In this document: positions 1 through 64,000 of the stretch, piece after piece
How positions within the stretch are numbered: position 1 is the stretch's first letter
How the letters are laid out: each line of letters starts with the position of its first letter
The notes under the pieces: generated by a model
What the model saw: the letters and a program-made list of their open reading frames with translations, nothing else
What the model was told of the DNA's origin: nothing
The model's database searches: none
Translations under genes and position numbers: made by a program
DNA from: Mesorhizobium sp. 65-26
GTDB taxonomy: Bacteria; Pseudomonadota; Alphaproteobacteria; Rhizobiales; Rhizobiaceae
Reading direction: 5' to 3'
Assembly: GCA_001899205.1 (NCBI GenBank)
Contig: MKVL01000015.1
Span: 26,269 to 90,268, forward strand
Length of the DNA: 64,000 nucleotides

Positions 1-478
1 GATCGGCCTCGTTGGAGTAGATCTGATTCATCATCGAGACCATCGGATAGTCGTCTGCGATGAGCAGACCGGCCTGCCGGTAGGTTGGGAAGTTCATGTC
101 GCCCGGCGCGAGCGCCTTGCGGAAGGCGCAGCTCACGGCTTCCTCGCCAAGGTGCTGCATGTAGAAGGAGGTCTTGCCCTGGCGCTGCGCCATCTGCATG
201 CGGGCGTCGAAGGCCCGCAGCGTCATCATGTGGCGCAGGCCCTCCAGCAATTCGTCGCTGGTCAGCAGCCCGGCCCACGGCCCGACGGCCTCGCCATTGC
301 GGTTCAGCACCCGGATGATCGAGAAGGCCATGTCACGGATGGTGCGCGGATCGACATCGATCTCGGGGCGGGCCACCGATCCGGCCTTGGGAATGGTGAC
401 GTTGGAGAAGTCGGGCGTTCCGCCCGGCCTAACCTCGGGTTCCGGAACATGGAAGCGCAGCTTCCCAGCTTCGGTCAT
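1..478 (-). CDS. 2-oxoisovalerate dehydrogenase E1 subunit alpha (partial, N-terminal part)
   Basis: The minus-strand reading frame opens at an ATG at 478 and runs off the left edge without a stop (about 159 codons seen). The protein begins MTEAGKLRFHVPEPEVRPGG and later contains MTLRAFDARMQMAQRQGK and FYMQHLGEEAVSCAF, the opening of the thiamine-diphosphate E1-alpha domain of branched-chain 2-oxoacid dehydrogenases. The family decarboxylates the 2-oxoacids of valine, leucine and isoleucine as part of a cytoplasmic E1-E2-E3 complex. The beta, E2 and E3 genes would be expected beyond the left edge. The family call is by recognition. A pyruvate dehydrogenase alpha subunit is less likely because of the long N-terminal extension before the catalytic domain. 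Confidence 0.85.
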   Translation of the reverse strand, partial: MTEAGKLRFHVPEPEVRPGGTPDFSNVTIPKAGSVARPEIDVDPRTIRDMAFSIIRVLNRNGEAVGPWAGLLTSDELLEGLRHMMTLRAFDARMQMAQRQGKTSFYMQHLGEEAVSCAFRKALAPGDMNFPTYRQAGLLIADDYPMVSMMNQIYSNEAD

Positions 479-728
479 GACCTTGGTCCTCCAATGCTGC
501 CGGCGTGATATTGCCACATCCGCGCCGCCAATTCATCGGGCGAGAATGGCGTGCCGTCCCCCGGTCCCCGGCCCCTCGAGGCCGATGCGGCGCGCAGGCG
601 ACAAGATGCAGATATGGCGGCGAAATTTCTTGTCGATTTTTTTCGCCCGCGCGCAATTTGGCGAATGACGGCATGCCGTCCGACGCAACAGCCGGCAAGT
701 CGACCGCTGGAAGTCTCTGGTGCGAGTG

Positions 729-1145
729 CCCCACCCTGACCCACTCCACAAGGATAGGGCATTCCGCAGGCGCCGGTCTCGGCTAACTGGTGGCGTCACG
801 AAGCCAGCGAGTAGGAACGCGACAGCGTTCTCGCCCTTGTGGCGGCGCAATCGCATGTGGGTACGACCCCCACTCCGGTCGGCTTTGCCGACCACCTCTC
901 CCCCGAACGACCGGGGAGAGGAAGGGCGGGAGCCTGCCGAACCGGGCTCCTTTCCTCTCCCTCCGGAGGTGGGAGAGGTGGCGCCGCGTAGCGGCGACGG
1001 AGTGGGGAACCCCATATGCGGCTGCCCTGGAGGGGAGGGAATCCCGCAGGCACCGATCTTCCTTGCTGGCGACATCTCGAGGCCAGCGGGTAAGAGCGCG
1101 GCAGCGTCCTGCCACCCTGCCGTGAGGATTAGGGTGGGGGCGGCG
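729..1145. repeat. composite nested intergenic repeat upstream of holA
   Basis: The stretch between the E1-alpha start and holA has no convincing gene. It is a nest of repeats. A decayed arm beginning CCCCACCCTGACCC (near 730) pairs in kind with a closing arm ATTAGGGTGGGGGC (near 1127-1140). Between them lies a copy (about 862-1012) of the element beginning CCCCCACTCCGGTCGGC and ending GGCGACGGAGTGGGG, also present at 2452, 48098, 56490 and, inverted, 59030. The long open frame that crosses it into holA is treated as non-coding because it translates these repeats. Confidence 0.75.
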
Positions 1146-1232
1146 CACGTGGCCGCGACACCAATGATGGGGCATTGCCCTGGCCAGCGAGAGCCTGTTC
1201 ACCCGCCTCGCCGCCGTGCTAACCACCTCGGC

Positions 1233-2273
1233 ATGGCACAGAAGAAGGCATATGAGGTCGATTCGTGGCTGGCGCGGCCTGATCCGGCCATGCAGATCGT
1301 TCTGCTCTACGGCCCGGATCGCGGGCTGGTGGCGGAGCGGGCCAAGGCCTTTGCCGGCAAGACCGGCCTGCCGCTCGACGATCCGTTTTCCGTGGTCCGG
1401 CTCGACGGCTCCGAGGTGGACGGCCAGGGACGGCTGCTCGACGAGGCGCGCACCGTGCCGATGTTTTCCGACCGGCGCCTGCTGTGGGTGCGCAACGCCG
1501 GCGCCCAGAAGGGACTGGCCGACGACGTCAAGGCGCTGGCCGCCGAGCCGGCGCGCGACGCGATCATCCTCATCGAGGCCGGCGACCTGAAGAAGGGCGC
1601 GGGCCTGCGCGCCACCGTCGAGGCGGCCGGCAATGCCATGGCTCTGCCCTGCTACGCCGACGAGGCCAAGGACATCGACGCCGTCATCGACGACGAGCTG
1701 CGCAAGGCCGGCATGGGCATGACGCTGGAGGCGCGACAGGCGCTGCGCCGCAATCTGGGCGGCGACAGGCTCGCCTCGCGCGGCGAGATCGAGAAGCTCG
1801 TGCTTTATGCGACCGGACAGAAGGAGATCGGCCTCGAGGATGTCAGGGCGATGTCGGGCGACGTTTCCGGCCTGTCCTTCGACGACGCCGTCGATGCCAT
1901 GCTGGAGGGCAAGGTCGGCGATTTCGACGTCGCCTTCACGCGGCACTGCCAGTCGGGCGGAGCGCCGTTCCTGGTGCTGTCCTCGGCGATGCGGCAGCTG
2001 CAGGCGATGCAGGTGATGCGCGGCCAGATGGAATCCGGCGGCCGCAATGCCGCCTCGGTGGTCGCCGGCGCCCGCCCGCCGGTTTTCTTCTCCAGGCGCA
2101 AGCTGGTCGAGAAGGCGCTCGACCGCTGGAGCGTCGAGGCGCTGAGCCGCGCGCTGGCGCGTCTGCAATCCGCGGTCCTGCAGACCCGGCGCAGGCCGGA
2201 TCTTTCCGTGCCGCTGGCGCGGCAGGCTCTGCTCGGCATAGCGGTCGAGAGCGCCAGGCTGGGGCAGAGATAG
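1233..2273 (+). CDS. holA: DNA polymerase III subunit delta
   Basis: Predicted 346-residue delta subunit of the DNA polymerase III clamp loader. It opens the beta sliding clamp and, with gamma/tau and delta-prime, loads it on primed DNA. The start MAQKKAYEVDSWLARPD is typical of alphaproteobacterial HolA. The frame stays open upstream to 720 but only through repeat DNA, so the ATG at 1233 is preferred. Motifs include VLLYGPDRGLV (P-loop-like region without a true Walker lysine, as expected for delta) and a helical C-terminal collar region (FLVLSSAMRQLQAMQ). In relatives holA usually follows leuS-lptE; here it stands alone between repeat blocks, although it still lies upstream of parB. Length is normal for the family. 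Confidence 0.9.
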   Translation: MAQKKAYEVDSWLARPDPAMQIVLLYGPDRGLVAERAKAFAGKTGLPLDDPFSVVRLDGSEVDGQGRLLDEARTVPMFSDRRLLWVRNAGAQKGLADDVKALAAEPARDAIILIEAGDLKKGAGLRATVEAAGNAMALPCYADEAKDIDAVIDDELRKAGMGMTLEARQALRRNLGGDRLASRGEIEKLVLYATGQKEIGLEDVRAMSGDVSGLSFDDAVDAMLEGKVGDFDVAFTRHCQSGGAPFLVLSSAMRQLQAMQVMRGQMESGGRNAASVVAGARPPVFFSRRKLVEKALDRWSVEALSRALARLQSAVLQTRRRPDLSVPLARQALLGIAVESARLGQR

Positions 2274-2451
2274 CGACAAGCCGCTTTCGCCTACCAATCG
2301 CGGGAATCCGATAGTTCGGATCGCCGATAGATAGGGTTCCTGCGACAGTTTGCGTTCGGAGGCCCATGCCGGTCGAAGGCGGACGCGAGCGGAAGTAGAC
2401 CGTGCCCAACAAGATCACCGCCACGCCCGTGGCAAGGTAATCGCATATGGG

Positions 2452-2600
2452 CCCGACCCCCACTCCGGTCGGCTTTGCCGACCACCTCTCCCCCGAACGA
2501 CGGGGGAGAGGAAGTGCGCGAGCTTGTTGAACCAGGCTCCTTTCCTCTCCCTCCGGAGGGGGAAGAGGTGGCGCCGCGCAGCGGCGACGGAGTGGGGGAC
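2452..2600 (+). repeat. dispersed repeat R1 (about 150 bp), copy 2
   Basis: Near-identical to the copy at 862-1012. It starts CCCCCACTCCGGTCGGC, has a central hairpin formed by CTCTCCCCCG and CGGGGGAGAG, and ends GGCGACGGAGTGGGG. It lies 3' of holA. No open frame with coding character is seen in it. Confidence 0.8.
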
Positions 2601-3187
2601 TGCCCTATGAGATTAGCCCTGCGCTTCGCGGGGAGCTTCGATGACAGCCTGTCAGCCGGCGGATCGCATCCCGGCCTTTTGGCCGGCGCGTGGCGGCGCG
2701 GAGAGCGACGCCCAATCAGTCGCGAGAATCCGACAATTGCGCCGCAGAAAACCGTCAGCCCTGCCTCTGCAGTCTCCGGGCATGATCGGTAATCTCACTT
2801 GCCTATCACTGGTATATCAGCGCAGAGCCCTCTTAAACCAGTACTTCATTATCCGGCAAATGCGGCAGCCAGCTCAACACCGTGCGGTCGCTCCTTCAGC
2901 TTTCAGGGGAGTTCCATCGAACCAGTTCAGGAAAGCCTCGGAGACCGATCGCCGGCGGGAAGGCGGGCGTCGATGGAGGGCCGTCACCCTTGGAAAGCGA
3001 GCCGCCCGCCACGCCCTTGCTGGGCTCGGAGAGAGTTTCGACACCTCGGGCTCCGGGGACAGATGTACTTTCCAGCCAGAAGTCGACGCCGATCGAAGGC
3101 AGCTGCGAGCGGAAGAGAAACTCTCCCCGTCCCAGTCGCGACGCGTTGCGAGGAACTTCGATATCTCGGCGCGACAGTTCCACCGCC
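2601..3187. other. intergenic region with no recognisable gene
   Basis: This stretch lies between the R1 repeat and the end of the DUF4336 gene. Open frames cross it in several phases, but none has a recognisable protein family, a convincing ribosome-binding site or alphaproteobacterial codon use. I see no RNA gene. It may be decayed sequence. Confidence 0.5.
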
Positions 3188-3892
3188 TCAACGATCCGTC
3201 AGCCACCGGAACGCGTGGCGGATGGCTTCCTGGCCACCGTCGGTAACCGGCGCGCCATGCGCCATCAGCAACTTCCGGGCCGGCCAGGCCAGCACCCTTT
3301 CGATCGCCGAGCGCGCGGCGGGGCGATCCCTGAACGCCAGGCGGAACTTGCGCGGCACCTCTGGCCAGGGCGCCACCATCAGGTCGAGGCGCGCGACGGC
3401 GGCACGCCAGCCGCTGAACCAGCCGGGCGGGAGATGCTGGATCAGGTCGGTGAACAGCACTGTCTCGCTGGGACGGTGGAAGAAGACCACTTCCGTCGTG
3501 ATCCGGTTTCCCCGGAAGACGACATGGTCGAGGTCGGCGGCCCAGCCCGCCTCCGGCAGGTCCGTGAGTTCGCTGTCGATGCGGATGTCGGCCCGTTTTG
3601 CGCTCAGGCCCGGCGGGGCGTGGACCAGCGCCTCGGGATAGGCACGCTGCCAGTCGCCGAGGAACACGTGGTGCAGCGTGTTGGGCGCCACGAGATGGCG
3701 GACGGTGCCGAGCGCTTCGATCTCCTTGCGGAGATCTTCGTGCAGCGCCGTCGGCGACCAGACGACCAAGCTTGCGCCCGGCAGCCTGATGACCGCCATG
3801 CGGGTGGGATAGTGAAAACCCGCGGCCGCGATCACTATCGGGCCGTCCGTGATCCAGATATCCGGACCGAATTGCCTGAGAATGGCGACCAT
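3188..3892 (-). CDS. DUF4336 domain-containing protein (metallo-beta-lactamase-like fold)
   Basis: Predicted 234-residue soluble protein starting MVAILRQFGPDIWITDGP. The order of elements (GPIVIAAAGFHYPTRMAVIR, then LVVWSPTALHEDLRKEIEAL, VRHLVAPNTLHHVFLGDWQ, and a late LLMAHGAPVTDGG) matches DUF4336 proteins, which have a metallo-beta-lactamase-type fold; the function of the family is not established. The ATG at 3892 is chosen because GGAGG lies about 11 nt upstream and because the extension to 4054 is low-complexity. The longer start at 4054 cannot be excluded. It is divergent from a TetR regulator with an operator-like palindrome between the two, so it is the obvious regulatory target. Confidence 0.7.
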   Translation of the reverse strand: MVAILRQFGPDIWITDGPIVIAAAGFHYPTRMAVIRLPGASLVVWSPTALHEDLRKEIEALGTVRHLVAPNTLHHVFLGDWQRAYPEALVHAPPGLSAKRADIRIDSELTDLPEAGWAADLDHVVFRGNRITTEVVFFHRPSETVLFTDLIQHLPPGWFSGWRAAVARLDLMVAPWPEVPRKFRLAFRDRPAARSAIERVLAWPARKLLMAHGAPVTDGGQEAIRHAFRWLTDR

Positions 3893-4061
3893 GGCCGTCA
3901 AGGCCTCCAATGACACGCCGCACGGACATGGCACAGCCGACAAGGCGGATTGCGCATCATCGCCGGCGGCCGGCCTGCACGGTCCAGTCGCGCGGCCTTC
4001 CGCCGACAGATCCCCATCCGCTGTGCTGTCCTTCGGCGCGGCGCCACGCGCCATGCCTTTA

Positions 4062-4095
4062 TTTACATGTGTGTAAATTTACACTAGAGTATAAA
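4062..4095. promoter_or_regulatory. putative TetR operator (tandem palindromes)
   Basis: TTTACA-TGTG-TGTAAA at 4062-4077 is a perfect 6-bp inverted repeat. It is followed directly by a less perfect one, TTTACAC-TAGA-GTATAAA (4078-4095), ending just before the TetR start codon at 4097. Position and symmetry fit autoregulation by the TetR protein and control of the divergent DUF4336 gene. AT-richness also makes this the likely promoter zone. Confidence 0.65.
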
Positions 4096-4096
4096 G

Positions 4097-4681
4097 ATGG
4101 CAAGCCAGAAACGAACGGACCGGTCGCGCAAGCTCATTCTCGATGCCGCCGATGCGGCGTTTCGGGAATCGGGATTTGCCGGTAGCTCGATGGAGGAGAT
4201 CGCGACCCGTGCCGGGCTGACCCGCAAGACCGTCTACAATCTGTTCAGCTCCAAGGATGAGGTGGCCGTCCAGCTCATCGCCCGGCTGGAGGCCGAGCCC
4301 GACCCGCTGTACCGCGCGCGGATCGCGGCCAACGAGGATGTGTTCGCATTGCTCGAAAAGGTGTTTCTCGACAGCGCCGGATGGTGCCTGGCCAACCCTT
4401 CGCTCGCGCGGCTGGCTCTCGCGCCCGCCGAACGGCCCACCCTGGAACCGCCCGCCGGCCGGCCCTCGTTCCAGCGACTGGTGCGGGACGTGCTGATCCT
4501 GGGCCAGCGCCAGGGCGCCATCCGTCCCGATGAGGATCCGAACTTCATGGCGCTGGTGCTGCTCGGCATATACGCCCAGGCCATGCTCTCGGCCCTCGCC
4601 GGCGGGCTATTCGACGAAAGCGAGATCAGGCGCGTCATCCGCGTCGTCGTCGAAGGGATCGGCGCGCGACCGCGTCGCTGA
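4097..4681 (+). CDS. TetR/AcrR family transcriptional regulator
   Basis: Predicted 194-residue repressor. The N-terminal DNA-binding domain is clear: SRKLILDAADAAFRESGFAG, then SMEEIATRAGLTRKTVYNLF (helix-turn-helix, residues about 35-55) and SSKDEVAVQLI. The C-terminal half (residues about 75-190) is a ligand-binding helical domain of the TetR_C type with no diagnostic ligand. It starts 2 nt after a double palindrome that is probably its operator, and it is divergent from the DUF4336 gene. The ligand is unknown. The helix-turn-helix assignment is strong; the target assignment is inferred from layout. Confidence 0.9.
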   Translation: MASQKRTDRSRKLILDAADAAFRESGFAGSSMEEIATRAGLTRKTVYNLFSSKDEVAVQLIARLEAEPDPLYRARIAANEDVFALLEKVFLDSAGWCLANPSLARLALAPAERPTLEPPAGRPSFQRLVRDVLILGQRQGAIRPDEDPNFMALVLLGIYAQAMLSALAGGLFDESEIRRVIRVVVEGIGARPRR

Positions 4682-4903
4682 TCGGGACCGCGTCGATCGC
4701 AGGGTTTGTCGGGCGGCACCTTCAAACGTCCACCCCTTTCAAGGCCTTGGCCTGGGCTCGAGACGGACAGCAAGGCCCTGGCCATGCCGCCGCCTCGGCC
4801 TGCCACCGGGACGGTATCAGATCTCGGGCGCGCGAAGGCGCGACGGAATTTGCCCCGCTGGATAATGTGAGGAAACTCTAATAAAGATCATGACGGGGTA
4901 GGC

Positions 4904-5143
4904 ATGATTTGCCGGGTCAGGGTTTCCGGGGGAGAAATGACAAAGAAAATTGTCATCGGGTGCTTTTGCGCGCTGTTTTTGACGGTGGTGTTCTGGCGCG
5001 TGTCCGCCTTCCTGTCGCTCGGCGGCCGGCTGGATGACGCCGCGTTCATCGCCAGCCCGATCCTGGCCGTCGTCATCTCGGTGCTACTGGTGCGTTCGCG
5101 GCTGATGACGAGCAACAGGCTACAGGCCGACAACGACGCCTGA
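4904..5143 (+). CDS. small membrane protein, function unknown
   Basis: A 79-codon frame, or 68 codons if it starts at the internal ATG at 4937 (MTKKIVIGCFCALFLTVVFW). A GGGGTAGGC precedes the first ATG and a GGGGGAG lies very close to the second. The product has two hydrophobic segments (roughly IVIGCFCALFLTVVFW and FIASPILAVVISVLLV) separated by a short polar loop, and a polar C-terminus, so it is probably an inner-membrane protein with two spans. I do not recognise the family. It is an isolated plus-strand gene. Confidence 0.5.
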   Translation: MICRVRVSGGEMTKKIVIGCFCALFLTVVFWRVSAFLSLGGRLDDAAFIASPILAVVISVLLVRSRLMTSNRLQADNDA

Positions 5144-5250
5144 AGAGCGGTCGCCGCCGCTACCTTTTGCCGGTCCGCCGCTCCGGAGCGCGAAACGAAC
5201 CGGTCAGATGCGCGCGAAGGCGATCCGGTTCAGAACCCCGACAGCAGGAC

Positions 5251-5266
5251 TGTTTCACGTGAAAGC
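5251..5266. other. parS-like site 1
   Basis: TGTTTCACGTGAAAGC matches the bacterial parS consensus TGTTTCACGTGAAACA at 14 of 16 positions, with the TTTCACGTGAAA core intact. It lies in the gene-poor gap (5144-5649) downstream of parB. I see no convincing gene elsewhere in that gap. Confidence 0.85.
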
Positions 5267-5649
5267 GGCTCGCCGCCGACGAACCCACGCGATGTATCCA
5301 ACCCTAACCGGCGAGAGCTTCCCACCTGGAGAACCCTGGGAGCAGTCGGGCTCTGCACGCCATTCGCCGGCGCATGCCTCCACGAGTTGGGTTTTCGAAC
5401 AGGATCATGTGCGAAATCAAAGGTCTGTGGCGTTCTTCGGACGTTCGGCGGGAAGTGCCGAGCCGTCTTGCTCGCGCAGATATCCAGGAGAAATATGCCT
5501 GATCGTTCAATTGTCGATGTGAAGCAGCGCTCGTCCGCGCAATCATTCGCCGGCTAATCTGCGGGCAGCAAAGGAAGTCAAACAACCACACCTGCCGTCA
5601 TGATCGTAAGACGTCGCACTCACCCGTGGTGAGGCGCCATAGGGCTACC

Positions 5650-6537
5650 TCAGCGCTCGTCCTTCAGCCGCCGGCAGAGCTCGTCGAGCTGGTCCAGCGT
5701 GCGATAGGCAACGCGGATGGCGCCGCCGCGATCCTTGTGCTCGATCGTCACGATCATGCCGAGCGTGTCGGTCATCAGCTTCTCGAGCGCCATCGTGTCG
5801 GCGTCCTTCTGCGCCGGCTCGGCCTTGCGCGGCGCGGCCGGGGCGGCGCCCGCGGGCATCTGCGCCAACGCTTCAGCCTGGCGCACGGAAAGCCCCTCCT
5901 CGACGATCCGCTTGGCGAGACCGGCCGGATCCTCGGCCGTCACCAGCGTGCGCGCATGTCCGGCCGACAGCGCGCCGTCGACCAGCATGTCGCGGATGAC
6001 GTCGGGCAGTTTCAGCAGCCGCAGCGTGTTGGCGACATGGCTGCGGCTCTTGCCGATCACCTGACCGAGATCGGCCTGGGTGTAGCCATGCTCGTCGATG
6101 AGCTGCTGGTAGCCCAGCGCCTCCTCGACCGGATTGAGGTCGGCGCGCTGGACGTTTTCGATGATGGCGAGTTCGAGCGCCGTGCGGTCGTTGACGTCGC
6201 GCACGATGACCGGGATTTCGGTTAGCCCGGCGCGCTGCGCGGCGCGCCAGCGACGCTCGCCGGCGATGATCTCATAGCGGCCCGACTGTCCGGGAGCGGG
6301 ACGCGCGACGACCGGCTGTACCACACCATGTTCGCGGATCGACTGGGCGAGGTCGGTGAGCTCGGCGTCGCCGAAATGCCGGCGCGGGTTGCGCGGATTG
6401 GGGCTGAGGAATTCGATCGGCACCTTGCCGTCGGCCGCCGCCGGCGGCTTTTCCGGCGCGGCCGGGCGATCGATCTCGCCGATCAGCGCCGCAAGCCCGC
6501 GCCCCAGTCTCTTTCTCGAAAGGTCTTCGCTCATCAC
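5650..6537 (-). CDS. parB: chromosome partitioning protein ParB
   Basis: Predicted 295-residue centromere-binding CTPase. It has the N-terminal ParA-interaction motif RLGRGLAALIG, the N-terminal ParB domain with the arginine-rich GERRWRAAQRAGL motif (CTP binding in the family), NPVEEALGYQQLIDEHG, and the helix-turn-helix LGQVIGKSRSHVANTLRLL, followed by a linker and a C-terminal dimerisation segment ending RLKDER. It loads at parS and spreads as a sliding clamp, working with ParA to segregate origins. It lies 71 nt downstream of parA on the same strand, and parS-like sites are found on both sides of the gene pair. Length is normal. Confidence 0.97.
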   Translation of the reverse strand: MMSEDLSRKRLGRGLAALIGEIDRPAAPEKPPAAADGKVPIEFLSPNPRNPRRHFGDAELTDLAQSIREHGVVQPVVARPAPGQSGRYEIIAGERRWRAAQRAGLTEIPVIVRDVNDRTALELAIIENVQRADLNPVEEALGYQQLIDEHGYTQADLGQVIGKSRSHVANTLRLLKLPDVIRDMLVDGALSAGHARTLVTAEDPAGLAKRIVEEGLSVRQAEALAQMPAGAAPAAPRKAEPAQKDADTMALEKLMTDTLGMIVTIEHKDRGGAIRVAYRTLDQLDELCRRLKDER

Positions 6538-6608
6538 TCTTCCAGATCGTTTCGGTATCGAATCGGCTACAGGCCTTGAGTCTCTGGCCTGGTTTCGGCT
6601 CCGAACCT

Positions 6609-7409
6609 TTAAGCCGCGCGCAGTTTGCGTTCCCGCCGGATGACTTCGGAGGCCAGTTGCAGATAGGCCTGGCTACCGGAACATTTCAGGTCGTAGAGGA
6701 TCGCCGGTTTGCCGTAGGAGGGCGCTTCGGAAACGCGGACATTGCGCGGAATCACTGTCTCGTAGACCTTGTCGCCCATATGGGTGCGCACATCCTGCAC
6801 CACCTGGTTGGCGAGGTTGTTGCGCCCGTCATACATGGTCAGCACGATGCCCTGGATCGTCAGCTCCGGATTGATCGATTGCCTTACCTGCTCGACCGTC
6901 TCCAGGAGCTGGCTCAGGCCCTCCAGAGCGAAGAACTCGCACTGCAGCGGCACCAGCACCGAATCGGCGGCCGCCATGGAGTTCAATGTCAGAAGGTTGA
7001 GCGAGGGCGGGCAGTCGATCAGCACATAGCCCAGATTCGCCTTGCGATCGGTGGCGGCACGCAAGGCATTGCGCAGCCGCAGGACACGGTCCGGCGCCGA
7101 GGCGATTTCCATTTCGATGCCGAGCAGGTCGAGCGTCGAGGGCACGATCGACAGGCCGGGCACGGCGGTCGGGATCGCCGCCGCTTCCAGATCGAGCTCG
7201 CCGGTCAGCACGTCATAGGACGAGACCGTGCGGTCCTTGCGGTCGATGCCGAGCCCGGTGCTGGCATTGCCCTGCGGGTCGAGATCGACGATCAGAACGC
7301 GCTCGCCGATGGCTGCCAGCGCCGTTGCCAGGTTGATGGCCGTCGTCGTTTTGCCCACGCCGCCCTTCTGGTTGGCGATGGTGATGATTCGAGGACCGTT
7401 CTTCATCAT
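6609..7409 (-). CDS. parA: chromosome partitioning ATPase ParA
   Basis: Predicted 266-residue Walker-type ATPase that moves ParB-parS complexes along the nucleoid. The deviant Walker A box KGGVGKTTTAINLATAL, the Walker A-prime segment VDLDPQGNASTGLG and the switch motif LIDCPPSLNLLTLN are all present. Several starts are possible. The ATGs at 7409/7406 give MMKNGPRIITIANQKGG, while ATG 7430 adds MNAWHKP. None has a good ribosome-binding site, so the shorter form is chosen for conserved length. It follows rsmG by about 45 nt and is probably cotranscribed with rsmG-mnmG upstream and parB downstream. Confidence 0.95.
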   Translation of the reverse strand: MMKNGPRIITIANQKGGVGKTTTAINLATALAAIGERVLIVDLDPQGNASTGLGIDRKDRTVSSYDVLTGELDLEAAAIPTAVPGLSIVPSTLDLLGIEMEIASAPDRVLRLRNALRAATDRKANLGYVLIDCPPSLNLLTLNSMAAADSVLVPLQCEFFALEGLSQLLETVEQVRQSINPELTIQGIVLTMYDGRNNLANQVVQDVRTHMGDKVYETVIPRNVRVSEAPSYGKPAILYDLKCSGSQAYLQLASEVIRRERKLRAA

Positions 7410-7453
7410 GGGTTTATGCCAGGCATTCATATTATTCAGTCGCCACAAGCAGA

Positions 7454-8086
7454 TCAGGCAGGACGCAGATCAGACACTTCAAGAATGACGCCATGCGGGT
7501 CGGTGATGCTTGGATGTTCTACCAGATCGAACGACCATCGGTGAGCGCTTTCTTGCAGCTCAGCCCGGTAATCCCGGCCTTTGTGGAACAGGCCGCGCGC
7601 GCCGGCGGAAAGCCACGGCGCGGCAAGGTCGAGAAGTGCCGAAAGCGGCGCGAGTGCCCGGGCCGTCACCACTTGCGGCGCCGGCACGAGGGCAGGAGCG
7701 TCCTCGATCCGCCGCGCCACGATCCGCGCGGGCAAACCGAATTGACCAACGACAGCCTGCAGGAAAGACGCCTTCTTCCGGTTGCTTTCGACCAGATCTA
7801 TGGCTCCGCCCTCACGTTCGGCGAGCAGGAATGCCAGCACCAGGCCGGGAAAACCGCCGCCGGATCCCAGATCCACCCAGCGTGTGGCCTTCGCCTCGAT
7901 CAGCCCAAGCTGGGCGCTGTCGAGAATGTGACGACGCCAGACATCGTCCAGCGTCGACGGCGCGGCGAGATTGATGCTGCGGTTCCACTTCAGGAACAGG
8001 GCTTCGAACGCCACCAGGCGCTCGAATGTTTCACGTGAAACGGGGCCTGCCGCCGCGCGCAGCGTCTCCAGTGTGGGCGCTGTCAC
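7454..8086 (-). CDS. rsmG: 16S rRNA (guanine-527-N7)-methyltransferase
   Basis: Predicted 210-residue SAM-dependent methyltransferase (GidB) that modifies G527 of 16S rRNA. The motifs are [20 protein letters not shown] near the N-terminus, the SAM-binding loop [16 protein letters not shown], and [14 protein letters not shown]. The start is GTG at 8086, overlapping the mnmG stop as GTGA, which indicates translational coupling. A parS-like site (8027-8042) lies inside the 5' end of the coding sequence, where it encodes the NVSRET region. Gene order mnmG-rsmG-parA-parB is the classic origin-proximal arrangement. Confidence 0.95.
8027..8042. other. parS-like site 2, inside rsmG
   Basis: TGTTTCACGTGAAACG matches the parS consensus at 15 of 16 positions. 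It lies within the rsmG coding region, as is common for parS sites near the origin. Confidence 0.9.
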
Positions 8087-9957
8087 GCCACATCCCTCTC
8101 GGCGGCCCGGCTGGCGTTGCGCACATGTGCCACGATGATGGCCAGCGCGGCCGGCGTCATCCCCTCCATGCGCTGCGCATCCGCGATCGAGCGCGGCCGC
8201 CGCGCCTTCATTTTCTGCTTGAGTTCGTTGGACAGACCCGGCACGCCGGCGAAATCGAGTCCGTCCGGAATCAACCGGCCTTCTTCGTGACGTATCTGCA
8301 CGGCGTCCGCGTTCTGCCGGTCGAGATAGACGGCGTACTTGGCCTCCGTCTCCAGGCGCTCCCTTGTCTTGCCATCGATATCGCCGAAAGCCGGCGCGAT
8401 GCGCGCCAGCCAGCCGACATCGACTCCGGGATGCGCCAGCAACTCGTAGGCGGAGCGCCGCACGCCGTCTCGGTTGATCTCCAGCCCGTGCCGCGACGCC
8501 TCGTTCGGCGTCATCGCAATGGACAGGGCCAGCGCGCGCGCCTCGTCCAGCCGGCGCATGACGTCGCCGAACCGCGCTAGACGCTCCGACGATGCAACCC
8601 CGAGCTTCTCGGCCAGGGGCGTCAGCCGCTCATCGGCATTGTCAGCGCGCAGCGACAGGCGGAACTCGGCGCGCGACGTGAACATGCGGTAAGGCTCGCT
8701 GATGCCGCGGCTGGTCAGGTCATCCACCATCACGCCGATATAGGCCTCGGTACGGCTGAGCACGACCGGATCGGCGGCGCCGGCGCGGCGCGCGGCGTTG
8801 AGACCGGCCAGCAACCCCTGGGCGCCGGCTTCCTCGTAGCCGGTGGTGCCGTTGATCTGCCCTGCCAGGAAAAGCCCGGCGACCCGCCTGGTCTCCAGCG
8901 ATGCCTCCAGTTCGCGCGGATCGACGTGATCGTACTCGATCGCATAGCCCGGTTGCAGCATCGTCGCACGCTCCAGCCCGGGAATGCTCTTCAATATGTC
9001 GAGCTGCACATCCTCGGGAAGCGAGGTCGAGATGCCGTTCGGATAGATCGTGTGATCGTCGAGGCCTTCGGGTTCAAGAAAGATCTGGTGACCCTCGCGG
9101 TCGCCGAACTTGACGATCTTGTCCTCGATCGACGGGCAGTAACGCGGGCCGACGCCTTCGATCGAACCGGAATACATGGCCGAGCGCCCGAGATTGGCGC
9201 GGATGATCTCATGCGTGGCGAGCGTCGTGCGGGTAATGCCGCAGTCGATCTGCGGATTGACGATGCGGTCGGTAAGCAGCGAGAACGGCTCCGGATCCTC
9301 GTCGGCCGCCTGCTTGTCCAGCGAGGCCCAGTCGATCGTACGCCCGTCGAGGCGGGGAGGCGTCCCCGTCTTCAACCGGCCGAGCTTGAAGCCCGCGTGG
9401 CTCATCGTCGCCGACAGCCCCATGCTGGCCTGCTCGTTCATGCGGCCCGCGACAATCTTCTTTTCGCCGATGTGGATAAGGCCGCGCAGGAAGGTGCCGG
9501 TGGTCAAAACGACCGCGCCGCAGCCGAACCGCCTGCCATCCGCGAGCACGACAGCAACGATCTTGCCATCCCTGATCTCGAAATCATGGGCCTCGCCCTC
9601 GATCACATCAAGGCCGTTCTGGTTCCGAATCGATGCCTGCATCGCCTGGCGATAGAGCTTCCGGTCCGCCTGGGTACGCGGGCCGCGCACGGCAGGGCCC
9701 TTGCGGCGGTTGAGCAGGCGGAACTGGATACCGGCTGAGTCGGCCACCCGGCCCATCAGACCGTCCATGGCATCGATCTCGCGCACGAGATGCCCTTTGC
9801 CAAGCCCGCCAATGGCCGGGTTGCACGACATCACGCCGATCGTATCGAAACGCAGCGTCACCAACGCCGTCCGCGCGCCGGCGCGAGCGGAGGCGCCTGC
9901 GGCCTCGCAGCCGGCGTGCCCGCCACCCACCACAATCACATCATAGCGATCGGTCAT
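8083..9957 (-). CDS. mnmG: tRNA uridine-5-carboxymethylaminomethyl modification enzyme MnmG
   Basis: Predicted 624-residue FAD protein that, with MnmE, installs cmnm5 at wobble U34 of certain tRNAs. The start [20 protein letters not shown] contains the FAD dinucleotide-binding [30 protein letters not shown] is the family signature, and [15 protein letters not shown] and [18 protein letters not shown] follow. The frame is open to 9990, but the ATG at 9957 matches the conserved N-terminus. It overlaps rsmG by 4 nt. Upstream (9958-10249) is a short gap with three parS-like sites separating it from mnmE. Confidence 0.97.
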
Positions 9958-10084
9958 TTTCCTGCTGTCCCGAATGAGACTCGAGAGCATGGTGTTTGGA
10001 CCACATCATGCTTTATCTCTTTGGTTTGGAATCGCCGGAACACATGTCCATCCGGCGGCCCGCTGTCAAGGAAACTCGTCGTTT

Positions 10085-10100
10085 CGTTTCACGTGAAACA
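10085..10100. other. parS-like site 3
   Basis: CGTTTCACGTGAAACA, 15 of 16 matches to parS, in the mnmG-mnmE gap. Confidence 0.9.
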
Positions 10101-10200
10101 GATCTCGGGCTGGAAACGAACCTCTTTAGGCCCCCGGCAGGCGCAAGAATGATCGATCAGCCGAAGACGCACCTCCGCTCAGGATTGCCGACAGGCAGCA

Positions 10201-10216
10201 TGTTTCACGTGAATCA
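10201..10216. other. parS-like site 4
   Basis: TGTTTCACGTGAATCA, 15 of 16 matches to parS, in the mnmG-mnmE gap. Confidence 0.85.
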
Positions 10217-10236
10217 CGTCCATCATAGGGCCGGCA

Positions 10237-10252
10237 TGTTTCACGTGAGTCA
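10237..10252. other. parS-like site 5, at the 3' end of mnmE
   Basis: TGTTTCACGTGAGTCA, 14 of 16 matches. It overlaps the mnmE stop codon and starts 36 bp (center to center) from site 4, so the two lie on nearly the same helical face. Confidence 0.75.
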
Positions 10253-11569
10253 TTTTCCAATGCAGAATTGCGAGAAGATAACATCGAGCATGTCCTCGAC
10301 GTCGACGGCGCCAACAATCCGTCCCAATCTGTCGGCCGCGAGTCGAAGTTCTTCCGCGCGCAGCTCCTGCCCGGCCTGGCTGCGAAACGCCGCTTGAAGA
10401 TAGGTCTTGGACTCTTCCAGCAAGGCGACGTGGCGCAGACGAGACGGGAGCACATCGCCAGCCTGCCCGATGCCATCCCCGGCGCGGCGCGCAATCTCGT
10501 CGAGCAGCGTCGTCACGCCAGCCCCGTCCTTCGTCGAAACCGTCAGATCGTACCCAGGTACGGGGCGGCCGAATTCTGCAACAAGATCTGACTTCGTTCC
10601 GATGCGAAGCACCGGCGTGTCATTCACCGAAACGTCGACCGGAACCGGCCTGTCCATGTCCTCCAGCAAAAGCACAAGGTCAGCGCCATGCGCCTTGGCG
10701 CGGGCTCTTTCTATGCCGATCGCCTCCACCTTGCCCGCATTCTCTCGAAGTCCGGCCGTGTCGGTCACCCGCACCCGGACACCCCTGAGATCGAGCACGA
10801 CCTCCAGCAGGTCGCGCGTCGTGCCGGGCTCGTCGGTGACGATAGCCGCTTCGCGCCTCGCCAGCGCATTGAACAGACTCGACTTGCCGGCGTTCGGCGC
10901 TCCGAGAATAACCACCTCGAAACCGTCGCGAATGATCTCAGCGACCCGGTAGCCCGCGACGTGTCGCTCGATCTCGCCGATCAGCGCCCCCACATCGGAC
11001 CAGATCGCATCCGAAACAGAACCGGGCACATCCTCCTCGTCGGAAAAATCGATCTCAGCCTCGATCATGGCCCGCGCGTGGATCAGGCGACGGCGCCAAT
11101 CCAGGTAGAGCCGGCTCTGCGCGCCTTCGGCGTTGCGCACGGCGAAGCGTCGCTGCGCCTCCGTCTGGGCGTTGACCAGATCGGCGAGCGCCTCGGTGCG
11201 AACCAGGTCAAGCTTGTCGTTCAGGAAGGCGCGGCGCGTAAAATCGCCGGGCTCCGCATGCCTGACGCCCCCGCAAGCGAGGATCGCCTCCAGCATGGCA
11301 GCAACGACCGCGAGCCCGCCATGCACCTGGAACTCCGCGACATCTTCTCCCGTGAAGCTGCCCGGACCAGGAAAAAACAGCACCAGCCCGCTGTCGATCG
11401 TCGAGCCGTCCGGACTACGAAACCTCCGATACGTCGCCAGCCGATCGGTAACCATCTTCCCGGAGATCGTTTCGATTACGAATCGACTCCGTGGGCCCGA
11501 AACGCGAATCACGGCGACGCCGGCGGGCAGCCGGCCGCTGGACAACGCGACGATCGTATCTTCGTGCAT
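10250..11569 (-). CDS. mnmE: tRNA modification GTPase MnmE
   Basis: Predicted 439-residue GTPase, partner of MnmG in tRNA U34 modification. Domains in order: the N-terminal formyl-THF-binding domain starting MHEDTIVALSSGRLPAGVAV, a helical domain, the embedded G domain (GAPNAGKSSLFNALA, DEPGTTRDLLEV, DTAGLREN), and the C-terminal helix ending in the family motif CIGK. The ATG at 11569 fits the conserved N-terminus; the open frame to 11611 is not needed. It shares the strand with the mnmG-rsmG-parAB run, separated by the parS cluster. Confidence 0.96.
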   Translation of the reverse strand: MHEDTIVALSSGRLPAGVAVIRVSGPRSRFVIETISGKMVTDRLATYRRFRSPDGSTIDSGLVLFFPGPGSFTGEDVAEFQVHGGLAVVAAMLEAILACGGVRHAEPGDFTRRAFLNDKLDLVRTEALADLVNAQTEAQRRFAVRNAEGAQSRLYLDWRRRLIHARAMIEAEIDFSDEEDVPGSVSDAIWSDVGALIGEIERHVAGYRVAEIIRDGFEVVILGAPNAGKSSLFNALARREAAIVTDEPGTTRDLLEVVLDLRGVRVRVTDTAGLRENAGKVEAIGIERARAKAHGADLVLLLEDMDRPVPVDVSVNDTPVLRIGTKSDLVAEFGRPVPGYDLTVSTKDGAGVTTLLDEIARRAGDGIGQAGDVLPSRLRHVALLEESKTYLQAAFRSQAGQELRAEELRLAADRLGRIVGAVDVEDMLDVIFSQFCIGK

Positions 11570-11805
11570 TCTTCGTCGATCCCTCGCTTCCAGGCGGTTC
11601 AACTGCGCCATAGCCTAAATGCTCGCGCGGCCAAAGTCCGCACTTACTGAACCAGCGCCGCCAGGCAACCAGCCACGGTTGTTTGCATTGACTGCCGCGG
11701 CATCATGCCGAAGACTAAAGCGCAGTCCGGACGCCTGACGCCCATCGATGTCCGTACGTGCCCGGCCGAAATCTGAAAACCTGTGATCCCGCGAGGCGCT
11801 TCATC

Positions 11806-13827
11806 GTGACATTGCCACCGCAAAACATGCTTGGCGAGGAAGCCAGTCCGTATCTCCAGCAGCACAGTGACAATCCCGTACACTGGCGGGCTTGGTCACC
11901 GGCCGCTCTGGACGAGGCGAGGACGCTCGACCGCCCGATCCTGCTGTCCATCGGCTATGCCGCCTGCCACTGGTGCCATGTCATGGCGCATGAGAGCTTC
12001 GAGAACGACGCGATCGCCGCCGTCATGAACCGGCTCTTCGTCAACATCAAGGTCGACCGCGAGGAGCGGCCGGACATCGACCAGATCTACATGGCGGCCC
12101 TGGCCTCCATGGGTGAGCAGGGCGGCTGGCCACTGACCATGTTCCTGACGCCCGACGGCAAGCCATTCTGGGGCGGCACTTACTTTCCGCCGCAGCCGCG
12201 CTATGGCCGTCCGGGTTTCGTCCAGGTGCTGGAAGCGGTCGACAAGGCCTGGCGCGAGAAGAAGGAAAGCCTCGAGCAGAGCGCCAGCGGGCTGACCACG
12301 CATGTCGAGACTCGACTGGCCGGCGCCCACGGCAAGGCCGCGCTGACCACGGACAGCCTCGACCAGCTCGCCGAAGGCATCGACGGCATGGTCGACAGGA
12401 CGCTCGGCGGCCTGCGCGGCGCGCCGAAATTCCCCAATGCGCCCTTCATGCAGACACTCTGGCTGTCCTGGCTGCGCAATGGCAACACGGACCACCGCGA
12501 CGACGTGCTGTTGACTCTGGAACGGATGCTCGCCGGCGGCATCTACGATCATGTTGGCGGCGGTCTCAGCCGCTACTCCACCGACGCCGAATGGCTGGTG
12601 CCGCACTTCGAGAAGATGCTCTACGACAACGCCCAGCTCGTGCGGCAGTGCAACTGGGCCTATGCCGCGACCGGCAATGAATTGTTCCGGATACGAATCG
12701 AGGAGACGATTGCCTGGCTGCTGCGCGAGATGCGGGTCGAGGGCGGCGCCTTCGCGGCCAGCTTGGACGCCGACAGCGACGGCGAGGAGGGGCTTTTCTA
12801 CACCTGGGACAGGGCAGAGATCGAGGCGGCGCTCGGCGAACGGTCGAAACTCTTCTTTAACCATCTCAGCCTCGCCAGCCCGCATGGCTGGGAAGGCAAG
12901 CCGGTCATCCACCAGACAGCCGAGCAACAGCTCGGCTCGGTCGCTGCGCGCCGGGCGTTGCAGCCGATCAAGGACAGGTTGCTGGAAATCCGCGAAAGGC
13001 GCGTGAGGCCGGGCCGCGACGGCAAGGTTCTGACCGACTGGAACGGCCTGATGATCGCAGCACTCGCCGAAGCCGGGCGTTCGCTTGGCCGAAAAGACTG
13101 GATCGAAGCCGCGGCCACGGCCTTTGCCAGTATCGTCGCGGCGCGCGAGAACGGCCGGCTGGCACACTCCATGCTCGGCTCGAAGAAGCTGTTTCCGGCG
13201 CTGTCCAGCGATTATGCCGCGATGACCAATGCGGCGATCGCGCTGTCGGAAGCGACGGGCGAGGGCGCCTATCTGGATCATGCCCGCGATTTCATCGCCG
13301 GGCTCGACCGCTGGCATGCCGACGCCGAGGGCACCGGCTACTATCTCACCGCCTCCGACAGCGGCGACGTGCCGATCCGTATCCGGGGCGACGTCGACGA
13401 GGCCATCCCGTCGGCCACGGGGCAGATCATCGAGGCTTTGGTCCGGCTGGCGTCGCTCACCGGCGACATCGATCTCCAGGACAAGGCCTTGAAGGTCGCC
13501 GAACATGCCGCCGGACGGGCCGCCCACCAGGCATATGGCCAGGCAGCCAGCGTCAACGCCTGCGCGCTGGCCATCGAACCGATGAAGCTCGTTATTGTCG
13601 ACACGCCAGAAGCCTCTAGCCTCATTCCGGTCGCGAATCGAAATCCGGATCCGCGCCGGGTCGATATCGTCGTGGCGATCGGTTCGGAAGCGAATCGATC
13701 GCTTCTGCCAGGTGGTGTGCTGCCGCCGACGGACAAGCCCGGAGCGTGGCTCTGCACCGGGCAGGTCTGCCTGCCGCCGGTTGTCGAAGCCGGAGAGTTG
13801 GAAAGGCTGTTGCAGAGGGAGGCCTAG
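11806..13827 (+). CDS. thioredoxin domain-containing protein (YyaL / DUF255 family)
   Basis: Predicted 673-residue protein. The N-terminal thioredoxin-like DUF255 domain begins NMLGEEASPYLQQHSDNPVH and has the CxxC-type motif YAACHWCHVMAHESFEN, VDREERPDIDQIYMAA and GGWPLTMFLTPDGKPFWGGT. The rest is an alpha/alpha-barrel similar to N-acylglucosamine epimerases/glycosidases (YDHVGGGLSRYSTDAEWLVP, HFEKMLYDNAQL, VLTDWNGLMIAALAEAG). The biochemical role of the family is not settled. GTG 11806, with GAGG about 9 nt upstream, is preferred over the earlier frame opening at 11758. It is the only plus-strand gene inside the mnmE-rho block. Confidence 0.9.
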   Translation: MTLPPQNMLGEEASPYLQQHSDNPVHWRAWSPAALDEARTLDRPILLSIGYAACHWCHVMAHESFENDAIAAVMNRLFVNIKVDREERPDIDQIYMAALASMGEQGGWPLTMFLTPDGKPFWGGTYFPPQPRYGRPGFVQVLEAVDKAWREKKESLEQSASGLTTHVETRLAGAHGKAALTTDSLDQLAEGIDGMVDRTLGGLRGAPKFPNAPFMQTLWLSWLRNGNTDHRDDVLLTLERMLAGGIYDHVGGGLSRYSTDAEWLVPHFEKMLYDNAQLVRQCNWAYAATGNELFRIRIEETIAWLLREMRVEGGAFAASLDADSDGEEGLFYTWDRAEIEAALGERSKLFFNHLSLASPHGWEGKPVIHQTAEQQLGSVAARRALQPIKDRLLEIRERRVRPGRDGKVLTDWNGLMIAALAEAGRSLGRKDWIEAAATAFASIVAARENGRLAHSMLGSKKLFPALSSDYAAMTNAAIALSEATGEGAYLDHARDFIAGLDRWHADAEGTGYYLTASDSGDVPIRIRGDVDEAIPSATGQIIEALVRLASLTGDIDLQDKALKVAEHAAGRAAHQAYGQAASVNACALAIEPMKLVIVDTPEASSLIPVANRNPDPRRVDIVVAIGSEANRSLLPGGVLPPTDKPGAWLCTGQVCLPPVVEAGELERLLQREA

Positions 13828-13975
13828 AGCGTTTCACCGTTTCACGGAACCGCTCTGTCCCTTTGTCTTGGCGCTACCTCCAAGGGAAGGCGCCACGCGC
13901 CGTTTCCCGAGAGAACGGCTCAAATTTCTGGAGTAGCCTTAGGCGGCATCGCCATCTATCAGCGTTGCCGCCGCC

Positions 13976-14138
13976 CCTCATCTGGCTGCCGCCATCTTCT
14001 CCCCGTAAACGGGGAGAAGGACGCTGTCGCAGTACATTTCGCCAAGCTTGAACGTTGCAAAAACGCGCCGAGGTTGCGGCCAGCCTCTCTCTCCCCGTTT
14101 ACGGGGAGAGATGCCCGGCAGGGCAATGAGGGGCAGCG
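13976..14138. repeat. long inverted repeat R3, copy 1 (between yyaL-like gene and rho)
   Basis: The left arm begins CCCCTCATCTGGCTGCCG and contains the hairpin CTTCTCCCCGT/ACGGGGAGAAG (13996-14019). The right arm contains CTCTCCCCGT/ACGGGGAGAG and ends GCCCGGCAGGGCAATGAGGG. The arms are inverted relative to each other with a unique spacer. Related copies lie at 18588, 44492 and 50590. The copy sits just 3' of rho and could end transcription on both strands. The remainder of the 13828-14208 gap holds nothing I recognise. Confidence 0.75.
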
Positions 14139-14208
14139 CCAACCTCCGCGATACCACGGTGACCTTTGCCTCGACTGCCTTAAAGGGCGGAACCGGCAGC
14201 CGCTCCAA

Positions 14209-15474
14209 TCACGTATTCATCGAATCGAAGAAGTCGGCATTGGTCTTGGTCTGCTTGAGCTTGTCGATGAGGAACTCGATCGCGTCGGTGGTTCCCATCG
14301 GCGCCAGGATGCGGCGCAGCACGAAGATCTTCTGCAGATCCGAGCGCGGCACGAGCAGGTCTTCCTTGCGGGTGCCGGACTTGAGGATGTCGATCGCCGG
14401 ATAGATGCGCTTGTCGGCCACCTTGCGGTCGAGCTGGATTTCGCAGTTACCGGTGCCCTTGAACTCTTCGAAGATGACTTCGTCCATGCGGCTGCCGGTG
14501 TCGATCAGCGCCGTGGCGATGATAGTCAGCGAACCGCCTTCCTCGATGTTGCGGGCGGCGCCGAAGAAACGCTTCGGGCGCTGCAGCGCGTTGGCGTCGA
14601 CACCGCCGGTCAGCACCTTGCCGGATGACGGCACGACGGTGTTGTAGGCGCGCCCGAGGCGGGTGATCGAATCGAGCAGGATGACGACGTCACGGCCGTG
14701 CTCGACAAGGCGCTTGGCCTTCTCGATCACCATCTCGGCGACCTGCACGTGGCGCGCGGCCGGCTCGTCGAAGGTCGAGGAAATCACCTCGCCCTTCACC
14801 GAGCGCTGCATGTCGGTGACTTCCTCGGGACGCTCGTCGATCAGGAGAACGATCAGGTAGCATTCCGGATGGTTGGTGGTGATGGAATGCGCGATGTTCT
14901 GCATCAGCACCGTCTTGCCGGTGCGTGGCTGCGCGTTGATCAGAGCGCGCTGGCCCTTGCCGATCGGCGCCACCAGGTCGATGACGCGCGGCGAGATGTC
15001 CTTGGTGGCCGGGTTCTCGGTCTCCATCTTCAACCGCGAGGTCGGATAGAGCGGCGTCAGATTGTCGAAATGGATCTTGTGCCGGATCTTCTCCGGGTCG
15101 TCGAAGTTGATCGTGTTGACCTTGAGGAGCGCGAAATAGCGTTCGCCTTCCTTCGGACTGCGAATCGGTCCTTCGACGGTGTCGCCGGTCTTCAGCGAGA
15201 AGCGGCGGATCTGCGAGGGCGAGATGTAGATGTCATCGGGACCCGGCAGATAATTGGCGTTTGCGGAGCGCAGAAAGCCGAAGCCATCCTGCAGAACCTC
15301 GACCACGCCGTCGCCGATGATCTCGACGTCCTGGGCGGCAAGCTTCTTCAGGATCGCGAACATCAGCTCCTGCTTGCGCATGACGCTGGCGTTCTCCACC
15401 TCGAGCGATTCGGCATAAGCGATCAGCTCTGGCGGCTTCTTGTTCTTGAACTCTGCGAGTTTCATTTCCTGCAT
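14209..15474 (-). CDS. rho: transcription termination factor Rho
   Basis: Predicted 421-residue RNA-dependent ATPase/helicase. It has an N-terminal helical domain ([20 protein letters not shown]), the RNA-binding OB fold ([20 protein letters not shown]), the Walker A motif in [18 protein letters not shown], Walker [16 protein letters not shown], and the Q/R loops near [19 protein letters not shown]. The ATG at 15474 gives [12 protein letters not shown]; the frame stays open to 15597 but that part looks non-coding. It follows hemE-hemJ on the same strand, an arrangement common near alphaproteobacterial origins. Confidence 0.97.
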
Positions 15475-15633
15475 GAACGGACTCTGGGTGTGCTTTGGGA
15501 AAAATTCGGTGGCGGCAACGAATGCGAGCGCGGGCCGAAAAGCAATGGAGGGCGGCGCTGGATGGGAAGGAAGACCTGTCTTGTATCGTCGGTCCACCCA
15601 AAGAGCAAGCCGCCTTTTGCGGCCGCGAAAGCC

Positions 15634-16170
15634 TCAGAAAGGCTTCACGATCACCAGTATGACGATGGCGATCATCAGCAATGTGGGGATCTCGTTGACG
15701 ATCCGCCAGTGGCGCGCCGGCTTTTCGTTGCGATCCTCGGCGAATTTCCGCACCGCGCCCGCCAGGTAACCGTGCACGGCCGAAAGACCGAGCACCAGCG
15801 CGATCTTGGCATGCAGCCAGCCGCCATGAAAACCGAAGCTTTTCCAGGCCAGCCAGAGGCCGAACACCCAGGTGACGATCATCGCCGGATTGATGATGCC
15901 GCGCAGCAGACGGCGCTCCATGACCTTGAAGGTCTCCGACTGCACCGAACCCTTCTCGGCATCGACATGATAGACGAAGAGCCGCGGCAGATAGAGCATC
16001 CCGGCCATCCACGAGATCACCGCGATCACGTGGATCGCCTTCGCCCAGGGATAGAAGTCGTCCGGGCCGAACAGGAAGAGCAGCACCGCCAGCGCCAGGA
16101 AGACGACCAGGGCGATCATCGCCCGCCGCGCCGCGCCGGCGCTGCTGCCGGTATTTGCTGCATTCACCAT
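15634..16170 (-). CDS. hemJ: protoporphyrinogen IX oxidase HemJ
   Basis: Predicted 178-residue inner-membrane protein of the UPF0093/HemJ family, which oxidises protoporphyrinogen IX to protoporphyrin IX in heme synthesis. Four to five hydrophobic helices are visible. YPWAKAIHVIAVISWMAGML contains the conserved His of the family, and FHGGWLHAKIALVLGLSAVH contains a second conserved His and Lys. The ATG at 16170 is 13 nt after the hemE stop, so the two heme-pathway genes are probably one transcript. The N-terminal 15 residues are polar and variable. Confidence 0.92.
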   Translation of the reverse strand: MVNAANTGSSAGAARRAMIALVVFLALAVLLFLFGPDDFYPWAKAIHVIAVISWMAGMLYLPRLFVYHVDAEKGSVQSETFKVMERRLLRGIINPAMIVTWVFGLWLAWKSFGFHGGWLHAKIALVLGLSAVHGYLAGAVRKFAEDRNEKPARHWRIVNEIPTLLMIAIVILVIVKPF

Positions 16171-16183
16171 TGCCTGCCTACCT

Positions 16184-17215
16184 TCAGCGCGTCGCGCTCC
16201 GCACCATCTTCACCATCGCCTCGACATGCTCCACCGGAGTTTCCGGGGTGATGCCATGGCCGAGATTGAAGACCAGCGGACCATTGCCCAGGGCCTTCAG
16301 GATCGCCGTAACGCCGTCCGCCAGCGCCGCGCCGCCCGCTACCAGGCGCAGCGGGTCGAGATTGCCCTGCACCGCGCCCGCCTTCTGCAGCGCCTGCGCC
16401 GTGCCGAGCGGCACCGTCCAGTCGAGGCCGAGGCCGGTCACGCCGGTACGCGCGCGATAGGTCGTGTATTGCGTGCCGGCTCCCTTGGGAAAGCCGATGA
16501 TCGGCACATGCGGATAGACCTTGCGAACCTGCCGCACGATCTCGGCCACCGGCTTGACGCAGAACCGCTCGAAGCAGTCCTCATCGAGCACGCCCGACCA
16601 CGAATCGAAGATCTGCACGACATCGGCGCCGGCCTCGATCTGCCGAATGAGATAGGCGGCGGAATGATCCGCCAGCGTCTTGAGCAGCGCCTCGAACGCC
16701 GCCGGCTCGCGATAGGCGAACAGCCGCGCCGGCGCCTGGTCCGGCGTGCCGTGGCCGGCAATCATATAGGTCGCCACCGTCCACGGCGCACCGCAGAAGC
16801 CGATCAGTGTCGTCTCGTTCGGCAGTCGGGCGCGCAGGCGGCGCACCGTTTCGTAGACCGGTTCGAGATTCACGTGAAACGCTGCGCCGTCGAGCGCCGG
16901 GATCTCGGACGCGTTGATCGGCGTCAGCAGCGGGCCTCGCCCTTCCTCGAAGCGAACGTCCCGGCCCAGAGCGTGCGGCACCACCAGTATGTCCGAGAAC
17001 AGGATCGAGGCATCGAAACCGAAGCGTTCGATCGGCTGCAGCGTCACTTCGACGGCGAGATCGGGATTGTAGCAGAGGTCGAGGAACGAACCCGCCTTGC
17101 GGCGCGTTTGCCTGTACTCCGGCAGATAGCGTCCGGCCTGACGCATCATCCAGAGCGGAGGCGGGAACACCGCTTCCCCCTTCAGCACATCAAGCATGGA
17201 CCGCTTCACGGACAT
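16184..17215 (-). CDS. hemE: uroporphyrinogen decarboxylase
   Basis: Predicted 343-residue enzyme that removes four carboxyl groups from uroporphyrinogen III to give coproporphyrinogen III. The signatures are [20 protein letters not shown] (the substrate-binding arginines), [39 protein letters not shown] and [21 protein letters not shown] weaker parS-like site lies inside the coding sequence (16866-16881). The gene is divergent from ppsR across the putative origin, the same placement as the Caulobacter hemE/oriC region. Confidence 0.97.
16866..16881. other. weak parS-like site 6, inside hemE
   Basis: AGATTCACGTGAAACG matches parS at 13 of 16 positions, with the central TTCACGTGAA intact. It lies in coding sequence 335 bp from the hemE start. 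It could be chance, but five better sites lie within 12 kb. Confidence 0.45.
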
Positions 17216-17284
17216 GGAATGCTCGCCTCCCTACAGCGCCGCGCATGCTTTGGACGCGCGAAGGACGCTGTAGCATCCTGTTTT

Positions 17285-17331
17285 GCGCATGAGCCTTTCC
17301 GGAAATCGATACCGATTTCGGGGTCATGCGC
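17285..17331. repeat. rhizobial palindromic intergenic element (R5), copy 1
   Basis: The outer arms GCGCATGA (17285) and TCATGCGC (17324) are a perfect inverted repeat. The inner arms CCGGAAATCG and CGATTTCGGG pair almost perfectly. This is the familiar palindromic element found in intergenic DNA of rhizobia. Related copies lie at 20283 and 36970. It lies between the hemE start and the AT-rich part of the putative origin. Confidence 0.7.
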
Positions 17332-17362
17332 AGCTCTCTTAAAACAAACTATCTAATTTCTA

Positions 17363-17386
17363 AGACTCTTTTGATTCTAAGAGTCT
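17363..17386. repeat. AT-rich stem-loop with three GANTC sites in putative oriC
   Basis: AGACTCTT (17363-17370) and AAGAGTCT (17379-17386) form a perfect 8-bp stem around TTGATTCT. A GANTC methylation site sits in each arm and a third in the loop. It lies inside the most AT-rich part of the hemE-ppsR gap, a candidate unwinding or control element. Confidence 0.65.
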
Positions 17387-17718
17387 GTTGGTTCTGGTGG
17401 TTGCCACCTGTCCCGCTTTGCCCCGCAAAACACCAGCCCCCATATTGTCGCGCACACATCGCGTGACCGAAGGAGCTTTCTGGGGAAAGTCGGGAATCCC
17501 GTTCTGGAATCAAGACCTTGTCGACCAGCTTCCGGTGATGCGTCCTGTGGATGGCTGGAGCATGCCTTTGCCTCTCCCCGATTTTGTCCCCAGCCGCCCG
17601 GCGAAGATTACAGCACACCGAATTGTGGACAACCTGCCATCTGATACAGTCGCTTCCCGTCGGCCGGCTTTCTTGTCCAGCTTTGTCCACACCCGCCCAC
17701 AGCCCGGAACGAAACCCT

Positions 17719-18540
17719 GTGCACAAACCCCAGAGCTTCTTTCACCTGCATCTGATTTCCGACGCGACCGGCGAGACGCTGCTCGCCGCCGGCCGCGCGG
17801 CATCCGCGCAATACAAGGACGCGCGCGCCATCGAGCACATCTATCCGCTCATCCGCACGGAAAAGCAGGTCGCCAAGGTGTTCGAGGACATCGAGGAAGA
17901 GCCCGGCATCATCCTCTATACGGTCGTCGACCAGAAACTGGCGCGCAGCATCGACGAACGCTGCGCCGCCATGGGCCTGCCCTGCGTGTCGGTGCTGGAG
18001 CCGGTGCTCACGGTCTTCCAGTCCTATCTCGGCACGCCGGCCGGCCGCCGTGTCGGCGCCCAGCACGTGCTCGACGCCGAATATTTCCGCCGCATCGACG
18101 CGCTCAACTTCACCATGGAGCATGATGACGGCCAGTTGCCGGCCAACATGGACGACGCCGACATCGTGCTGATCGGCATCTCCCGCACCTCGAAGACGCC
18201 GACCAGCATCTATCTCGCCAACCGCGGCATCAAGACCGCCAACATCCCGATCGTGCTCGGCGTTCCCGTGCCGGAAAGCCTGATCCATGCCACGAAGCCG
18301 CTGATCGTCGGCCTGATCACCACGGTCGAGCGCATCTCGCATGTCAGGCAGAACCGATTGCTCGGCAGCACCACCGCCTACGAACCCGGCGACTATATCG
18401 ACCGCGCCGTCATTGCCGAGGAACTCGCCTACGCCCGCCAGATCTGCACCCGTCACGGCTGGCCGATGATCGACGTCAGTCGCCGCTCCATCGAGGAAAC
18501 GGCAGCCGCCATCGTTGCCCTGCGCGGGAAGTCGAGATAG
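17719..18540 (+). CDS. ppsR: pyruvate, phosphate dikinase regulatory protein (PPSR/DUF299)
   Basis: Predicted 273-residue bifunctional ADP-dependent kinase/Pi-dependent phosphorylase that switches PPDK (or PEP synthase) off and on. It starts [20 protein letters not shown], the family N-terminus, at a GTG (17719). The frame is open to 17551 but that part covers the putative origin. The P-loop-like motif [20 protein letters not shown] and [20 protein letters not shown] are conserved. This is the gene known as RP001 that flanks the Caulobacter origin opposite hemE. The GTG itself lies inside a DnaA-box-like 9-mer. Confidence 0.93.
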
Positions 18541-18587
18541 ATGAGCGATGAGCAAGCTTGCCTCGCTTCCTAGCGGACGGTCGGCGC

Positions 18588-18762
18588 TGCCCCTCACCTG
18601 CCTGCCGGCATCCTCTCCCCGTATAGGGACGGGGAGAGGGGCACTGTCATCGAAGGCTTCGCGAACGACCTGCGTAGCAGGAGGAGCACCTCTGCTGACG
18701 CTGCTGTCTTTCTCCCCGTCCCTATACGGGGAGAAATGTCCGGCAGGACAATGAGGGGCGGT
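18588..18762. repeat. long inverted repeat R3, copy 2 (ppsR-maf gap)
   Basis: The left arm CCCCTCACCTGCCTGCCGG is followed by the hairpin CTCTCCCCGT-ATAGGG-ACGGGGAGAG. The right arm repeats these in inverted order and ends TGTCCGGCAGGACAATGAGG. A spacer of about 80 bp separates them. Same family as 13976 and 44492. Confidence 0.75.
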
Positions 18763-18810
18763 GCAAGCGTTGCAAATATTGTTCAACCCGCTTCGTGCGT
18801 GCGAGTGAAA

Positions 18811-19410
18811 ATGACCGAGAAAATCATCCTCGCTTCGGGCAGTCCGTTCCGCAAGGCGATGCTCGTCAATGCCGGCCTCGACATCGAGGCCGTTCCCGCC
18901 GATGTCGACGAGCGCGCGCTGGAAGCGCCGCTCAAGGGCAGCGGCGTTTCGCCGGAGGACGTCGCCCAGGTGCTGGCCGAAGCCAAGGCCACCGAGGTGA
19001 GCGAGCGCCGGCCGAAAAGCCTCGTGCTCGGCTGCGACCAGACCCTGTCGCTGGGCGACGAGATATTCCACAAGCCCGCCGACATGGAGGGCGCGCGGCG
19101 CCATCTGCTGGCGCTGTCGGGCAAGACCCATCAGTTGAACAGCGCCGCGGTGCTGTGCCGCGACGGCGAGGTGCTGTGGCGGCATGTCGGTGTCGCCAGC
19201 CTGACGATGCGCAAGCTCGACCCCGCCTTCATCGGCCGGCATCTGGCGCGCGTCGGCGCCAAGGCGCTGTCCAGCGTCGGCGCCTACCAGATCGAGGGCG
19301 AGGGCATCCAGCTCTTCGACAAGATCGAGGGCGACTATTTCACCATCGTCGGCCTGCCGCTGCTGCCGGTGCTGGCAAAGCTGCGCGAGCTGGGAGCCAT
19401 CGATGGCTGA
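18811..19410 (+). CDS. maf: Maf family nucleoside triphosphate pyrophosphatase
   Basis: Predicted 199-residue Maf protein, a house-cleaning nucleotide pyrophosphatase. [20 protein letters not shown] holds the family's N-terminal substrate loop, and [20 protein letters not shown] and [20 protein letters not shown] are the other signature segments. The ATG at 18811 matches the conserved N-terminus; the frame is open upstream to 18736 through repeat DNA. It overlaps the next gene, aroE, by 8 nt. Which Maf subclass (UTP/dTTP or modified nucleotides) cannot be told from sequence alone. Confidence 0.92.
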
Positions 19411-20272
19411 GACCATGAAGAAGGCTTTCGTCGTCGGTCACCCCATCGCCCATTCGCGCTCGCCGAAGATCCATGGCCACTGGCTGGCCAGATACGGCAT
19501 CGCCGGCAGCTATGAGGCGATCGACGTCGCGCCATCCGATTTCGCGGCCTTCCTGGAAGGGCTGGCCGAAAATGGCTATCGCGGTGGCAACGTCACCATC
19601 CCGCACAAGGAGGCCGCCTTCGCGCTCGCCGCGCGCCGCGACCGGGCGGCCGAGGAGATCGGCGCCGTCAACACGCTGTGGTTCGAGGACGGCACGCTCT
19701 GGGGCGGCAACACTGACGGCCATGGCTTCGCCGCAAACCTTGACGACCAGGTTCCGGGCTGGGCGGCCAATGGTCCGGCGGTTGTGCTTGGCGCGGGCGG
19801 CGCTTCCCGCGCCGTCATCCAGGCCTTGAAGCAGCGTGGCGTGCGCGACATCCGCATCGTCAACCGCACGCTCGCGCGGGCGCGCGAACTGGCCGACCGT
19901 TTCGGCGCCGGCGTCACGGCGCATGCCGTCGAGGCGACCGGCGAATTGCTTGCCGATGCCGGCCTGCTGATCAACACCACGGCGCTCGGCATGCATGGCA
20001 ATGAAGGCCTGCCGGCCGATCCCGCCGGCCTGCCCGACCATGCCATCGTCACCGACATCGTCTATGTGCCGCTGGAGACGCCGCTGCTCGCCGCCGCCAG
20101 GGCGCGCGGCCTGAAGGCCGCCGACGGGCTCGGCATGCTGCTGCACCAGGCCGTGCCAGGCTTCGAGCGCTGGTTCGGCGCCAGGCCCGAAGTGTCGCCC
20201 GAACTGCGGCGCATGATCGTCGCCGACATTAAAGCGCCGGGCGTCCAATCGGACGCCCAAAGGACGCTCTGA
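19403..20272 (+). CDS. aroE: shikimate dehydrogenase (NADP+)
   Basis: Predicted 289-residue enzyme that reduces 3-dehydroshikimate to shikimate in aromatic amino-acid synthesis. The substrate site motif [18 protein letters not shown] is at the N-terminus. [14 protein letters not shown] contains the catalytic Lys, and [16 protein letters not shown] is the NADP-binding loop. The C-terminal [18 protein letters not shown] is typical. The ATG at 19403 overlaps maf, and an alternative ATG lies four codons on. maf-aroE-coaE-dnaQ is a conserved origin-side run in Rhizobiales. Confidence 0.96.
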
Positions 20273-20282
20273 CACTATGATT

Positions 20283-20331
20283 GAGCATCGGAATAATCCG
20301 GAAGCCGTACACACTTTTCGGTCCGATGTTC
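20283..20331. repeat. rhizobial palindromic intergenic element (R5), copy 2
   Basis: GAGCATCGGA (20283-20292) and TCCGATGTTC (20322-20331) form a 9-of-10 inverted repeat with a second, weaker pairing (CCGGAA/TTTTCGG) inside. It lies in the short aroE-coaE gap. Confidence 0.65.
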
Positions 20332-20353
20332 TAAAGCCCATTGAGGACCTGAC

Positions 20354-20941
20354 ATGATCGTGCTCGGCCTTACCGGATCGATCGGCATGGGCAAGTCGAC
20401 GACTGCCGGCATGTTCGCCGAGGCCGGCGTGCCGGTGCACGATTCCGACGAGGCCGTGCATCGCCTCTACGCCGGCAAGGCGGCGCCGCTCGTCGAGGCG
20501 GCGTTTCCCGGAACCACCGTCGACGGCGTGGTGGATCGCGGCCGGCTGGCGCAAAGGGTGCTGGGCGACGCCGAGGCGCTGAAACGCCTGGAGCGGATCG
20601 TCCATCCGCTGGTGCGCGCCGACGCGGATGCCTTCCTCGCCGGCCATCGCGCCGCCGGCAGGCCGATGGCGGTGCTCGACATACCGCTTCTGTTCGAGAC
20701 CGGCGGCCGCGACCGCGTCGACAAGGTCGTGGTGGTGACGGCGCCGGCCGAGGTCCAGCGCGACCGCGTGCTGGCGCGGCCCGGCATGACGGAAGCGAAA
20801 TTCGAGGCGATCCTGGCCAAGCAGGTTCCCGACGCGCAAAAGCGGACTCAGGCGGATTTCGTCGTCGATACGGGCCACGGCCTCGAGGCTGCCCGCGCAG
20901 CCGTGCGGGCGATCATCGCAGAGCTGACGCCCCGGTCCTGA
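20354..20941 (+). CDS. coaE: dephospho-CoA kinase
   Basis: Predicted 195-residue kinase catalysing the last step of coenzyme A synthesis, phosphorylation of dephospho-CoA. It has the P-loop [20 protein letters not shown] at residues 4-23, then [29 protein letters not shown], and [20 protein letters not shown] (lid and adenine region). It is a complete, normal-length gene with an ATG start. The aroE-coaE gap is 81 nt and carries a palindromic repeat, so cotranscription is likely but may be modulated. Confidence 0.95.
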
Positions 20942-21191
20942 ACAGGGGCACGGGAAGCTCCCCAAGGTTTGTACGCCGGCAGGCCGATCGCAAATGGGGG
21001 TCGTGCCCCAAAGGCGATTGTCCCGCCCACAAGCGGGACGATCAGGGTCGGGGCGCCCGTCACGACAGGTCTCGCCTCGCCATATCCGGGGAAAAGCCCG
21101 CCGGGCGGCGGCCTCGCCCTTGCTGCCCGCATTGCCCGTTGCCATTTTCGGGGCGCGCGCGATGCTGGCTGCGCGAAAGCGGACTGATTCG

Positions 21192-21893
21192 ATGCGCGAG
21201 ATCATCTTCGATACGGAAACCACGGGCCTCGACGCGCGCGAGGATCGTGTCATCGAACTGGGCGGCGTCGAGCTGGTCAATCGCTTCCCCACCGGCCGCA
21301 CCTTCCACCACTACATCAACCCGCAGGGCCGCGCGATCAATCCCGAGGCGCAGGCCGTGCACGGCATCAGCGCCGCCGACCTGCAGGGCAAGCCGGTCTT
21401 CGCCGACGTCGCCGAGGAGTGGTTCTCCTTCATTGACGGCGCCAAGCTGGTGGCGCACAACGCCACTTTCGACGTCAACTTCCTCAACGTCGAGTTCGAG
21501 CGTCTCGGTCATCCGCAGATCGATCCCGGCCGCATCGTCGACACGCTGGCGCTGGCGCGCCGCAAGCATCCGATGGGCCCGAACTCGCTCGACGCGCTCT
21601 GCCGGCGCTACGGCATCGACAACACGCGCCGCACCAAGCACGGCGCCTTGCTCGACTCCGAACTGCTGGCCGAGGTCTATATCGAGCTGATCGGCGGCAA
21701 GCAGGCCGCGCTGGTGCTCGACTCGGTTGTGGCCACCGCCGTCGACGAGGCCGGCAGCGTCATCGACATTTCCATCGGCGCCCGGTCGGTGCCGCTGGCG
21801 CCGCGCATCAGCGAGGCCGAACGCGCCGCCCACGCGGCCATGGTCGGCACGCTGGGCGAAAAGGCGATCTGGCTGCGCTTCGCCGAAGGTTGA
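21192..21893 (+). CDS. dnaQ: DNA polymerase III epsilon subunit (3'-5' exonuclease)
   Basis: Predicted 233-residue proofreading exonuclease of the replicative polymerase. MREIIFDTETTGLDAREDRV carries ExoI (D-x-E); LVAHNATFDVNFLNVEFERL carries ExoII; HGALLDSELLAEVYIEL carries ExoIII with the DEDDh histidine. The ATG at 21192 fits the conserved N-terminus; the long frame upstream (from 20994) has no conserved features and crosses a hairpin (GTCCCGC ... GCGGGAC near 21018-21040). It is convergent with cydC. Confidence 0.95.
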   Translation: MREIIFDTETTGLDAREDRVIELGGVELVNRFPTGRTFHHYINPQGRAINPEAQAVHGISAADLQGKPVFADVAEEWFSFIDGAKLVAHNATFDVNFLNVEFERLGHPQIDPGRIVDTLALARRKHPMGPNSLDALCRRYGIDNTRRTKHGALLDSELLAEVYIELIGGKQAALVLDSVVATAVDEAGSVIDISIGARSVPLAPRISEAERAAHAAMVGTLGEKAIWLRFAEG

Positions 21894-21961
21894 GCCCGAG
21901 CAGTCGGACGTTTCGCGACCGGATATGGCTGCCGTGGCGAGATCGGACGTGGCGGCGCTGT

Positions 21962-23563
21962 TCAGGATCCGAGGCCGATCGTAACGGCGTCCGGCAGGGT
22001 CGTCGCCCGGTGGCTGGACAACACGACGACGCGGTCGCGCAACCGCTCGGCCAGGCGCGCCAGGATTCGCTGGCCCTGGGCGTGGTCGAGATGTTCGGCC
22101 GGTTCGTCGAGCAGCACGATCGGCCTGTCCGACAGCCAGGCGCGGGCAAGGTTCAGCCGCTGCGCCTCGCCGAGCGACAGGCTATCCTGCGTGATCCAGG
22201 CGTCGAGCCCGCCCGCCGCCTTGATCCGCGCCTCGAGCTCGACCGCCTCCAGCGCCTGCCACAGTTCCCCGTCCGTCGCCGCCGGCGCGAACAGATTGGT
22301 GCGCACCGTGTCCTGAAGGATCGCCGCGTCGTGCGGGCAGAAGGTTGACAGCGCCCGGCGGTCGTCCGCCCCGAGCAGGTCCGCGTCGGTTCGCATCATG
22401 TCGTTGCCGATCCAGCCGGCGACCTGCTTCAGCAAGCTGGTCTTGCCGACGCCGCTTTCGCCGGTGAGAATTGTCGGCCGCCCGGCTTTCAGCGTCAGCC
22501 CGTCCGGCGCGCCGATCGGCCGTCCGTCCGGCGCGCGCCGTTGCAGCGCCGCATGCGCCAGGGCCGCTACCGGCCCGGTGAGGCGGAGGTTGGCCCGCGG
22601 CTGTGCCTTGGGCGGCCCGTCGGTCCATCTGTCGAGCTCGGCCTGCGCGGCCCGGCGCCGCAATTCCGCGACCAGGATACGCGAGGCGCTGCCCATCGCC
22701 TCGCCCAGCGGCAGCCAGGCGAAGGCCAGGAACACCGGGATCAGCAGCGCTTCGCCGCGCGCGCCGGAAAGCCATGCCACGGCGATTACGCACAGCGCGC
22801 TGATCGGTCCGAACAGCGAAGCCGCCGCGTCGAACGCCGCCTGCGCCCTGCGAAGTCCCAGAACGTCGCGGTCGGCCGCCGAAAAGCCAGCCAGCGCCGC
22901 GCCGCATTGCTGTTTCCATAGCCCCTCGGCCTTGAGCGGAACGCTCGATGCCATCGCCGTGCCCAGCGCGCGCGCCGCCGCCCGCCGCGCCGTGCGGGCG
23001 CGCGCCCAGGTCACCGCGCCGGCTTTCGCCGTCCACCGTGCCGCCATCAGGATCGCCGCCAGGAACAGCGCGATCGGAGCGAGCGCCAGCGGCGCCACGA
23101 AGGCGGTCGTCGCAAGGCAGCCTGCGATGCCGCAGGCCAGCGTCAGCGCCGGCATGCCGGCGCGCAGCCTTGCGAAGTCGAGGTCCTCGACATCGTCGAG
23201 ATAGTCGGCGAGCCGCGCCTGGTCGCCGAGCTGCCAGCCGGCCTGCCGCACGGATGGCGCGGCGGCCATCGCCGAGAACAGCCGCACGCGGCGCTCGACC
23301 TGGTCGGAAAGCGCGGCCTTGTGCCCAAGCAGGCGCTCGCCGTAGCGCGCCGCGGTGCGGCCGGTGGCGAACAGCCGCACCAGCGCCGCCGGTATATGGA
23401 AGTTGAAGGTAAGGGCCGCCGCTGTCAGCCCGGCGATGGCGACCGACCCCAGGAACCACGCCGAGAGACCGCCGAGCAACAGGCCGCAAAGCAGCGCCGC
23501 CAGCGCCAGCAGGGTTGCGTAGCGCCAGCTTTCGCGGCTGGTGCTGCGATGCTGCGTGGTCAT
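21962..23563 (-). CDS. cydC: heterodimeric ABC transporter CydDC, subunit CydC
   Basis: Predicted 533-residue ABC exporter half. It has an N-terminal membrane domain of about six helices (LALAALLCGLLLGGLSAWFL and others) and a C-terminal ATPase with Walker A ILTGESGVGKTSLLKQV, signature LSLGEAQRLNLARAWL and Walker B IVLLDEPAEHLD. CydDC exports thiols (glutathione/cysteine), or as reported more recently handles heme, and is needed for assembly of cytochrome bd. The start ATG (23563) overlaps the cydD stop as ATGA, so the two are translationally coupled. The family assignment is supported by the adjacent, divergent cydAB. Confidence 0.9.
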   Translation of the reverse strand: MTTQHRSTSRESWRYATLLALAALLCGLLLGGLSAWFLGSVAIAGLTAAALTFNFHIPAALVRLFATGRTAARYGERLLGHKAALSDQVERRVRLFSAMAAAPSVRQAGWQLGDQARLADYLDDVEDLDFARLRAGMPALTLACGIAGCLATTAFVAPLALAPIALFLAAILMAARWTAKAGAVTWARARTARRAAARALGTAMASSVPLKAEGLWKQQCGAALAGFSAADRDVLGLRRAQAAFDAAASLFGPISALCVIAVAWLSGARGEALLIPVFLAFAWLPLGEAMGSASRILVAELRRRAAQAELDRWTDGPPKAQPRANLRLTGPVAALAHAALQRRAPDGRPIGAPDGLTLKAGRPTILTGESGVGKTSLLKQVAGWIGNDMMRTDADLLGADDRRALSTFCPHDAAILQDTVRTNLFAPAATDGELWQALEAVELEARIKAAGGLDAWITQDSLSLGEAQRLNLARAWLSDRPIVLLDEPAEHLDHAQGQRILARLAERLRDRVVVLSSHRATTLPDAVTIGLGS

Positions 23564-25176
23564 GCCGCCGGCTCCCGCTTCTCGAGCGCGTCGAGATCGA
23601 TGACGCGGCCGGCCAGCGCCGCGAGCTCCGGATCATGCGTCGCCGCCACCACCAGCCGCGACCCGGCCATCTCGACCAGCGCCTGGCGCACTGCCCTCGC
23701 CGTGGCGGGATCGAGTTTTGCGGTCGGCTCGTCGGCGATCACCGAGCGCTCCGACAGTGCCGCCCGGGCGACCGCGATGCGCAGCCGCTGGCCGCCGGAA
23801 AGATTGGCGCCGCCCATGGCGAGATGCGCGTCGAGCCCGCCCGCCAGCAGTCCGTCGTCAAGCAGCCCGACGGCGCCGGCCGCCAGCATCAGGCGTGCCT
23901 TGCTCGGGCTCGCCATCTCCCAGGCGATCGCGTCGCCGAGCGTGCCTTCCGGAACGTAGCTGTCGGTGGCGACCCAGACCGCGTCGGCGATTGCGGGTTT
24001 CGCGGCGGCTGACGCTCCGGGTGTCGGATCGAGCCCGGCGAGGCGTCGCAGCAGCGTTGACTTGCCCGCGCCGCTGCGGCCGGTGATCGCGACCAGCCCG
24101 CATGCCGGCAGGTCGAAGTCCAGCCGGTCGAGTGCCGGCACGTCGAACATCGGCAAGCCGGGCGACGCGTCGGTGGCGATATCCAGCATCGCGTCCATCG
24201 CCGCCGCCGCCGCCAGCCCATCCGCCTTGGCGTGGTACTGTTCGGAAAAGCGGCGGAACGGCGCGAAATATTCAGGCGCCACCATCAGGATGAACAGGCT
24301 CTGCCAAAGCTCCAGGTTGGAGAAACCAGGAATGGACGCCAGCTTCAGGTGGCCGAGGCCGAGGAACACGGCGAGCACGGCGATCGACATCGAGGCGAAG
24401 AAGTCGATGATGCCGGCATTGAGAAAGGCCACGCGCAGCACGCCCATGGTGTTGGCCGCATAGGCCCGCAGCCGTTCCGCGAGCCGCGCTTCCTCCGTCG
24501 CCAGGGCATGGTTGGCAAGCACCGTCGGCAAGGCGCGCATGCGGTCGGCGAACTGGCCGGCGAGGCGTCCGAACGCGGTCTCGCGCGCCTTTGCCCGCCT
24601 GGCGATGGTGTCGCCGACCAGCGCGAAGAATATGATCATGACAGGCGTCATCACCAGCACCAGCGCCGCCGCCTGCCAGGAAACGAGGAGCAGCGCCGCC
24701 GCCGCCAGCAGCGGCCCGACCGCCATCACCATGCTCGCGGTGCGGTGGCCGATGACCAGCGCGGCCAGCGCCTCGGGGTGGCGCTGCATGCTGACTGTCA
24801 GCGCGCCGGGGCTCAGCCGGCGGAGCTGGCGCGACGGCATCATGCGCAGCCTTTGCAGCGCCGCGTCCCTGACGGCGATGGCAACATGCGTTTCCGCGCC
24901 GGCCTGGACGCGATCGCAGGCGAAGCCGGCGAGCGTCGCCGCGAGTAGCAGCCCGATCGTGGCGAGCGGCACCCAGCCTTCGACGGGCTGGTTCATGACC
25001 AGCCGTCCGACGAGCAGCACCACGGATCCGGAAAAGCCGAGCCTGAGAGCCGTTCGCGCGACCTGCCAGGCCAGCACGCGCCGCGCGCCGGGCCTGCCCG
25101 CCTCGCGCGCATGTGCCAGCGCGCCGAAGGTGGGACCTTGTTGGTCCGGGGTCTCACATGCGGTTTCTAACGTCAT
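23560..25176 (-). CDS. cydD: heterodimeric ABC transporter CydDC, subunit CydD
   Basis: Predicted 538-residue partner of CydC. It has a membrane domain with helices such as SGSVVLLVGRLVMNQPV and GWVPLATIGLLLAATLAGFA, then the ATPase with Walker A VAITGRSGAGKSTLLRRLAG, signature LSGGQRLRIAVARAAL and Walker B VIADEPTAKLD followed by the switch His in VVAATHDPEL. The ATG at 25176 starts MTLETACETPDQQGPTFG. The frame extends to a TTG inside the FNR box at 25224, which is not a credible start. Expression is expected to be induced at low oxygen. Confidence 0.9.
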   Translation of the reverse strand: MTLETACETPDQQGPTFGALAHAREAGRPGARRVLAWQVARTALRLGFSGSVVLLVGRLVMNQPVEGWVPLATIGLLLAATLAGFACDRVQAGAETHVAIAVRDAALQRLRMMPSRQLRRLSPGALTVSMQRHPEALAALVIGHRTASMVMAVGPLLAAAALLLVSWQAAALVLVMTPVMIIFFALVGDTIARRAKARETAFGRLAGQFADRMRALPTVLANHALATEEARLAERLRAYAANTMGVLRVAFLNAGIIDFFASMSIAVLAVFLGLGHLKLASIPGFSNLELWQSLFILMVAPEYFAPFRRFSEQYHAKADGLAAAAAMDAMLDIATDASPGLPMFDVPALDRLDFDLPACGLVAITGRSGAGKSTLLRRLAGLDPTPGASAAAKPAIADAVWVATDSYVPEGTLGDAIAWEMASPSKARLMLAAGAVGLLDDGLLAGGLDAHLAMGGANLSGGQRLRIAVARAALSERSVIADEPTAKLDPATARAVRQALVEMAGSRLVVAATHDPELAALAGRVIDLDALEKREPAA

Positions 25177-25210
25177 CGCGGTCTTGTCGCATGGATTTCG
25201 GCTGGTCAGC

Positions 25211-25224
25211 TTGATCCATATCAA
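25211..25224. promoter_or_regulatory. FNR/FixK box between cydDC and cydABX
   Basis: TTGATCCATATCAA is a perfect TTGAT-N4-ATCAA anaerobox. It is 34 nt from the cydD start on one side and 54 nt from the cydA start on the other, so one bound dimer could serve both promoters. An FnrN-type regulator is encoded at 28795-29556. Confidence 0.9.
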
Positions 25225-25278
25225 ATCATATGGGCTGGAACCGATCTAGGAAGGCTCATACGCAAGAGGGATTCCCCC

Positions 25279-26850
25279 ATGATTGATCCGCTCCTCGTCG
25301 ACCTGTCGCGACTGCAGTTCGCCCTGACGGCGCTCTACCACTTCCTGTTCGTGCCGCTGACGCTCGGCCTGTCCATCCTTATCGCCATGATGGAGACCGT
25401 CTACGTGATGACGGGCCGCACCGTCTGGCGCGAGATGACCAAATTCTGGGGCGTGCTGTTCGGCATCAACTTCGCCCTCGGCGTCGCCACCGGCATCACC
25501 ATGGAATTCCAGTTCGGCATGAACTGGGCCTTCTACTCGCACTATGTAGGTGACGTGTTCGGCGCGCCACTCGCCATCGAGGGCCTGATGGCCTTCTTCC
25601 TCGAGGCGACCTTCGTCGGCCTGTTCTTCTTCGGCTGGGACAGGCTGTCGGCGCGGGCCCACATGATCGTCACCTGGCTGATGGCGCTGGGCACCAATTT
25701 CTCGGCGCTGTGGATCCTGATCGCCAATGGCTGGATGCAGAACCCGGTCGGCGCGGCCTTCAATCCGGACACGATGCGCATGGAGGTCACCGACTTCATG
25801 GCGGTGATCTTCAATCCGGTCGCGCAGGCCAAGTTCGTCCACACCGTCTCGGCCGGCTATGTCTGCGCCGCCACCTTCGTGCTCGGCGTCTCGGCCTGGT
25901 ATCTGCTGCGCGGCCGCCACGTCGAGCTCGCCAAGCGCTCCTTCGTCATCGCCTCGGCCTTCGGCCTGGCGTCGGCGCTGTCGGTCATCGTGCTCGGCGA
26001 CGAAAGCGGCTACGCGCTCACCGACAACCAGAAGATGAAGCTCGCGGCGATAGAGGCCATGTGGGAGACCGAGCCCGCACCCGCCTCCTTCACCGCCTTC
26101 GGCATTCCGAGCCAGAGGGATCGCGAGACGCATTTCGCCATCCGCATCCCGTGGGTTATGGGCATAATCGGCACGCGCTCGATCGACAGGGAGATTCCCG
26201 GCATCGACCAGCTCGTCGCCCATGCCGAGGAACGCATCCGTACCGGCATCCTCGCCTATGACGCGCTGGAGAAGGTCAAGGCGAACCGCAGCGACACCGC
26301 CGCCCGCGCCGCCTTCGATGCCAACTCCAGGGATCTCGGCTACGCGCTGCTGCTCAAGCGGTTCCTGCCCGATCCCCGGCAGGCGAGCGAGCAGCAGATC
26401 AAGGATGCCGCCTGGTCGACCGTGCCTTATGTGCCGCTGCTCTTCTTCGGCTTCCGCCTGATGGTGGCCTGCGGCTTCCTGCTCGCCGCGCTGTTTGCCG
26501 TGTCGCTCTGGCACACGACACGCGAGACGGCGGCGCCGCGCTGGCTGCTCCGCGCCGCGCTGCTGGCCATGCCGCTGCCCTGGATCGCCATCGAGGTCGG
26601 CTGGTTCGTGGCGGAGTTCGGCCGCCAGCCCTGGATCATCGACGGCGTGCTGCCGACCTTCCTCGCCACGTCAGAGCTTGGCGCATGGAACCTGATGCTG
26701 ACGATCGCCAGCTTCACCCTGATCTACGGCGTGCTCGCCGTCATCGAGGTGCGCCTGATGCTGGCGGCCATCCGCAAGGGGCCGGAGGTGGCCAAGGTCA
26801 TCGACGACCTGCGCCCGAACGCCGACCCGGCCATGCAGCCCGCAGAGTGA
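25279..26850 (+). CDS. cydA: cytochrome bd ubiquinol oxidase subunit I
   Basis: Predicted 523-residue membrane subunit that carries hemes b558, b595 and d and oxidises quinol, reducing oxygen to water with high affinity. MIDPLLVDLSRLQFALTALY leads into the conserved N-terminal His (LYHFLFVPLTLG). KFVHTVSAGYV carries a further conserved heme-ligand region, and the quinol-loop segment is followed by the invariant GRQPW (residues about 455-460). About nine helices are apparent. An RBS-like AAGAGGGATTCCCCC precedes the ATG. It is first in a cydA-cydB-cydX run. Confidence 0.97.
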   Translation: MIDPLLVDLSRLQFALTALYHFLFVPLTLGLSILIAMMETVYVMTGRTVWREMTKFWGVLFGINFALGVATGITMEFQFGMNWAFYSHYVGDVFGAPLAIEGLMAFFLEATFVGLFFFGWDRLSARAHMIVTWLMALGTNFSALWILIANGWMQNPVGAAFNPDTMRMEVTDFMAVIFNPVAQAKFVHTVSAGYVCAATFVLGVSAWYLLRGRHVELAKRSFVIASAFGLASALSVIVLGDESGYALTDNQKMKLAAIEAMWETEPAPASFTAFGIPSQRDRETHFAIRIPWVMGIIGTRSIDREIPGIDQLVAHAEERIRTGILAYDALEKVKANRSDTAARAAFDANSRDLGYALLLKRFLPDPRQASEQQIKDAAWSTVPYVPLLFFGFRLMVACGFLLAALFAVSLWHTTRETAAPRWLLRAALLAMPLPWIAIEVGWFVAEFGRQPWIIDGVLPTFLATSELGAWNLMLTIASFTLIYGVLAVIEVRLMLAAIRKGPEVAKVIDDLRPNADPAMQPAE

Positions 26851-26868
26851 AGCGAGAGGATTAGGACG

Positions 26869-28023
26869 ATGATCGAATTTCTCTTCGACTATTCAACGCT
26901 CCGGGTGATCTGGTGGATCCTGCTCGGCGTGCTGTTGATCGGCTTTGCCACGACCGACGGCTTCGACATGGGCGTCGGCACCCTCCTGCCCTTCGTCGGC
27001 AAGACGGATGCCGAGCGGCGCGTCGTCATCAACACCATCGGCCCGGTCTGGGAAGGCAACCAGGTGTGGTTCATCCTCGGTGGCGGCGCCATCTTCGCCG
27101 CCTGGCCGGCGCTCTACGCGCTGTCCTTCTCCGGCTTCTACCTCGCCATGTTCCTGGTGCTCGCGGCGCTGATCCTGCGGCCCGTCAGCTTCAAGTACCG
27201 CTCGAAGCGGCCGGATCCGGCCTGGCGCGCGGGCTGGGATCGGGCGCTGTTCGTCGGCAGCGCCGTGCCGGCGCTGATCTTCGGCGTGGCGGTCGGCAAC
27301 ACGCTGCGCGGCGTGCCGTTCCACTACACCTCCGATCTCAGGCCGATCTACGAAGGCACGCTTTTCGGCCTGCTCAACCCTGTGGCGCTCTATTGCGGCC
27401 TGGTGTCGCTCTCCATGCTGGTCATGCACGGTGCCGCCTGGCTCGCCCTCAAGAGTGAAGGCCCGGTGGCCGATCGCTCGCGGGCGCTCGGCGGTAAGGC
27501 GGCGCTTCTCGCCGGCGTGCTGTTTGCCGGCGGCGGCGTTCTTGTATGGCTCGGCCTGCTCGGCGGCTACCGCGTTACCTCGCCGATCGTCTGGGACGGG
27601 CCGTCGAACCCGCTTCTCAAGACCGTCGAGGCCGACCCCGGCGCCTGGCTCGCCAATTTCCACGCGCATCCGCTCCTGTGGGTGGTGCCCGCGCTCGGCG
27701 TCGCCGCGCCGCTGCTCGCCGCCATCGGGTTCCGCACGCGGGCGGCGGGCTTGACCTTCCTCGCCTCCTCGCTCGGCGTCGCCACCATCGTCGCCACGGT
27801 CGGCGTCGCCATGTTCCCGATCCTGCTGCCGTCGAGCACCAATCCCGGCCATTCGCTGGCCGTCTTCGACGCATCCTCGAGCCGGCTGACGCTGCGCAAC
27901 ATGCTGATCGCGACGGCGATCTTCATGCCGCTCATCCTCGCCTACACCGGCTGGGTCTACCGCGTGCTGCGCGGCAAGGTCAGCGAGAAGAGCGTCGAGA
28001 GCGCCGGCACCAGCGCGTACTAG
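26869..28023 (+). CDS. cydB: cytochrome bd ubiquinol oxidase subunit II
   Basis: Predicted 384-residue membrane subunit that stabilises CydA. The N-terminus MIEFLFDYSTLRVIWWILLG and the family hallmark GFDMGVGTLLPFVGKTDAER, then NTIGPVWEGNQVWFILGGGA, are diagnostic. Eight to nine hydrophobic helices are seen. It starts 18 nt after cydA with the AG-rich leader GCGAGAGGATTAGG upstream. It is followed by a strong hairpin and then cydX. Confidence 0.97.
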   Translation: MIEFLFDYSTLRVIWWILLGVLLIGFATTDGFDMGVGTLLPFVGKTDAERRVVINTIGPVWEGNQVWFILGGGAIFAAWPALYALSFSGFYLAMFLVLAALILRPVSFKYRSKRPDPAWRAGWDRALFVGSAVPALIFGVAVGNTLRGVPFHYTSDLRPIYEGTLFGLLNPVALYCGLVSLSMLVMHGAAWLALKSEGPVADRSRALGGKAALLAGVLFAGGGVLVWLGLLGGYRVTSPIVWDGPSNPLLKTVEADPGAWLANFHAHPLLWVVPALGVAAPLLAAIGFRTRAAGLTFLASSLGVATIVATVGVAMFPILLPSSTNPGHSLAVFDASSSRLTLRNMLIATAIFMPLILAYTGWVYRVLRGKVSEKSVESAGTSAY

Positions 28024-28028
28024 GACAG

Positions 28029-28061
28029 TTCCGGCAAGGCCGCGTGGCGGCTTTGCCGGAA
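28029..28061 (+). promoter_or_regulatory. strong hairpin between cydB and cydX
   Basis: TTCCGGCAAGGCCGC (28029-28043), loop GTG, then GCGGCTTTGCCGGAA (28047-28061) pair at 14 of 15 positions. There is no U-tract after it, so it looks less like an intrinsic terminator than an mRNA-stability or partial-attenuation element that sets the cydX/cydAB ratio. Confidence 0.65.
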
Positions 28062-28130
28062 ACCAAATGAGACAGAGCAATGGAGGTGACCCTGTTTCAC
28101 CGGAATTGCTCGGAAAGAGGAACAGGAACC

Positions 28131-28262
28131 ATGTGGTACTTCGCCTGGATACTCGGACTTGGTCTTGCCGCTTCGGTCGGCATCCTCAACGCGCTCTGGT
28201 ACGAGCTGCGCTCGGTGCGTGAGGAGCCCACGCACGAAGGCGTGCCGCTGCCGACACCCTGA
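28131..28262 (+). CDS. cydX: cytochrome bd oxidase small subunit CydX
   Basis: A 43-residue single-span protein starting MWYFAWILGLGLAASVGILN, the standard CydX pattern (aromatic N-terminus, one transmembrane helix, then a Glu in YELR). CydX binds CydA and is needed for stable oxidase activity in other bacteria. The ATG at 28131 has AGAGGAACAGG upstream. The frame reads back to 28080 but the added residues are not CydX-like. It lies 107 nt after cydB, past a strong hairpin. Confidence 0.9.
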   Translation: MWYFAWILGLGLAASVGILNALWYELRSVREEPTHEGVPLPTP

Positions 28263-28288
28263 TCCGCGGCGGTTCGGAGCCTTCATCC

Positions 28289-28765
28289 ATGACGGACAGC
28301 AGGCAGAAGCCCGGCTTCGGCCGGGAACGGGAGCGGCTTGCCCTGGATTTCGCGCTTTTGGTCGCCCGGGCGCACGAACGCAAGCTGCGGCTTTGCGACG
28401 CGCTCGAGGCGATCGCCGACGACCTTCCGTCGCGCGTCGATCCCCTCCTGTGCCTCGATGTTGCGAGCAGCCTGTTGCCAATGCTGCGCGCCAGCCATCA
28501 CTTCGAGGAGGAAATCGTCTTTCCTGCCTTCGCCCAAACGGAGCAGCGGGAGCGGATCGTCGCCAGGTTGCGCGCCGAGCACCTCGAGGACGAATGCCTG
28601 GCCGAGGATCTCAGCGAGGCGCTGCTCGCCCATGGCCATGGCGGGCCGATCGCCAATCCGGAGGCCTTCGGCTACATGCTGCGCGCATTTTTCGAGGCCC
28701 TGCGTCGACACATCGCCTTCGAACGCGACCATCTGCTCCCGGCCCTGACCGACGGCGCGGGCTGA
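28289..28765 (+). CDS. hemerythrin-like (HHE) domain protein
   Basis: Predicted 158-residue helical protein. LPMLRASHHFEEEIVFPAF, LRAEHLEDECLAEDL and FFEALRRHIAFERDHLLPAL place His and Glu residues in the pattern of a hemerythrin-type di-iron four-helix bundle. Such proteins bind or sense O2 or NO, or protect iron centers. It begins 26 nt after cydX and is convergent with the FNR-type regulator gene. Placement in a low-oxygen respiration module supports an oxygen- or NO-related role, but the actual ligand is unknown. Confidence 0.75.
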   Translation: MTDSRQKPGFGRERERLALDFALLVARAHERKLRLCDALEAIADDLPSRVDPLLCLDVASSLLPMLRASHHFEEEIVFPAFAQTEQRERIVARLRAEHLEDECLAEDLSEALLAHGHGGPIANPEAFGYMLRAFFEALRRHIAFERDHLLPALTDGAG

Positions 28766-28794
28766 GGCCGCGCAACCGGCGTGATGTGCTAGGG

Positions 28795-29556
28795 TCAGCC
28801 GCCCGCGCGTGACGCCAGCCGCGCTATGTCGTCGATGATGACATGGCGGTTGTTTTCGATGCGGATCACGCCGTCGCTGCGCAGCCGGGTCAGTTGCCGG
28901 CTGACCGTCTCGATGGTCAGGCCGAGGAAATCGGCGATCTCGGCCCGCGACAGCGGCAGGTCGAAGGCGGCGCCGCGGCGCTCCGGACCGGCGGAGGGAT
29001 CGATGTTGCGGGCGATCATCAGGAGGAAGCTGGCGATACGCTCGGCGGCCGTCTTGCGGCCGAGCGTCACCATCCATTCGCGCGCCTGGTCGAGCTCTTC
29101 CAGCGTCTGCTGCAGCAGGCGGTGCTCTAGGCCCGGCTGCTCGGCCATCATGCGTTCAAGCGCGCCGCGCGGGAAGGAGCACAGCTCGACCTCGGTCGCG
29201 GCCTCCGCCGCCACTTCGCTTTCCGCCTTGAAGGGACGGCCGAGGAAATCCGGCGCGAACTGCAATCCGACGATCTGCTGGCGGCCATCGGCGAGCGTTT
29301 TGGTCAATTTGACCACCCCGGACAGCACGTTCGAATAATGGTCGACATTCTCGGCGTCGCCGACGAGCTCGCGTCCGCCGACGATCCGGCGCCGGCTCGC
29401 GCCCTTGGAGAGGGTGACGAGCTGGTCGGGCGTCAGCGCGCCGCAAATGCCACGGTGCCGCGCCTCGCAGGAGGCGCAGAGGACCGGGATTCCCTTGGTG
29501 TGGACGTCGTCGCGCACGATGCCGCAGATATATCCTCGGGCGCCCGTCGCCGCCAC
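28795..29556 (-). CDS. fnrN: Crp/Fnr family regulator, FnrN type with N-terminal Cys cluster
   Basis: Predicted regulator of up to 253 residues. The N-terminal cluster CASCEARHRGICGAL supplies three cysteines in FNR-type spacing; a fourth [4Fe-4S] ligand would be expected in the sensor domain (a Cys in EVELCSFPRG is a candidate). A cyclic-nucleotide-like beta barrel and dimer helix follow, then the Crp-type HTH LSRAEIADFLGLTIETVSRQ with the E--SR pattern that reads TTGAT half-sites. The 5' end is uncertain: GTG 29556 and GTG 29517 are both possible. A perfect TTGAT-N4-ATCAA box at the nearby cyd promoters is its likely target. Confidence 0.88.
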   Translation of the reverse strand: MAATGARGYICGIVRDDVHTKGIPVLCASCEARHRGICGALTPDQLVTLSKGASRRRIVGGRELVGDAENVDHYSNVLSGVVKLTKTLADGRQQIVGLQFAPDFLGRPFKAESEVAAEAATEVELCSFPRGALERMMAEQPGLEHRLLQQTLEELDQAREWMVTLGRKTAAERIASFLLMIARNIDPSAGPERRGAAFDLPLSRAEIADFLGLTIETVSRQLTRLRSDGVIRIENNRHVIIDDIARLASRAGG

Positions 29557-29644
29557 AGGCGCAACCGCGTAACGGCGTCGCAGCGATGCATCGACGGTAA
29601 TGCCGGTTGGCGGTATGAATCAAGCTCCGGCGTCGGCCGAAACG

Positions 29645-29667
29645 AAAAAACCGGGCCATTGGCCCGG
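29645..29667 (-). terminator. intrinsic terminator downstream of secB
   Basis: On the minus strand CCGGGCC-AAT-GGCCCGG is followed by six T residues. It lies about 100 nt past the secB stop, so it probably ends the secB transcript. Confidence 0.8.
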
Positions 29668-29765
29668 CTTTCATCGTTATTGCAAAGAATAGAATCCGGC
29701 TTTCGCTGGAAATCTGCTGGTACAGCCAGGCCTGTCCGATCCCGAATCTTCGGGACGGTGTTGCC

Positions 29766-30266
29766 TCAGCTGGTCTTGACCTTGGCCGCGGCCTGGTCCT
29801 CGGCCAGCTTCTGCTGGAACATCTGCGCGAAGTCGATCGGGTCGAGCATCAGCGGCGGGAAGCCGCCATTGCGCGTCGATTCGGCGATGATCTGACGGGC
29901 GAACGGGAACAGCAGGCGCGGGCACTCGATGAACAGGATCGGCAGCATGTGCTCCTGCGGGAACCCGGTGATGTTGAACACGCCGCCATAGACCAGCTCG
30001 ACGTTGAACAGCACTTCCTGGTCGAAGGAGGCCTTGGCGTTCAGCGTCAGGTTGACGTCGAACTGCTTGTCCGAGAGCGGATTGGCGTTGACGTTGACGT
30101 TGATGGCGATGCCGGGCGCCTTGTCGCGGCCGCGCAGCGAGTTGGGCGCGCCGGGGCTTTCGAAGGAAAGGTCCTTAACGTACTGGGCAAGTACGTTGAG
30201 CGTCGGCTGCGTGGCGGTGCCGTTTCCGTTGGCCGCGCCGGCCGGCGCGTCATCATTGCTGGCCAT
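29766..30266 (-). CDS. secB: protein-export chaperone SecB
   Basis: Predicted 166-residue cytosolic tetrameric chaperone that keeps preproteins unfolded and delivers them to SecA. The core [20 protein letters not shown] and [20 protein letters not shown] are typical, followed by [20 protein letters not shown] and [20 protein letters not shown] and a C-terminal tail. The N-terminal 15 residues are Ala/Gly/Asn-rich as in other alphaproteobacteria. It is a complete single gene with its own terminator. Confidence 0.96.
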
Positions 30267-30357
30267 AAGCCGTTGTCCTCTTGCCGCGGCAGCATCGCCG
30301 CCCGAATTGAAATCGGGCGTTCGCTACCATGCTCGGCATGACAACACAAGGTTGGCC

Positions 30358-30858
30358 TTATTCATCCTTCAGGCGCCGCCACGGCGAGTGGTGCTCGGAT
30401 CCGCGGGAATAATCGTCGTCGCGCGAATAGTCGTCATCGTCGAGGTCGATGGTCTTGCCGCGCTGTCGACTCCTGAAGCCGGCCGTGGTGAATTCGCTCG
30501 CCACCACGACGCGCCCTTTCAGCAGCCGCCAGGCAAGGTCCCGCACCGGCGGCAGGAACAGCAGGATGCCGATGATATCGGTGATGAAGCCGGGAACGAT
30601 GAGCAGGATCGCCGCCACCACGATCATGGCGCCATGCGCGAGCTGCCGGCTGGGATCGTGGCCGGCTTCCATCTCGGTGCGGATGCGCGCCATGACGCCC
30701 AGCCCCTGGTGCCGTAGCAGGAGGCCGCCGGCGATGCTGGAGGCGATCACCAGGCCGACCGTCGCGAGCGCGCCGATCTGGCGGCCGACGACGACGAAAC
30801 CGGCGATCTCCAGAAGCGGGAGCGCGAGCAGGAACAGGGGGAGGAACGAAATGCGCAA
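30358..30858 (-). CDS. fxsA: FxsA family membrane protein
   Basis: Predicted 166-residue inner-membrane protein. The N-terminal half has three or four helices with the FxsA pattern LPLLEIAGFVVVGRQIGALA, GGLLLRHQGLGVMARIR and VPGFITDIIGILLFLPPVRD. The C-terminal tail is cytoplasmic, charged and repetitive (DDDDYSRDDDYSRG). E. coli FxsA (YtfF-type region) is linked to phage F exclusion when overproduced; the native role is unknown. It is divergent from the Tim44-domain gene, with about 190 nt between them for promoters. Confidence 0.9.
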   Translation of the reverse strand: MRISFLPLFLLALPLLEIAGFVVVGRQIGALATVGLVIASSIAGGLLLRHQGLGVMARIRTEMEAGHDPSRQLAHGAMIVVAAILLIVPGFITDIIGILLFLPPVRDLAWRLLKGRVVVASEFTTAGFRSRQRGKTIDLDDDDYSRDDDYSRGSEHHSPWRRLKDE

Positions 30859-31050
30859 GTCTGACCGACCGTTTCCAGGTTTTGCTTGCCGGCGGCGACG
30901 TGACCGGCAGGTGAGCCCGTTAAATAGGTATGCCTGCCTTTGATTTGAATGATTGCGCCTAGCGTTCTATATGCTTTGAGTGTTGAACGCCATGTGACCC
31001 GCGGTCTTGCCCGTTGGTCCGGCCAGAATAGGGATTGATCGGCGGAAGAT

Positions 31051-31758
31051 ATGGGATTCTTCGATTTCGGCACCATTTTCTTTCTGATTGCGGCGGTGGT
31101 GATCTTTTTCCAGCTCCGCAATGTCCTCGGTCGCCGGACTGGCAACGAACGCCCGCCGTTCGACCCCTATACGGCGGCGCGTGCCGGCGACAAGGAGGCC
31201 CCGCAGGGTCCCGAGAATGTCGTCTCACTGCCGCGCAAGCGCCCGCCGGGTGAGCCGGCCGCCGATACATACGCCGCGATCGATGCCTTCGCCGCCCCCG
31301 ACAGCGAGTTGAACAAGGGTCTGCGCGCGATCAAGGACAACGACGCCTCCTTCGATCCGAAGGGCTTCGTCGATGGCGCCAAGATGGCTTACGAGATGAT
31401 CGTCATGGCCTACGCCGACGGCGATCGCAAAACGCTGAAGAACCTTCTGTCGCGCGAGGTCTTCGACGGCTTCGTCGCCGCCATTGGCGAGCGCGAGGCG
31501 CGCTCGGAGAAGATCCAGTCTTCCTTCGTCGGCATCGACAAGGCCGACATCGTGAATGCCGAGATGAAGGGCGGCGAGGCGCACGTTACGCTGCGCATCG
31601 TCAGCGAGCTGATTTCGGCCACCCGTGACAAGGCCGGCGCGGTCATCGACGGCGATCCGGAGACGGTCGCCGAGGTCAAGGACGTCTGGACCTTCGCCCG
31701 CGACACCCGCTCGCGCGACCCGAACTGGAAACTGGTCGCCACGGAAGAAGAGGAATGA
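31051..31758 (+). CDS. Tim44/TimA family membrane-anchored protein
   Basis: Predicted 235-residue protein. One N-terminal transmembrane helix (MGFFDFGTIFFLIAAVVIFF) is followed by a proline-rich linker and a C-terminal Tim44-like domain (DPKGFVDGAKMAYEMIVMAY, LKNLLSREVFDGFVAAIGER, DVWTFARDTRSRDPNWKLVA). In mitochondria Tim44 anchors Hsp70 at the inner-membrane translocase. The alphaproteobacterial protein is a membrane-peripheral homologue of uncertain job. The adjacent secB and fxsA, and mltA downstream, are the usual neighbours in Rhizobiales. Confidence 0.92.
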   Translation: MGFFDFGTIFFLIAAVVIFFQLRNVLGRRTGNERPPFDPYTAARAGDKEAPQGPENVVSLPRKRPPGEPAADTYAAIDAFAAPDSELNKGLRAIKDNDASFDPKGFVDGAKMAYEMIVMAYADGDRKTLKNLLSREVFDGFVAAIGEREARSEKIQSSFVGIDKADIVNAEMKGGEAHVTLRIVSELISATRDKAGAVIDGDPETVAEVKDVWTFARDTRSRDPNWKLVATEEEE

Positions 31759-31791
31759 CCCGGCCGGCGCCCGATCTCGCGCGATCACGCG

Positions 31792-33024
31792 GTGATCGGC
31801 GAGGCGGCGTCTGACGGAATTTCGCCCCACCAGGAAGTGCTCGCCGGTTTTGGGACGGGCGCATGCGTGATAACAAGGACGGAAGGCGCGCCGCGCTCTA
31901 ATGTCGCCGAGGCCCTGGTGTCGCTATCTCCCCTGTTTTCGAAGAAATCCTTCAGCGATCTGCCCGGCTGGGAGACCGACGATCATCTGGCGGCCTTCGC
32001 GGCTTTCCGCCGTTCGGCCTTCCATGCTCTGGTCAAGCCGTATCGCACGGGCGCGCTCGGAGTCGATTTTGCCGCCTTTGCCGACGCCTATGCCGAGGCA
32101 CGGGCCGTTTCGCTCGCCGATCGGTCCACCGCCCGCACTTTCTTCGAGCGGCATTTCACGCCCGCGCTGGTGGCTGCTGAAGCAGGTGGCGCCGGCCTCG
32201 TCACCGGCTTCTACGAACCGCAGGTCGTCGCTTCGCCGGTGCGGACCGTGGACTTCACGGTGCCGCTTCTGTCGCGCCCCGCCGACCTCGTCGACATCGA
32301 CGACGGCAACCGGCCTGCGGGCATGGACCCCTATCTCGCCTTCGCGCGCCGGACCGCGAGCGTCCCGGTCGAATATCACGACAGGGGCGAGATCGAGCGC
32401 GGGGCGCTCGCCGGACAAAACCTCGGGATCGCCTGGCTCGCCGACAAGGTCGATGCCTTCTTCATCCATGTGCAGGGCGCGGCGCGGCTTTCCATGACCG
32501 ACGGCCGGCTCTGCCGCGTCACCTATGCCGCCAAGTCGGGACAGCGCTTCACCGGCCCCGGCAAGGTGTTGAGCGAGATGGGCGAGATCCCGCTCGAAAA
32601 GGTGACGATGCAGTCGATCCGCGCCTGGTTCAAGGCGAACCCGCATCGCGTCGACGAGATTCTTTGGCGCAACCGCTCCTACATCTTCTTCCGTGAAGCG
32701 CCGGTCGATGACGCGGCGCTGGGGCCGATCGCCGCGGCCAAGGTGCCGCTGGCGCCGGGGCGCTCCGTTGCCGTCGACCGGCTGCTGCATACGTTCGGCA
32801 CGCCCTTCTACATCGCGGCGCCCGGGCTGACTGCGTTCGACGGCAAGCCGTTCCGGCGCCTGATGATCGCGCAGGACACCGGCTCGGCTATCACAGGCCC
32901 GGCGCGGGGCGACCTGTTCGCCGGTTCGGGCGATGCCGCCGGCGAGATCGCCGGCGTCGTCCGCAACGCGGCCGATTTCTACGCCCTGGTGCCGCGCGCG
33001 CTGTTCGCGGAGGCTTGCCCGTGA
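31792..33024 (+). CDS. mltA: membrane-bound lytic murein transglycosylase A
   Basis: Predicted murein hydrolase of up to 410 residues. SFSDLPGWETDDHLAAFAAF and LVTGFYEPQVVASPVRT are MltA-type, and the C-terminal 3D domain is clear (MIAQDTGSAITGPARGDLFA with the conserved aspartates). It cleaves the MurNAc-GlcNAc bond to a 1,6-anhydro product. The start is uncertain: GTG 31792, GTG 31867 and GTG 31918 are in frame and none has a good RBS or an obvious signal peptide, which is odd for an envelope enzyme. It heads a three-gene run with smr and xre, joined by 4-nt overlaps. Confidence 0.88.
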   Translation: MIGEAASDGISPHQEVLAGFGTGACVITRTEGAPRSNVAEALVSLSPLFSKKSFSDLPGWETDDHLAAFAAFRRSAFHALVKPYRTGALGVDFAAFADAYAEARAVSLADRSTARTFFERHFTPALVAAEAGGAGLVTGFYEPQVVASPVRTVDFTVPLLSRPADLVDIDDGNRPAGMDPYLAFARRTASVPVEYHDRGEIERGALAGQNLGIAWLADKVDAFFIHVQGAARLSMTDGRLCRVTYAAKSGQRFTGPGKVLSEMGEIPLEKVTMQSIRAWFKANPHRVDEILWRNRSYIFFREAPVDDAALGPIAAAKVPLAPGRSVAVDRLLHTFGTPFYIAAPGLTAFDGKPFRRLMIAQDTGSAITGPARGDLFAGSGDAAGEIAGVVRNAADFYALVPRALFAEACP

Positions 33025-33554
33025 GCCGCCGGCCCGACCGCCTGAACGAGGAAGATCGGGTCCTGTGGAACCTCGTCGCCCGCACGGCGAAGCCGCTGAA
33101 GGGCAAGGCGGTCATCGAGGTGCCCGAAGTCGCCGCCACTGTCACGCCCGAGCAGGCGCCGGCCGCGCGCTCGGCCGCCCCGGCCAGTCCGGCAAAGCCG
33201 AAGACGCAGCATGTCGCGCGCGCGCTCGACGAGCCGACGCTGGACAAGCTCTCCAAGGGGCGGCTGCCGATCGAAGGTCGGGTCGACCTGCACGGCATGA
33301 CGCAGGAAGAGGCCTATTCGCTGCTGTTTTCCTTCCTCAGCCGCGCGCATGCTGGTGGCATCCGCTACGTGCTGGTCATCACCGGCAAGGGCTCCTCTTC
33401 CGGCGGCGACGGCGTCCTGCGCCGCGCCGTGCCGGCCTGGCTGTCGACGCCGCTGTTTCGCCCGCTGGTTTCCAGCCACGACCATGCCGCCCGCCACCAT
33501 GGCGGTTCGGGAGCGCTCTACATCCGGCTGCGCCGGACCAGGACGTCGCCATGA
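33021..33554 (+). CDS. Smr/MutS2 domain protein
   Basis: Predicted 177-residue protein. A charged N-terminus (SRRPDRLNEEDRVLWNLVAR) and an Ala/Pro-rich linker lead to the Smr domain (GRVDLHGMTQEEAYSLLFSF, VLVITGKGSSSGGDGVLRR, HHGGSGALYIRLRR). DLHG and TGKG are the family motifs. Smr domains are associated with nuclease activity on RNA or DNA. The GTG start overlaps the mltA stop (GTGA) and the stop overlaps the next gene's ATG (ATGA), so all three are translationally coupled. Confidence 0.92.
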   Translation: MSRRPDRLNEEDRVLWNLVARTAKPLKGKAVIEVPEVAATVTPEQAPAARSAAPASPAKPKTQHVARALDEPTLDKLSKGRLPIEGRVDLHGMTQEEAYSLLFSFLSRAHAGGIRYVLVITGKGSSSGGDGVLRRAVPAWLSTPLFRPLVSSHDHAARHHGGSGALYIRLRRTRTSP

Positions 33555-33919
33555 CGCCGTTCGGTGAAAGGTTGCGGACGCTGCGGAACGAACGCGGCGT
33601 CAGCCAAAAGGACATGGCCGCCGCCGTCGGCGTCAGCGCGGCCTATCTGTCGGCCCTGGAACATGGAAGGCGCGGCGTGCCGAGCTGGACGCTGATCCAG
33701 AAGATCATCGGCTATTTCAACATCATCTGGGACGATGCCGAGGAGCTGGTGCGCCTCGCCGAGGCGTCCCATCCGCGCGTCAGGCTCGATACGGCCGGGC
33801 TCAGTCCGGCGGCAACGGAACTTGCCAACCTGCTTGCCGATAACATCGCCAGGCTTGACGATGCCCAGCTCCGCGACATCGCCACCGTCGTTCGCGCCGC
33901 GCTCGGCCAGCAGCCGTAG
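33551..33919 (+). CDS. XRE family helix-turn-helix regulator
   Basis: Predicted 122-residue regulator. The N-terminal Cro/C1-type HTH spans residues about 5-60 (LRTLRNERGVSQKDMAAAVG, then VSAAYLSALEHGRRGVPSW). The C-terminal half is helical with no known domain (LANLLADNIARLDDAQLRDI). It is the last gene of the mltA-smr-xre run. Its target is unknown; genes of this type follow smr in many Rhizobiales, so it may be housekeeping rather than phage-derived. Confidence 0.92.
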   Translation: MTPFGERLRTLRNERGVSQKDMAAAVGVSAAYLSALEHGRRGVPSWTLIQKIIGYFNIIWDDAEELVRLAEASHPRVRLDTAGLSPAATELANLLADNIARLDDAQLRDIATVVRAALGQQP

Positions 33920-33941
33920 GCCCGTCAGGCAATGCAGGCAA

Positions 33942-33972
33942 AATGCCCACCGGCCATCGGCCGGCGGGCATT
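33942..33972. terminator. bidirectional terminator-like hairpin
   Basis: AATGCCCACCGGCC-ATC-GGCCGGCGGGCATT pairs at 13 of 14 positions. On the minus strand it ends in ATTTT, fitting termination of the small secreted-protein gene; on the plus strand it follows the xre stop by 22 nt without a U-run. Confidence 0.7.
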
Positions 33973-34006
33973 GGAGTCTCTGGAATGGCGCTCTGGCACG
34001 GCGGGA

Positions 34007-34213
34007 TCAGCCTCTGTCCCGGCCACCCCGGTCATGGTCGCCGCGATCGCGATCGCCGCCCATGCAGTTGTCGCTGGCCGTGCAACACTTGCCGGTCCAG
34101 AGCTTGCCAGCCGGCGTCTGGGAACAGGTGAGGGTCTGGTCGGCCATGGCCGAGCTGGCCAGCGCCGACACGGCGATGGCGGCAAGAAGCACGTTGCGAA
34201 GAATGGCAGTCAT
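34007..34213 (-). CDS. small secreted Cys-containing protein, function unknown
   Basis: A 68-residue frame. A clear Sec signal peptide (MTAILRNVLLAAIAVSALAS, cleavage near SAMA-DQ) is followed by a short mature part with four cysteines (LTCSQTP, GKCCTASDNC) and a tail of charged D-R-G repeats (GGDRDRGDHDRGGRDRG). It has its own terminator-like hairpin. I do not recognise a family. Codon pattern and signal sequence argue for a real gene; disulfide bonding in the periplasm is inferred from the cysteines. Confidence 0.65.
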   Translation of the reverse strand: MTAILRNVLLAAIAVSALASSAMADQTLTCSQTPAGKLWTGKCCTASDNCMGGDRDRGDHDRGGRDRG

Positions 34214-34515
34214 CTGAGTTCTCCATGATTGGTTGGGTCTGCGCTGGTGTGTCGCCGGCCCGAACGGATTGGTTCATGGAGAAATCGAAAAAAATGCCAG
34301 GCGATCCTCGCGGCAATTGCATAAGGAAATTTGGCGCATCGGCGCGACAGATATGCGGCGCTCAAGCGCTACCGCCACAGTCCTGGACGATCTCCGGGCG
34401 GAAATAAGCCGGTCGGGCGAAATGCATGGGAAACGCCCGAATGCGTAAAGGCCCCAGGAGAGCCAACGATGGGATAGCGGCGAAGCCGCATCGCCGCGTC
34501 CGCGGTCGAGACGGC
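34214..34515. other. intergenic region, nothing recognised
   Basis: About 300 nt between the small secreted-protein gene and the transglutaminase-like protein gene. It should hold the promoter of the former. I see no coding frame, RNA or clear repeat. Confidence 0.4.
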
Positions 34516-35130
34516 CTAGCGGACGGCGCCGACCAGGACCGGCTGGCCCTCGCGGATCGACACCCAGCGGCCGGTGTTGTCGATCGCCTGCCGCTTGAGG
34601 AAGCGGTAGCCGGTCTCCTCCCAGGGGCGGACGGCGTCGTTGAGGTTGTCGAGGATGTAGTCGCCCTTGTCGGTGCGCACCGTCAGCACGGCATGGCCTT
34701 CGCCATCGGGCTTGCGCACCACGGTGATCAGCAGGTCGGCGAGCGTGATGCCCATGCGCGAGAGTTCGCGCCGCTTCTCCAGCACGTAGTCCTCGCAATC
34801 GCCGACGCCCTTGTCGGGATAGGCCCAGACCTCGTCCTTGCCGTAGATCTCGAGATCGCTCATCGGCTTCACGGCGGCGTTCACCTTGGCGGTGATTGTG
34901 GTCAGCTTGCTCCACAGGGCGTCGTTCATCACCGCCGGGGCGAGGTCGGTCGGGCGGATCGAGCATTCCTCCGGATTGGCCTTGCAGAAATCGTAATGGC
35001 CGATCGGCTGCGAAGTGAGCCCGCCCGTCACCATAGCACCCGCCGAGGCCGCCGCCGGAAGCGCCAGCAGCATCGCCAGCCCGCTCGCCGCGCACAGACG
35101 CAGCTTCCGCCCCATCGATGAGGAATTCAT
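34516..35130 (-). CDS. transglutaminase-like cysteine peptidase (BTLCP/DUF920 family)
   Basis: Predicted 204-residue periplasmic protein. The N-terminal signal sequence (residues about 10-30, LCAASGLAMLLALPAAASAG) is followed by the bacterial transglutaminase-like cysteine peptidase domain, with the catalytic triad segments GVGDCEDYVLEKRREL (Cys), GEGHAVLTVRTDKGDYI (His) and LDNLNDAVRPWEET (Asp). LapG-type members of the family cleave adhesins in a c-di-GMP-controlled way. No LapD or adhesin gene is adjacent, so the substrate here is unknown. It is probably monocistronic. Confidence 0.88.
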   Translation of the reverse strand: MNSSSMGRKLRLCAASGLAMLLALPAAASAGAMVTGGLTSQPIGHYDFCKANPEECSIRPTDLAPAVMNDALWSKLTTITAKVNAAVKPMSDLEIYGKDEVWAYPDKGVGDCEDYVLEKRRELSRMGITLADLLITVVRKPDGEGHAVLTVRTDKGDYILDNLNDAVRPWEETGYRFLKRQAIDNTGRWVSIREGQPVLVGAVR

Positions 35131-35373
35131 GTCCCCGCTCGCCCTTGCCGAGGCGGCTCCGTCCGGATCGTGTCCGGCGTGCCGCCATTTTCGTTGACCG
35201 CCCCCTGCGGTTTTGTCCGCGCCTGAGGGCTAGTTAACGAAACGTTAAAGGCGATTTACAGTTCGTGTCAATTCCGTGACGTCAGCCGACTGCCCACATG
35301 GTTACCGCGCGTCCCGGCGCGCGGCGATTCTGCAACAGGTCTCCCGGAACGGCCGGCGCGCGGCGGCTTCCGG

Positions 35374-36651
35374 CTATTTCCGGACCGTCTTCGCCAGCTT
35401 AGGCTTGATCGCCACGCGGTCCTGGCGGCCATAGCTGGTGATGAAGTCGACGATCCGCGGCACGATTTCCGAGCGGAAGCGCGATCCGTTGAAGACGCCG
35501 TAATGCCCGACCGCCGGCTGCATGTAGTGGGCCTTGCGGTCGGCCGGGATGTTGACGCACAGGTCCTGCGCCGCCTTCGTCTGGCCGAGCCCGGAAATAT
35601 CGTCGTTCTCGCCCTCGACGGTGAACAGCGCGACATTGCGGATCGCCGACGTGTCGACCGGCGTGCCGCGATGCTTCATCTCGCCCTTCGGCAAGGCGTG
35701 GCGGATGAAGACGGTGTCGACGGTCTGCAGGTAGAATTCGGCCGACAGGTCCATCACCGCCAGATATTCGTCATAGAAGTCGCGGTGCTTCTCCGCGTTG
35801 TCGCCGTCGTTCTTCACAAGGTGCATGAAGAAGTCCTTGTGAGCGATGATGTGACGATCGAGGTTCATGCTCATGAAGCCCGAAAGCTGCAGGAAGCCCG
35901 GATACACCTCGCGGCCGAAGCCCGGCACCGGCCAGGGGGCGTGCATGATGACGTTGTCGCGGAACCAGTCGAGGTCCTTCTCCTCGGCCAGCATGTTGAC
36001 CGCCGTCGGATTGCGGCGCGTATCGATGGGGCCGCCCATCAGCGTCATGGTCGAGGGCGCGAAGCGGTCGCCGCGCGCTTCCATCAGCGCTACCGCGGCA
36101 AGCACCGGCACCGAGGGCTGGCAGACCGCCATGACGTGCGTGTCCGGGCCGAGCGCGTGCAGCATGTCGACGACATAGTCGATATAGTCGTCGAGATCGA
36201 AGCCGCCTTCCGACAGCGGCACCATGCGGGCGTCGACCCAGTCGGTGATGTGCACGTCGGCATAGGGCAGCATCGCCTCCACCGTGCCGCGCAGCAGCGT
36301 CGCGTAGTGGCCCGACATCGGCGCCACGATGAGCAGTTTCGGATCGGCCTTGCGGCCAGCCGGAACGTCGCGCCGGAAGCGGATCAGGTTGCAGAAGGGC
36401 CGCGACCAGACGACGGTCTCGTTCACATCCACCGTCTTCCAGTCGACCACGGTCTTCTTCAGCCCGAAGCTCGGCTTGCCGTAGCGGCGGGTGCCGCGCT
36501 CGAAAAGCTCCGCCGCCGCCGCGATCGAGCGGCCGAACGGTGTGTGCGACAGCGGATTGAGCGGATTGTTGTAGAGCATGCGCACTGCGTCGGCGTACAA
36601 TCGCGCGGGCTGCAGGGCGGCATGGTTGAATTCATAGAGCTGGTAGAACAT
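35374..36651 (-). CDS. phaZ: intracellular polyhydroxyalkanoate depolymerase
   Basis: Predicted 425-residue enzyme starting MFYQLYEFNHAALQPARLYA, the standard N-terminus of intracellular PHB depolymerases; the frame reads on to 36747 but that part is not conserved. VMAVCQPSVPVLAAVALMEA carries the nucleophile Cys used by this class instead of the lipase-box Ser. GENDDISGLGQTKAAQDLC and PAVGHYGVFNGSRFRSEIVP provide the Asp and His. It mobilises stored PHB granules, consistent with a rhizobial-type lifestyle. It is a single gene. Confidence 0.95.
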   Translation of the reverse strand: MFYQLYEFNHAALQPARLYADAVRMLYNNPLNPLSHTPFGRSIAAAAELFERGTRRYGKPSFGLKKTVVDWKTVDVNETVVWSRPFCNLIRFRRDVPAGRKADPKLLIVAPMSGHYATLLRGTVEAMLPYADVHITDWVDARMVPLSEGGFDLDDYIDYVVDMLHALGPDTHVMAVCQPSVPVLAAVALMEARGDRFAPSTMTLMGGPIDTRRNPTAVNMLAEEKDLDWFRDNVIMHAPWPVPGFGREVYPGFLQLSGFMSMNLDRHIIAHKDFFMHLVKNDGDNAEKHRDFYDEYLAVMDLSAEFYLQTVDTVFIRHALPKGEMKHRGTPVDTSAIRNVALFTVEGENDDISGLGQTKAAQDLCVNIPADRKAHYMQPAVGHYGVFNGSRFRSEIVPRIVDFITSYGRQDRVAIKPKLAKTVRK

Positions 36652-36905
36652 CGAGCACTCCGCTGCTGCTGCGACCGAAGGGACGACGAGCAGCGCCGAG
36701 CCTTGAATGTCTCGCGCTGAAGTTAACAACAAATTGCTGCGATGCAATACGCCGGGTCGGCGGGAACCGGCTCATTCTTTCGTACAAGCTGTTGAAACTC
36801 GGACCTGAACGGCGGCAGCCGGCTCAGTGTGCGGCCGCGAGACGCTGACTGATCGTCGATGCCGATCGGTCGTCGGGCTGGCGGAGCCCCCGCGTCTCGC
36901 GGCCT

Positions 36906-37017
36906 AGAGCCGGATGATTTCAGGCCGTATCGACCTGAAATCTGAATCCGTCTCTAAATCAAAGAGATAGAGCATGATGTCAGGGAAAGCGGTCCGCGCT
37001 TTTCAGCATCATGCCCT
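36906..37017. repeat. rhizobial palindromic intergenic elements (R5), copy 3
   Basis: GAGCATGATG (36970-36979) and CATCATGC (37007-37014) enclose GGAAAGCGGT...CGCTTTTC, the classic form of this rhizobial palindrome. A neighbouring ATTTCAGGCCG...CGACCTGAAAT hairpin lies just before it (36916-36943). The 36652-37021 gap contains no gene I can support. Confidence 0.7.
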
Positions 37018-37021
37018 GGGA

Positions 37022-37393
37022 TCAGACCCGAGCCATGCAGACGGCGGTGTGGCCCGACCCGATGAAGCCGAGCTGGTTGGCGGCGCCCTTCGACAGGTCG
37101 AGCACGCGACCCCTGATGAAGGGACCGCGATCGTTGATGCGGACCACGACGGTGCGGCCATTGGACTGGTTGGTGACTTTCACCCGCGTGCCGAACGGTA
37201 GGGTGCGGTGGGCGGCGGTCAGCGCCGACGGGTTCATGCGCTCGCCGGAGGCGGTCCTTGTGTGCATCGCGTACCACGAGGCGCGGCCGCATTGCGCGGC
37301 GCCGGCCGCTGCGGAGGGAGAGGCGGATGCGCCGACCATCAGGCCAGCCGCGAGCGTCACCGCGGCCAGCGCGGTCTGTTTCTTCATCATCAT
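37022..37393 (-). CDS. RlpA-like double-psi beta-barrel protein (septal ring lytic transglycosylase family)
   Basis: Predicted 123-residue secreted protein. A signal peptide ([11 protein letters not shown]-type, residues about 6-30, cleavage near AAAG-AA) is followed by the RlpA double-psi beta-barrel: [60 protein letters not shown] and [19 protein letters not shown]. The catalytic Asp region (INDRGP) is intact. It lacks the SPOR domain of E. coli RlpA, so septal targeting is not evident. The N-terminal MMMKK offers alternative starts. Confidence 0.9.
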
Positions 37394-37702
37394 CTAGGGG
37401 TAGGGGCTCCGTTTTTGACAGGCCCAAGCCGTTAGGTGGCGAATAAGGCGTGAAATGCGGCAAGCATCCGGCAGTTCCATGGCGACGGCACACGTTTGGA
37501 GTCGCCGGGAAACAGTTTGTCAGGAATCTTAAGCCAATTGTATACCAATTCTTCATGATATTCGGCGCGACGCAGGGGATGCGCCCGGCAATGCCGAACG
37601 TTAATATGCAAGTAGAACCGATCGAGGACCGGCCGCATCCTGCAGCTCTTCCATGGTCATTCAGGCGCGGGCGGCGATCGACTTGTCAGGGAGGTCTGGG
37701 CC
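37394..37702. other. intergenic region, nothing recognised
   Basis: About 310 nt between divergent genes. It must contain the promoters of the RlpA-like gene and the small membrane protein gene. No coding frame, RNA gene or repeat family is evident. Confidence 0.4.
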
Positions 37703-37888
37703 ATGAAAGTGATCAGGTTTGTGCTGGCGTTGATTGTGTTTGCCGTCGGGCTGCTGTGGACCCTGCAAGGCGCCGGCCTGGTGGGCGGCAGCTTCATGAC
37801 CGGTGAGCGGCAATGGCTCTACATGGGCATACTGGCCATGCTGATCGGCCTTGCCGGTCTTTTATGGGCAGGGCGGTCGCGCGGTTGA
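37703..37888 (+). CDS. small two-span membrane protein, function unknown
   Basis: A 61-residue frame with two hydrophobic segments, IRFVLALIVFAVGLLWTLQG and LYMGILAMLIGLAGLLWAG, joined by a short loop (GGSFMTGERQW), ending in basic residues. AGGGAGGTCTGGGCC precedes the ATG, giving a good ribosome-binding site. The pattern (two helices, a GAG-VGGSFMTGE-type loop) recurs in small conserved rhizobial proteins whose role is not known to me. Confidence 0.7.
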   Translation: MKVIRFVLALIVFAVGLLWTLQGAGLVGGSFMTGERQWLYMGILAMLIGLAGLLWAGRSRG

Positions 37889-38179
37889 CTGCGGTCGACG
37901 GGCGGCCGGTTCGAACCGGCGTCCGTGTGCCGGCCAAGCGGCCGCGCTTCGCCGGCCGGATGATGCGCGTGGGCTGGTGGCGAGCATGATCTTGCGTCGG
38001 CCGGCCAGCTTTGGAAAAATCCTGCTTCCGCATGGCGCAGGATCGAAAACCGGTTTCCTGTGCCTCGCCTAAAGAATAGTATTCTTATCGACATTGGGGA
38101 ATAAAGAACAATCGACCGGAGGCTTTGCATCATGACGGCCACAGGCCTTTCCGCCCAAGGCGCCACGCTTCGCTGACGC

Positions 38180-39523
38180 ATGAGCACCCGCACCGGTTCT
38201 TCCATCGTCATTGTCGGCGGCGGCGCCAGCGGCGTCGTGATGGCGGCCCATCTCCTGAAGTCGCCCAATCCCGACCTGCGCGTGACGCTGATCGAGCGGC
38301 GGCCGCATTTCGGCCAGGGCCTCGCCTATTCGACGCTGCTGTCGGCGCATGTGCTCAACGTCAACGCGTCGGGCATGAGTGCCTATGCCGATGATCCCGG
38401 CAATTTCGCGCGTTGGCTGTTGGAACACGGCCTGGCCAGTCCCGACCAGGGACCCTTCTACGCGCCGCGCAGCCTCTATGCCCGATATCTGAAAGAGCTG
38501 CTCGACGATCTCGAGGCGCGCGAGCGCGACACCGGCAGGCTGCGCCTGATCCGTGAGGAAAGCCTGTCTGTCGTGCCGACCCCCTCCGGTGTCGAGGTGG
38601 CGCTTGCCAACGGCACCAGCGTGGTCGGTCATCTCGCCGTGCTGGCCACCGGCCATGACGAGCAGCCCGGTGTCGGCCAGGGCCATGCCATCCGCATGGG
38701 TTCGGAAGCCGACACGCCGCTCGATCCCGACGCGCGCGTGCTGGTGCTCGGCACCGGGCTCAGCATGGTCGACGCCTTCCTGTCGCTCGACCAGCGCGGT
38801 CACCGCGGCGGGATAGTGGCGGTGTCGCGGCGCGGCCTGCTGCCGTCGCCGCATCGCAAGGGCAATCCGATCAAGCTCGATGTCGCCGACATCCCGCTCG
38901 GCACGCAGCTCTCCTATTTCGTCGGTTGGTTCCGCGACCTGATCCGCGAGAACCAGAAGGCCGGCGGCGACTGGCGCGACGTGGTCGACGGGCTGAGGCC
39001 CTTCAACCAGAAGATCTGGCAGAACTGGCCCTCGACCGCCAAGCGCCGCTTCGTCGAGCACACCAAGGCCTGGTGGGACATCCACCGCCATCGCATGGCG
39101 CCCGAGGTCTACGAGCGGGTCACCAAGGCGGTGCGGTCCGGCCGCATCCGCCTGCTTGCCGGGCGCGTGATGGACATCGAGCCGGCGGACGGCTTCACGG
39201 CAACGGTCCAGCCTCGCCACAAGCAGGAACTGGAGACGATCGAGGTCGCCCGCATCTATGATTGCACCGGCATTGTCAGGGACATCTCGACCTCCTCCAA
39301 CAGCGTGGTGCGCTCGCTCGTCGATCGCGGCCTGGCGCGGCCCGATCCGCTGCGGCTCGGCCTCGATGTGACGCCCGATTGCGAGGTCATCGCCGGCGAC
39401 GGCACCGTATCGTCCAAGATCCTGGCCGTCGGCCCGCTGACGCGCGGCACCTTCTTCGAGATCGACGCCATCCCCGACATCCGCGTCCAGTGCGCCCGGC
39501 TGAGCAAGATGTTGCTGGGCTAG
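38180..39523 (+). CDS. FAD/NAD(P)-binding protein (FAD_NAD_binding_9 family)
   Basis: Predicted 447-residue flavoprotein. The N-terminal dinucleotide-binding motif IVIVGGGASGVVMAAHLL is followed by LIERRPHFGQGLAYST and VLNVNASGMSAYADDPGNF, typical of this family. A second nucleotide-binding site VLVLGTGLSMVDAFLSLDQR lies near residue 190, followed by VSRRGLLPSPHRKG. The C-terminal half has YDCTGIVRDISTSSNSVVRS. The substrate is unknown; relatives include siderophore- or amine-oxidising monooxygenase-like enzymes. It is monocistronic, followed by a strong hairpin. Confidence 0.85.
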   Translation: MSTRTGSSIVIVGGGASGVVMAAHLLKSPNPDLRVTLIERRPHFGQGLAYSTLLSAHVLNVNASGMSAYADDPGNFARWLLEHGLASPDQGPFYAPRSLYARYLKELLDDLEARERDTGRLRLIREESLSVVPTPSGVEVALANGTSVVGHLAVLATGHDEQPGVGQGHAIRMGSEADTPLDPDARVLVLGTGLSMVDAFLSLDQRGHRGGIVAVSRRGLLPSPHRKGNPIKLDVADIPLGTQLSYFVGWFRDLIRENQKAGGDWRDVVDGLRPFNQKIWQNWPSTAKRRFVEHTKAWWDIHRHRMAPEVYERVTKAVRSGRIRLLAGRVMDIEPADGFTATVQPRHKQELETIEVARIYDCTGIVRDISTSSNSVVRSLVDRGLARPDPLRLGLDVTPDCEVIAGDGTVSSKILAVGPLTRGTFFEIDAIPDIRVQCARLSKMLLG

Positions 39524-39549
39524 GCGGACCTGTCGACGATCGAGGGACA

Positions 39550-39584
39550 GCACCCCCCTCTGCCCTGCCGGCCAGAGGGGGTGC
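39550..39584 (+). terminator. terminator-like hairpin after the FAD protein gene
   Basis: GCACCCCCCTCTG and CAGAGGGGGTGC pair over 12 positions with one bulge around a GC-rich loop, 26 nt after the stop. No U-run follows. The same CCCCCCTCTG...CCTGCCGG wording occurs in repeat R3 at 44492, so it may be a single-arm copy of that family. Confidence 0.6.
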
Positions 39585-39710
39585 AGGAACGCTGCCCTTG
39601 CCGCGCCCTGGAATTTCATTCCTCGACTGGCCGTCCAATTGGCACGATCTATCTTCTTTCCAGACGCGATCGGCTGGACAAGACGCTAGTTTGACCCATG
39701 GAGGCCTGAC

Positions 39711-41153
39711 ATGAGCGAGCACCGGAAAGCCGCACCCGGCAGGGCCCCTGCGGAGAGCGCGCTGTCGCGCCTGCGGCCGCCGGTGGTCTCGGTCCTCGAC
39801 CTGATCGGCCAGACGCCGGTCGTCGAGCTGACCAAGTTCGACACCGGCAAGTGCCGGCTGTTCATCAAGCTGGAGAGCCAGAATCCGGGCGGCTCGATCA
39901 AGGACCGCATCGCGCTGTCGATGATAGCCGGCGCCGAGCGCGAGGGCAGGCTGCGTCCCGGCGGCACCATCGTCGAGGCCACCGCCGGCAACACCGGCCT
40001 CGGTCTTGCCCAGGTCGGCATTCCCAAGGGCTATCGCATCGTCCTGGTGGTGCCCGACAAGATGTCGCGCGAGAAGATCCAGCACCTGCGCGCGCTCGGC
40101 GCCGAGGTGCGCATGACCCGCTCCGACGTCGGCAAGGGCCATCCCGAATATTACCAGGACATGGCCGAGAAGATCGCCGCCGAACTGCCGGGCGCTTTCT
40201 ATGCCAACCAATTCGCCAATCCGGCCAACCCGCTGGCGCATGAGACGACGACCGGTCCGGAAATCCTCGCCCAGCTCGACGGCGACGTCGACGCGGTGGT
40301 GGTCGGCGTCGGCTCCGGCGGCACGCTGAGCGGCCTTGGCCGCTTCTTCGCCAGGGCTTCGCCCAAGACGGAGATGGTGCTTGCCGATCCGGTTGGCTCG
40401 GTGCTGGCGCCGCTGATCAAGACCGGCAGGATGGAAGAGGCCGGAAGCTGGACGGTCGAGGGCATCGGCGAGGATTTCGTGCCGCCCAATGCCGACCTGT
40501 CGCTGGTCAGGAAGGCCTATTCGATCCCCGACAAGCAGAGCATGCTGGCCGTGCGCGACCTGCTTTCCAGGGAAGGCATACTGGCCGGCTCGTCCTCCGG
40601 CACGCTGCTTTCGGCGGCGCTTCGCTACTGCCGCGAGCAGACGGTGCCGAAGCGCGTCGTCACCTTCGTCTGCGACAGCGGCAACAAGTACCTGTCGAAG
40701 GTGTTCGACGATTTCTGGCTGGCCGAGCAGGGGCTTGCCGAGCACGAGCAGCATGGCGACCTGCGCGACCTGGTCATGCGTTCGCACCGCACCGGCGACA
40801 CGGTCTGGGTCGGCCCGCAGGAGAGCCTGCTCAACGCCTATGGCCGCATGCGCCGCTCCGACGTATCGCAGCTTCCCGTGCTCGACGACGGCAAACTGGT
40901 CGGCATCATCGACGAAAGCGACATACTGGCCAAGGTTGACGGGCCGTATGACGGCCGCTGGGACCGCTTCAATGCTCCGGTGCGCACCGCCATGGCCGCC
41001 GACCTGCACACGCTGCAGGCCAGCCAGACGCTGGACGCGCTGCTGCCGGTCTTCGACCGCAACGAGGTCGCCATTGTCTTCGACGGCGAGGAGTTCATCG
41101 GCCTCATCACCCGCATCGACCTGATCAACCATCTGAGGCGCCGCGCAAAATGA
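39711..41153 (+). CDS. cystathionine beta-synthase with C-terminal CBS domains
   Basis: Predicted 480-residue PLP enzyme. The catalytic core (residues about 20-330) has LIGQTPVVELTKFDTGKC, the PLP lysine in QNPGGSIKDRIALSMI, EATAGNTGLGLAQVG and VVGVGSGGTLSGLG. The C-terminal region (about 350-480) holds a pair of CBS modules (VGPQESLLNAYGRMRRSDVS, LPVLDDGKLVGIIDESDILA, VAIVFDGEEFIGLITRIDLI). It condenses serine and homocysteine to cystathionine. The ATGA overlap with the downstream gamma-lyase type gene makes this a reverse-transsulfuration operon. A cysteine synthase is a less likely reading because of the CBS domains and the partner. Confidence 0.9.
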   Translation: MSEHRKAAPGRAPAESALSRLRPPVVSVLDLIGQTPVVELTKFDTGKCRLFIKLESQNPGGSIKDRIALSMIAGAEREGRLRPGGTIVEATAGNTGLGLAQVGIPKGYRIVLVVPDKMSREKIQHLRALGAEVRMTRSDVGKGHPEYYQDMAEKIAAELPGAFYANQFANPANPLAHETTTGPEILAQLDGDVDAVVVGVGSGGTLSGLGRFFARASPKTEMVLADPVGSVLAPLIKTGRMEEAGSWTVEGIGEDFVPPNADLSLVRKAYSIPDKQSMLAVRDLLSREGILAGSSSGTLLSAALRYCREQTVPKRVVTFVCDSGNKYLSKVFDDFWLAEQGLAEHEQHGDLRDLVMRSHRTGDTVWVGPQESLLNAYGRMRRSDVSQLPVLDDGKLVGIIDESDILAKVDGPYDGRWDRFNAPVRTAMAADLHTLQASQTLDALLPVFDRNEVAIVFDGEEFIGLITRIDLINHLRRRAK

Positions 41154-42319
41154 CGTCCACCGGTAAGAACCGCCTGGCCTTTTCGACCCGCACCGTCCAT
41201 GGCGGTCAGAGCCACGACCCGACCACGGGCGCGGTGATGGTGCCGATCTACGCCACCTCCACCTACGCCCAGCAGTCTCCGGGCGTGCACAAGGGCTTCG
41301 AGTACGCCCGCAGCCAGAACCCGACGCGCTTCGCCTTCGAGCGCGCCGTGGCCGACCTCGAAAGCGGCGTTAACGCCTTCGCCTTCGCCTCCGGGCTGGC
41401 GGCGATCTCGACGGTGCTGGAGCTTTTCGACGCGGGCGCCCATGTGGTGGCCACCGACGACATCTATGGCGGCTCCTTCCGGCTGATGGAGCGCGTGCGC
41501 AAGCGCTCGGCGGGGCTGCAGGTCAGCTTCGCCGATTTCACCGACCTCGCGGCGGTCGAGGCCGCGATCCGGCCCGAGACGAAGCTGCTCTGGGTCGAGA
41601 CGCCGACCAACCCGCTGCTGCGCGTCGTCGACCTCGAGGCGGTCGCGGCGCTGGGCAGGCGCAAAGGGCTGGTCACCGTCGCCGACAACACCTTCTGCAG
41701 CCCCTATATCCAGCGGCCGCTGGAACTCGGCATCGACATCGTGGTGCATTCGGTGACGAAATACCTCAACGGCCATTCCGACATGGTCGGCGGCGTCGCC
41801 GTCGTCGGCGACAACAAGGACCTGTCCGACCGGCTGAAATTCCTGCAGAACGCCATCGGCGCCATCTCCGGCCCGTTCGACAGTTTTCTTGCCTTGCGCG
41901 GCATCAAGACCCTGGCGCTGCGCATGGAGCGGCATTCCGCCAACGGCCTGAAGATCGCGCAATGGCTGGAAACGCGAAAGGATGTGCGCCGGGTCATCTA
42001 TCCCGGCCTCGCCAGCCACCCGCAGCATTCCATCGCCGTGCAGCAGATGCATGCCTTCGGCGGCATGATCTCGGTGGAGCTCGACCGCGACCTCGCCGGC
42101 ACCAGGCGCTTCCTCGAGCGCACGCGGCTGTTCACCCTGGCCGAGAGCCTTGGCGGCGTGGAAAGCCTGATCGAGCATCCGGCGCTGATGACGCACGGCT
42201 CCATTCCGCCGGAAAAGCGCGCGGCGATCGGCATTTCGGATTCGCTGGTGCGGCTGTCGGCCGGCATCGAGGACGGCGACGACCTGATCGCGGACCTGGA
42301 GCAGGCGCTGGGCGGCTGA
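41150..42319 (+). CDS. cystathionine gamma-lyase / gamma-synthase family PLP enzyme
   Basis: Predicted 389-residue enzyme of the Cys/Met metabolism PLP family. TRTVHGGQSHDPTTGAVMVP, YARSQNPTRFAFERAVADLE, WVETPTNPLLRVVDLEAVAA and the PLP-lysine segment VVHSVTKYLNGHSDMVGGVA are all present, as is SLGGVESLIEHPALMTHGSI near the C-terminus. Coupling to a cystathionine beta-synthase suggests it splits cystathionine to cysteine, completing conversion of methionine sulfur to cysteine. Gamma-synthase activity cannot be excluded from sequence. A hairpin follows the stop. Confidence 0.9.
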   Translation: MTSTGKNRLAFSTRTVHGGQSHDPTTGAVMVPIYATSTYAQQSPGVHKGFEYARSQNPTRFAFERAVADLESGVNAFAFASGLAAISTVLELFDAGAHVVATDDIYGGSFRLMERVRKRSAGLQVSFADFTDLAAVEAAIRPETKLLWVETPTNPLLRVVDLEAVAALGRRKGLVTVADNTFCSPYIQRPLELGIDIVVHSVTKYLNGHSDMVGGVAVVGDNKDLSDRLKFLQNAIGAISGPFDSFLALRGIKTLALRMERHSANGLKIAQWLETRKDVRRVIYPGLASHPQHSIAVQQMHAFGGMISVELDRDLAGTRRFLERTRLFTLAESLGGVESLIEHPALMTHGSIPPEKRAAIGISDSLVRLSAGIEDGDDLIADLEQALGG

Positions 42320-42335
42320 GGAGGGTGTTTGACAG

Positions 42336-42366
42336 CTGCTGACCGGAAGTGACTCCCGGTCAGCAG
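42336..42366 (+). terminator. strong hairpin after the transsulfuration operon
   Basis: CTGCTGACCGG (42336-42346) and CCGGTCAGCAG (42356-42366) form a perfect 11-bp stem 17 nt past the stop codon. There is no clear U-tract, so termination may be Rho-assisted. It marks the left edge of an AT-rich islet. Confidence 0.65.
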
Positions 42367-42439
42367 GCCGCTAAGTTTCAGCTAACTTTCCAACGTGAAT
42401 ACAAAAAATCCGCGTCCAGCGGCGGATGCCGTCGCATAG

Positions 42440-43129
42440 TCACCGGGCAAAGGTCAGATTTACGTTGCTGTTGACATTGGTGACGGTGGCGTTGTCTGCA
42501 GGGGTTGGGAATATTGCCAAATGACCCTGAGAGCATGAAAAGGTTACTGTATCACCTTTCTTGATTTTTGAGAAAATCTCTGTGAAAGGTCCGGTGGGCA
42601 ACGTCTTTTTCTGAGATGAATTCAAGCTGATTGAACAGTTTGGCGAAACGTTCGATGCTTGAACTGTTCCGGAAACAGAAAGCTTCCACGTCGCTTTCCT
42701 AGGCTTGGTTGGGGGTGATACCGAGATAACCCAGTCGGTATCATAGTCGGAACTTGCGCCGGTTCCATTGCCGACACCTGAACGCAAGTCGCTTTTGGCG
42801 TTGATCGTCAATCCGATTGTCCAAGGGACCTTTTTTGACGACGTCACTTTGCATGACGTATCAAGGTATTCGTAACTATGAGACCCACCGTTACTTGGGT
42901 AACCCTGAGAAGCTATCGATCCGTCAGAATTCACGTAATCGTGCTTCGATCCTTCGACAATTTTCCATGTTTGATCTAGAGTTTGATCGTGAGGTGGCGC
43001 ACCATTATCGGGCAAAGCCACAGAATGCACTTTCACATGCAGAGACCCACAAGCATCTGCGGTGAATCCAGAGCTCGTAGATAGTAAAAGAATCAAGGCA
43101 CAACTGGCACTGACGGCACTCCTATGCAT
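42440..43129 (-). CDS. secreted protein of unknown function in an AT-rich islet
   Basis: Predicted 229-residue protein. A Sec signal peptide (SAVSASCALILLLSTSSGFT, cleavage near FTADA-CG) is followed by a mature domain rich in Ser, Thr, Asn and Lys with four well-spaced cysteines (ACGSL, TSCKV, NCSIS, FSCSQ). Patterns such as WKLSVSGTVQASNVSP and VTNVNSNVNLTFAR suggest an all-beta fold. An RBS-like GAGGAGGGGGAAATGC lies at the start. Base composition is visibly lower in GC than both flanks and codon use is unlike neighbours, which points to horizontal acquisition. I do not recognise the family. Confidence 0.65.
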   Translation of the reverse strand: MHRSAVSASCALILLLSTSSGFTADACGSLHVKVHSVALPDNGAPPHDQTLDQTWKIVEGSKHDYVNSDGSIASQGYPSNGGSHSYEYLDTSCKVTSSKKVPWTIGLTINAKSDLRSGVGNGTGASSDYDTDWVISVSPPTKPRKATWKLSVSGTVQASNVSPNCSISLNSSQKKTLPTGPFTEIFSKIKKGDTVTFSCSQGHLAIFPTPADNATVTNVNSNVNLTFAR

Positions 43130-43486
43130 TTCCCCCTCCTCTTTCTAAGAGCGGAGTCGAAAATTCTGGCGCCGCTCACGATTGAATAACAAGCTATGAT
43201 CGCCATAGGCATGGATATAACTATGTCAAATAGGGGAATAGAGCAATAGTAGACATTGCTAAATTTATGGCAGCCAAGTACTATGGTGGTAGTAACTTGG
43301 ATGGATTTCTATTAATATAATATTAGAAATATAGTAAGATAGTCGTAATTATGCTGCTATCCGGCTTAAATACTCTGCGATCTCATGGCTAGCCCGTGTT
43401 TCCGTGATTGGGTTTAGCCTCCCAGGTTGACCCCGCGCCCCGTCTGACCGAATTCTAGCGCCCCACCCCACCCGGCTGCGGACGCC
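43130..43486. other. AT-rich non-coding stretch
   Basis: The first 250 nt (43130-43380) are far more AT-rich than anything else in the window, with TATAATATTAG-like runs, and contain no open frame I can support. It probably holds the promoter of the secreted-protein gene and is part of the same foreign islet. The last 100 nt return to normal GC before the GlxA-type regulator. Confidence 0.6.
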
Positions 43487-44458
43487 ATGGCCACGCGCGA
43501 ACCACCACCATCCACCGAAGCTCCCCTCACCTTCGCGGTGCTGGTCTTTCCCGGCTTTCCGATGATGGCGTTCTCCTCGGTCATCGAGCCGCTGCGCGCC
43601 GCCAACATACTGGCGCGGCGGGAGTGCTATCGCTGGATCATCGTCGGCGCCGACCCGGGGACCGTCGAGGCCTCGAACGGCGTCGTCATCCAGCCCGGCT
43701 TCCCGGCGGCCGACGCGCCCAGGGTCGACCGCATCGTCGTCTGCTCGGGCGGCGACGCCGATCATGTCGTGGCCGACGCGGCGATGGGCTGGATCCGCCG
43801 GAGCCTGCGCAATGGCGCCCATATCGGCGCGGTGGCCGACGCCGCCTTCTTCCTCGCCCGCGCCGGCCTGCTCGACGGCCATGCCTGCACGCTGCACTGG
43901 ACCAGCCAGGCCGCCTTCACCGAGGCCTTTCCGGACATCGAGCTGCGGCGCGACCTCTACGTCATCGACCGCCGGCGCTTCACCTCGGCCGGTGGCGTCG
44001 GCAGCCTCGACATGATGCTGGAGATCATCACCCGCGATTGCGGCGCGGAGATCGCGGCCGGCGTCGCGGAATGGTTCGTGCACAGCCCGCTGCGCTCCAG
44101 CGTCGACCGCAAGCTGATGCCGCTGCGCCTGCGCACCGGCGTGCAGAACGAGCTGGTGCTGTCGGCCATCGCCGTCATGGAGGACGCCGTGGAGGAGCGC
44201 CTCGCCATGGCCGAGCTGGCGACGCGGCTCGGCGTCTCGCCCGACAAGCTGGAGCGGAACTTCCGCGCCGAGCTCGGCGTCTCGCCCAACGGCTACTACC
44301 GGCGCCTGCGGCTGAAGCGGGCCGCCGACCTCCTCGCCCACTCCTCGCTCGCCGTGCGCGACGTGGCGCTGGCATGCGGGTTTGCTTCCATGTCGAGCTT
44401 TGCCCGGGCTTTTCGGGAGGAACATGGCCACGCGCCGAAGGCGACGCGCAGGCATTAG
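43487..44458 (+). CDS. GlxA family transcriptional regulator (DJ-1/PfpI + AraC)
   Basis: Predicted 323-residue regulator. The N-terminal DJ-1/PfpI-like domain (FAVLVFPGFPMMAFSSVIEP, LHWTSQAAFTEAFPDIELRR, RFTSAGGVGSLDMMLEIITR) spans residues about 15-190. The C-terminal AraC domain has two HTHs (MAELATRLGVSPDKLERNFR and VRDVALACGFASMSSFARAF with the signature ending in REEHGHAPK). Relatives such as GbdR and CdhR activate catabolism of betaines and carnitine. It lies at the head of the M24-hydrolase-SBP cluster and is its likely activator. The inducer is unknown. Confidence 0.92.
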   Translation: MATREPPPSTEAPLTFAVLVFPGFPMMAFSSVIEPLRAANILARRECYRWIIVGADPGTVEASNGVVIQPGFPAADAPRVDRIVVCSGGDADHVVADAAMGWIRRSLRNGAHIGAVADAAFFLARAGLLDGHACTLHWTSQAAFTEAFPDIELRRDLYVIDRRRFTSAGGVGSLDMMLEIITRDCGAEIAAGVAEWFVHSPLRSSVDRKLMPLRLRTGVQNELVLSAIAVMEDAVEERLAMAELATRLGVSPDKLERNFRAELGVSPNGYYRRLRLKRAADLLAHSSLAVRDVALACGFASMSSFARAFREEHGHAPKATRRH

Positions 44459-44491
44459 AGCGCTCCCTTCCTGCCGCGCCGAGTTCCCTCA

Positions 44492-44648
44492 CACCCCCCT
44501 CTGTCCTGCCGGACATCTCCCCCGCAAGGGGGGAGATTGGATGTCGCCCTCGCCTTCGCCAATCGCTTGCGTTGCAGGGAGAACGCCATCAGCGGAATTG
44601 CTGATCTCCCCCCTTGCGGGGGAGATGTCCGGCAGGACAGAGGGAGGT
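44492..44648. repeat. long inverted repeat R3, copy 3
   Basis: The left arm (44492-44536) holds CCCCCCTCTGTCCTGCCGGA and a CATCTCCCCC-GCAAG-GGGGGAGAT hairpin. The right arm (44603-44648) is its near-perfect inverted complement, ending AGGACAGAGGGAGG. The spacer is about 66 bp. It lies between the regulator and the M24 gene. Confidence 0.8.
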
Positions 44649-44773
44649 GCTATCCCGCCAGCCCTGCGATCGAACAACGGCGCCAGCGATGCGGCATCCG
44701 GCACAACATTTGCGGAATGCCGCACAAGCTCAAAACCGCGCCCGGCTATGTTCGCCGGAACAGGAGGCGCGTG

Positions 44774-46078
44774 ATGAGCATCGTCGTATTCGATCCCGAC
44801 AGCACCGAGGATGTCGACTTCAAGGACCGCATGCGCCACCCGGCCGCCGCCGACCCGGCCGGCGGCATGTGGCTGTCGGACACCGAGCCCTCCTTCATCG
44901 ACGCGGATGCCTTGCGCAAGGGCCGGCTGGCGAAGCTGCGCGGCTGGATGCGCGAGGCGGGCTATGGCGGCGTCGTTCTGTTCGACCCCTACAACCAGCG
45001 CTACGCCACCGGCTCGCGCAACATGTTCGGCTACTTCCTGCGCAACTCGACCCGCTATTTCTTCATCCCCACCGAGGGGCCGATCGTGCTGTTCGAGTAC
45101 CCGCAGAGCTACCATGTCTCCATGGTGCTCGACACGATCGACGAGGCGCGCCCTTCCAAGCTGGTCTGGTCCTCGGTGTCGGGCCGCGACGACGAGACCG
45201 CCGGCCCCTTCGCCGACGAGATCGCCGAGCTTCTGAAGAAGCATGGCGGCGGCTCGATGAAGCTCGGGCTGGACCGCTGCAGCCACCTGCAGGCGCTGGC
45301 GCTGGAAAAGCGCGGCTGCGAGGTCAGGGATTGCCAGGGCGAGATCCTCGCCGTGCGCGCGGTGAAGACGCCGGAGGAGGTCAAATGCCTGATGGCCTCG
45401 ATGGCCGGCGCCGAGGCCGCGGTGGCAGCTGTGCGCGAGGCGATCAGGCCCGGCGTGTCCGAGAACGAGCTCTTCGCCATCATGTACGGCGAGGTGATCC
45501 GCCAGGGCGGCGAGTTCATCGAGACCCGGCTGCTCACCTCGGGCCAGCGTACCAACCCGTGGTTCAACGAGGCCAGCGGCCGCAAGATCAGGCCGGGCGA
45601 ACTGGTCGCGCTCGATACCGACACGATCGGCTGCTACGGCTACTACTCCGACTTCTCCCGCACCTTCCGCTGCGGCCCGGGCAAGCCCACCCCTTACCAG
45701 AAGTCGCTCTACCGCATGGCGCACGACCAGGTGCAGCACAACATCGGGATCGTGAAGCCCGGCATGGCCTTCCGCGAGATCGCCGAGAAGGCGTGGAAGA
45801 TTCCGGACCGCTTCGTCGACCAGCGCTACACCTCGGTCATGCACGGCGTCGGCATGCATGGCGAAACGCCCTTCATCGCCCACGCCATGGACTACGCCAC
45901 CTACGGCCGCGACGGCATCGTCGTGCCGGGCATGGTGGTCAGCGTCGAAAGCTACATCGGCGAGAAGGGTGGCCGCGAGGGCGTCAAGCTGGAGGACGAG
46001 ATCCTCGTCACCGAGACTGGCACCGAGCTGCTCTCGCGCTTTCCCTACGAGGACGAGTTCCTGGAGCCGCGGGTGTGA
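44774..46078 (+). CDS. M24 family metallopeptidase (creatinase/Xaa-Pro peptidase-like)
   Basis: Predicted 434-residue enzyme with an N-terminal creatinase-type domain (residues about 50-190) and a C-terminal pita-bread M24 domain. All five metal ligands are visible: ELVALDTDTIGCYGYYSDFS (two Asp), MHGVGMHGETPFIAHAM (His), VVSVESYIGEKGGREG (Glu) and VKLEDEILVTETG (Glu). The ATG at 44774 has AGGAGG 8 nt upstream. M24 relatives include prolidases, creatinase, ectoine hydrolase and the DMSP lyase DddP; DddP-like proteins share this layout, but substrate cannot be assigned here. It sits between a GlxA regulator and two hydrolase genes. Confidence 0.88.
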   Translation: MSIVVFDPDSTEDVDFKDRMRHPAAADPAGGMWLSDTEPSFIDADALRKGRLAKLRGWMREAGYGGVVLFDPYNQRYATGSRNMFGYFLRNSTRYFFIPTEGPIVLFEYPQSYHVSMVLDTIDEARPSKLVWSSVSGRDDETAGPFADEIAELLKKHGGGSMKLGLDRCSHLQALALEKRGCEVRDCQGEILAVRAVKTPEEVKCLMASMAGAEAAVAAVREAIRPGVSENELFAIMYGEVIRQGGEFIETRLLTSGQRTNPWFNEASGRKIRPGELVALDTDTIGCYGYYSDFSRTFRCGPGKPTPYQKSLYRMAHDQVQHNIGIVKPGMAFREIAEKAWKIPDRFVDQRYTSVMHGVGMHGETPFIAHAMDYATYGRDGIVVPGMVVSVESYIGEKGGREGVKLEDEILVTETGTELLSRFPYEDEFLEPRV

Positions 46079-46139
46079 TGCCGTGCTTGCCTTGGCTGGG
46101 CGCATATGCTTGCGATTGGCGCGAACATCCATCGCTTCG

Positions 46140-46320
46140 TCATCCTGGGGCGGAGCAAGGAGCGCAGCGACGCGGCGCAGACCCCAGGATCCATGCCGTG
46201 ACGCCAAGGCGTCGCGGCGGTGCCGAATTCTGCACGGCCACACCCTTCGGTCGGGGTCACGGCATGGATCCCAGGGTCTTCGCGACGGAGCTTCGCTCCT
46301 GCTTCGCCCTGGGATGACGA
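46140..46320. repeat. long inverted repeat R4 (about 180 bp)
   Basis: The left arm TCATCCTGGGGCGGAGCAAG...CCAGGATCCATGCCGTGAC and the right arm GTCACGGCATGGATCCCAGG...CGCCCTGGGATGACGA are inverted copies of about 60 bp each around a short spacer. It is the only copy seen here. Similar elements recur in rhizobial genomes. It separates the M24 and cysteine-hydrolase genes and accounts for most of the 46079-46408 gap. Confidence 0.8.
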
Positions 46321-46408
46321 TGTCGCGAAGGTCCGGGCCAATCTCCATCGCTTGCGCCAGCGCGCCACCCCATCATCGAACCGTTGCCGGAAACCCAGAA
46401 ACACCCCC

Positions 46409-47089
46409 ATGAAAGCACCCATTACCATCCGGCGCGGCACGGTGGCCGCCGCGTTCATCGATCTCCAGGAAGAGCACCGCAAGGACAGGCGCTACCTCGT
46501 CGAGGGCTATGGCGATATCCTCGCCAACGTGCAGCGCCTGCAGGCGGCGGCGCGTGCCAATGGCGTGCCGCTGCATCACTGGGCCTACATCGTCGACCTC
46601 GACATGCAGGACCGCCCCTTCCATCCGCTCGACGAGAGTGGCAAGTCGGCCTTTTCCGACAAGGACGATCCGCTGACGGCGATCTGCCGGGAAGTCGCGC
46701 CGCGCGATGGCGAGGCGATGCGCGTCAAGGCAGAGGCCAGCGCGCTTCGCGCAGGCCCCGCCGCCGACGAGATCAGGGCGCAAGGCATCGAATGGCTGGT
46801 CGTCGCCGGCGTGTGGACCGAGGCCTGTGTCGACGCCACGGTGAAGGACGCGGTGGCGCGCGGCTTTCGCGTGCTGCTGGTCAAGGACGCCTGCGGCAGC
46901 GGCAGCGCCGCCATGCACCAGACCGCCATCCTCAACCTCGCCAACCGACTCTATGGCGGCGCCGTCACCGACACCGCCGGCGCCTGCCGGTTGCTGGCCG
47001 GCGAAACGGTCGAAGCGTGGCAGGTCGAGGGCTCGGTGCCGATGCGCTTCACCTTCGACAACGCGGCCCGGCTCTACGCCGGGCTCTGA
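46409..47089 (+). CDS. isochorismatase-like cysteine hydrolase
   Basis: Predicted 226-residue hydrolase. The triad of the family is visible: Asp in VAAAFIDLQEEHRKDRR, Lys in AMRVKAEASALRAG, and Cys in VVAGVWTEACVDATVKDAVA. Members hydrolyse amides or enol ethers (nicotinamidase, N-carbamoylsarcosine amidase, biuret hydrolase). The frame reads back to 46220 through repeat DNA, but the ATG at 46409 gives a family-like N-terminus. It ends 2 nt before the next gene, so the pair is cotranscribed. The substrate is unknown. Confidence 0.88.
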   Translation: MKAPITIRRGTVAAAFIDLQEEHRKDRRYLVEGYGDILANVQRLQAAARANGVPLHHWAYIVDLDMQDRPFHPLDESGKSAFSDKDDPLTAICREVAPRDGEAMRVKAEASALRAGPAADEIRAQGIEWLVVAGVWTEACVDATVKDAVARGFRVLLVKDACGSGSAAMHQTAILNLANRLYGGAVTDTAGACRLLAGETVEAWQVEGSVPMRFTFDNAARLYAGL

Positions 47090-47091
47090 CG

Positions 47092-48057
47092 ATGGCCGGC
47101 AAGCCGCCCGACACGTCCTCGGCCTCGCGCGGCAAGTACGCCGCCCGGCTCGATCCCGAGTTCTGGGATTACGTCGACGCGGTCAATGGCTGGTACCCGC
47201 CCGAGATCGTGGCCGCGCCCATCGCCGCGCAGCGCGTCGTCTATGACCGGATGTGCGCGGCTTTCCGCCTGCCGCGCCCGGCCGGCGTCGAAACGCAGGA
47301 CCGGCTGGTCAGGGCGGCCGGTCGCGACATCGCGCTGCGCCACTACCTGCCGGCGGGCGCGGCGCCCGCGGCTTGCGTGCTCTACTGCCATGGCGGCGGC
47401 TTCGTTCTCGGCGGGCTCGACAGCCATGACGACATCTGCGCCGAGATCTGCGCCGGCACCGGCTTCGAGGTATTTTCGGTCGACTACCGTCTGGCGCCGG
47501 AACATCGCCATCCCGCCGCCTTCGACGATGCGCTCGCCGCCTTCGAATGGCTTGCCGCCGCGTCCGGCCTGCCGCTCGTGCTGTGCGGCGAAAGCGCCGG
47601 CGGCACCCTCGCCGCAGCCGTCGCGCACGCCACCCGCCGGCACCCGCGCCGGGCGATCGGCCAGATGCTGATCTATCCCGGGCTAGGCGGCGAGATTGGC
47701 CGCTCCTATGTCGAGCACGCCGCCGCGCCCCTGCTGACGCTGGCCGACCTCGATTTCTACCGGACCATCCGCGCCGCGCCCGGACAGTCGCCCGACGACC
47801 CCACCTTCGCGCCGCTTCGCGACGGCGATTTCGCCGGCCTGCCGCCGACGGTCGTCGTCACCGCCGAATGCGATCCGCTCTCGTCCGACGGCGAGACCTA
47901 TCGCGACCGCGTCCTCGCCGCTGGCGGTCGCGCGCTTTGCCGCGAGGAGCCGCGCCTCACCCACAGCTTCCTGCGCGCCCGAGCCACCGTGCCGCGTGCC
48001 GCCGAGGCCTTCGCGAGGATCATCGCCGACATCGCCAGGCTGGGCGCGGCGGTTTGA
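47092..48057 (+). CDS. alpha/beta hydrolase, hormone-sensitive-lipase family
   Basis: Predicted 321-residue esterase. It has the oxyanion motif LYCHGGGFVLGGLDSHDD, FSVDYRLAPEHRHPAAFDDA, the nucleophile elbow VLCGESAGGTLAAAVA, the Asp in VTAECDPLSSDGE and the His in LTHSFLRAR, all in HSL-family order. No signal peptide is seen, so it is cytoplasmic. Only 2 nt separate it from the cysteine hydrolase gene, implying a shared pathway in which an ester or lactone is cleaved. The natural substrate is unknown. Confidence 0.9.
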   Translation: MAGKPPDTSSASRGKYAARLDPEFWDYVDAVNGWYPPEIVAAPIAAQRVVYDRMCAAFRLPRPAGVETQDRLVRAAGRDIALRHYLPAGAAPAACVLYCHGGGFVLGGLDSHDDICAEICAGTGFEVFSVDYRLAPEHRHPAAFDDALAAFEWLAAASGLPLVLCGESAGGTLAAAVAHATRRHPRRAIGQMLIYPGLGGEIGRSYVEHAAAPLLTLADLDFYRTIRAAPGQSPDDPTFAPLRDGDFAGLPPTVVVTAECDPLSSDGETYRDRVLAAGGRALCREEPRLTHSFLRARATVPRAAEAFARIIADIARLGAAV

Positions 48058-48097
48058 TCGCCCCCCATCGAGGACGGGGCAAATCGGGTAAGGGGCG

Positions 48098-48247
48098 CGA
48101 CCCCCACTCCGGTCGGCTTTGCCGACCACCTCTCCCCCGAACGGCGGGGGAGAGGAAGGGCGGGAGCTTGCCGACCTTGGCCCCTTTCCTCTCCCTCCGG
48201 AGGGGGGAGAGGTGGCGCCGCCCAGCGGCGACGGAGTGGGGGAACCC
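48098..48247 (+). repeat. dispersed repeat R1, copy 3
   Basis: Same element as at 862 and 2452: CCCCCACTCCGGTCGGC start, central CTCTCCCCC/GGGGGAGAG hairpin, and GGCGACGGAGTGGGG end. It lies directly after the esterase gene. Confidence 0.8.
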
Positions 48248-48307
48248 CATCCGCGATCGGCCCAACCCCAGGGGCAGGCAATTGTAGAAATATCCGAGCG
48301 GCAGGTA

Positions 48308-48453
48308 CCCCCACCCTAACCCTCCCCACAAGGGGGAGGGGATTCCCGCAGGCGCCGACCTTCGCAAACTGGTGACTCCTCAGGGTCCGGAGATAAGCGC
48401 ACGGCAGTCCCCCTCCCCCTTGTGGGGAGGGGTTAGGGGTGGGGGTCTGCAGC
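48308..48453. repeat. long inverted repeat R2, copy with both arms
   Basis: The left arm CCCCCACCCTAACCCTCCCC (48309) and the right arm GGGGAGGGGTTAGGGGTGGG (48425) are inverted complements, each next to a CCCC-ACAAGG-GGGAGGGG or mirrored hairpin. The spacer reads GCAGGCGCCGACCTTCGCAA. A further right-hand half copy, preceded by the same spacer wording, lies at about 48553-48640. The 48058-48932 gap is almost entirely repeats and contains no supportable gene. Confidence 0.8.
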
Positions 48454-48932
48454 GCTTGAATCTATGCGCTACCGCCCCTCCCCGAACGACAGGGAGAGGA
48501 AAGGTGCGAACTCGGCGAACCAGGCTCCCTCCCTCCGAAGTGGGGGACCGCCGCAGGCGCCGACCTTCGCAAACTGGTGACTCCTCAGGGTTCGGCAGTC
48601 CCCCTCCCCCTTGTGGGGAGGGGTCAGGGGTGGGGGTATGCGGCGCTCGGGTTCATATGCCGCCGCCCTCGCGACGGCCTCCCCTCGAAGGACAAGATCC
48701 GACGCGCCTTGCGGAACACCGCACAAGAATTGCGGAAAACCAGACATTTCGGCGCGGGCACGCGCCCTATCATCCCCGCGCAGGCAATGGTGCCCCGGCC
48801 GCCGCATCCACCAGCGTCCAGGCCGGCCGGGGCGGCGCCTTGGCGCGGAACGTTGCCCAAACCGTTGCGCACCCTCGGGTCCGGCCCGCGGGGAAGCTGT
48901 CAGGCGACGCGCACCAACAAGAGGGAACGACG

Positions 48933-50576
48933 ATGAAATTCATGCTGACCGACAGGAAACTGCACCCGCGCGCCCGGCCGCTCGCCGACGATTTCAGGAA
49001 GGGCGGCATGAACCGCCGCGAATATCTCGCCCTCATGGCCGGCCTCGGCGTCAGCGCCGCCGGCGCGCTGGCGCTGGGCGGGCTTTCCGCCTCGCCGGCG
49101 CGCGCCGCCGAGCAGCCCAGGCGCGGCGGCACGCTGCGCGTCGCCATGAACGTCAAGGGCTTCAAGGACCCGCGCACCTTCGACGGCGTCGAGATGTCCA
49201 ACGTCGCGCGCCACTGCAACGAATATCTCGTGCGCTGGAACACCGACTTCACCTTCGAGCCGTGGCTGCTGGAAAGCTGGGAATCCAGCGACGACGCCAA
49301 AACCCTGACGCTGCATGTGCGCAAGGGCATCACCTGGTCGAATGGCGATGCCTTCGACGCCGACGACGTGATCCACAACCTCACCCGCTGGTGCGACGCC
49401 GCCGTGCCCGGCAATTCGGTGGCCGCGCGCATGGGCGCGCTGGTCAATCCCGACACCAAGAAGCCAATCGACGGCGGCATCCAGAAGGTCGACGACCACA
49501 CCATCCGGCTCAACCTGCCGAAGCCCGACATCTCGCTGATCGCCGGCATGACCGACTATCCGGCGCTGATCATGCATCGCTCCTACGAGGGCGACGGCGA
49601 CCCGATGAAGGCGCTGGCCATCACCACCGGCCCCTGCGAACTGGTCAAATGGGACGCCGAGACCGGCGCCGAGGTGAAGCGCAAGGACAAGCCCTGGTGG
49701 AAGGGCGAGTTCTGGCTCGACGGCATCAAATGGGTCGACTACGGCTCCGACCCCAACGCCATGCTGTCGGCCTTCGAATCCGGCGAGATCGACACCGACC
49801 ACGAGACCGCCTCCGACGCCGTCTCGCAGACCGCGCAGATGGGCCTGCAAAATTCCGAGATCGCCACCGGCTCCACCATCGTGGCGCGCTTCAACGTCAA
49901 CAACGCGCCCTACGGCGACGTCAGGGTGCGCCGCGCCGCGCAGCTTGCGGTCGACAACGCCGCGGTGCTGAAGCTCGGCCTCGACGGGCGCGGCAAGCCC
50001 GCCGACAACCATCATGTCGGCCCCATGCATCCGGAATTCGCCGACATCGGTCCGGCAAAACGCGACGTCGACGCGGCGAAGAAGCTGCTCGCCGAATCCG
50101 GCAAGGCCGACCACGAATACGAGCTCATCTCGGTCGACATCGAATGGCAGAAGGGCACGGCCGACGCCATAGCCGCGCAGATGCGCGAGACCGGCCTCAG
50201 GATCAAGCGCACCGTGCTGCCCGCCGCCACCTTCTGGAACGACTGGAGCAAATACCCCTTCTCCTGCACCGAATGGCTCGGCCGCCCGCTCGGCGTCCAG
50301 GTGCTGGCACTGGCGTATAAATCCGGCGCGGCGTGGAACGAGAGCGCCTTTTCCGACAAGGAATTCGACGAACTGCTCGACAAGGCGCTGGCCATGCCCG
50401 ACGCCAAGGCGCGCAAGGAGGTCATGGGCAAGATCGAGCACATCCTGCGCGACAGCGGCATCATCATCCAGCCCTACTGGCGCTCGGTCTACCGCACCTA
50501 CCGCAAGGGCGTACACGGCCTGGAACAGCACCAGGCGCTCGAGCAGCATTTCGAGAAGGTGTGGCTGGAGGGGTGA
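48933..50576 (+). CDS. ABC transporter substrate-binding protein (peptide/opine type, SBP family 5)
   Basis: Predicted 547-residue periplasmic binding protein. A long N-terminus with [19 protein letters not shown] looks like a Tat-type (RR) signal ending near ARAAEQ. The mature part has [60 protein letters not shown] and [20 protein letters not shown], all of SBP family 5 (Dpp/Opp). GAGGGAACGACG precedes the ATG. An internal ATG at 49008 would start right at the signal. Its permease and ATPase genes are not in the window; a foreign islet and lepA follow instead, so it is an orphan here. Confidence 0.92.
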
Positions 50577-50589
50577 GCCCTTCCCATTC

Positions 50590-50645
50590 TTGGGTTCCTC
50601 GCCCCCGCTTCGCGGGGGAGAGGATGCCGGCAGGCAGGTGAGGGG
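50590..50645. repeat. single-arm R3-like repeat after the SBP gene
   Basis: CGCCCCCGC-TTCG-CGGGGGAGAGGATGC followed by CGGCAGGCAGGTGAGGGG is one arm of the R3 family with an internal hairpin. It lies 14 nt past the SBP stop and could act in termination. Confidence 0.65.
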
Positions 50646-50696
50646 CGGCGGTGACGTCCGGGATTAGACCTAGCCCCACGCGCTGAACCAGCGCCG

Positions 50697-50880
50697 CTAC
50701 CGCCCCACCTTTTCATCAGGCGCCAGCCGCCGGATCGGCTTCAGGTTGAGCGCATTGGCGTTCAAACACTTGATTGCCTTGGGCAGCGGGCCGCTCAGCT
50801 CGAAATTCACCAGCGTCGGCCGGCCATGGTTGCCATGCTGCAGCCGCACGCTGTCCCCCACGACACCACCAGCGTCACCT
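50697..50880 (-). pseudogene. possible 3' remnant of a truncated gene
   Basis: On the minus strand a frame of about 60 codons reads DSVRLQHGNHGRPTLVNFEL then SGPLPKAIKCLNANALNLKP and ends IRRLAPDEKVGR. It has chromosomal-type GC and plausible codon use but no good start, and its 5' side runs into the AT-richer islet beginning near 50880. I read it as the C-terminal stub of a native gene cut by insertion of the islet. The parent family is not recognised. It could also be a short gene starting at a GTG. Confidence 0.4.
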
Positions 50881-50977
50881 GAATCTAGCTCAGTTGTTCA
50901 TTCGGCAGCGTCTGGGAAAGGATAGCCTAGTGGGCAGCGGCGCTGGTGTCGGCAGCAAAGGCGCACCGCAGAGGATC

Positions 50978-51121
50978 ATGTCCGCCGAAACGACAAATAG
51001 CACGGCGGGCACGAACGTAGTGACCCTACCCATAAGGCGAAAATCTTTAGTGACAAAGCTTGATGAGGATGAAAATCCTAACACGCTTGACTTTTTTCAT
51101 GGAAAATGCAGATTCGCTTAA
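50978..51121 (+). CDS. small ORF upstream of the XRE-ImmA/IrrE pair
   Basis: A 47-residue frame beginning MSAETTNSTAGTNVVTLPIR, preceded by AGAGGATC. It is hydrophilic, with an acidic segment (KLDEDENPNTLDFF), no signal peptide and no known domain. It ends 30 nt before the next gene, so it could be the first gene of the islet operon or a leader. Evidence is only the RBS, spacing and similar base composition. Confidence 0.3.
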   Translation: MSAETTNSTAGTNVVTLPIRRKSLVTKLDEDENPNTLDFFHGKCRFA

Positions 51122-51151
51122 GTCGTATCTTTCGGCGAAAAGGATTCGGGA

Positions 51152-51856
51152 GTGCATTCACTTCTCCAGCAGACACACGAGATCCTTCGTTTTGATCTCA
51201 ACCCGGATTTTGTTGAGACGCTCGCGATTGAAGTCGCCTGGAGATATGATCGGCTTTACGAGGAACTCCGAGACGATGCCGCGTTGCCGCTAGAGTTGAA
51301 ACTCTCGGAGTTCGCAGCTCGTCGAGCCAATTGCGCAATTAGAGCGATGGTCCTAGCTGCACAGCAACATGGGGTACCGTACAGCTTTCGCAGCTTGGAG
51401 TGTAATGGACAGCAAAAAATTCTCCTTAAAATGGGGCGGATCGTTCTCATCCAGGAACCATTTTTGGAACTGTCAGATGCGCCTCGTGTTGCTGACTATA
51501 AGCGTGAGTTGGCAGACACACATGGGTTGATTCGTCAGCTTGAGCTAAACCTCGGCGACGTGCCCAATCGTGATCTTGATTGGTCGGGCAGCATACTCGC
51601 AGTTCTGTTGCATGGGGCATCTGGTCCCCGATTTACGCGCCGGGATCGGGCACTTGGTGGCCTTATGTTGGGCGTGCCAGATGGCGGCTACGCTACGTGG
51701 GTGGCGAGGCTCGATTTGTACCGCATCGCGATGTTTGGCCTAGAGAAGGCCCGATTCTCTACCGAGGGCGGACCCAGCACAACTCCGCCGTCGGATCAAA
51801 AGGACGAAGTAATCGTTCGCCTTAAGAAAAAACAGCAGTCAAGAGTCTATCTATGA
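51152..51856 (+). CDS. unknown protein paired with an XRE-ImmA/IrrE gene (candidate toxin)
   Basis: A 234-residue frame from a GTG with AGGA 8 nt upstream. The product is mostly helical and charged (ILRFDLNPDFVETLAIEVAW, LKLSEFAARRANCAIRAMVL), with a central mixed region (QQKILLKMGRIVLIQEPFLE) and a polar C-terminal tail. There is no signal peptide, membrane helix or motif I recognise. It overlaps the downstream gene by ATGA, so the two are translationally coupled. GC content is below that of the flanks. Pairing with an XRE-ImmA/IrrE protein suggests the toxin half of a toxin-antitoxin or defence unit such as RosmerTA; this is inference from layout. Confidence 0.6.
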   Translation: MHSLLQQTHEILRFDLNPDFVETLAIEVAWRYDRLYEELRDDAALPLELKLSEFAARRANCAIRAMVLAAQQHGVPYSFRSLECNGQQKILLKMGRIVLIQEPFLELSDAPRVADYKRELADTHGLIRQLELNLGDVPNRDLDWSGSILAVLLHGASGPRFTRRDRALGGLMLGVPDGGYATWVARLDLYRIAMFGLEKARFSTEGGPSTTPPSDQKDEVIVRLKKKQQSRVYL

Positions 51857-53070
51857 GTTTCGGCGTTCCAAATTTTCGAGGCGAGCGGCTTAGAGAAGCT
51901 AGGCTCGCCAGAGGTATGTTTAAGAATACACTTGGGGATCTTATCGGAGTTTCTGGATCGGCAATTTCTCGCTATGAGGATGGCCTTGATAAGCCTCAAG
52001 CTCATCGCGTTAGCGTCATTGCGGATAAGCTACAATTTCCACAAAGCTTCTTCTTCACCCCTGCGTGGGGTGAAGAAATTGACCTTGTCCACTGGCGATC
52101 TAGGGCGTCAGAAAGCAAGAGTGCACGTGAGATAACTGAACAGCGTATCCGTTGGCTGTGTGAGATTTTCGGTTTCCTGCAGTCTGAGGTCGATTTTCCA
52201 AAGCTGAACCTACCCGAGTTGGATATTTCCAAGGACTTCAACCTCATCACCAACAGCCAGATAGAGCAGGCTGCTACTGATCTTCGGTCGTATTGGAAGC
52301 TACGTACCGAGCCGATACCGGACATGATACTTGCCCTTGAGAATGCAGGCGTCCCGGTTGCGGCTTTGAATATTCCTTCAGATAAGCAAGATGGACTTTG
52401 TTTTACATCAAAATTGCTGCAAAGGCCGTTTGTTATTATCAACGTGGAAGGTGTTAGTTGTTCAAGGGCGCGCTTTGATGCTGCGCATGAACTTGGTCAC
52501 CTAGTTCTTCACAGGAACGTGACTCCCGATCAGGCGAAGATGCCGGCCGCTCATAAACTTATTGAGCAGCAGGCTCATAGATTTGCAGGAGCAATGCTCT
52601 TTCCCCGTGATTCGTTTATCGCTGAAGTCGGATCGGTTTCTCTTGATTATTTCTGCGCACTAAAAAGACGATGGGGCATATCGATTAGTGCGATGATTAT
52701 GCGCGCATATGACCTTGGCCTTACCGACGAAGATGGAAAGGCACAACTGTTCCGTTCAATGACGGTGAGAAGGTGGCGCGGACCCCTTCGAGAGCCTTAC
52801 GATTCTCCTTCGGATATGCCCCTTGAACGACCTCGAATGTTGCGGCGGGGTTTTGAGGTGACGTTGGCGTCTGGGGGATTCGCAAGATCGACAATTAGAT
52901 CCGCGATACCTCTACCTAGTCAAGAGCTGGAGCAACTCTCGTCCCTTGAAGAAGGGACCTTTGCCGATGGAAATCTTGATTCGATGGCTCTCACTAAGCT
53001 TAAGCCTGCGGCGGAAATGCTCGACCTAGAAAGTGGAAATGTTCTTCTCTTTCGACGTAGATTCCGCTGA
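51853..53070 (+). CDS. XRE regulator fused to ImmA/IrrE (DUF955) metallopeptidase
   Basis: Predicted 405-residue protein. The N-terminal Cro/C1 HTH (residues about 8-65) has GERLREARLARGMFKNTLGD and LIGVSGSAISRYEDGLDKPQ. The middle (about 190-290) is the zinc protease domain, with RARFDAAHELGHLVLHRNV carrying HELGH and the third ligand probably Glu in KLIEQQAHRFAGAMLFPRDS. The C-terminal 100 residues have no known domain. Such proteins control mobile elements or act as antitoxins. The ATGA overlap couples it to the upstream unknown gene. Low GC and an isolated position next to lepA indicate acquisition by transfer. Confidence 0.88.
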   Translation: MSFGVPNFRGERLREARLARGMFKNTLGDLIGVSGSAISRYEDGLDKPQAHRVSVIADKLQFPQSFFFTPAWGEEIDLVHWRSRASESKSAREITEQRIRWLCEIFGFLQSEVDFPKLNLPELDISKDFNLITNSQIEQAATDLRSYWKLRTEPIPDMILALENAGVPVAALNIPSDKQDGLCFTSKLLQRPFVIINVEGVSCSRARFDAAHELGHLVLHRNVTPDQAKMPAAHKLIEQQAHRFAGAMLFPRDSFIAEVGSVSLDYFCALKRRWGISISAMIMRAYDLGLTDEDGKAQLFRSMTVRRWRGPLREPYDSPSDMPLERPRMLRRGFEVTLASGGFARSTIRSAIPLPSQELEQLSSLEEGTFADGNLDSMALTKLKPAAEMLDLESGNVLLFRRRFR

Positions 53071-53216
53071 CGTTCAGACCGCCTCTCTGAGGGCCGTTAT
53101 CGCACAGAAACAGACCAGAGCTAGGAGAGCTGTTGCCCCCGGCAGCTCCCCTTTCCAAGCAAGCCATCGATCCACCGGCTCGATGGCTTAGTGCGCTCTG
53201 CGCACCAACCGCCCCC

Positions 53217-55022
<1,806 letters not shown>

Positions 55023-55276
55023 GGCGCGCGCTTTAGCAGGGGCGCAAAGCGGCGGCAAGCCGCGCGGCGCAACGGGTTCGGCACCGATTCATTAAACTTT
55101 GACCAATCCCGTTAGAGCATCGTTTGCGCCCGACATGGTAAATGCCCGCGTCAGTAAGAGCAATTCCGGCGGAGATACCAAGCACTCTCCTCAGGGAAGT
55201 TGCCCAAAAACAAAGAGATAGGGGCAATGAGGCGATTGGGGTCGCCGGACTTGCCCATGACTTCTGGGGGTTCGGA

Positions 55277-56413
55277 ATGTGCTTTCCAGGCAAAGGTTTC
55301 CTGCGTGCTCGCGACGGTTCCCTGGCGCCGGTCTTCGCCATGGCGCTGCTACCCATGGTGGCCGTGGTCGGCTTCTCCATGGATTACACATCGGCGGTTT
55401 CGACCCGCGCCTCGATGCAGAACGCGCTCGACGCGGCGGTGCTGGCCGTCACCACGCTGCCGCCCACGGCGACGGACACCGACCGCCTGCAGAAGCTGAG
55501 GGACTCCTTCGTCGCCAATGGCGGCCAGGGCACGGTCAACCTCGACAGTTTCCAGGTCGATACTTTCGGCACGGCGCGCGCCAACGTTTCGGCCAGCTAC
55601 GCCATGCCGACCAATTTCATGCAGATCGCCCGCGTGCCGACGGTGTCGATCGGCGTCACCGCCGCCGTGCGCAAGACGCCGTCGCTTGTGCAGGCGACGT
55701 TCAAGGTCGACAAGGTGTCGGGCTACTGGAACAAGACGGTCACGCTCTACGGCACGAAATTCGGCGCGACCTCGCCGCAGAAGCTGATGACGGCCAGCTA
55801 CGTCTTCTCGTCCTATGGCTTCACCTACACGGTGGGGTCCGGCAACAAGGCCAAGTCCTACACCACCAATGAAGCGAAGGGTTACGGCACGACGACCATT
55901 TCCCTGGTCAACGGCTCGACCTCTACGGTGGTGCAGACGCAGACCTGCACCACAGCCGGCTCGACGACCAACTTCGTCAACCCGCCGACCGACGCGGTCG
56001 TAACCTCGCAATATGACAGCAACAGCAAGCAGACGGTCTATTTCAAGACCACTTGCGCTACCACAACCGTGCCGGCCAACGGCACCGGCGCCGCCGTCGA
56101 CGTGAGCCAGATGAACAGTCTCTATCTGCAGATGGACGTCACCACCGGCAACACGGCGACGTTCAAGTCGAACGATCCCACGACGTCGAACCATCTCTAC
56201 CTGGGCCTTTCGCCGACCCCTTTGACCGAGGTTGCCTCCGGCCAGACGGTCGACATCTTCACTGTCGTGCCTTGCTCGCAGACCAGCTACCAGGCCTGGG
56301 AGGACGGCGGCAATTCGCTTCCCGCGGCCTACACGAACGCCGACTTCTTCTACAACGTCACCGGCAAGTGCGATTTCAACCAGCGCCCGTCGGAGACGAT
56401 GCTGACGCAGTAG
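55277..56413 (+). CDS. TadE/TadG-like pilus-assembly-associated membrane protein
   Basis: Predicted 378-residue protein starting MCFPGKGFLRARDGSLAPVF. The N-terminal segment DGSLAPVFAMALLPMVAVVG with FSMDYTSAVSTRASMQNALD is the Flp pilus TadE/G-type pattern: a short basic cytoplasmic tail, one transmembrane helix, then an amphipathic helix. The rest is extracytoplasmic, Thr/Ser-rich with several cysteines and no vWA motif that I can see. GGGGG lies 7-8 nt before the ATG at 55277. No tad locus is adjacent, so it is an orphan. Role in adhesion is inferred only. Confidence 0.75.
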   Translation: MCFPGKGFLRARDGSLAPVFAMALLPMVAVVGFSMDYTSAVSTRASMQNALDAAVLAVTTLPPTATDTDRLQKLRDSFVANGGQGTVNLDSFQVDTFGTARANVSASYAMPTNFMQIARVPTVSIGVTAAVRKTPSLVQATFKVDKVSGYWNKTVTLYGTKFGATSPQKLMTASYVFSSYGFTYTVGSGNKAKSYTTNEAKGYGTTTISLVNGSTSTVVQTQTCTTAGSTTNFVNPPTDAVVTSQYDSNSKQTVYFKTTCATTTVPANGTGAAVDVSQMNSLYLQMDVTTGNTATFKSNDPTTSNHLYLGLSPTPLTEVASGQTVDIFTVVPCSQTSYQAWEDGGNSLPAAYTNADFFYNVTGKCDFNQRPSETMLTQ

Positions 56414-56489
56414 CGGCGGGGACGGTGACGGACTCAGGCTTCGTCTCCACGACCTCCCCACAAGGGACTTGGCAATCACGCAAGGGGCA

Positions 56490-56605
56490 CGACCCCCACT
56501 CCGTCCGCTGCGCGGACACCTCTCCCCCGAACGACGGGGAGAGGAAAGGCGCGAGCTTGCCGGGCTAGGCTCCCTTCCTCTCCCTCCGCGGAGGGCAGGG
56601 CCATC
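56490..56605 (+). repeat. dispersed repeat R1, variant copy 4
   Basis: Begins CCCCCACTCCGTCCGCTGCG, a variant of the R1 start, has the CTCTCCCCC/GGGGAGAGG hairpin, and ends early at CTCCCTCCGCGGAGG. It follows the TadG-like gene. Confidence 0.7.
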
Positions 56606-56640
56606 GCATATGGAAATTTGGAGCGTGTCAGCGCGACAGG

Positions 56641-56780
56641 TACCCCCACCCTACCCTCCCCACAAGGGGGAGGGGATTCCCGCAGGTGCCGATCTTCGCA
56701 AACTGTCGACGTCTCAGCGTCGAAAGATGGGCGCGCGGCAGCGTTCCCTCCCCCTTGTGGGGAGGGTTAGGGTGGGGGTC
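56641..56780. repeat. long inverted repeat R2, copy 2
   Basis: Arms CCCCCACCCTACCCTCCCC (56642) and GGGGAGGGTTAGGGTGGGGG (56759) with CACAAGG hairpins, and the spacer wording GATTCCCGCAGGTGCCGATC shared with 48308. It directly follows an R1 copy, as at 48098-48453, so R1 and R2 travel as a tandem block. The remainder of the 56414-56888 gap holds the DUF1223 promoter. Confidence 0.8.
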
Positions 56781-56888
56781 TGCGCCGACACCCCCAATCA
56801 CAAACCGGTGAAGATGTAACGACGTGTCCGTCGGGGACGAAGCAACGGGCATGGCCGGCGACCGGCGCCCGTTGCAACGGAGGATCCG

Positions 56889-57590
56889 ATGACACGATCG
56901 AGAACAGGCAGGCTTGGGGCGCTGGCGGGCGCCGCGCTGCTTGCCTTCGCGGCGACGGGCGCCGTCGCCGGCCAGCCGCTCACCGTGGTCGAACTGTTCA
57001 CCAGCCAGGGTTGCTCGTCCTGCCCGCCGGCCAACGCCAACCTCATCAAGGTCCGTCAGCAGCCGGGCGTGCTGGCGCTGTCTTTCAACGTCACCTACTG
57101 GGACTATCTCGGCTGGAAGGACACGTTCGGCCGGCCCGAATTCACGCAGCGCCAGGTCGATTACGAGCCCGCGCTCGGCCATGACGGGCCGTTCACGCCG
57201 CAGGTCGTGGTCAACGGCCATGCCGACGCCGTCGGCGCCCGGCCGGGCGAGATCGAGACGCTGATCGCCGCCAGCCATCCGACGCCGGGCCCGGCGCTCG
57301 TGCTCGGCCAGGACAAGGTCTCGATCGGCGCCGGCGCGGCGCCGGGCGGCCATGCCGACATCTGGCTGGTGCGCTACGACAGGCATGTCGTGGAGGTGCC
57401 GGTGGGGCGCGGCGAGAACACCGGTCGCACCTTGCCGCACGCCAATGTCGTCCATTCGCTGCAGCGGCTGGGCGCCTGGGCCGGCGCCGCCACCACCTTG
57501 CCGCTTCCCGAAGCCCCGGGCGGCCTCGCCACCGCCGTTCTGGTGCAGACGCCGGGCGGCGGCCCGATCCTCGCCGCCGCCACCGACTGA
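56889..57590 (+). CDS. DUF1223 domain protein, secreted thioredoxin-like
   Basis: Predicted 233-residue exported protein. A Sec signal peptide (LGALAGAALLAFAATGAVAG, residues about 8-28) is followed by VVELFTSQGCSSCPPANANL, where CSSC is a thioredoxin-like redox motif, then LSFNVTYWDYLGWKDTFGRP and QVVVNGHADAVGAR. This order defines DUF1223, whose function is not established but is expected to be periplasmic and redox-related. GGAGGATCCG precedes the ATG. Together with the Met-rich peptide and MsrA downstream it forms a plus-strand run with an oxidative-stress flavour. Confidence 0.9.
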   Translation: MTRSRTGRLGALAGAALLAFAATGAVAGQPLTVVELFTSQGCSSCPPANANLIKVRQQPGVLALSFNVTYWDYLGWKDTFGRPEFTQRQVDYEPALGHDGPFTPQVVVNGHADAVGARPGEIETLIAASHPTPGPALVLGQDKVSIGAGAAPGGHADIWLVRYDRHVVEVPVGRGENTGRTLPHANVVHSLQRLGAWAGAATTLPLPEAPGGLATAVLVQTPGGGPILAAATD

Positions 57591-57671
57591 CCATCCGCTG
57601 TTTTCGCAGGGCCGCACGGGCGGCCGCATCAACCGGCCCGCATCCGCGCGCCGCAACCCCAGGAGACGATC

Positions 57672-57917
57672 ATGACCAGATTCCCCGTCCTCGCCGCGCT
57701 CGCGCTCGCCCTCGGCTCGACGGCGCTCGCCGCCGGCGCGCGTGCCGACGACGCGACCGGCGCGATGAAGCCGGCAATGGCCACCGACGCGATGAAGCCG
57801 GCGGCGAACGCCATGAAACCGGCGACGGATGCGATGAAGCCGGCCAATGCCATGAAGCCGGCGGATGCGATGAAGTCCGCCGACGCCATGAAGCCGGCCG
57901 ACACCACGGCGAACTGA
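57672..57917 (+). CDS. small exported Met-rich repeat protein (AMKPA repeats)
   Basis: An 81-residue protein with a signal peptide (FPVLAALALALGSTALAAGA, cleavage near ARADD) followed by about 55 residues made of imperfect A-M-K-P-A units such as DAMKPANAMKPADAM. Eight methionines are spaced five to seven residues apart, and the Lys and Asp repeat with them. AGGAGACGATC precedes the ATG. It resembles the known pentapeptide Met-x-Lys-Asp-x repeat proteins (TIGR02953) in design. It lies 96 nt upstream of an exported MsrA, suggesting a methionine sink for oxidants in the periplasm. It could be intrinsically disordered. Confidence 0.8.
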   Translation: MTRFPVLAALALALGSTALAAGARADDATGAMKPAMATDAMKPAANAMKPATDAMKPANAMKPADAMKSADAMKPADTTAN

Positions 57918-58013
57918 AGATTGGCGCCGACTCCATCGCCCCCGCACGGCAAAGTGAGAAACCCGACGGGGGCTTCCGTCGTATAGTCCAGGAACCATGA
58001 AAGGAGATCAGAC

Positions 58014-58754
58014 ATGACCGGCATCGAGCACAAGGCCGCGCGGCGATCGCCATTCCTCATCAAGGGCGCGCTTGCCGCGCTGGTCGTCGCGGCGGCGGCC
58101 GCCGCGCTATGGCAGACGCCGGCGATCTCGGCCGAGGACGCGGTGACGATCCCGCCGCCGGCGGTCGACGAGAAGCCCGTGGCCGGCAGCGAAAAGGCTG
58201 TCTTCGCCGGCGGCTGCTTCTGGGGCGTGCAGGGCGTGTTCCAGCATGTCAGGGGCGTCGAGCGCGCCGTCTCCGGCTACACGGGCGGCGGCAAGGACGA
58301 CGCCGTCTACGAGACGGTCGGCACCGGCCGCACCGGCCACGCGGAATCCGTCGAGGTCACCTACGACCCGTCGAAGGTCACCTACGGCCAATTGCTGCAG
58401 GTCTATTTCTCGGTCGCGCACAACCCGACGGAGCTCAACTACCAGGGTCCCGACGAGGGCACGCAGTATCGCTCGACGATCTTCGCCGAGAATCCCGAGC
58501 AGAAGAAGCTCGCCGAGAGCTACATCGCCCAGCTCGACAAGGCCAAGGTGTTTTCGAAGCCGATCGTCACCACGCTGGAGACCGGCAAGACCTTCTATCC
58601 GGCCGAGGACTATCACCAGGATTTCCTGACGCTGAACCCGACCTATCCCTACATCGTCTACAACGACCTGCCCAAGATCGAGAACCTGAAGACGATGTTC
58701 CCCAAGCTCTACAGCGAAAAGCCGGTCCTGGTGCTGGCCTCGAGCAAGAGCTAG
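58014..58754 (+). CDS. msrA: peptide methionine sulfoxide reductase MsrA, exported
   Basis: Predicted 246-residue enzyme that reduces Met-S-sulfoxide. An N-terminal hydrophobic segment (FLIKGALAALVVAAAAAALW, residues about 14-33, then AISAEDA) indicates export or membrane anchoring. The catalytic motif is AVFAGGCFWGVQGVFQHV. SGYTGGGKDDAVYETVGTGR, HAESVEVTYDPSKVTYGQLL and LNYQGPDEGTQYRSTIF complete the domain. The C-terminal cysteines used by E. coli MsrA for resolution are absent, so another protein must recycle it. AAAGGAGATC precedes the ATG. The substrate may be the Met-rich peptide encoded just upstream. Confidence 0.93.
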   Translation: MTGIEHKAARRSPFLIKGALAALVVAAAAAALWQTPAISAEDAVTIPPPAVDEKPVAGSEKAVFAGGCFWGVQGVFQHVRGVERAVSGYTGGGKDDAVYETVGTGRTGHAESVEVTYDPSKVTYGQLLQVYFSVAHNPTELNYQGPDEGTQYRSTIFAENPEQKKLAESYIAQLDKAKVFSKPIVTTLETGKTFYPAEDYHQDFLTLNPTYPYIVYNDLPKIENLKTMFPKLYSEKPVLVLASSKS

Positions 58755-58855
58755 GGCGCCGTAGCTGCTGGCGTCCCGCCGTGGTTTGACGAAGGTGCCT
58801 CAGCCTTTGTGGACAAGGAACTCACATGGCGGCGGCGATAACTCCAGCGTCGCAT

Positions 58856-58983
58856 ACCCCCACCCCCAAGCCCTCCCCACAAGGGGAGGGGGACTCGCCG
58901 GCCGCTGTGCCGCAAGTACCGCCTGAAGACATGTCCTCGGCGTTGGCGCCTCCCCCTTGTGGGGAGGGGCTAGGGGTGGGGGT
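58856..58983. repeat. long inverted repeat R2, copy 3
   Basis: Arms CCCCCACCCCCAAGCCCTCC (58857) and GGGGAGGGGCTAGGGGTGGG (58959) flank a spacer of about 90 bp, with CCACAAGG hairpins beside each arm. It lies between msrA and the R1 copy in reverse orientation. Together these fill the 58755-59220 gap. Confidence 0.75.
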
Positions 58984-59029
58984 CCGCGCCGGGCAAAACG
59001 CTTTCCGATTTCCCAATGCTGTTGCCCTG

Positions 59030-59135
59030 CCCTCCGGAGGGAGAGGAAAGGAGCCCGGTTTGGCAGGCTCGCTCCCTTCCTCTCCCCCGTCGTTCGGGGG
59101 AGAGGTGGTCGGCAAGGCCGACCGGAGTGGGGGTC
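59030..59135 (-). repeat. dispersed repeat R1, copy 5 in reverse orientation
   Basis: Reads GGCCGACCGGAGTGGGGGTC at its right end, the complement of the R1 start, with the CTCTCCCCCGT...GGGGGAGAGG hairpin in the middle. It is the only inverted copy in the window. Confidence 0.75.
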
Positions 59136-59220
59136 GTGCTCTTACGCGATTGCCCCCTTCAAGGGAAAGGTATTCCCGCCGCGCCTGTCCTCACGGCGAC
59201 GTCCCGACGTCAGGAGATGT

Positions 59221-60681
59221 TCACTGCGTCGCCGGTGTCGAGGCCAAAGTCTCGCCGTCCCAGCCGCCGCCCAGCGCCTGGAACAGGCTGGTGGCCGCCA
59301 GCAGCCGGTTGAGCCGCACCTGGACCAGTGTCGACTGCGCGCTGAACAGCGTCTGCTCCGTCTGCAGCACGCTGACCAGATTGGCGGTGCCGCCCTTGAG
59401 CTGCTCCTCGGCGACCTGAAAACCCTTGCGTGAATTGGCCACCACTTCGCCCTGCAGGCGCTGCTGCAGCGTCGTTTGCTCCAGCGCCACCAGCGCGATC
59501 TCGACATCGGCGAAGCCCGACAGCACCGCCTTGCGGTAGGCCTGCAGGCTCTGCAACTGTGCCCCCTTGGCCTGCTTGAGCTGGTTCTGCAACTGGAAGC
59601 CGTCGAAGATCGGCTGGCTGAGGCCCGCCACCAGCGTGTAATACCAGGCGCCCGGCCCGAACAGCGCGGCCAGCGCCTTGCTCTGGAAGCCGGCGCTGCC
59701 GGTGAGCTCGATCTGCGGGAAGAACGCGCCGCGCGCCGCCTCGACGCTGAAGCTGGAGGCCGCGAGCTGCGCTTCCGCCTCGCGTATGTCGGGGCGCCTG
59801 GCCAAGAGTTCGGACGGCAGGCCGGGCGTCACGCGCGGCACGGAGATGCGCGACAGGCCGCGCGCGTCGATACGGAAGCCGGCCGGCACCTTGGCCAGCA
59901 GGACGGCGAGCGCGGCGATGTTCTGCCGCCGCGTTACCTCCAGCGGCGGGATGGAGGCGCGCACCTGCGCCACCAGCGCGGCCTGCTGGGAAACGTCGAG
60001 CTGCGAGGCGGTGCCGGCGGTGAACTGCTTCTGGATCAGGCCCTGGATGCGGCTCGCCGCGGCAAGGTTGTCGCGCGCCACGGCAAGCTGGTCCTGCGCG
60101 GCGAGCACCTGGAAATAGGTGTTGGCGACCGACACGACGGTGCTCAGCATCACCACCTCGCGGTTGAAGCGGCTGGCCAGCGCGGTCTTCTCCGCGGCGT
60201 AGAGCGTGGCGCGGTTCTTGCCCCAGAAGTCCAGCATGTAGCTGGCCGACAGGCCGAGGCCGAACTGCGGTTGGCCGCTGCCGGCCTGGCGCTGGGTCGC
60301 GGCGCTGCCTGAACCGGAGAGGCTGGGCAGCAGCGGCGCGCCGGCAATGCCCGCCTGCGCGTCGGCCTGGATGATCTGCGCCATGGCGACGGCGATGTCG
60401 AGATTGGCGGCGCGCGCCTGCTCGACCAGGCTGGTCAGCTCCGGCGAGCCGAAGCCGCGCCACCATTCCGGCCTCGGCTCGGCCGCCTTCGCCGCGCGCG
60501 GCGCGTTGCCGTATTTGGCCGGCACGTCGAGCATGGCGTCGGGATGCTCGGTGTTGAGCACGCAGCCCGTCAGGCCGAGCGAAACCATGCAGGCCATGGC
60601 CGTCCGCGCCAGGCGCGGCATCGCCGGGCGCCGGCCCGGCGGCCTCTGTTTCATTCGCATGCAACCCTCTCCTTCGCGCAT
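59221..60681 (-). CDS. RND efflux outer-membrane lipoprotein (NodT/OprM family)
   Basis: Predicted 486-residue outer-membrane channel (479 if it starts at ATG 60660, MRMKQRPPG). The lipoprotein signal ends in the lipobox LGLTGC. Two OEP repeats follow: SLVEQARAANLDIAVAMAQI, SASYMLDFWGKNRATLYAAE and QLDVSQQAALVAQVR in the first; LLARRPDIREAEAQLAAS, PIFDGFQLQNQLKQAK and EEQLKGGTANLVSVLQTEQ in the second. It is 3 nt downstream of the RND pump gene on the same strand, so it is the exit duct of that tripartite pump. Confidence 0.94.
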   Translation of the reverse strand: MREGEGCMRMKQRPPGRRPAMPRLARTAMACMVSLGLTGCVLNTEHPDAMLDVPAKYGNAPRAAKAAEPRPEWWRGFGSPELTSLVEQARAANLDIAVAMAQIIQADAQAGIAGAPLLPSLSGSGSAATQRQAGSGQPQFGLGLSASYMLDFWGKNRATLYAAEKTALASRFNREVVMLSTVVSVANTYFQVLAAQDQLAVARDNLAAASRIQGLIQKQFTAGTASQLDVSQQAALVAQVRASIPPLEVTRRQNIAALAVLLAKVPAGFRIDARGLSRISVPRVTPGLPSELLARRPDIREAEAQLAASSFSVEAARGAFFPQIELTGSAGFQSKALAALFGPGAWYYTLVAGLSQPIFDGFQLQNQLKQAKGAQLQSLQAYRKAVLSGFADVEIALVALEQTTLQQRLQGEVVANSRKGFQVAEEQLKGGTANLVSVLQTEQTLFSAQSTLVQVRLNRLLAATSLFQALGGGWDGETLASTPATQ

Positions 60682-60684
60682 GGC

Positions 60685-63600
60685 CTATTCCCCCGGCACC
60701 GGGCTCGCTCGCGGCGCGGACCGGGTCCTGCGCCTGCCCCAGCCCAGCCGGAGGCGGTCGATATAGATGTAGATGACAGGCGTCGTGTAGAGCGTCAGCA
60801 TCTGGCTGAGCACCAGCCCGCCGACGATCGAGATGCCCAGCGGCTGGCGGATCTCGCCGCCCTCGCCGAGGCCGAGGGCCAGCGGCACGGCGCCCAGCAG
60901 CGCCGCCATGGTCGTCATCATGATCGGCCGGAAGCGCAGGATGCAGGCCTGGAAGATGGCTTCCTCGGGCGCCATGTTGCCGCGCCGCTCGGCGTCGAGC
61001 GCGAAGTCGATCATCATGATGGCGTTCTTCTTGACGATGCCGATCAGCAGGATGACGCCGATCAGCGCCATGATGCTGAACTCGATGTTCGCCGCCGACA
61101 GCGCCAGCAGCGCGCCCACGCCGGCCGAGGGCAGCGTCGACAGGATGGTGAGCGGATGAGCGTAGCTCTCATAGAGGATGCCGAGCACGGCGTAGACGGC
61201 GATCAGCGCCGCCAGGATCAGCATCGGCTGGTTGGACAGCGTGTCCTGGAACACCCTTGCCGTGCCGGCGAAGGAACCGTGGATGGTGGTCGGCATGCCG
61301 ATGCGATCCGAGGCCTGGGCGATCGCGTCCACCGCGTCGCTCAGCGCCATGCCCGGCGCGAGGTTGAACGACAGGGTGGTGGCGACGAACAGTCCCTGGT
61401 GGTTGATCGACAGCGGCGTCGAGCCCGGCCCGAAGCGCGCCACGGAGGCAAGCGGCACCATCGTCTCCGTGCCGGTGCTCACCGCCGCGCCAGTGGAGGC
61501 GGAGCTCTTGCCGGTGCTGGCGATCGAGTTGTTGGCCTGGTTGCGCGCCGCGTCCGAGGCGACCGCCGAGGCGCTGGTCGACTTGCCCGCCGAGGCGAAG
61601 GTGCCGGATACAGCGTTCGAGGCCTGCGAGCCGCCCACCGAGCCGCCCGAGGTGCTGACATAGACCTGGCTCAGCGTTTCCGGGTTCTGCCAGTATTGCG
61701 GCGCCGCCTCCATCACCACATGGTACTGGTTGCGCGCCACGTAGATGGTCGACACCTGGCGCTGGCCGAAGGCGTCGTAGAGCGTGTTGTCGATCTGGCC
61801 GACAGTGATGCCAAGGCGCGCCGCGGCGTCGCGGTCGATGACGACGTTGGCTTCCAGCCCCTTGTTCTGCTGGTCGCTGTTGACGTCGGTCAGGCGCGGG
61901 TCGCCCTGCAGCGCCGCCGCCAGCTTCGGCGCCCACTCCACGAGTTCGTCGAAACTGTCGCCCTGCAGCGTGTACTGGTACTGCGCGTTGGACTGCCGGC
62001 CGCCGACGCGGATGTCCTGCACCGATTGCAGGAACAACGTCGCGCCCGAGACCACCGACAGCGCGCCGCGCAGCCGCCCGATCACCTGGTCGGCGGAGAT
62101 CTTGCGCTCGGCGAGCGGCTTCAGCGACACGAACATGAAGCCGGAATTGGTCTGGCCGCCGCCGGTGAAGCCGACGGCCGTGTCGACGGCCGGATCGCGG
62201 CTGACGATGTCGGCGAACTGGCTGAGCTTCTGCGACATGGACTGGAAGGAGGTCGCCTGGTCCGCCTGGATCGAACCGGTGAGCCTGCCGGTGTCCTGCT
62301 GCGGGAAGAAGCCCTTGGGAATGGTGGCGTAGAGATGGAAGTTGAGGCAGAGGACGGCGAGCAGGATCGCCAGCACCAGCCGCGGATGCCGCAGCGCCGC
62401 GGCGAGCGAGCGCCGGTATCCGGCAAGCATCAGGTCGAAGGCCCGCTCGCTCGCCCGGTAGAGCCGGCCGCGGACGCGCTCACGGTGAGGGCGCAGGAAG
62501 ACGGCGCACATCATCGGCGTGGTGGTCAGCGAGACGACCAGCGAGACCAGGATGGCGGCCGACAGCGTCACCGCGAATTCGCGGAACAGCCGACCGACCA
62601 GGCCGCCCATCAGCAGGATGGGGATGAAGACGGCGATCAGCGACACGCTCATCGCCAGCACCGTGAAGCCGACTTCCCGGGCGCCCTCGATCGCCGCCCG
62701 CGTCGGCGGCATGCCGTCGGAGATGTGGCGGGAGATGTTCTCGAGCACGACGATGGCGTCGTCGACGACGAAGCCGGTGGCGATGGTCAGCGCCATCAGC
62801 GACAGGTTGTCGATCGAGAAGCCGAGCAGGTACATGATGCCAAGCGTGCCGACCAGCGACACCGGCACCGCCACCACGGGGATCAGCGTCGAGCGCGCGT
62901 CGCGCAGGAAGGCGAAGACGACCAGGATCACCAGGCCGATGGCGATCATCAGCGCCTGCTCGACCTCCTGCAGCGAGGCGCGGATGGTGGTCGAGCGGTC
63001 GTTGGCGAGGTTGATGTCGATGGCCGGCGAGACCGAGGCGCGCAGCGTCGGCAGCAGCGCCTTCACCCGGTCGACCGTGTCGATGATGTTGGCGTTGGGC
63101 GAGCGGTTGAGGATCACCAGCACCGCCGGCTTGCCGTTGGCGAGGCCGGCATTGCGGATGTTCTCGACCGAATCCGTCACCTCGCCGACATCGCTCAGCC
63201 GCACGGGGGCGCCGTTGCGGTAGGCGACGATCAGCGACCGGTAGTCCTTGGCCGCCGTCGCCTGGTCGTTGGCCAGGATCTGGTAGCGTTGCTGGCCGAC
63301 GTCGATCGCGCCCTTCGGGCTGTGCGCGTTGGCCGAGGCGAGCGCGGCGCGCACGTCCTCCAGGCCGATGCCGTATTTGTAGAGCGCCGGCGGCACCAGT
63401 TCGACCCGCACCGCCGGCAGCGAGGAGCCGCCGACCGACACCTCGCCGACGCCGTCGACCTGTGACAGCTTCTGCGCCAGCACGGTGCTGGCGGCGTCGA
63501 AGATCTCGCCCTTGGACAGCGTGTCCGAGGTCAGCGCCAGGATGAGGATCGGAGCGTCGGCCGGGTTCACCTTGCGATAGGTCGGGTTGGAGCGCAGGCT

Positions 63601-63963
63601 CGACGGCAGGTCGGCGCGGGCGGCGTTGATCGCCGCCTGCACGTCGCGCGCGGCGCCGTCTATGTCGCGGTCGAGGCCGAACTGCAGCGTGATGCGCGCC
63701 GAGCCGACGCTGGAGGACGAGGTCATCTCGTTGACGTCGGCGATCTGGCCGAGATGCCGCTCCAGCGGGCTCGCCACCGTCTCTGCCACCACCTGCGGGC
63801 TGGCGCCGGGCAGGCTCGCCTGCACCGAGATGACGGGGTAGTCGACGGCCGGCAGCGGCGCCACCGGCAGCAGCGGAAACGCCACCAGCCCGGCCAGCAG
63901 CACGCCCAGCGTTAGGAGCGTCGTGGCTACCGGGCGGCGGATGAACGGGGTGGAGAGGTTCAT
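60685..63963 (-). CDS. RND family efflux permease (MdtC/AcrB-like)
   Basis: Predicted 1092-residue proton-driven inner-membrane pump. [20 protein letters not shown] at the start, [20 protein letters not shown] (TM4 with the relay Asp pair), [15 protein letters not shown] and [20 protein letters not shown] are characteristic; the order fits the MdtB/MdtC branch. An unusual Ser/Ala/Gly/Thr-rich insertion of about 60 residues lies near residues 771-831 in the second periplasmic loop ([20 protein letters not shown] and onward). The start overlaps the upstream gene's stop (ATGA). Drug or metabolite specificity is unknown. Confidence 0.93.
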
Positions 63964-64000
63964 GGCCCTGCGCCCGCCCCGCTCTCCTCGATCATGGCGG
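63960..64000 (-). CDS. C-terminal end of the upstream efflux gene (partial)
   Basis: The minus-strand frame ends [12 protein letters not shown] with the TGA overlapping the ATG of the RND permease by 4 nt. Only 12 codons and the stop are visible. By analogy with mdtABC-type operons it is probably a second RND permease or the membrane-fusion protein; the residues seen cannot decide. Confidence 0.6.

Follow-up and report, generated by a model that had tools for sequence, protein, structure and literature searches.

We propose that three adjacent genes of Mesorhizobium sp. 65-26, which code for a DUF1223 protein, a methionine-repeat peptide and the methionine sulfoxide reductase MsrA, form an operon that acts as the effector arm of an ECF16-type SigF-NrsF oxidative-stress response and supplies a periplasmic methionine sink recycled by thiols. 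We put the probability of this reading at about 0.72. Judging from its sequence, the arrangement looks like an oxidant-sink module of the MrpX/BcrX type in which MsrA, and probably also MsrB, stands in place of MsrPQ. The evidence consists of gene content, linkage of the genes, constraint on the peptide and its family relation, together with the presence of a promoter motif, the linkage to sigF-nrsF in two lineages and the near-absence of MsrP.

The list of open reading frames in the window (the whole stretch of 64,000 nucleotides that was analysed) bears out the initial annotation as to the existence and placement of the three genes (Table 1). Their order, with the DUF1223 gene first, the Met-repeat peptide second and a signal-bearing MsrA last, is also as described there, and it is conserved as a block across the genus. 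Signal peptides were assigned by visual inspection and from the conservation of N-termini, and on this reading of the N-termini the peptide, MsrA and DUF1223 are all predicted to be exported.

Table 1. Features at the Met-repeat peptide locus (positions in the window)
Feature	Position	Strand	Description
lepA	53217..55058	-	frame that we take to be lepA; conserved flank marking the locus, outside the system
Tad-domain protein gene	55142..56413	+	between lepA and the operon; PF13400 35.3 bits; flank, not counted as part
ECF16/SigF-type promoter motif	56816..56841	+	GTAAC-N17-CGAA, 47 bp upstream of the start codon of DUF1223
DUF1223 gene	56889..57590	+	233 aa; thioredoxin-fold, signal sequence; Cys42 and Cys45 (CSSC) as the only cysteines; PF06764 198.5 bits (gathering cut-off 30.7); related to PDB 2axo
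Met-repeat peptide gene	57672..57917	+	81 aa; signal sequence, AMKPA repeats; divergent relative of MXKDX/MrpX/BcrX
msrA	58014..58754	+	246 aa; signal-bearing one-cysteine peptide-methionine (S)-S-oxide reductase; TIGR00401 172.5 bits (cut-off 108.1), PF01625

As regards the surroundings, the Tad-domain gene is present in many relatives, though not in all, and the lepA flank also adjoins the exported MsrA in genome G028. The TolC/RND genes of the window (59221-63963) have no match in the block-bearing stretches of 11 relatives and are therefore not regarded as part of the operon. By eye, CCCTCCCCACAAGGGGGAGGG-like repeats are visible on both sides of the operon, at about 56460-56800 and 58830-59150.

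The peptide begins with a Sec signal that runs, by eye, to ARA and is followed by a mature part of 56 residues. This mature part contains eight methionines (14%), spaced 4-7 residues apart, and neither cysteines nor aromatic residues, in agreement with the earlier description of an 81-residue AMKPA-repeat peptide with eight regularly spaced methionines. In 31 same-length ungapped pairs, pN/pS was 0.09 for the peptide, as compared with 0.12 for MsrA. This low ratio, together with the genus-wide conservation of the block, argues that the frame did not arise by chance, and we conclude from the substitution pattern that the repeat peptide is a real protein under strong protein-level constraint.

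Across the genus, the mature part is 45-118 residues long and the copy number of the repeats differs between species. Peptide statistics were calculated for 111 of the 112 peptides, with that of G166 left out. Methionine makes up about 14.5% of the residues (range 7.6-20.3%, the lowest value coming from G003, whose peptide has a read-on tail). Nearly every KP is preceded by methionine (746 of 750), and fewer methionines are followed by KP (746 of 1157); methionine thus persists while its neighbours change. It is not the most conserved residue, as the residue change in close pairs amounts to 2.6% for Met, 0.4% for Pro and 4.0% for Ala.

At the same locus, other species carry a form of the peptide with two cysteines, often with MKKDE-type repeats; in 24 of 25 such peptides the two cysteines are 20 residues apart. 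This form connects the locus to the curated MXKDX family, TIGR02953 (cut-off 41 bits). We scanned 10 locus peptides of the genus, nine with cysteines and one (L016) without. Four scored over the cut-off (L102 47.9, L099 47.8, L019 48.1 and L108 41.4 bits), L106 was at the cut-off with 41.0 bits, L105, L127 and L128 were below it (25.0, 31.9 and 16.1 bits), and for L104 and the Cys-less L016 no match was found. The window peptide itself gave no match to TIGR02953 at E<=10 and matches no family, and its genome as a whole yielded no TIGR02953 match. Among the 13 genus genomes searched whole, G001 alone was over the cut-off. From these comparisons we take the window peptide to be orthologous, by its locus, to MXKDX members, with AMKPA as its repeat; by its own score it is not a member.

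In a first sample, DUF1223, peptide and MsrA occurred in this order in 11 of 12 same-genus genomes. Extending the search to 119 genomes of the genus, we found the peptide in 112 of them, including M. ciceri WSM1271 and M. kowhaii, in each case upstream of an exported MsrA and in the same orientation. These counts are per genome, and the genomes share ancestry. Peptide profile A1 gave 112 matches; one of them, in G006, lies within a 533-aa frame of another protein and was not counted, and the peptide of G169, which the profile missed, was added by eye to the 111 others. Low-scoring second matches in large frames (G156, G182, G197, G211 and G239) were likewise excluded from the linkage count. 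In the 111 genomes, the gap between the peptide and MsrA matches was 111-1366 bp (median 265), the widest one being in G223, where a Tad-type gene lies in between.

Of the seven remaining genomes, four (G140, G183, G189 and G195) are also without an exported MsrA, two (G006 and G151) have MsrA and no peptide, and in G190 a contig end cuts the locus. The single-contig genome G005 (L016/L120), one of the 11 block-bearing genomes of the first sample, has an msrA split over two frames, which is either a pseudogene or a sequencing error. The initial annotation had expected all three genes to co-occur. For the peptide and MsrA this proved right, with all 112 linked genomes having an exported MsrA. 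DUF1223 did not turn out to be a fixed third gene: it precedes the peptide in 97 of the 119 genomes, and 13 of the 112 peptide-MsrA pairs have no adjoining DUF1223.

Upstream of the operon lies an exact match to GTAAC-N17-CGAA, a motif of which shuffled sequences lead one to expect 0.17 per window. It fits the SigF consensus of Caulobacter, GTAACC-N16-CGAA (PMC3511200), as well as the EcfF consensus of Bradyrhizobium (PMC3420878; here and below, papers are cited from excerpts of their text). The motif stands before the first gene of the block, i.e. DUF1223 or else the peptide, at all 110 readable peptide loci, with an N17 spacer in 107 and an N16 spacer in three. This count leaves out G141 and G146, where a contig end truncates the sequence. 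The motif is absent from the three MsrA copies that have no peptide (G006, G151 and the second copy of G180). The spacer centre varies freely among the 107 rows; the invariance of the nine motif bases follows from selecting the rows by that very pattern and is not evidence. The window's own genome holds 18 motif sites versus 36 for the reversed pattern, that is, the motif is not enriched genome-wide, and single sites are therefore weak. Another promoter-like match in the window (42869-42894, minus strand) lies inside an open reading frame and was taken as chance.

NrsF (PF06532) was detected in 116 of the 119 genomes, and the three that are without it (G006, G140 and G151) are also without the peptide. 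In two lineages the regulators lie at the locus itself: in G169 and G178 the gene order is lepA, nrsF, sigF, followed by a divergent peptide and msrA, and in G169 the two regulators match the families Sigma70_r2/r4 and NrsF. The window's own genome has three NrsF matches. A sigF-nrsF pair is located elsewhere in it, not adjacent to the operon in the window, and a motif is found 10 bp before the sigF frame as called. Taken as a whole, these data predict that the operon is under SigF control.

The same motif was traced to the msrB genes, two of which are present in each of nine sampled genomes of the genus, one of them with a twin-arginine-like signal (by eye). In all eight NrsF-bearing genomes the motif precedes the gene for the exported MsrB; it is missing there in G006, which is without NrsF. 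A similar motif precedes the cytosolic MsrB gene in all nine genomes, G006 included, so that the motif is no proof of SigF control. In this cytosolic msrB motif (GTAAC-N17-CGAA at G000:C32:274590 and in eight other genomes) the spacer is partly conserved, and it may be read by another regulator. One more site of the form GTAAC-N17-CGAA ends 45 bp before the start of a second small signal-bearing Met-rich protein of the window's own genome (99 aa, 18 Met, 2 Cys; L254:1572-1868, in G000, contig C12 near 93424). It is possible that this protein is a second sink belonging to the same regulon.

The DUF1223 protein scores 125 bits against the PDB 2axo sequence, and a thioredoxin-like fold is assigned to it by this relationship; DUF1223/2axo has been classed as thioredoxin-like (PMC3091736). 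Peptide-bearing loci without DUF1223 are those of G143, G147, G178, G179, G203, G206, G223, G224, G238, G240, G243, G244 and G169. In G141 and G146 an ortholog is placed on another contig, and many genomes encode a further, less similar DUF1223 (about 45% identity) elsewhere. It had been suggested that DUF1223 could be the reductant of the system; since 13 of 112 peptide-bearing genomes do not have it at the locus, an obligatory role of this kind is weakened and is not supported as stated. At 12 of these 13 loci the peptide is of the Cys-bearing form. We considered whether DUF1223 replaces the cysteine pair of the peptide and take this no further than an idea, as the MsrA tree (midpoint-rooted for drawing, with no ancestral form implied, and built without G005 and the second G180 copy) contains four supported independent contrasts, too few for significance.

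The association of DUF1223 with the promoter motif extends beyond the genus. Among the best 80 DUF1223 loci from named genomes, the motif was found at most 350 bp upstream of the gene in 27 of the 30 whose product is at least 53% identical to the window protein (Mesorhizobium 14 of 14, others 13 of 16), in two of 10 at 48-53% identity and in none of the 40 with less than 48%. With the reversed pattern, none of these 80 loci has a site upstream of DUF1223, and 29 of the 33 motif sites in their DNA fall within the DUF1223 upstream windows. Rhizobium, Neorhizobium, Devosia, Chelatococcus and Methylopila are among the hosts of motif-bearing DUF1223 in this set, and in several of these hosts there is no MXKDX or Msr match within the stretch. 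Through these putative promoters, a DUF1223 subfamily is tied to the ECF16 response in Alphaproteobacteria.

In the open-licence papers that name DUF1223, none addresses its function, as judged by titles. We regard the protein as a candidate reductant of MsrA. A further-reaching proposal, which we offer tentatively and rate well below even odds, is that the ECF16/SigF response could have in DUF1223 a periplasmic thiol-redox protein of its own, acting as donor or disulfide partner for MsrA and, with the exported MsrB, recycling the secreted sink without molybdenum. In its boldest form, put forward purely as an idea, the cysteine pair found in the peptides of other lineages would have become dispensable once DUF1223 supplied one.

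MsrA, whose N-terminal hydrophobic export signal was identified by eye, has one cysteine, C68, within GGCFWG, which is invariant in the 11 rows of alignment A2. The claim that the enzyme carries no resolving cysteines of its own is therefore upheld, and with a single cysteine it would need an outside thiol. MsrA enzymes reduce S-sulfoxides and MsrB enzymes R-sulfoxides, so the exported pair of MsrA and MsrB would cover both sulfoxide forms. Besides DUF1223, a DsbD/CcdA-thioredoxin route to the periplasmic MsrA is plausible. In G046 (L036 and L064:8113-10008) an exported MsrA adjoins a DsbD_TM-redoxin-thioredoxin fusion with a Met-rich stretch, which is a candidate electron donor for the periplasmic MsrA. 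G180 encodes a second exported MsrA (L239), 76% identical to that of the window, at which no peptide, DUF1223 or promoter motif was found.

MsrP scores over the cut-off in three of the 119 genus genomes (G140, G167 and G213) and does not do so in the window's own. In the other 116 genomes, the best matches to the MsrP profile reach about 74-104 bits and presumably represent another molybdoprotein. G140 has MsrP and is without the exported MsrA. In G183, G189 and G195, NrsF is present, the locus is absent and MsrP is not over the cut-off; MsrA and MsrP are thus not neat substitutes for one another.

We also looked at both partners outside the genus. An MsrA match is present in 115 of 121 genomes of the family, 16 of which, including the window's own genome and G012, belong to an upper score group of 280-507 bits. 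By eye, no MXKDX-type peptide lies within about 1.5 kb of MsrA in the 14 genomes of this group that come from other genera. TIGR02953 matches occur in 48 of 297 genomes of the order, and 27 of them are over the cut-off. Around 30 loci inspected with short flanks (L131 and L142-L170, three of them below the TIGR02953 cut-off), an MsrP-like gene was nearby in 10 cases, DUF1223 in three and MsrA in one.

Twenty wider stretches, 19 of them around TIGR02953 matches, some weak, gave a more varied picture, the partners being those among the matches listed. Signal-bearing MsrB and MsrA lie near the peptide in L175. In L180 (genome G506) there are genes for a cytochrome b561, for a molybdoprotein, for a signal-bearing MsrB and for an MsrA that shares 62% identity with that of the window. 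In L186 an MsrAB fusion is near the peptide, with response-regulator- and kinase-like genes in between (by eye), and in L191 it is a 381-aa MsrA-domain protein; these two are perhaps a two-component-regulated relative. Given MsrP-like, MsrA, MsrA plus MsrB and MsrAB neighbours, the MXKDX family therefore occurs with different repair enzymes. Ahead of the L180 stretch of G506 lies a DUF1223 gene (L164), and the combined stretch, with DUF1223, MXKDX peptide, cytochrome b561, MsrP-like protein, MsrA and MsrB, is apparently a fully equipped version.

The initial annotation had drawn an analogy with MrpX, which is now strengthened by the four of nine Cys-bearing orthologs over the TIGR02953 cut-off, by the ECF16-type promoter and by two lineages in which sigF-nrsF adjoins the locus. 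The reference system is SigF/NrsF - YedYZ - MrpX of Azospira suillum (Melnyk et al. 2015, via PMC8315932 and PMC4623255). Azospira and Mesorhizobium share a Met-rich periplasmic peptide (predicted in the latter), an ECF sigma/anti-sigma pair and an Msr partner. This partner is YedYZ, of the MsrPQ type, in Azospira, whereas in Mesorhizobium it is a thiol-dependent MsrA, with DUF1223 in front. In perchlorate reduction islands, msrA/msrB products are predicted to be exported, and mrpX and sigF/nrsF occur among these islands taken together (PMC4623255). The islands move horizontally, with yedYZ and mrpX named as key genes in the same paper, whereas the Mesorhizobium locus is chromosomal and extends across a genus most of whose genomes are without MsrP.

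The BcrS/AbcS - BcrXQP system of Brucella melitensis shares the ECF16 pair and the MXKDX peptide (PMC8315932). BcrX is described as belonging to the MXKDX proteins and as a homologue of the peptide from Azospira, induction by HOCl has been reported, and the sites before bcrX and bcrS, when counted from Table 1 of that paper, read GTAAC-N17-CGAA with the same spacing (PMC8315932). However, BcrX is cotranscribed with MsrQ/MsrP-type proteins, and neither msrA nor DUF1223 occurs anywhere in that paper. In Bradyrhizobium japonicum, the ECF16 sigma factor of the EcfF/OsrA system governs three Msr genes, one of them with a predicted periplasmic product, and a DsbD-like/thioredoxin pair was proposed as the electron route; MXKDX does not occur in that paper (PMC3420878). 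Both halves of the arrangement thus have a precedent, ECF16 with MXKDX and MsrPQ in Brucella and ECF16 with three Msr genes in Bradyrhizobium. An ECF sigma factor is also linked to thiol-type Msr under oxidant stress in Neisseria (PMC3420878) and Haemophilus (PMC7907618). Independent support from within the genus comes from M. huakuii 7653R, in which the four msr genes all went up with NaClO and msrA1 alone did so with H2O2 (PMC13272141). In Caulobacter, msrA homologs were unchanged under SigF (PMC3511200), and in S. meliloti neither H2O2 nor Cd nor chromate elicited a response of the ECF16 factor RpoE7 (PMC6180224), which argues against a simple carry-over from one species to another. None of the open-licence papers listed in our searches was recognisable as a description, in Mesorhizobium, of this peptide together with either MsrA or DUF1223.

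Other explanations of the locus have to be weighed against the sink. MsrA may be the working part, engaged in general envelope repair, with the peptide a minor or structural by-product that shares its promoter. This is what one might suppose from G006 and G151, which have MsrA without the peptide, and from the 14 other-genus genomes mentioned above. It accounts poorly for the constraint on the peptide, for the fact that readable loci have either both the peptide and the promoter motif or neither of them, and for the MXKDX peptides found elsewhere near MsrP-like, MsrA plus MsrB and MsrAB genes, and we consider it unlikely. A neutral low-complexity repeat frame beside an ordinary msrA is the least probable explanation and, in our opinion, nearly negligible. 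Low-complexity repeats often arise by replication slippage, and the copy number does differ between species, but neither observation explains the constraint, the conserved signal region, the motif at 110 of 110 loci or the relation to a curated family, TIGR02953.

Met-rich exported peptides can bind Cu(I), and the peptide might therefore be a periplasmic Cu(I)- or metal-binding protein or metal chaperone whose methionine ligands are guarded by MsrA. The window peptide has a weak CopL match, which at 13.1 bits is far below the cut-off of 40, and SigF of Caulobacter is reported to take part in a heavy-metal response (PMC3511200, PMC6180224). Against this stand the composition of the peptides, with three histidines and one aromatic residue in the 7790 mature residues of 111 peptides, and the constant partner gene, which is an Msr. 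Moreover, ECF16 systems that include a Met-rich peptide or Msr genes have been reported to answer HOCl, H2O2 or singlet oxygen (PMC8315932, PMC3420878). We judge the metal explanation to be somewhat less likely than the one centred on MsrA and retain the recycled methionine sink as the preferred reading.

The scheme that we infer for this sink involves export, SigF control, induction, oxidation of the peptide, its recycling by MsrA and MsrB and a role for DUF1223. A periplasmic oxidant, hypochlorite in the first place and perhaps H2O2 or singlet oxygen, would free SigF from the membrane-bound NrsF. SigF would then transcribe the operon from GTAAC-N17-CGAA and probably also the exported MsrB encoded elsewhere in the genome. 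Once secreted to the periplasm, the peptide would have its exposed methionines oxidised instead of those of envelope proteins, and the exported MsrA and MsrB would reduce its S- and R-sulfoxides, respectively. Recycling of the sink would thus rest on thiol chemistry and not on MsrPQ, the molybdenum/quinone route that has been proposed in Azospira and Brucella. The one-cysteine MsrA would draw on an outside thiol, for which DUF1223 is the local candidate.

If this reading is true, the known hypochlorite sink also exists in a form that does without molybdenum, and almost all genomes sampled from a genus of nitrogen-fixing plant symbionts carry it. The peptide would then be a module paired with differing repair enzymes, be it an MsrP-like protein, MsrA, MsrA with MsrB or MsrAB. 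DUF1223, so far uncharacterised, would gain a probable regulon and a function that can be put to the test, and the reductant of a one-cysteine periplasmic MsrA would become experimentally approachable in laboratory rhizobia.
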